8,344 bases of DNA. Origin: a bacterium. Its GTDB lineage: Bacteria; UBA9089; CG2-30-40-21; SBAY01. This document shows positions 1-8,344 of the stretch, one piece after another. The DNA lies in the NCBI GenBank assembly GCA_040757115.1, contig JBFLYA010000164.1:1-8344 (forward strand), written 5' to 3'. The notes under the pieces are model-generated. The model made no database searches, was not told the origin of the DNA, and saw nothing but the letters and a program-made list of their open reading frames with translations. The stretch's first letter is position 1, and the number at the start of each line of letters is the position of its first letter. The position numbers and the translations under genes are program-made.

Positions 1-136
1 TATCAAAATGCAAAATTACAAATCAAATTTCAAAGAGGAAGTAGCAGGGTTTCTCAAAGAGTTGGAGGAATTTGGTAATATCTTTGCTTCAAGTATTTTA
101 ACGCTGAAAGGAAAGAGATAATTTTACATTTTGATA
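1..136. repeat. Inverted repeat, 16-bp arms around a short ORF
   Basis: Bases 1-16 (TATCAAAATGCAAAAT) are the reverse complement of 121-136 with one mismatch. Similar words (GCAAAATGCAAAA on the minus strand) continue to about 172. AT-rich phrases of this kind look like dispersed intergenic repeats rather than a regulatory site. The left arm reaches the window edge, so its outer limit is unknown. Confidence 0.45.
2..121 (+). CDS. Possible C-terminal fragment or short ORF, unknown
   Basis: A reading frame is open from the left edge and ends with TAA at 119-121. From its only ATG (position 8) it would give 37 residues, ending in an amphipathic helix-like stretch (EEVAGFLKELEEFGNIFASS) and a basic tail. 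I do not recognise a family, and no Shine-Dalgarno sequence is visible within the window. The first 16 bases are the left arm of an inverted repeat whose right arm starts at the stop codon. The frame could therefore be the end of a real gene that enters from outside, or a chance ORF inside a small repeat element. I cannot decide between these. Confidence 0.22.
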   Translation: MKMQNYKSNFKEEVAGFLKELEEFGNIFASSILTLKGKR

Positions 137-284
137 TGTAATTTTTATATTTGCTTTTTGCATTTTGCTCTTTGGAGGAAATCCCTTTTGGACACCAAAT
201 CTGCATAGATTTCACGATTAGAGTTATTTTCAGACACCACCGATTTTCTGACCTCTATCCTCTAACTGCGGTAAAGTGATAAAA

Positions 285-653
285 ATGGATATATTCAAAT
301 TAGCTGATTTAGTCAGAACTCAAGAAACTGTTCAAAAAGAACCTGATACCTTTAAACGAAAACCTGCTCCTGAAATATCTTTTGAAGAGGCAATTAAACA
401 TCCAAAAGAATTTGCTCCGACAAAAGGTCAGGAAACGGTTATCTCTAAAGGTGAGGATAAACTTACTTTATCTGCAGAAGGTAAAACTGCCTACGAAATA
501 ACTAAACTTATCCTTGCTGTATTAAAAACTGAAGATATAAGAGAAGATAAGGTTATGATGGCAAAGGAATTATTAAATACAGGTCGCCTTTTAACCCGCC
601 AGGGTATATTGGAAATAACTGCCAGGAAGTTAATTAAAGGCATAGGAATCTGA
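285..653 (+). CDS. FlgM-like anti-sigma-28 factor
   Basis: The protein is 122 residues from the ATG at 285; an in-frame GTG at 276 would add three. The C-terminal half matches the FlgM pattern: a DKLTLSAEGK segment (about residues 58-67), a helix, then DIREDKV (84-90), a helix and GRLLTRQGILEITARKLI, which parallels the usual IREEKV / SGxYxVD / IAEKLL series. FlgM binds and inhibits the flagellar sigma factor FliA (sigma-28) in the cytoplasm until the hook-basal body can export it. The first 55 or so residues are charged and proline-containing, likely disordered, and make the protein longer than the usual FlgM of about 90-100 residues. No other flagellar gene is in the window. The Shine-Dalgarno sequence is weak. 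The assignment rests on motif resemblance only. Confidence 0.5.
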   Translation: MDIFKLADLVRTQETVQKEPDTFKRKPAPEISFEEAIKHPKEFAPTKGQETVISKGEDKLTLSAEGKTAYEITKLILAVLKTEDIREDKVMMAKELLNTGRLLTRQGILEITARKLIKGIGI

Positions 654-706
654 AATCTGACACTAATCTTTCTTTGTCATTATTTAATTAGTAACTATAT
701 GCCTTT
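636..706 (+). terminator. Possible long-loop hairpin after the FlgM-like gene
   Basis: AAAGGCATA (636-644) pairs perfectly with TATGCCTTT (698-706), and an inner pair ACTAAT (662-667) with ATTAGT (687-692) extends the structure. The left arm overlaps the last codons of the upstream gene. A T-run follows only later (722-727). This may help 3' end formation but it is not a classical intrinsic terminator. Confidence 0.28.
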
Positions 707-789
707 CTAAAAAACTCCTTATTTTTTCGTAACTATTCAGCCAGTGATTGACACGGATTAACACAGATTGACACGGATAAATAGCAAAG

Positions 790-848
790 GGCAGAAGGCA
801 GAGGGCAGAAGGCAGAGGGCAGAGGAGACAGAAGACAGAGGTCAGAGG
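790..848. repeat. Heptamer array, unit GGCAGAR, purine-rich strand
   Basis: Five units of GGCAGAA/GGCAGAG are in perfect 7-bp register from 790 to 824. After a one-base shift come degenerate units (AGACAGA twice, then GGTCAGA) to about 848. One strand is almost all purine apart from the regular C. It sits inside the inverted-repeat element. Confidence 0.75.
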
Positions 849-856
849 CGGATTAT

Positions 857-872
857 CCCCCGCTGGCGGGGG
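857..872. repeat. GC-rich hairpin
   Basis: CCCCCG (857-862) pairs with CGGGGG (867-872) around a four-base loop. It is strongly GC-rich compared with the AT-rich surroundings, which suggests it belongs to an inserted repeat. It lies within the MITE-like element and is followed by a further G-run (876-880). Confidence 0.6.
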
Positions 873-923
873 TTAGGGGGTAGAAATTTCCTCCACTGAC
901 ACAGATGAAATCAGGCTCGGGGC

Positions 924-942
924 ACCCATGCAGAGCATGGGT
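924..942. repeat. Hairpin ACCCATGC-AGA-GCATGGGT
   Basis: An 8-bp perfect stem with a three-base loop, embedded in a GC-rich segment (914-960) unlike the neighbouring DNA. It looks like a REP-type palindromic unit nested in the larger element. Confidence 0.6.
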
Positions 943-960
943 CGTGCGCCTACCAGCCTT

Positions 961-995
961 CCCGAGTCCCGAACCCCGAGTCCCGAGTCCCGATT
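961..995. repeat. Heptamer array, unit CCCGAGT, five copies
   Basis: Five contiguous 7-bp units (CCCGAGT, CCCGAAC, CCCGAGT, CCCGAGT, CCCGATT) in exact register. This resembles the short tandemly repeated (STRR) heptamers described in filamentous cyanobacteria, such as the CCCCAGT-like class. It is the second heptamer array inside the MITE-like element. Confidence 0.8.
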
Positions 996-1129
996 TTCAG
1001 AAGAACCCTTCAGCCTAATTACGGACACGGAAAACGGACATGGATTATGAATTTTCAGTGTTTCATCCGTGTCCATCAGTGGCTGAATAGTTACAAAAAT
1101 CCTTGACTTCTATATGGTAGTCTAACCCA

Positions 1130-1681
1130 TTATCCCCTAATCCATAAATTTCTGCTAATTAAGATAATCCCGGCTAAAATGGCTAAAAAGGTCAAATGCT
1201 CACTATTGCCTTTTACCTGTTCAAAACTCCATTTTTTTATCGCTTTGCCTTCTGGACGGTATGGAGTTAATTTGGGGATAAGATTGGGGACCTGTTTTGC
1301 GTAGGCAATGTATTCTTCCCCGAATATCTTTTCTAATCGAGAACCTTCTTTTTCTAGTTTATAAGGAAGATACTGAAAGAAAAAAACGGTTAATCCAAAG
1401 GCAAGGATGTAGAAATTATAAGCACACAGGCACATACCAATTATCACCAGGAGTGTGCCTATGTAAAGTGGATTTTTGACATAGGCGTAAGGTCCGGTGA
1501 TGGTCAAGGATTTATCCTTTTTCAGGTGACCGGCTGCCCAAAACCGAATTGTCTCTCCCACTGAAACTATCACTACGCCAATTAAAAAAGGCACAGGTCG
1601 TGCTTCAGAAAAGATAATTAAAAGAAGAGCAATGATACAAGAAAATATTTGTTTGATAGTTATATTTTTTAGTGAAACCAT
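1130..1681 (-). CDS. ICMT/PEMT-type membrane methyltransferase
   Basis: A 183-residue integral membrane protein of the isoprenylcysteine carboxyl methyltransferase / phospholipid methyltransferase superfamily. The diagnostic pieces are GPYAYVKNPLYIG (residues 63-75), then KLEKEGSRLEKIFGEEYIAYAKQVP (two parts, about 108-132), which form the S-adenosylmethionine site in this fold. Hydrophobic segments lie at about 9-25, 30-48, 74-105 (a helical hairpin) and 162-178; the last is an additional C-terminal helix. Bacterial members act on largely unknown lipid or small hydrophobic substrates, so a specific reaction cannot be named. The ATG at 1681 has no Shine-Dalgarno sequence and lies about eight bases from the expected transcription start. 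The gene is alone in its transcript, 322 bp from its upstream neighbour. Confidence 0.8.
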   Translation of the reverse strand: MVSLKNITIKQIFSCIIALLLIIFSEARPVPFLIGVVIVSVGETIRFWAAGHLKKDKSLTITGPYAYVKNPLYIGTLLVIIGMCLCAYNFYILAFGLTVFFFQYLPYKLEKEGSRLEKIFGEEYIAYAKQVPNLIPKLTPYRPEGKAIKKWSFEQVKGNSEHLTFLAILAGIILISRNLWIRG

Positions 1682-1695
1682 ATCTTTTAGAATTA

Positions 1696-1725
1696 AGTAT
1701 ACTATAAGATTCTAAAGTTAGTCAA
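1696..1725 (-). promoter_or_regulatory. Sigma-70-type promoter for the methyltransferase gene
   Basis: On the minus strand, TTGACT (1725-1720) and TATACT (1701-1696) are separated by 18 bp, each one base off consensus. Transcription should begin near 1689, giving a leader of only about eight bases before the ATG at 1681. An inverted repeat AAAGTTAGT (1714-1722) / ACTAACTTT (1763-1771) overlaps the -35 box and could be an operator, but this is speculative. Confidence 0.55.
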
Positions 1726-1800
1726 CAAAATTTCGACCTGTGCAGTTAGCAATAATCTGACAACTAACTTTTGCACGAAAATATCTATCACTTTCTCAAT

Positions 1801-1962
1801 AAACATATCGCTCCTACGGAGCTAATTTGATGTTGAGACGATAAATCTATAAACATTTCGCCCTTACAGGGCTGAATATATTTTTAAACTCCGTTAGGAG
1901 TGATATATTTGTAGACTATGATAATCCTTAAAGAATTCAGCTCCGTAGGAGCGAAATGTTTA
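1801..1962. repeat. Four-copy palindromic repeat cluster in nested mirror order
   Basis: Copies lie at 1801-1826 and 1851-1877 in one orientation and at about 1888-1910 and 1935-1962 in the other. The consensus is about AAACATTTCGCTCCTACGG followed by AGCTGAAT. Each copy has its own small palindrome such as GCTCC-TAC-GGAGC, or CTCCGTTAGGAG in the third copy. The order forward-forward-reverse-reverse means copy 1 can pair with 4 and copy 2 with 3, giving one large cruciform or RNA hairpin. It lies between the end of the radical SAM gene and the methyltransferase promoter and might stop transcription of the operon. The rest of this 1682-2003 gap holds the promoter region and no gene. Confidence 0.7.
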
Positions 1963-2003
1963 ACTTAATTTAACTGACCAATTACACACCTGCGGAGTTT
2001 ATC

Positions 2004-4541
2004 CTATAGAGGAGAATGCGAATTTCCAAAATTATCTTTATAGAATTGGTCAACCCGGCTAATATTCTCCACTTGTTTTTCTTCTCCTAACAATGCCTGT
2101 AAGAACTCCGGGAACTTTACTGTTTTCCCATTATCTACTTTAAAACAAACTAATAACTCATTTGGTTCATTTGCAGTGATTTGGTCGATAAACTGGCGGA
2201 TATTTAGCTCTTTGCCTTCTCTAAAACTTAAGATTTCCTCTTTTGCCAGAAATTCTTCAATCTTTGATTTTGAGATACATTCTTTTAGTTGTATTTTGTA
2301 GACTAATCGATTGATAAGAGAAGTTAAAGATTGACAATTAGTTGCGACAAAACCTGCTTGCAGGATTTTTATTCCTTCGGGTAAAGTTTGATTGAGTTGC
2401 AGGATTAATTCATCCAACTTTATCGGTCGATATAAATCTAAATCCGCATACTCTGCCTGACTACTTATTCCTACGGCTAATGCGTGTGAAAGGGAAAGTT
2501 TTGGATGAGGATTATAGCCCTGAGTCATCGCCACAGGAATATTTGCCCTTCGCATCGCCCGCATTAAAACCCGCATCAGGTCTAAATGGGAGATATATTG
2601 CACATCCCCTTTTTTGGTGAACTTAATCCTTACCCTTAGTTTGGTAACTGGTAATTGGTAATTGGTAATTGGTAACTGGTGATTGGTAACTGGTGATTGG
2701 TAATTGGTGATTGGCAACTGGTATTTTGGCTCTGTGCTCTGATAAGTGCATTCTTTTTCCAGACCACATTGATTGCATTTTTGAGTTTCTCTACAATCTG
2801 GAGTTTCCTCTCCTTTAATTGCCTTTTGGTATTCTTGCCAGAGAAAATCTTTAGTTACGCCTGCATCAATATGGTTCCAGGGTAGAATGTCATTAAAATC
2901 CATTGGTCTATTCGCATAAAACATCGGGTTGATATTCATCGTTTCAAATGCCTTCTGCCATTTGTCAAAGTCAAAATACTCGTTCCAGCCATCAAATTTA
3001 CACCCTGATTCATAAGCCTTTAATAACACCGCTCCTAATCTGCGGTCGCCTTTTGAGAAGACTGCCTCTAAAAAACTTAAATTTGTATCATGCCAGCTAA
3101 TTTCTATTTTTTCCCCTGGCAATTTATCAAGGAGATAATGTTGTCTGGCGATTAATTCCTCTTTGGGCAATTGTCCACACCATTGAAATGGTGTATGCGG
3201 TTTTGGGACATAAGAAGATAGGCTTATCTTTAGATTATGTCTGCCTTTACAAATCTTATTTATTTTATAAATAATATCAATAATTCCATCTAAATCCTCA
3301 TAATTTTCGAGTGGCAAACCAATTATGAAATAGAGTTTCACCCCGCGCCAACCTGCTTGAAATATAGACTGAATGGCATTAGTTAGTTCTTCAAGCATCA
3401 CTTTTTTATTAATTACCTTTTGCATCTTTGAAGTGCCTACCTCCGGGACAAGCGTCAGACCCGTAGGTTTGATTTTAGACAGGATAGATGAAATTTCCGT
3501 GATAGGTGGTTTTACCCGTAAAGAAGGTAAGGATAAACTTACACTATTGCCAAATTGTGTATGGAGACAATTGACTAAATTTAAAATATAAGAATACTGC
3601 GAGGTGCTCAAAGAGCCCAATGATAATTCTTCATAGCCGGTGTTAGAGATAAGTTCAGTAGCCTGATTCAAGAGGCAAGATACCGACCTTTCCCGAAGTG
3701 GACGATAGACCATTCCAGCATGACAAAATCGACAGCCTTGCGTGCAACCTCGTTGAATCTCTAATGATGCCCGGTCATGAACAATATTCATAAAGGGAAT
3801 GATTTGTTTAATTGGGAATTTTGCATTATCAAGGTTTTTAATAATACGCTTTTTGATTTTTTCAGGGACATCGGCTATTTTTGGACTAAATTTTTTAATC
3901 CGTCTATCTCTATCATAATCTACCTGATAAAAAGAAGGGACATACACGCCTTCTATTTTACTTAAAGCGAGTAAAAGGGCTGATTTTGATTTATGCCGAT
4001 TTTGTTTATAAACCTCGATTAATTCAAGGATAATTTCTTCTCCATCACCAATGCAGAATAAATCAATAAAATCAGCTAACGGTTCCGGGTTAAAAGTTAG
4101 AGGACCACCCGCAATAACTAATGGAAATTGTTTATTGCGGGAAGAAGCAAGAAGAGGGATTTGGGCTAAATCAAGCATATTCAGGATATTCGTATAGGTC
4201 AATTCATATTGTAGGCTAAATCCCAGAATATCAAAATCTTTAATGGGTAGTCGTGATTCAAGGCTAAAAAGCAGGATAGCGTTTTTCCGCATTACTTCCT
4301 GTGCATCAAACCACGGGGTATAGACCCGTTCTGCGGATACATCCTCCACATCATTAAGTATCTGATAAAGAATCTTCAGACCCAGATGAGACATCCCGAT
4401 TTCATAAACATCCGGAAAGGCTAAGGCTACTTTTACCGACACCTTTGCCCAATCCTTATGAATGCTATTAACTTCATTTCCTAAGTATCGCGTCGGTTTG
4501 GATACTTGGGTTAGTAAAGGGGTTATATCAATTTTATTCAT
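2004..4541 (-). CDS. Radical SAM protein (TIGR03960-like) fused to DUF2344 (TIGR03936)
   Basis: 845 residues. The N-terminal 200 or so residues carry the family segment FPDVYEIGMSHLGLKILYQI (43-61) and a Rossmann-like stretch ending in PLVIAGGPLTFNPEPLADF and GDGEE. The radical SAM core follows, with CTQGCRFC (C266, C270, C273) to bind a 4Fe-4S cluster, TLVPEVGTSKMQKVINKK (363-380) and YFIIGLPLE. A Cys cluster C583, C589, C592, C598 may bind metal. Residues 607-634 are four 7-residue repeats (consensus YQLPITN) encoded by a DNA heptamer array. From about 635 the DUF2344 domain runs to the end (YISHLDL, GYNPHPKLSLSHALAVG). The fusion is common in bacteria, but its reaction is unknown. It lies 27 bp after the zinc-ribbon gene, the last gene of the operon, with a weak ribosome site. 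Confidence 0.85.
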   Translation of the reverse strand: MNKIDITPLLTQVSKPTRYLGNEVNSIHKDWAKVSVKVALAFPDVYEIGMSHLGLKILYQILNDVEDVSAERVYTPWFDAQEVMRKNAILLFSLESRLPIKDFDILGFSLQYELTYTNILNMLDLAQIPLLASSRNKQFPLVIAGGPLTFNPEPLADFIDLFCIGDGEEIILELIEVYKQNRHKSKSALLLALSKIEGVYVPSFYQVDYDRDRRIKKFSPKIADVPEKIKKRIIKNLDNAKFPIKQIIPFMNIVHDRASLEIQRGCTQGCRFCHAGMVYRPLRERSVSCLLNQATELISNTGYEELSLGSLSTSQYSYILNLVNCLHTQFGNSVSLSLPSLRVKPPITEISSILSKIKPTGLTLVPEVGTSKMQKVINKKVMLEELTNAIQSIFQAGWRGVKLYFIIGLPLENYEDLDGIIDIIYKINKICKGRHNLKISLSSYVPKPHTPFQWCGQLPKEELIARQHYLLDKLPGEKIEISWHDTNLSFLEAVFSKGDRRLGAVLLKAYESGCKFDGWNEYFDFDKWQKAFETMNINPMFYANRPMDFNDILPWNHIDAGVTKDFLWQEYQKAIKGEETPDCRETQKCNQCGLEKECTYQSTEPKYQLPITNYQSPVTNHQLPITNYQLPVTKLRVRIKFTKKGDVQYISHLDLMRVLMRAMRRANIPVAMTQGYNPHPKLSLSHALAVGISSQAEYADLDLYRPIKLDELILQLNQTLPEGIKILQAGFVATNCQSLTSLINRLVYKIQLKECISKSKIEEFLAKEEILSFREGKELNIRQFIDQITANEPNELLVCFKVDNGKTVKFPEFLQALLGEEKQVENISRVDQFYKDNFGNSHSPL
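2641..2724 (-). repeat. Heptamer array (TTGGTAA type), 12 units, in-frame inside a gene
   Basis: Twelve contiguous 7-bp units of TTGGTAA, CTGGTAA, CTGGTGA and similar on the + strand (last unit CTGGTAT) span 84 bp. The array is coding on the minus strand. Three units equal 21 bp, so the protein repeats every seven residues four times (residues 607-634). It falls exactly between the radical SAM half and DUF2344. A 14-bp piece of the same repeat (GTTACCAATCACCA) occurs in opposite orientation at 4555-4568. Confidence 0.9.
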
Positions 4542-4554
4542 AATTAATTAGATG

Positions 4555-4568
4555 GTTACCAATCACCA
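4555..4568. repeat. Short solitary copy of the TTGGTAA-type heptamer repeat
   Basis: GTTACCAATCACCA is the exact reverse complement of 2677-2690 in the intragenic array. It occupies the 27-bp gap between the zinc-ribbon gene stop and the radical SAM start, where a ribosome binding site would be expected. Confidence 0.5.
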
Positions 4569-4877
4569 TTACTTAAACATCTCTATAAATTTTCCAAAGA
4601 ATTTATGTTTATGTTCGTGTTCGCGTTTTTGGAGTTCTTCTAATTCACCTTTATCAAACCACAGCCCTTCGCATTTATCACATTTATCCAGCACAATTCC
4701 TTCTATATTAATGTGGTGCAATTCATGTCCACATTTTGGACAGTGCATAAAATGGAGTTCTTTTTGCTTTTCCTCTTCCGCTATCCTTTTCTTTTCTTTT
4801 GCCGTCTCGATTAAATCCTCTTCATGTTGTTTAAACCATTTATCTTCTTGTTCATGTTTTTCGACTTCTGATGACAT
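4569..4877 (-). CDS. zf-TFIIB zinc-ribbon protein
   Basis: 102 residues. Residues 1-43 are a highly charged Glu/Lys-rich helix, probably coiled coil. Residues 44-82 form the zinc ribbon of the zf-TFIIB family (PF13453): CPKCG at C46/C49, a short strand, then CDKCEGLWFDKGELEEL with C66/C69. The tail is His/Lys-rich and basic-aromatic. Such proteins are probably small zinc-binding adaptors; the name comes from resemblance to the TFIIB ribbon and does not imply a transcription role. The start at 4877 is fixed by a perfect AGGAGGTGA seven bases upstream. The first 67 bp overlap the end of the nucleotidyltransferase frame, implying translational coupling or a frameshift-fused product. Confidence 0.8.
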   Translation of the reverse strand: MSSEVEKHEQEDKWFKQHEEDLIETAKEKKRIAEEEKQKELHFMHCPKCGHELHHINIEGIVLDKCDKCEGLWFDKGELEELQKREHEHKHKFFGKFIEMFK

Positions 4878-5392
4878 AGTTTTTTCACCTCCTTTTTTTC
4901 CTGCTGTTGATGAATTTCCAGGATTGCTTCCATTTCTTTTATTATTGGTTCATCCTTTGGGCGTCTTATTGCCTTCTTGGACTTAATTAATCCCTCGACG
5001 GTTAAAACAGAACAGGGCATTCCATAGATTTCTATAATCTCAGAATATTGGACTACATCTTCATAATTGCCAATTCCTTGCACCTCTCCTAATATATCAA
5101 TATCTCCAATATCGGTTGAAAAGGTAAAATTCAATCCTATGTGGAGTGTTTTCACATCAAAGATAAAAGGTAAATCTTTTGGGGCTCCTCTTAAATACGG
5201 ATGGAATGGAGCAAGTGCTTTTATGATATTTTCTAAATTCTCTTTGTCTCTGGCATAACAAATATCAATATCATAAGTTGGATATGCAGAACCCTGTACC
5301 ACCGCGGCGCGTCCCCCAATTAGAACAAAATGGACATTTTGATTTTTTAGCGTTGTTAATATTCTTTTAAAATTTAGCATGTTTTTTTTCAC
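4811..5392 (-). CDS. DUF6036/MNT-like nucleotidyltransferase
   Basis: 193 residues from a GTG at 5392 (AAGGA six bases upstream); an ATG at 5380 is an equally possible start. The nucleotidyltransferase fold is visible: FVLIGGRAAVVQG (22-34), then YDIDICYARD with catalytic D41 and D43, and GDIDILGEV with a third acidic residue near D97. The C-terminal half ends the domain with VLTVEGLIKSKKAIRRPKDE (129-148), typical of this group. Members probably transfer nucleotides to a protein or RNA partner and some act as antitoxins; the target here is unknown. The frame overlaps the 66-residue gene upstream and runs 67 bp into the zinc-ribbon gene. The last 26 residues look like off-frame sequence. Loss of one A in the A7 run would instead end the protein neatly at a TGA before the next ATG. 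Confidence 0.75.
   Translation of the reverse strand: MKKNMLNFKRILTTLKNQNVHFVLIGGRAAVVQGSAYPTYDIDICYARDKENLENIIKALAPFHPYLRGAPKDLPFIFDVKTLHIGLNFTFSTDIGDIDILGEVQGIGNYEDVVQYSEIIEIYGMPCSVLTVEGLIKSKKAIRRPKDEPIIKEMEAILEIHQQQEKKEVKKLCHQKSKNMNKKINGLNNMKRI
4885..4893 (-). promoter_or_regulatory. Strong Shine-Dalgarno AGGAGGTGA for the zinc-ribbon gene
   Basis: It reads AGGAGGTGA on the minus strand with a seven-base spacer to the ATG at 4877. It is by far the best ribosome site in the window. It lies inside the upstream nucleotidyltransferase reading frame and directly abuts the A7 run at 4893-4899. Confidence 0.85.
4892..4898 (-). promoter_or_regulatory. A_AAA_AAG heptamer, possible -1 frameshift site
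   Basis: In the nucleotidyltransferase frame the codons GAA AAA AAG (residues 165-167) contain A_AAA_AAG in the register used by dnaX-type -1 slippage. A -1 shift enters the frame of the zinc-ribbon gene with no stop before its ATG, adding GGEKT as linker. No clear downstream stem-loop is seen, and the AGGAGGTGA lies downstream rather than upstream, so function is uncertain. Confidence 0.3.
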
Positions 5393-5567
5393 CGGCTTTC
5401 CTTAATTCTGCTATTTCTTTCAAGAAGTTGTCATGTCTTTTCATTCTTTGCGTTGGCGTCAGTGCCAGGGTGGAATACAGCAAAGTAACATCAAGCCCAT
5501 AATCTATTGCTTCCTGTATTGCGTTTTTAGTTTTATATTCACCATTTGCTTCTTTTATTTTATTCAT
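5367..5567 (-). CDS. Small helical partner protein of the nucleotidyltransferase
   Basis: 66 residues with no membrane segment. The core AIQEAIDYGLDVTLLYSTLA, then LTPTQRMKRHDNFLKEIAELRKAG, predicts two or three helices. Small proteins with an LTPxxRLxRHxxxLxxxxELRxAG pattern are, from memory, often encoded just before nucleotidyltransferases of this kind, so I read it as a real gene and a likely partner. The ATG at 5567 sits inside the last codons of the membrane protein gene (8-bp overlap, ATGAATAA), which implies translational coupling. Its 3' end overlaps the nucleotidyltransferase start by 14-26 bp depending on that start. Molecular function is unknown; an antitoxin or substrate role is only a guess. 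Confidence 0.7.
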   Translation of the reverse strand: MNKIKEANGEYKTKNAIQEAIDYGLDVTLLYSTLALTPTQRMKRHDNFLKEIAELRKAGEKKHAKF

Positions 5568-6033
5568 CTTCCAAACCCTTTATTTTAAACAATACATAGC
5601 CTGTAATGATTAATATCACTCCAGATACCGCTACCGGGAGGAGCACTGGTCCAATCCATGGCCAGGGAATAAGAAAATAGCAATCTTGAGTCAATAAAGA
5701 AGGTGGCCAGCCAAGCAAAATATACAAAGAAATATAATAAACTATATCCCAGATAGCAAATGTCCAGAGGAAGATACAGAATGACTCTAATTTTCTTTTA
5801 CCAACTAAGAAAGATAAGGATAAGAGGATAATAATTGTTGCCACCTCGCGAGTCTGCTCAATAAATAACAGGTTATAGTCACGCATTGTTGTAGCTATCG
5901 TTACCTCGGCCCATTTTTCTTGTGGCATAGTTTTTAATATATTCCGAATATAAGCAACAACTATCCCTTCAAGATGACCGAAGGCAATACCAAATAAGGT
6001 TAATAAACCCATTTTAGAAAGGAATTTTTTCAT
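5560..6033 (-). CDS. Four-helix integral membrane protein, unknown function
   Basis: 157 residues from the ATG at 6033. Hydrophobic segments (numbered from this start) lie at about 9-30 (GLLTLFGIAFGHLEGIVVAY), 64-77, 84-107 and 125-148. A conserved-looking loop GWPPSLLTQDCYFLIPWPW lies before the last segment. I recall similar uncharacterised proteins with WDIxYY and LLGWPxSLL motifs but no known activity. A longer frame back to a TTG at 6081 is unlikely because that codon falls in the -35 box of the promoter. The ATG at 6033 has GAGGAAA six bases upstream. It is the first gene of the five-gene minus-strand operon and overlaps the next gene by 8 bp. Confidence 0.7.
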   Translation of the reverse strand: MKKFLSKMGLLTLFGIAFGHLEGIVVAYIRNILKTMPQEKWAEVTIATTMRDYNLLFIEQTREVATIIILLSLSFLVGKRKLESFCIFLWTFAIWDIVYYISLYILLGWPPSLLTQDCYFLIPWPWIGPVLLPVAVSGVILIITGYVLFKIKGLEDE

Positions 6034-6052
6034 CACCTGTTTCCTCTGTAAG

Positions 6053-6081
6053 AATATATCATATCTCTTAAAAAATTTCAA
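6053..6081 (-). promoter_or_regulatory. Extended -10 promoter for the five-gene minus-strand operon
   Basis: On the minus strand, TTGAAA (6081-6076), a 17-bp spacer ending in TGA, then TATATT (6058-6053). The TGn makes an extended -10 element. Transcription would start near 6046, just at the GAGGAAA ribosome site, so the leader is about 13 bases. It is divergent from the + strand promoter at 6114-6142. Confidence 0.55.
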
Positions 6082-6113
6082 CTATAATTATGCACCTCAG
6101 GGAAAAAAATATA

Positions 6114-6142
6114 TTGACAGAGTCCTGATTATATGTTATATA
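6114..6142 (+). promoter_or_regulatory. Extended -10 promoter for the B12-type radical SAM gene
   Basis: Perfect TTGACA (6114-6119), 17-bp spacer ending in TGT, then TATATA (6137-6142). The expected start point is near 6149, only a base or two before the ATG at 6151, so the mRNA is probably leaderless. An in-frame ATG at 6133 lies inside the promoter and cannot be the start if this promoter is used. Confidence 0.6.
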
Positions 6143-6150
6143 TTAACAAT

Positions 6151-7566
6151 ATGAAGGTATTTTTGATTAATCCACCTGCCGCTAATGGAGTAAAGGTTGT
6201 TCGTGAAGGGCGATGTATGCAACGACAGGGTGCCTGGACTTCTACCTGGTCACCAATTACCTTAGCCATCTGTGCCAGTGTTTTAGAAAAGGAAAATATT
6301 CAGGTTAGACTTATTGATTGTATTATTAAAAATATCGATTCCAATTCCTTAAAGACCCAAATTGCTGATTTTAAACCTGACCTCATCATCTTAAATACCT
6401 CTACCCCATCAATCAAAAGTGATTTAGAGGTAGCTAAATTGGCTAAAACGGTAGTTCCATCGGTAAAAATAGCCGCTTTAGGAATTCATGTGAGTATTCT
6501 TCCAGAGGAATGTCTGATGCGTTTTTCAGACCTTGATTATTGTATTCGTCGGGAGCCAGAATTTATCGTTAGAGATTTAAGTTTAGCCTTACGCGATTCA
6601 AGAGAAATAAAAGATATTCTGGGGCTTTCTTATCGGTTAAATGGTAAAATTATTCATACCCCGGATAGGGAATTTATTTCAAATTTAGACGAATTGCCTT
6701 TTCCTGCCTGGCATTTGATAGACCCACAGGATTATCGTATGCCATTTAAAGATGAGCCTTTTCTACTTGTGGCTACCTCACGGGGTTGTCCTTACAAATG
6801 CACCTTTTGTGCCGACAAGGCATTTTATGGGACTAAATTAAGGCTAAAATCACCTCAAAGAATAGTGGATGAATTAGAATGGGTAAAACAAAGATTTGGC
6901 GTAGGAGAATTTCTATTCTGGAGCGAGTCATTTACCATTAATAATAAATTTGTGATGGAGGTATGTGAAGAAATCATTTCCAGGGGATTAAAGGTTTCCT
7001 GGGTATGCAATAGTCGGGTAGATAATGTGAATTTAACCTTACTTCGGGAGATTAAAGAGGCAGGATGCTGGATGATTGGCTATGGGGTTGAGTCGGGAAA
7101 TCAACAGGTTCTGGATAGTGTGAAAAAAGGCACGACATTGGAGCAAACAAAACAGGCTGTGCAATGGGCAAAAGAAGCTGGACTTGAGGTTACAGGGCAT
7201 TGCATTCTCGGATTACCAGGCGAAACCGAACAAACGATTAACCAAACAATAAACTGGACGATTGACTTAGACCTTGACTTTGCCCAATATTATTGTGCCG
7301 TTCCTTTCCCTGGCTCGGAGTTATATTCACAGGCACTTGAACAAAAGTGGAGTAATACCACCGACTGGACTAAATTTGAGCAAAATTTCTCCGTATTAGA
7401 CCTACCAACTATAACTGCAGATAAAATTATGGAATTTCGCAAACAGGCTTTTAAAAAGTTTTATCTTCGAGGAAAATTAATTTTAAAAACACTTCATAGA
7501 ATTAAATCTTTTAATCAACTCCGTGCCTTTATTAGGATGATTAGAGATTTCTTGACCTGGATATGA
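6151..7566 (+). CDS. B12-binding-domain radical SAM protein
   Basis: 471 residues from the ATG at 6151, which gives the classic start MKVFLINPP; an upstream ATG at 6133 lies within the promoter. Residues about 1-140 form the cobalamin-binding-type Rossmann domain (PDLIILNTSTPS, KIAALGIHVSILPEE), though no DxHxxG motif is obvious, so true B12 binding is uncertain. The radical SAM core begins with TSRGCPYKCTFC (C213, C217, C220) and continues with GYGVESGNQQVLDSVKKG and GHCILGLPGETEQT. A basic C-terminal region (about 425-471) has helices rich in Lys/Arg. Relatives include BchE-like, hopanoid-methylating and other class B methylating enzymes; the substrate here cannot be inferred. It stands alone, divergent from the minus-strand operon. 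Confidence 0.85.
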   Translation: MKVFLINPPAANGVKVVREGRCMQRQGAWTSTWSPITLAICASVLEKENIQVRLIDCIIKNIDSNSLKTQIADFKPDLIILNTSTPSIKSDLEVAKLAKTVVPSVKIAALGIHVSILPEECLMRFSDLDYCIRREPEFIVRDLSLALRDSREIKDILGLSYRLNGKIIHTPDREFISNLDELPFPAWHLIDPQDYRMPFKDEPFLLVATSRGCPYKCTFCADKAFYGTKLRLKSPQRIVDELEWVKQRFGVGEFLFWSESFTINNKFVMEVCEEIISRGLKVSWVCNSRVDNVNLTLLREIKEAGCWMIGYGVESGNQQVLDSVKKGTTLEQTKQAVQWAKEAGLEVTGHCILGLPGETEQTINQTINWTIDLDLDFAQYYCAVPFPGSELYSQALEQKWSNTTDWTKFEQNFSVLDLPTITADKIMEFRKQAFKKFYLRGKLILKTLHRIKSFNQLRAFIRMIRDFLTWI

Positions 7567-7680
7567 GAGAGCGAATTAAGAGATTAAGCAAATTGAGTGA
7601 ATGGAGAGATTGAGAGAAGGCTAATCCACTAATTAACTAATTCGCTTAATTAACTCAATTCACTAATTTGCTATTTTCTT
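7567..7680. repeat. Word-shuffled AT-rich repeat spacer
   Basis: The spacer is assembled from a few recurring words (GCGAATTA, GATTAAG, GCAAATT, GTGAAT, ATTGAG, CACTAATT) on both strands. GCAAATTGAGTGAAT (7588-7602) is inverted at about 7658-7671 with a one-base bulge, so a hairpin can form after the radical SAM gene and may aid termination. No gene is seen between 7567 and the promoter at 7745. Confidence 0.5.
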
Positions 7681-7744
7681 ATTGACATAGAGACAATATC
7701 TTTGACTAAATGGATATTTTTATTTCAAAATACTAAATTTTTTC

Positions 7745-7773
7745 TTGACAAATTTTAAATAATATGATATAAT
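7745..7773 (+). promoter_or_regulatory. Consensus promoter with extended -10 for the Fic gene
   Basis: TTGACA (7745-7750), 17-bp spacer ending in TGA, and TATAAT (7768-7773): both hexamers match consensus perfectly. Expected start is near 7780, about ten bases before the ATG at 7791, and no Shine-Dalgarno sequence is visible in that leader. Confidence 0.75.
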
Positions 7774-7790
7774 TTAAAATAGTGAAAATT

Positions 7791-8344
7791 ATGTATGAAA
7801 ATAGAATAGAAAAATCTGATATTTTAAAAAAAGAAATAGATTCCTGTCGTCCGATAAAAGGCTCTTTATTAAAACAGATAAGGGAATATTATAGGATAGG
7901 TCTTACCTACTCAAGCAATGCTATTGAAGGGAACTCGCTTACTGAAACTGAAACAAAGATAGTCTTAGAAGATGGGATAACTATTGGTGGAAAACCCTTA
8001 AGAGACCACTATGAAGCAGTAGGACATAGTCAAGCTTATGATTTACTTCTTAAATTATCAAAAGAAAGAAAAATAACCGAAGAAAATGTTTTAGATTTGC
8101 ATCGTCTGTTTTTTTATCACATAGATAGAAAGAATGCTGGGCGATATAGAAAAACAAGGGTTATTATTACAGGCTCAAGGTATATTCCTCCTTCGCCTGA
8201 AAAGATTTCAGAACTAATGAAAAAATTTATTGAGGAACTCCCGAGTATAAAGAAAGCCAATCACCCCATAGAATATTCTGCTTTATTACACAAGGAATTT
8301 GTAGGAATACATCCATTTATTGATGGAAATGGAAGGATAGCCAG
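7791..8344 (+). CDS. Fic-family protein, class II-like (3' end missing)
   Basis: The frame is open to the window edge, giving 184 residues. Fic proteins usually AMPylate proteins, transferring AMP to a Ser/Thr/Tyr hydroxyl, using a conserved His. The hallmark HPFIDGNGR is at residues 174-182 with catalytic H174. An N-terminal inhibitory helix motif SNAIEG (S42 to G47, with E46) matches the (S/T)xxxE(G/N) rule, placing the glutamate before the Fic core as in class II autoinhibited enzymes. GRYRKTRVIITGSRYIPPSP (117-136) is the usual stretch before the active site, including the flap region. A DNA-binding C-terminal domain, common in this class, would lie beyond the window. The ATG at 7791 has no Shine-Dalgarno; a second ATG at 7795 is out of frame. 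Confidence 0.88.
   Translation, partial: MYENRIEKSDILKKEIDSCRPIKGSLLKQIREYYRIGLTYSSNAIEGNSLTETETKIVLEDGITIGGKPLRDHYEAVGHSQAYDLLLKLSKERKITEENVLDLHRLFFYHIDRKNAGRYRKTRVIITGSRYIPPSPEKISELMKKFIEELPSIKKANHPIEYSALLHKEFVGIHPFIDGNGRIA

Follow-up and report, generated by a model that had tools for sequence, protein, structure and literature searches.

Introduction

Heptanucleotide long simple sequence repeats and the short tandem repeats of cyanobacteria form a known class (Mrazek et al. 2007 via PMC4679880; PMC4692102). For neuO of E. coli K1 the switching of the reading frame was proven and effects on enzyme activity were reported (PMC13001214). The amino-acid tandem repeats of Borgs are, like the repeats described below, fast-changing repeats within ORFs which make disordered regions. 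In contrast, the units within Borg ORFs are all divisible by three (PMC9879509), whereas the unit found here has 7 bp and only unit triplets keep the frame. The constant-size, variable-sequence repeats of Bacillus share the fixed unit length, the free sequence and the several families per genome, but their units comprise 52 or 20-21 nt (PMC8161180) instead of 7 bp.

The locus compared with these systems is a heptamer array in a stretch of 8,344 nucleotides of a bacterial genome (G000), called the window in the following. An earlier note on this DNA had read the array as a selfish or slippage-prone TTGGTAA repeat that has been accepted as a tunable linker between two enzyme domains.

Results

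The array is located in a gene on the minus strand (2004-4541, ORF of 845 aa), in which a B12-binding radical SAM protein of the TIGR03960 family is fused to TIGR03936/DUF2344. TIGR03960 matched residues 9-596 (779.7 bits, cut-off 462.3, E 1.9e-234) and TIGR03936 residues 636-825 (176.3 bits, cut-off 71.9, E 6.3e-52). Both curated cut-offs were passed in the order that defines the fused radical SAM protein, and Pfam identified Radical_SAM and DUF2344 in the 845-aa protein. At the first, second and third codon positions the gene differs at 16, 7 and 34 sites from that of the sister species (G001) and at 157, 87 and 361 sites from that of G002. This concentration of substitutions at third positions indicates that the gene is constrained and maintained. 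The window also contains a B12-binding radical SAM protein at 6133-7566, for which the nearest models, HpnJ/BchE, scored far below their cut-offs, and a Fic/DOC family protein at 7782-8344, cut off at the window end.

Twelve heptamer units, A[AG]T[TC]ACC on the coding (minus) strand, were found at 2641-2724. By ORF coordinates they encode residues 606-634 (QLPITNYQSPVTNHQLPITNYQLPVT), approximately, so that the array forms the linker between the radical SAM half and DUF2344, as the earlier note had proposed. For 2641-2723 TRF reported a period of 7 with 11.9 copies (score 110) and a period of 14 (score 124). The period-7 self-match score of the array was 36, and the maximum in 300 dinucleotide-preserving shuffles of the window was 12, with none of the 300 coming near. 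TRF and shuffles thus agree on a tandem 7-bp period well above chance, as is characteristic for heptanucleotide repeats. The ORF reads through the array without a stop. The twelve units are thus real and in frame. Since 7 and 3 are coprime, a stop-free coding strand yields the same 7-residue cycle in every frame; translation gave this identical cycle in all three minus-strand frames and stops in all three plus-strand frames.

The periodicity is not restricted to the TTGGTAA units. It is continued in the same register by AGAGCAC/AGAGCCA units to about 2745, and the whole linker (2640-2747, minus strand), from the last Cys of the CNQCGLEKEC cluster to LRVRI, consists of 15 units plus 3 bp in one 7-bp register and encodes 36 aa. 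Its period-7 self-match was 0.71 compared with a codon-shuffle mean of 0.30, a value attained in 0 of 1000 shuffles. An AlphaFold2 model from a six-sequence alignment, with a mean pLDDT of only 62, gave pLDDT values of 24-31 and no secondary structure for residues 601-630, which would be consistent with a disordered linker in this region. In a text search of the literature for the peptide PITNYQ / TNYQLP, none of the 15 papers listed contained it.

Outside the gene, two other heptamer arrays were detected by TRF in the window, with the units GCAGAGG (784-848) and TCCCGAG (960-993). The earlier note had also seen the repeat of the linker at 4555-4568. A similar sequence, GGTTACCAATCACC on the plus strand, is indeed located just upstream of the gene (4554-4567, listed for the minus strand), but it comprises only two units on the opposite strand, was not called by TRF and is too short to stand on its own.

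The linker was compared with those of related proteins, its length being counted from the last Cys of the CGLE[KQ]EC motif to LRVRI. It has 36 aa in G000, 29 aa in G002 (JASEHU010000228.1), 43 aa in G003 (SBAY01000316.1) and 127 aa in G001, where the unit number stems from a draft metagenome assembly, in which collapsed or wrongly joined repeats are possible. These lengths correspond to 15, 12, 18 and 54 heptamers, respectively, plus one codon. In all four family members the linker is in frame. The lengths all equal 1 modulo 7, an agreement with a chance of about 0.003 if in-frame lengths were random, in a small sample chosen post hoc. Anchored at the flanks, the difference between G001 and G000 is +273 bp, i.e. 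13 x 21. Orthologues therefore differ here by multiples of three units, as in NeuO, and the change in 7-residue steps foreseen in the earlier note was observed. The protein of G001 is 97% identical to that of G000 outside the linker, which is three and a half times longer. A long expansion is possible at this site, and self-match peaks of the G001 linker at 14, 28, 42, 84 and 126 bp suggest block duplication.

In each of the four species the entire linker keeps a single 7-bp register, while the unit sequences are unlike. AATTACC, AGTTACC and AATCACC were found in G000 and G001, AATTTCC together with AATTACC in G002, and GGAGCAC together with GATTACC/GACCACC in G003. Two more lineages of the phylum carry other heptamers at the linker, CACCCAT-like ones in G011 and GGATCAG-like ones in the more distant G018. 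The linker is thus a site that 7-bp arrays have occupied repeatedly. For G004-G007, members of the same order, with linkers of 29-37 aa, no significant period was detected. The residue repeat was not seen in any distant orthologue that lacks the DNA repeat. In G013 (L042) a different repeat, AEPAWRAEPAWRAEPAW, lies ahead of the cysteine cluster, upstream of the radical SAM linker.

The Rickettsia palindromic element is a kind of selfish in-frame insertion element. A net insertion of this kind was not found at the linker: array-free relatives have linkers of 29-39 aa with unrelated sequence, and the 36 aa of the window lie within this range. Hence, the array appears mostly to occupy an existing linker. 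The assumption of the earlier note that twelve units were added, necessarily as a multiple of three, is not supported for a linker of ordinary length.

Heptamers were also examined across the genome, in samples that comprised about 0.8 Mb for G000 and about 1.45 Mb for G001. Exact copies of TTGGTAATTGGTAA occur 100 times in the 4.3-Mb assembly of G000, the reversed control 0 times; many arrays thus exist besides that of the linker, in line with the earlier note. A scan of periods 4-30 over 798 kb of G000 yielded 69 arrays with period 7, 13 with period 21 and 0-5 with each other period, so that 7-bp arrays are enriched over other unit lengths as in known heptanucleotide repeats. At least 30 unit families were distinguished in these 798 kb, among them GGCAGAG, GGGACTC, AGTAGAA, GTGAATT, GATAGTT, TTGGTAA and more than 20 others. 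The genome-wide common property is the length of 7, not the sequence of the unit. A specific selfish TTGGTAA element, as suggested in the earlier note, is not supported in view of this general period and of the different linker units of the species. Moreover, TTGGTAATTGGTAATTGGTAA was present in only 6 of 193 genomes in a pattern search, which argues against an old, widely inherited sequence and is silent on other unit types.

Per base, gene interiors (41 arrays) contain about 13-fold fewer arrays than the remaining sequence (294), with ORFs of 250 aa or more taken as genes. Between G000 and G001, the length differences of intergenic arrays were -7 and 77 bp, both divisible by 7 and neither by 3, and clean unit losses were visible in the alignment.

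Despite this depletion, in-frame arrays were found in loops of other proteins, identified by Pfam as CarB, TrpE, QueC, MurF, ProS and a T2SSE-type ATPase and named by eye as HdrA-like and DUF2723-like. Loop lengths with and without array were 56 vs 58 for TrpE, 52 vs 52 for MurF, 54 vs 51 for ProS, 54 vs 54-55 for QueC and 50 vs 52 for CarB. In these five proteins the arrays span 10-14 residues, and the net difference in loop length from most array-free relatives is only -2 to +3. This near-zero change could stem either from selection for loop length or from overwriting in place. As array ends are fuzzy within one genome, only differences between orthologues are informative on unit multiples of three; when the sister species were compared, the other coding arrays showed no length difference, and large steps occurred in only one gene. 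Paralogous DUF2723-like genes (75-84% identity) differed by 33, -9 and 21 bp and were used neither for nor against the step rule.

Some of these proteins showed further peculiarities. The DUF2723-like membrane paralogues (L070:1842, L076:9564, L084:16197, L156:7162) carry unlike arrays (AAAACTC, TACCGAT, GCTCAAC) in the same loop before YLYLFAFTLGLS. In HdrA-like proteins (L098:2558-7237, L096:11884-14913, L170:15683) arrays are located between ELEERL and VVMIQCVGSR, and the protein of G000 in L098 carries four of them. The C-terminus of CarB (L089, residues 1074-1100) has the tail NRSATEAQRTQRE...KYKK, which is found again at dozens of sites across G000 and G001 and thus points to a second dispersed repeat family that extends coding ends. 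On contig C77 of G000 (12754-16744; L241-L253, L258) lies an ORF that runs off the contig end and has at least 1330 aa. Its central part is built from about 11 copies of a repeat of 63/94/101 aa; every copy contains QLPITNYQLPITDQELP (TTACCAA units), and many also contain PSPESRVPSPESRAP (CCCGAGT units). Repeat lengths of 101 and 94 aa differ by one 7-residue step. From its position behind genes for an SLT transglycosylase and a MotE/MgtE_N-like protein, this ORF possibly encodes a FliK-like flagellar hook-length protein, although Pfam lent this naming no support.

Discussion

The best reading of these data, to which we assign a probability of roughly 70%, combines a heptamer repeat-making process with slippage or recombination and with selection for the frame in a permissive linker. 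G000 and its near relatives would possess a process that makes or multiplies tandem repeats with a 7-bp period and free sequence. The array at 2641-2724 would be one of its products, in a linker that tolerates almost any sequence. Unit numbers probably change by replication slippage or by unequal recombination between units, and new unit types may arise from mutation and homogenisation or from ectopic conversion between arrays, so that units would continually be exchanged or homogenised while the register stays the same. Because every frame gives the same cycle, what counts is the frame at the exit of the array: selection would purge the gain or loss of a single unit, and three-unit steps (21 bp, 7 residues) would survive. 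The orthologue lengths support this step rule at the linker, and the length itself appears to be near-neutral. Most likely, the array is a tolerated by-product of the repeat-making process rather than an evolved tuning device.

The small net change of loop length also fits another reading, which we consider unlikely: a process of this lineage could imprint a 7-bp period on DNA, with no set sequence and with no net gain or loss of length. One example would be brief copying in misalignment, seven bases back, followed by realignment; the tolerated loops of many core proteins would gradually turn into 7-residue repeats, with a fixed register and turnover of sequence.

Tuning as proposed in the earlier note implies that selection acts on the array length, which would determine how far apart the radical SAM half and DUF2344 are or how freely they move. 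The lengths in the relatives differ by exact 7-residue steps, and for NeuO of E. coli K1 the repeat number was reported to raise enzyme activity (PMC13001214). Nevertheless, array-free relatives manage with unrelated linkers of 29-39 aa, and the sister species, nearly identical elsewhere, tolerates 127 aa. In some relatives, e.g. G010, G033 and G042, the two halves are even separate ORFs. Arrays are also present in loops of unrelated enzymes, and their depletion in gene interiors fits tolerance rather than use. Tuning is therefore quite improbable.

Similarly small is the probability that a mobile hairpin element bearing heptamer arrays was inserted, the coding array being one of its arms. Outside genes such structures were found: of 295 non-coding arrays, 72 are accompanied by an inverted partner array at a distance of up to 250 bp, and clean, array-bearing insertions of about 177 and about 135 bp separate G000 from G001. 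However, such a partner was detected for 0 of 40 coding arrays, which thus lack the palindromic structure. Inspection by eye revealed neither a target duplication nor element ends at the linker, and the net length compared with array-free relatives is near zero. Many of the non-coding arrays are hairpin arms with an inverted array of the same family, e.g. L078:19056-19104 and L086:1468-1499 with its partner.

A phase-variation switch as in NeuO, which slips by AAGACTC units with divisibility by three deciding on the frame (PMC13001214), is very improbable. A change by one or two units would shift the frame and uncouple DUF2344 from the radical SAM half, and both wrong exit frames indeed leave the DUF2344 frame or meet stops within a few codons. 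Yet the reading frame is kept in every one of the four family members, whereas for neuO 65.6% of the complete genomes were out of frame. The radical SAM gene is not a gene for a surface structure, the imperfect units slow slippage, and similar arrays occur in CarB, ProS and other core genes, whose inactivation would carry a cost. Finally, an assembly artefact or chance periodicity is hardly credible: tandem repeats are often misassembled and the genomes are metagenome assemblies, but 84 bp fit within a short read, the independent assemblies G001, G002 and G003 carry in-frame arrays at the same site, and the shuffles never attained the array score.

With a tolerated product of the repeat-making process as the preferred reading, the linker offers a clear natural case of a repeat unit that is not a multiple of three living inside essential genes. 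It also yields a testable rule, by which coding arrays are allowed changes of three units only, whereas intergenic arrays may gain or lose any number. A period that is fixed while the sequence is free bears on the old question why 7 bp is favoured in many bacteria. For annotation, caution is advisable: in uncultured bacteria, a 7-residue protein repeat such as QLPITNY, PSPESRV or NPKSEIR may go back to repeated DNA and not to a domain.

Comparison with known systems

Bacterial heptanucleotide repeats correspond to those described here in the favoured length of 7 bp, the many arrays and the over-representation outside genes (Mrazek et al. 2007 via PMC4679880). In contrast to them, at least 30 unit sequences were found here in one genome, arrays are in frame in core enzymes, and the same loops are re-occupied by different units in different species.

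The TAACTGA repeats of marine Beggiatoaceae and cyanobacteria (MacGregor 2015, PMC4679880) are likewise heptamers with a few copies within ORFs. One of their strands also has stops in all frames and the other encodes a 7-residue cycle, LSVISYQ (PMC4679880). They consist of one sequence, mostly beside start codons and rarely in known enzymes, whereas many sequences occur here and length steps between orthologues were measured.

The array of neuO (E. coli K1, PMC13001214) is, like that of the window, a coding heptamer array with the frame kept at multiples of three units and with 7-residue steps. But it belongs to the N-terminal part of a phase-variable capsule enzyme, while the present array forms a linker inside the protein, consists of imperfect units, keeps the frame in all four relatives and belongs to a gene that is not known to switch. 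In general, heptamer arrays and their translation into 7-residue repeats are already known, and the array of the window belongs to this class. What it adds to our knowledge is a series of orthologues in which the register stays fixed while the units change, and the occurrence of such arrays in core enzymes.
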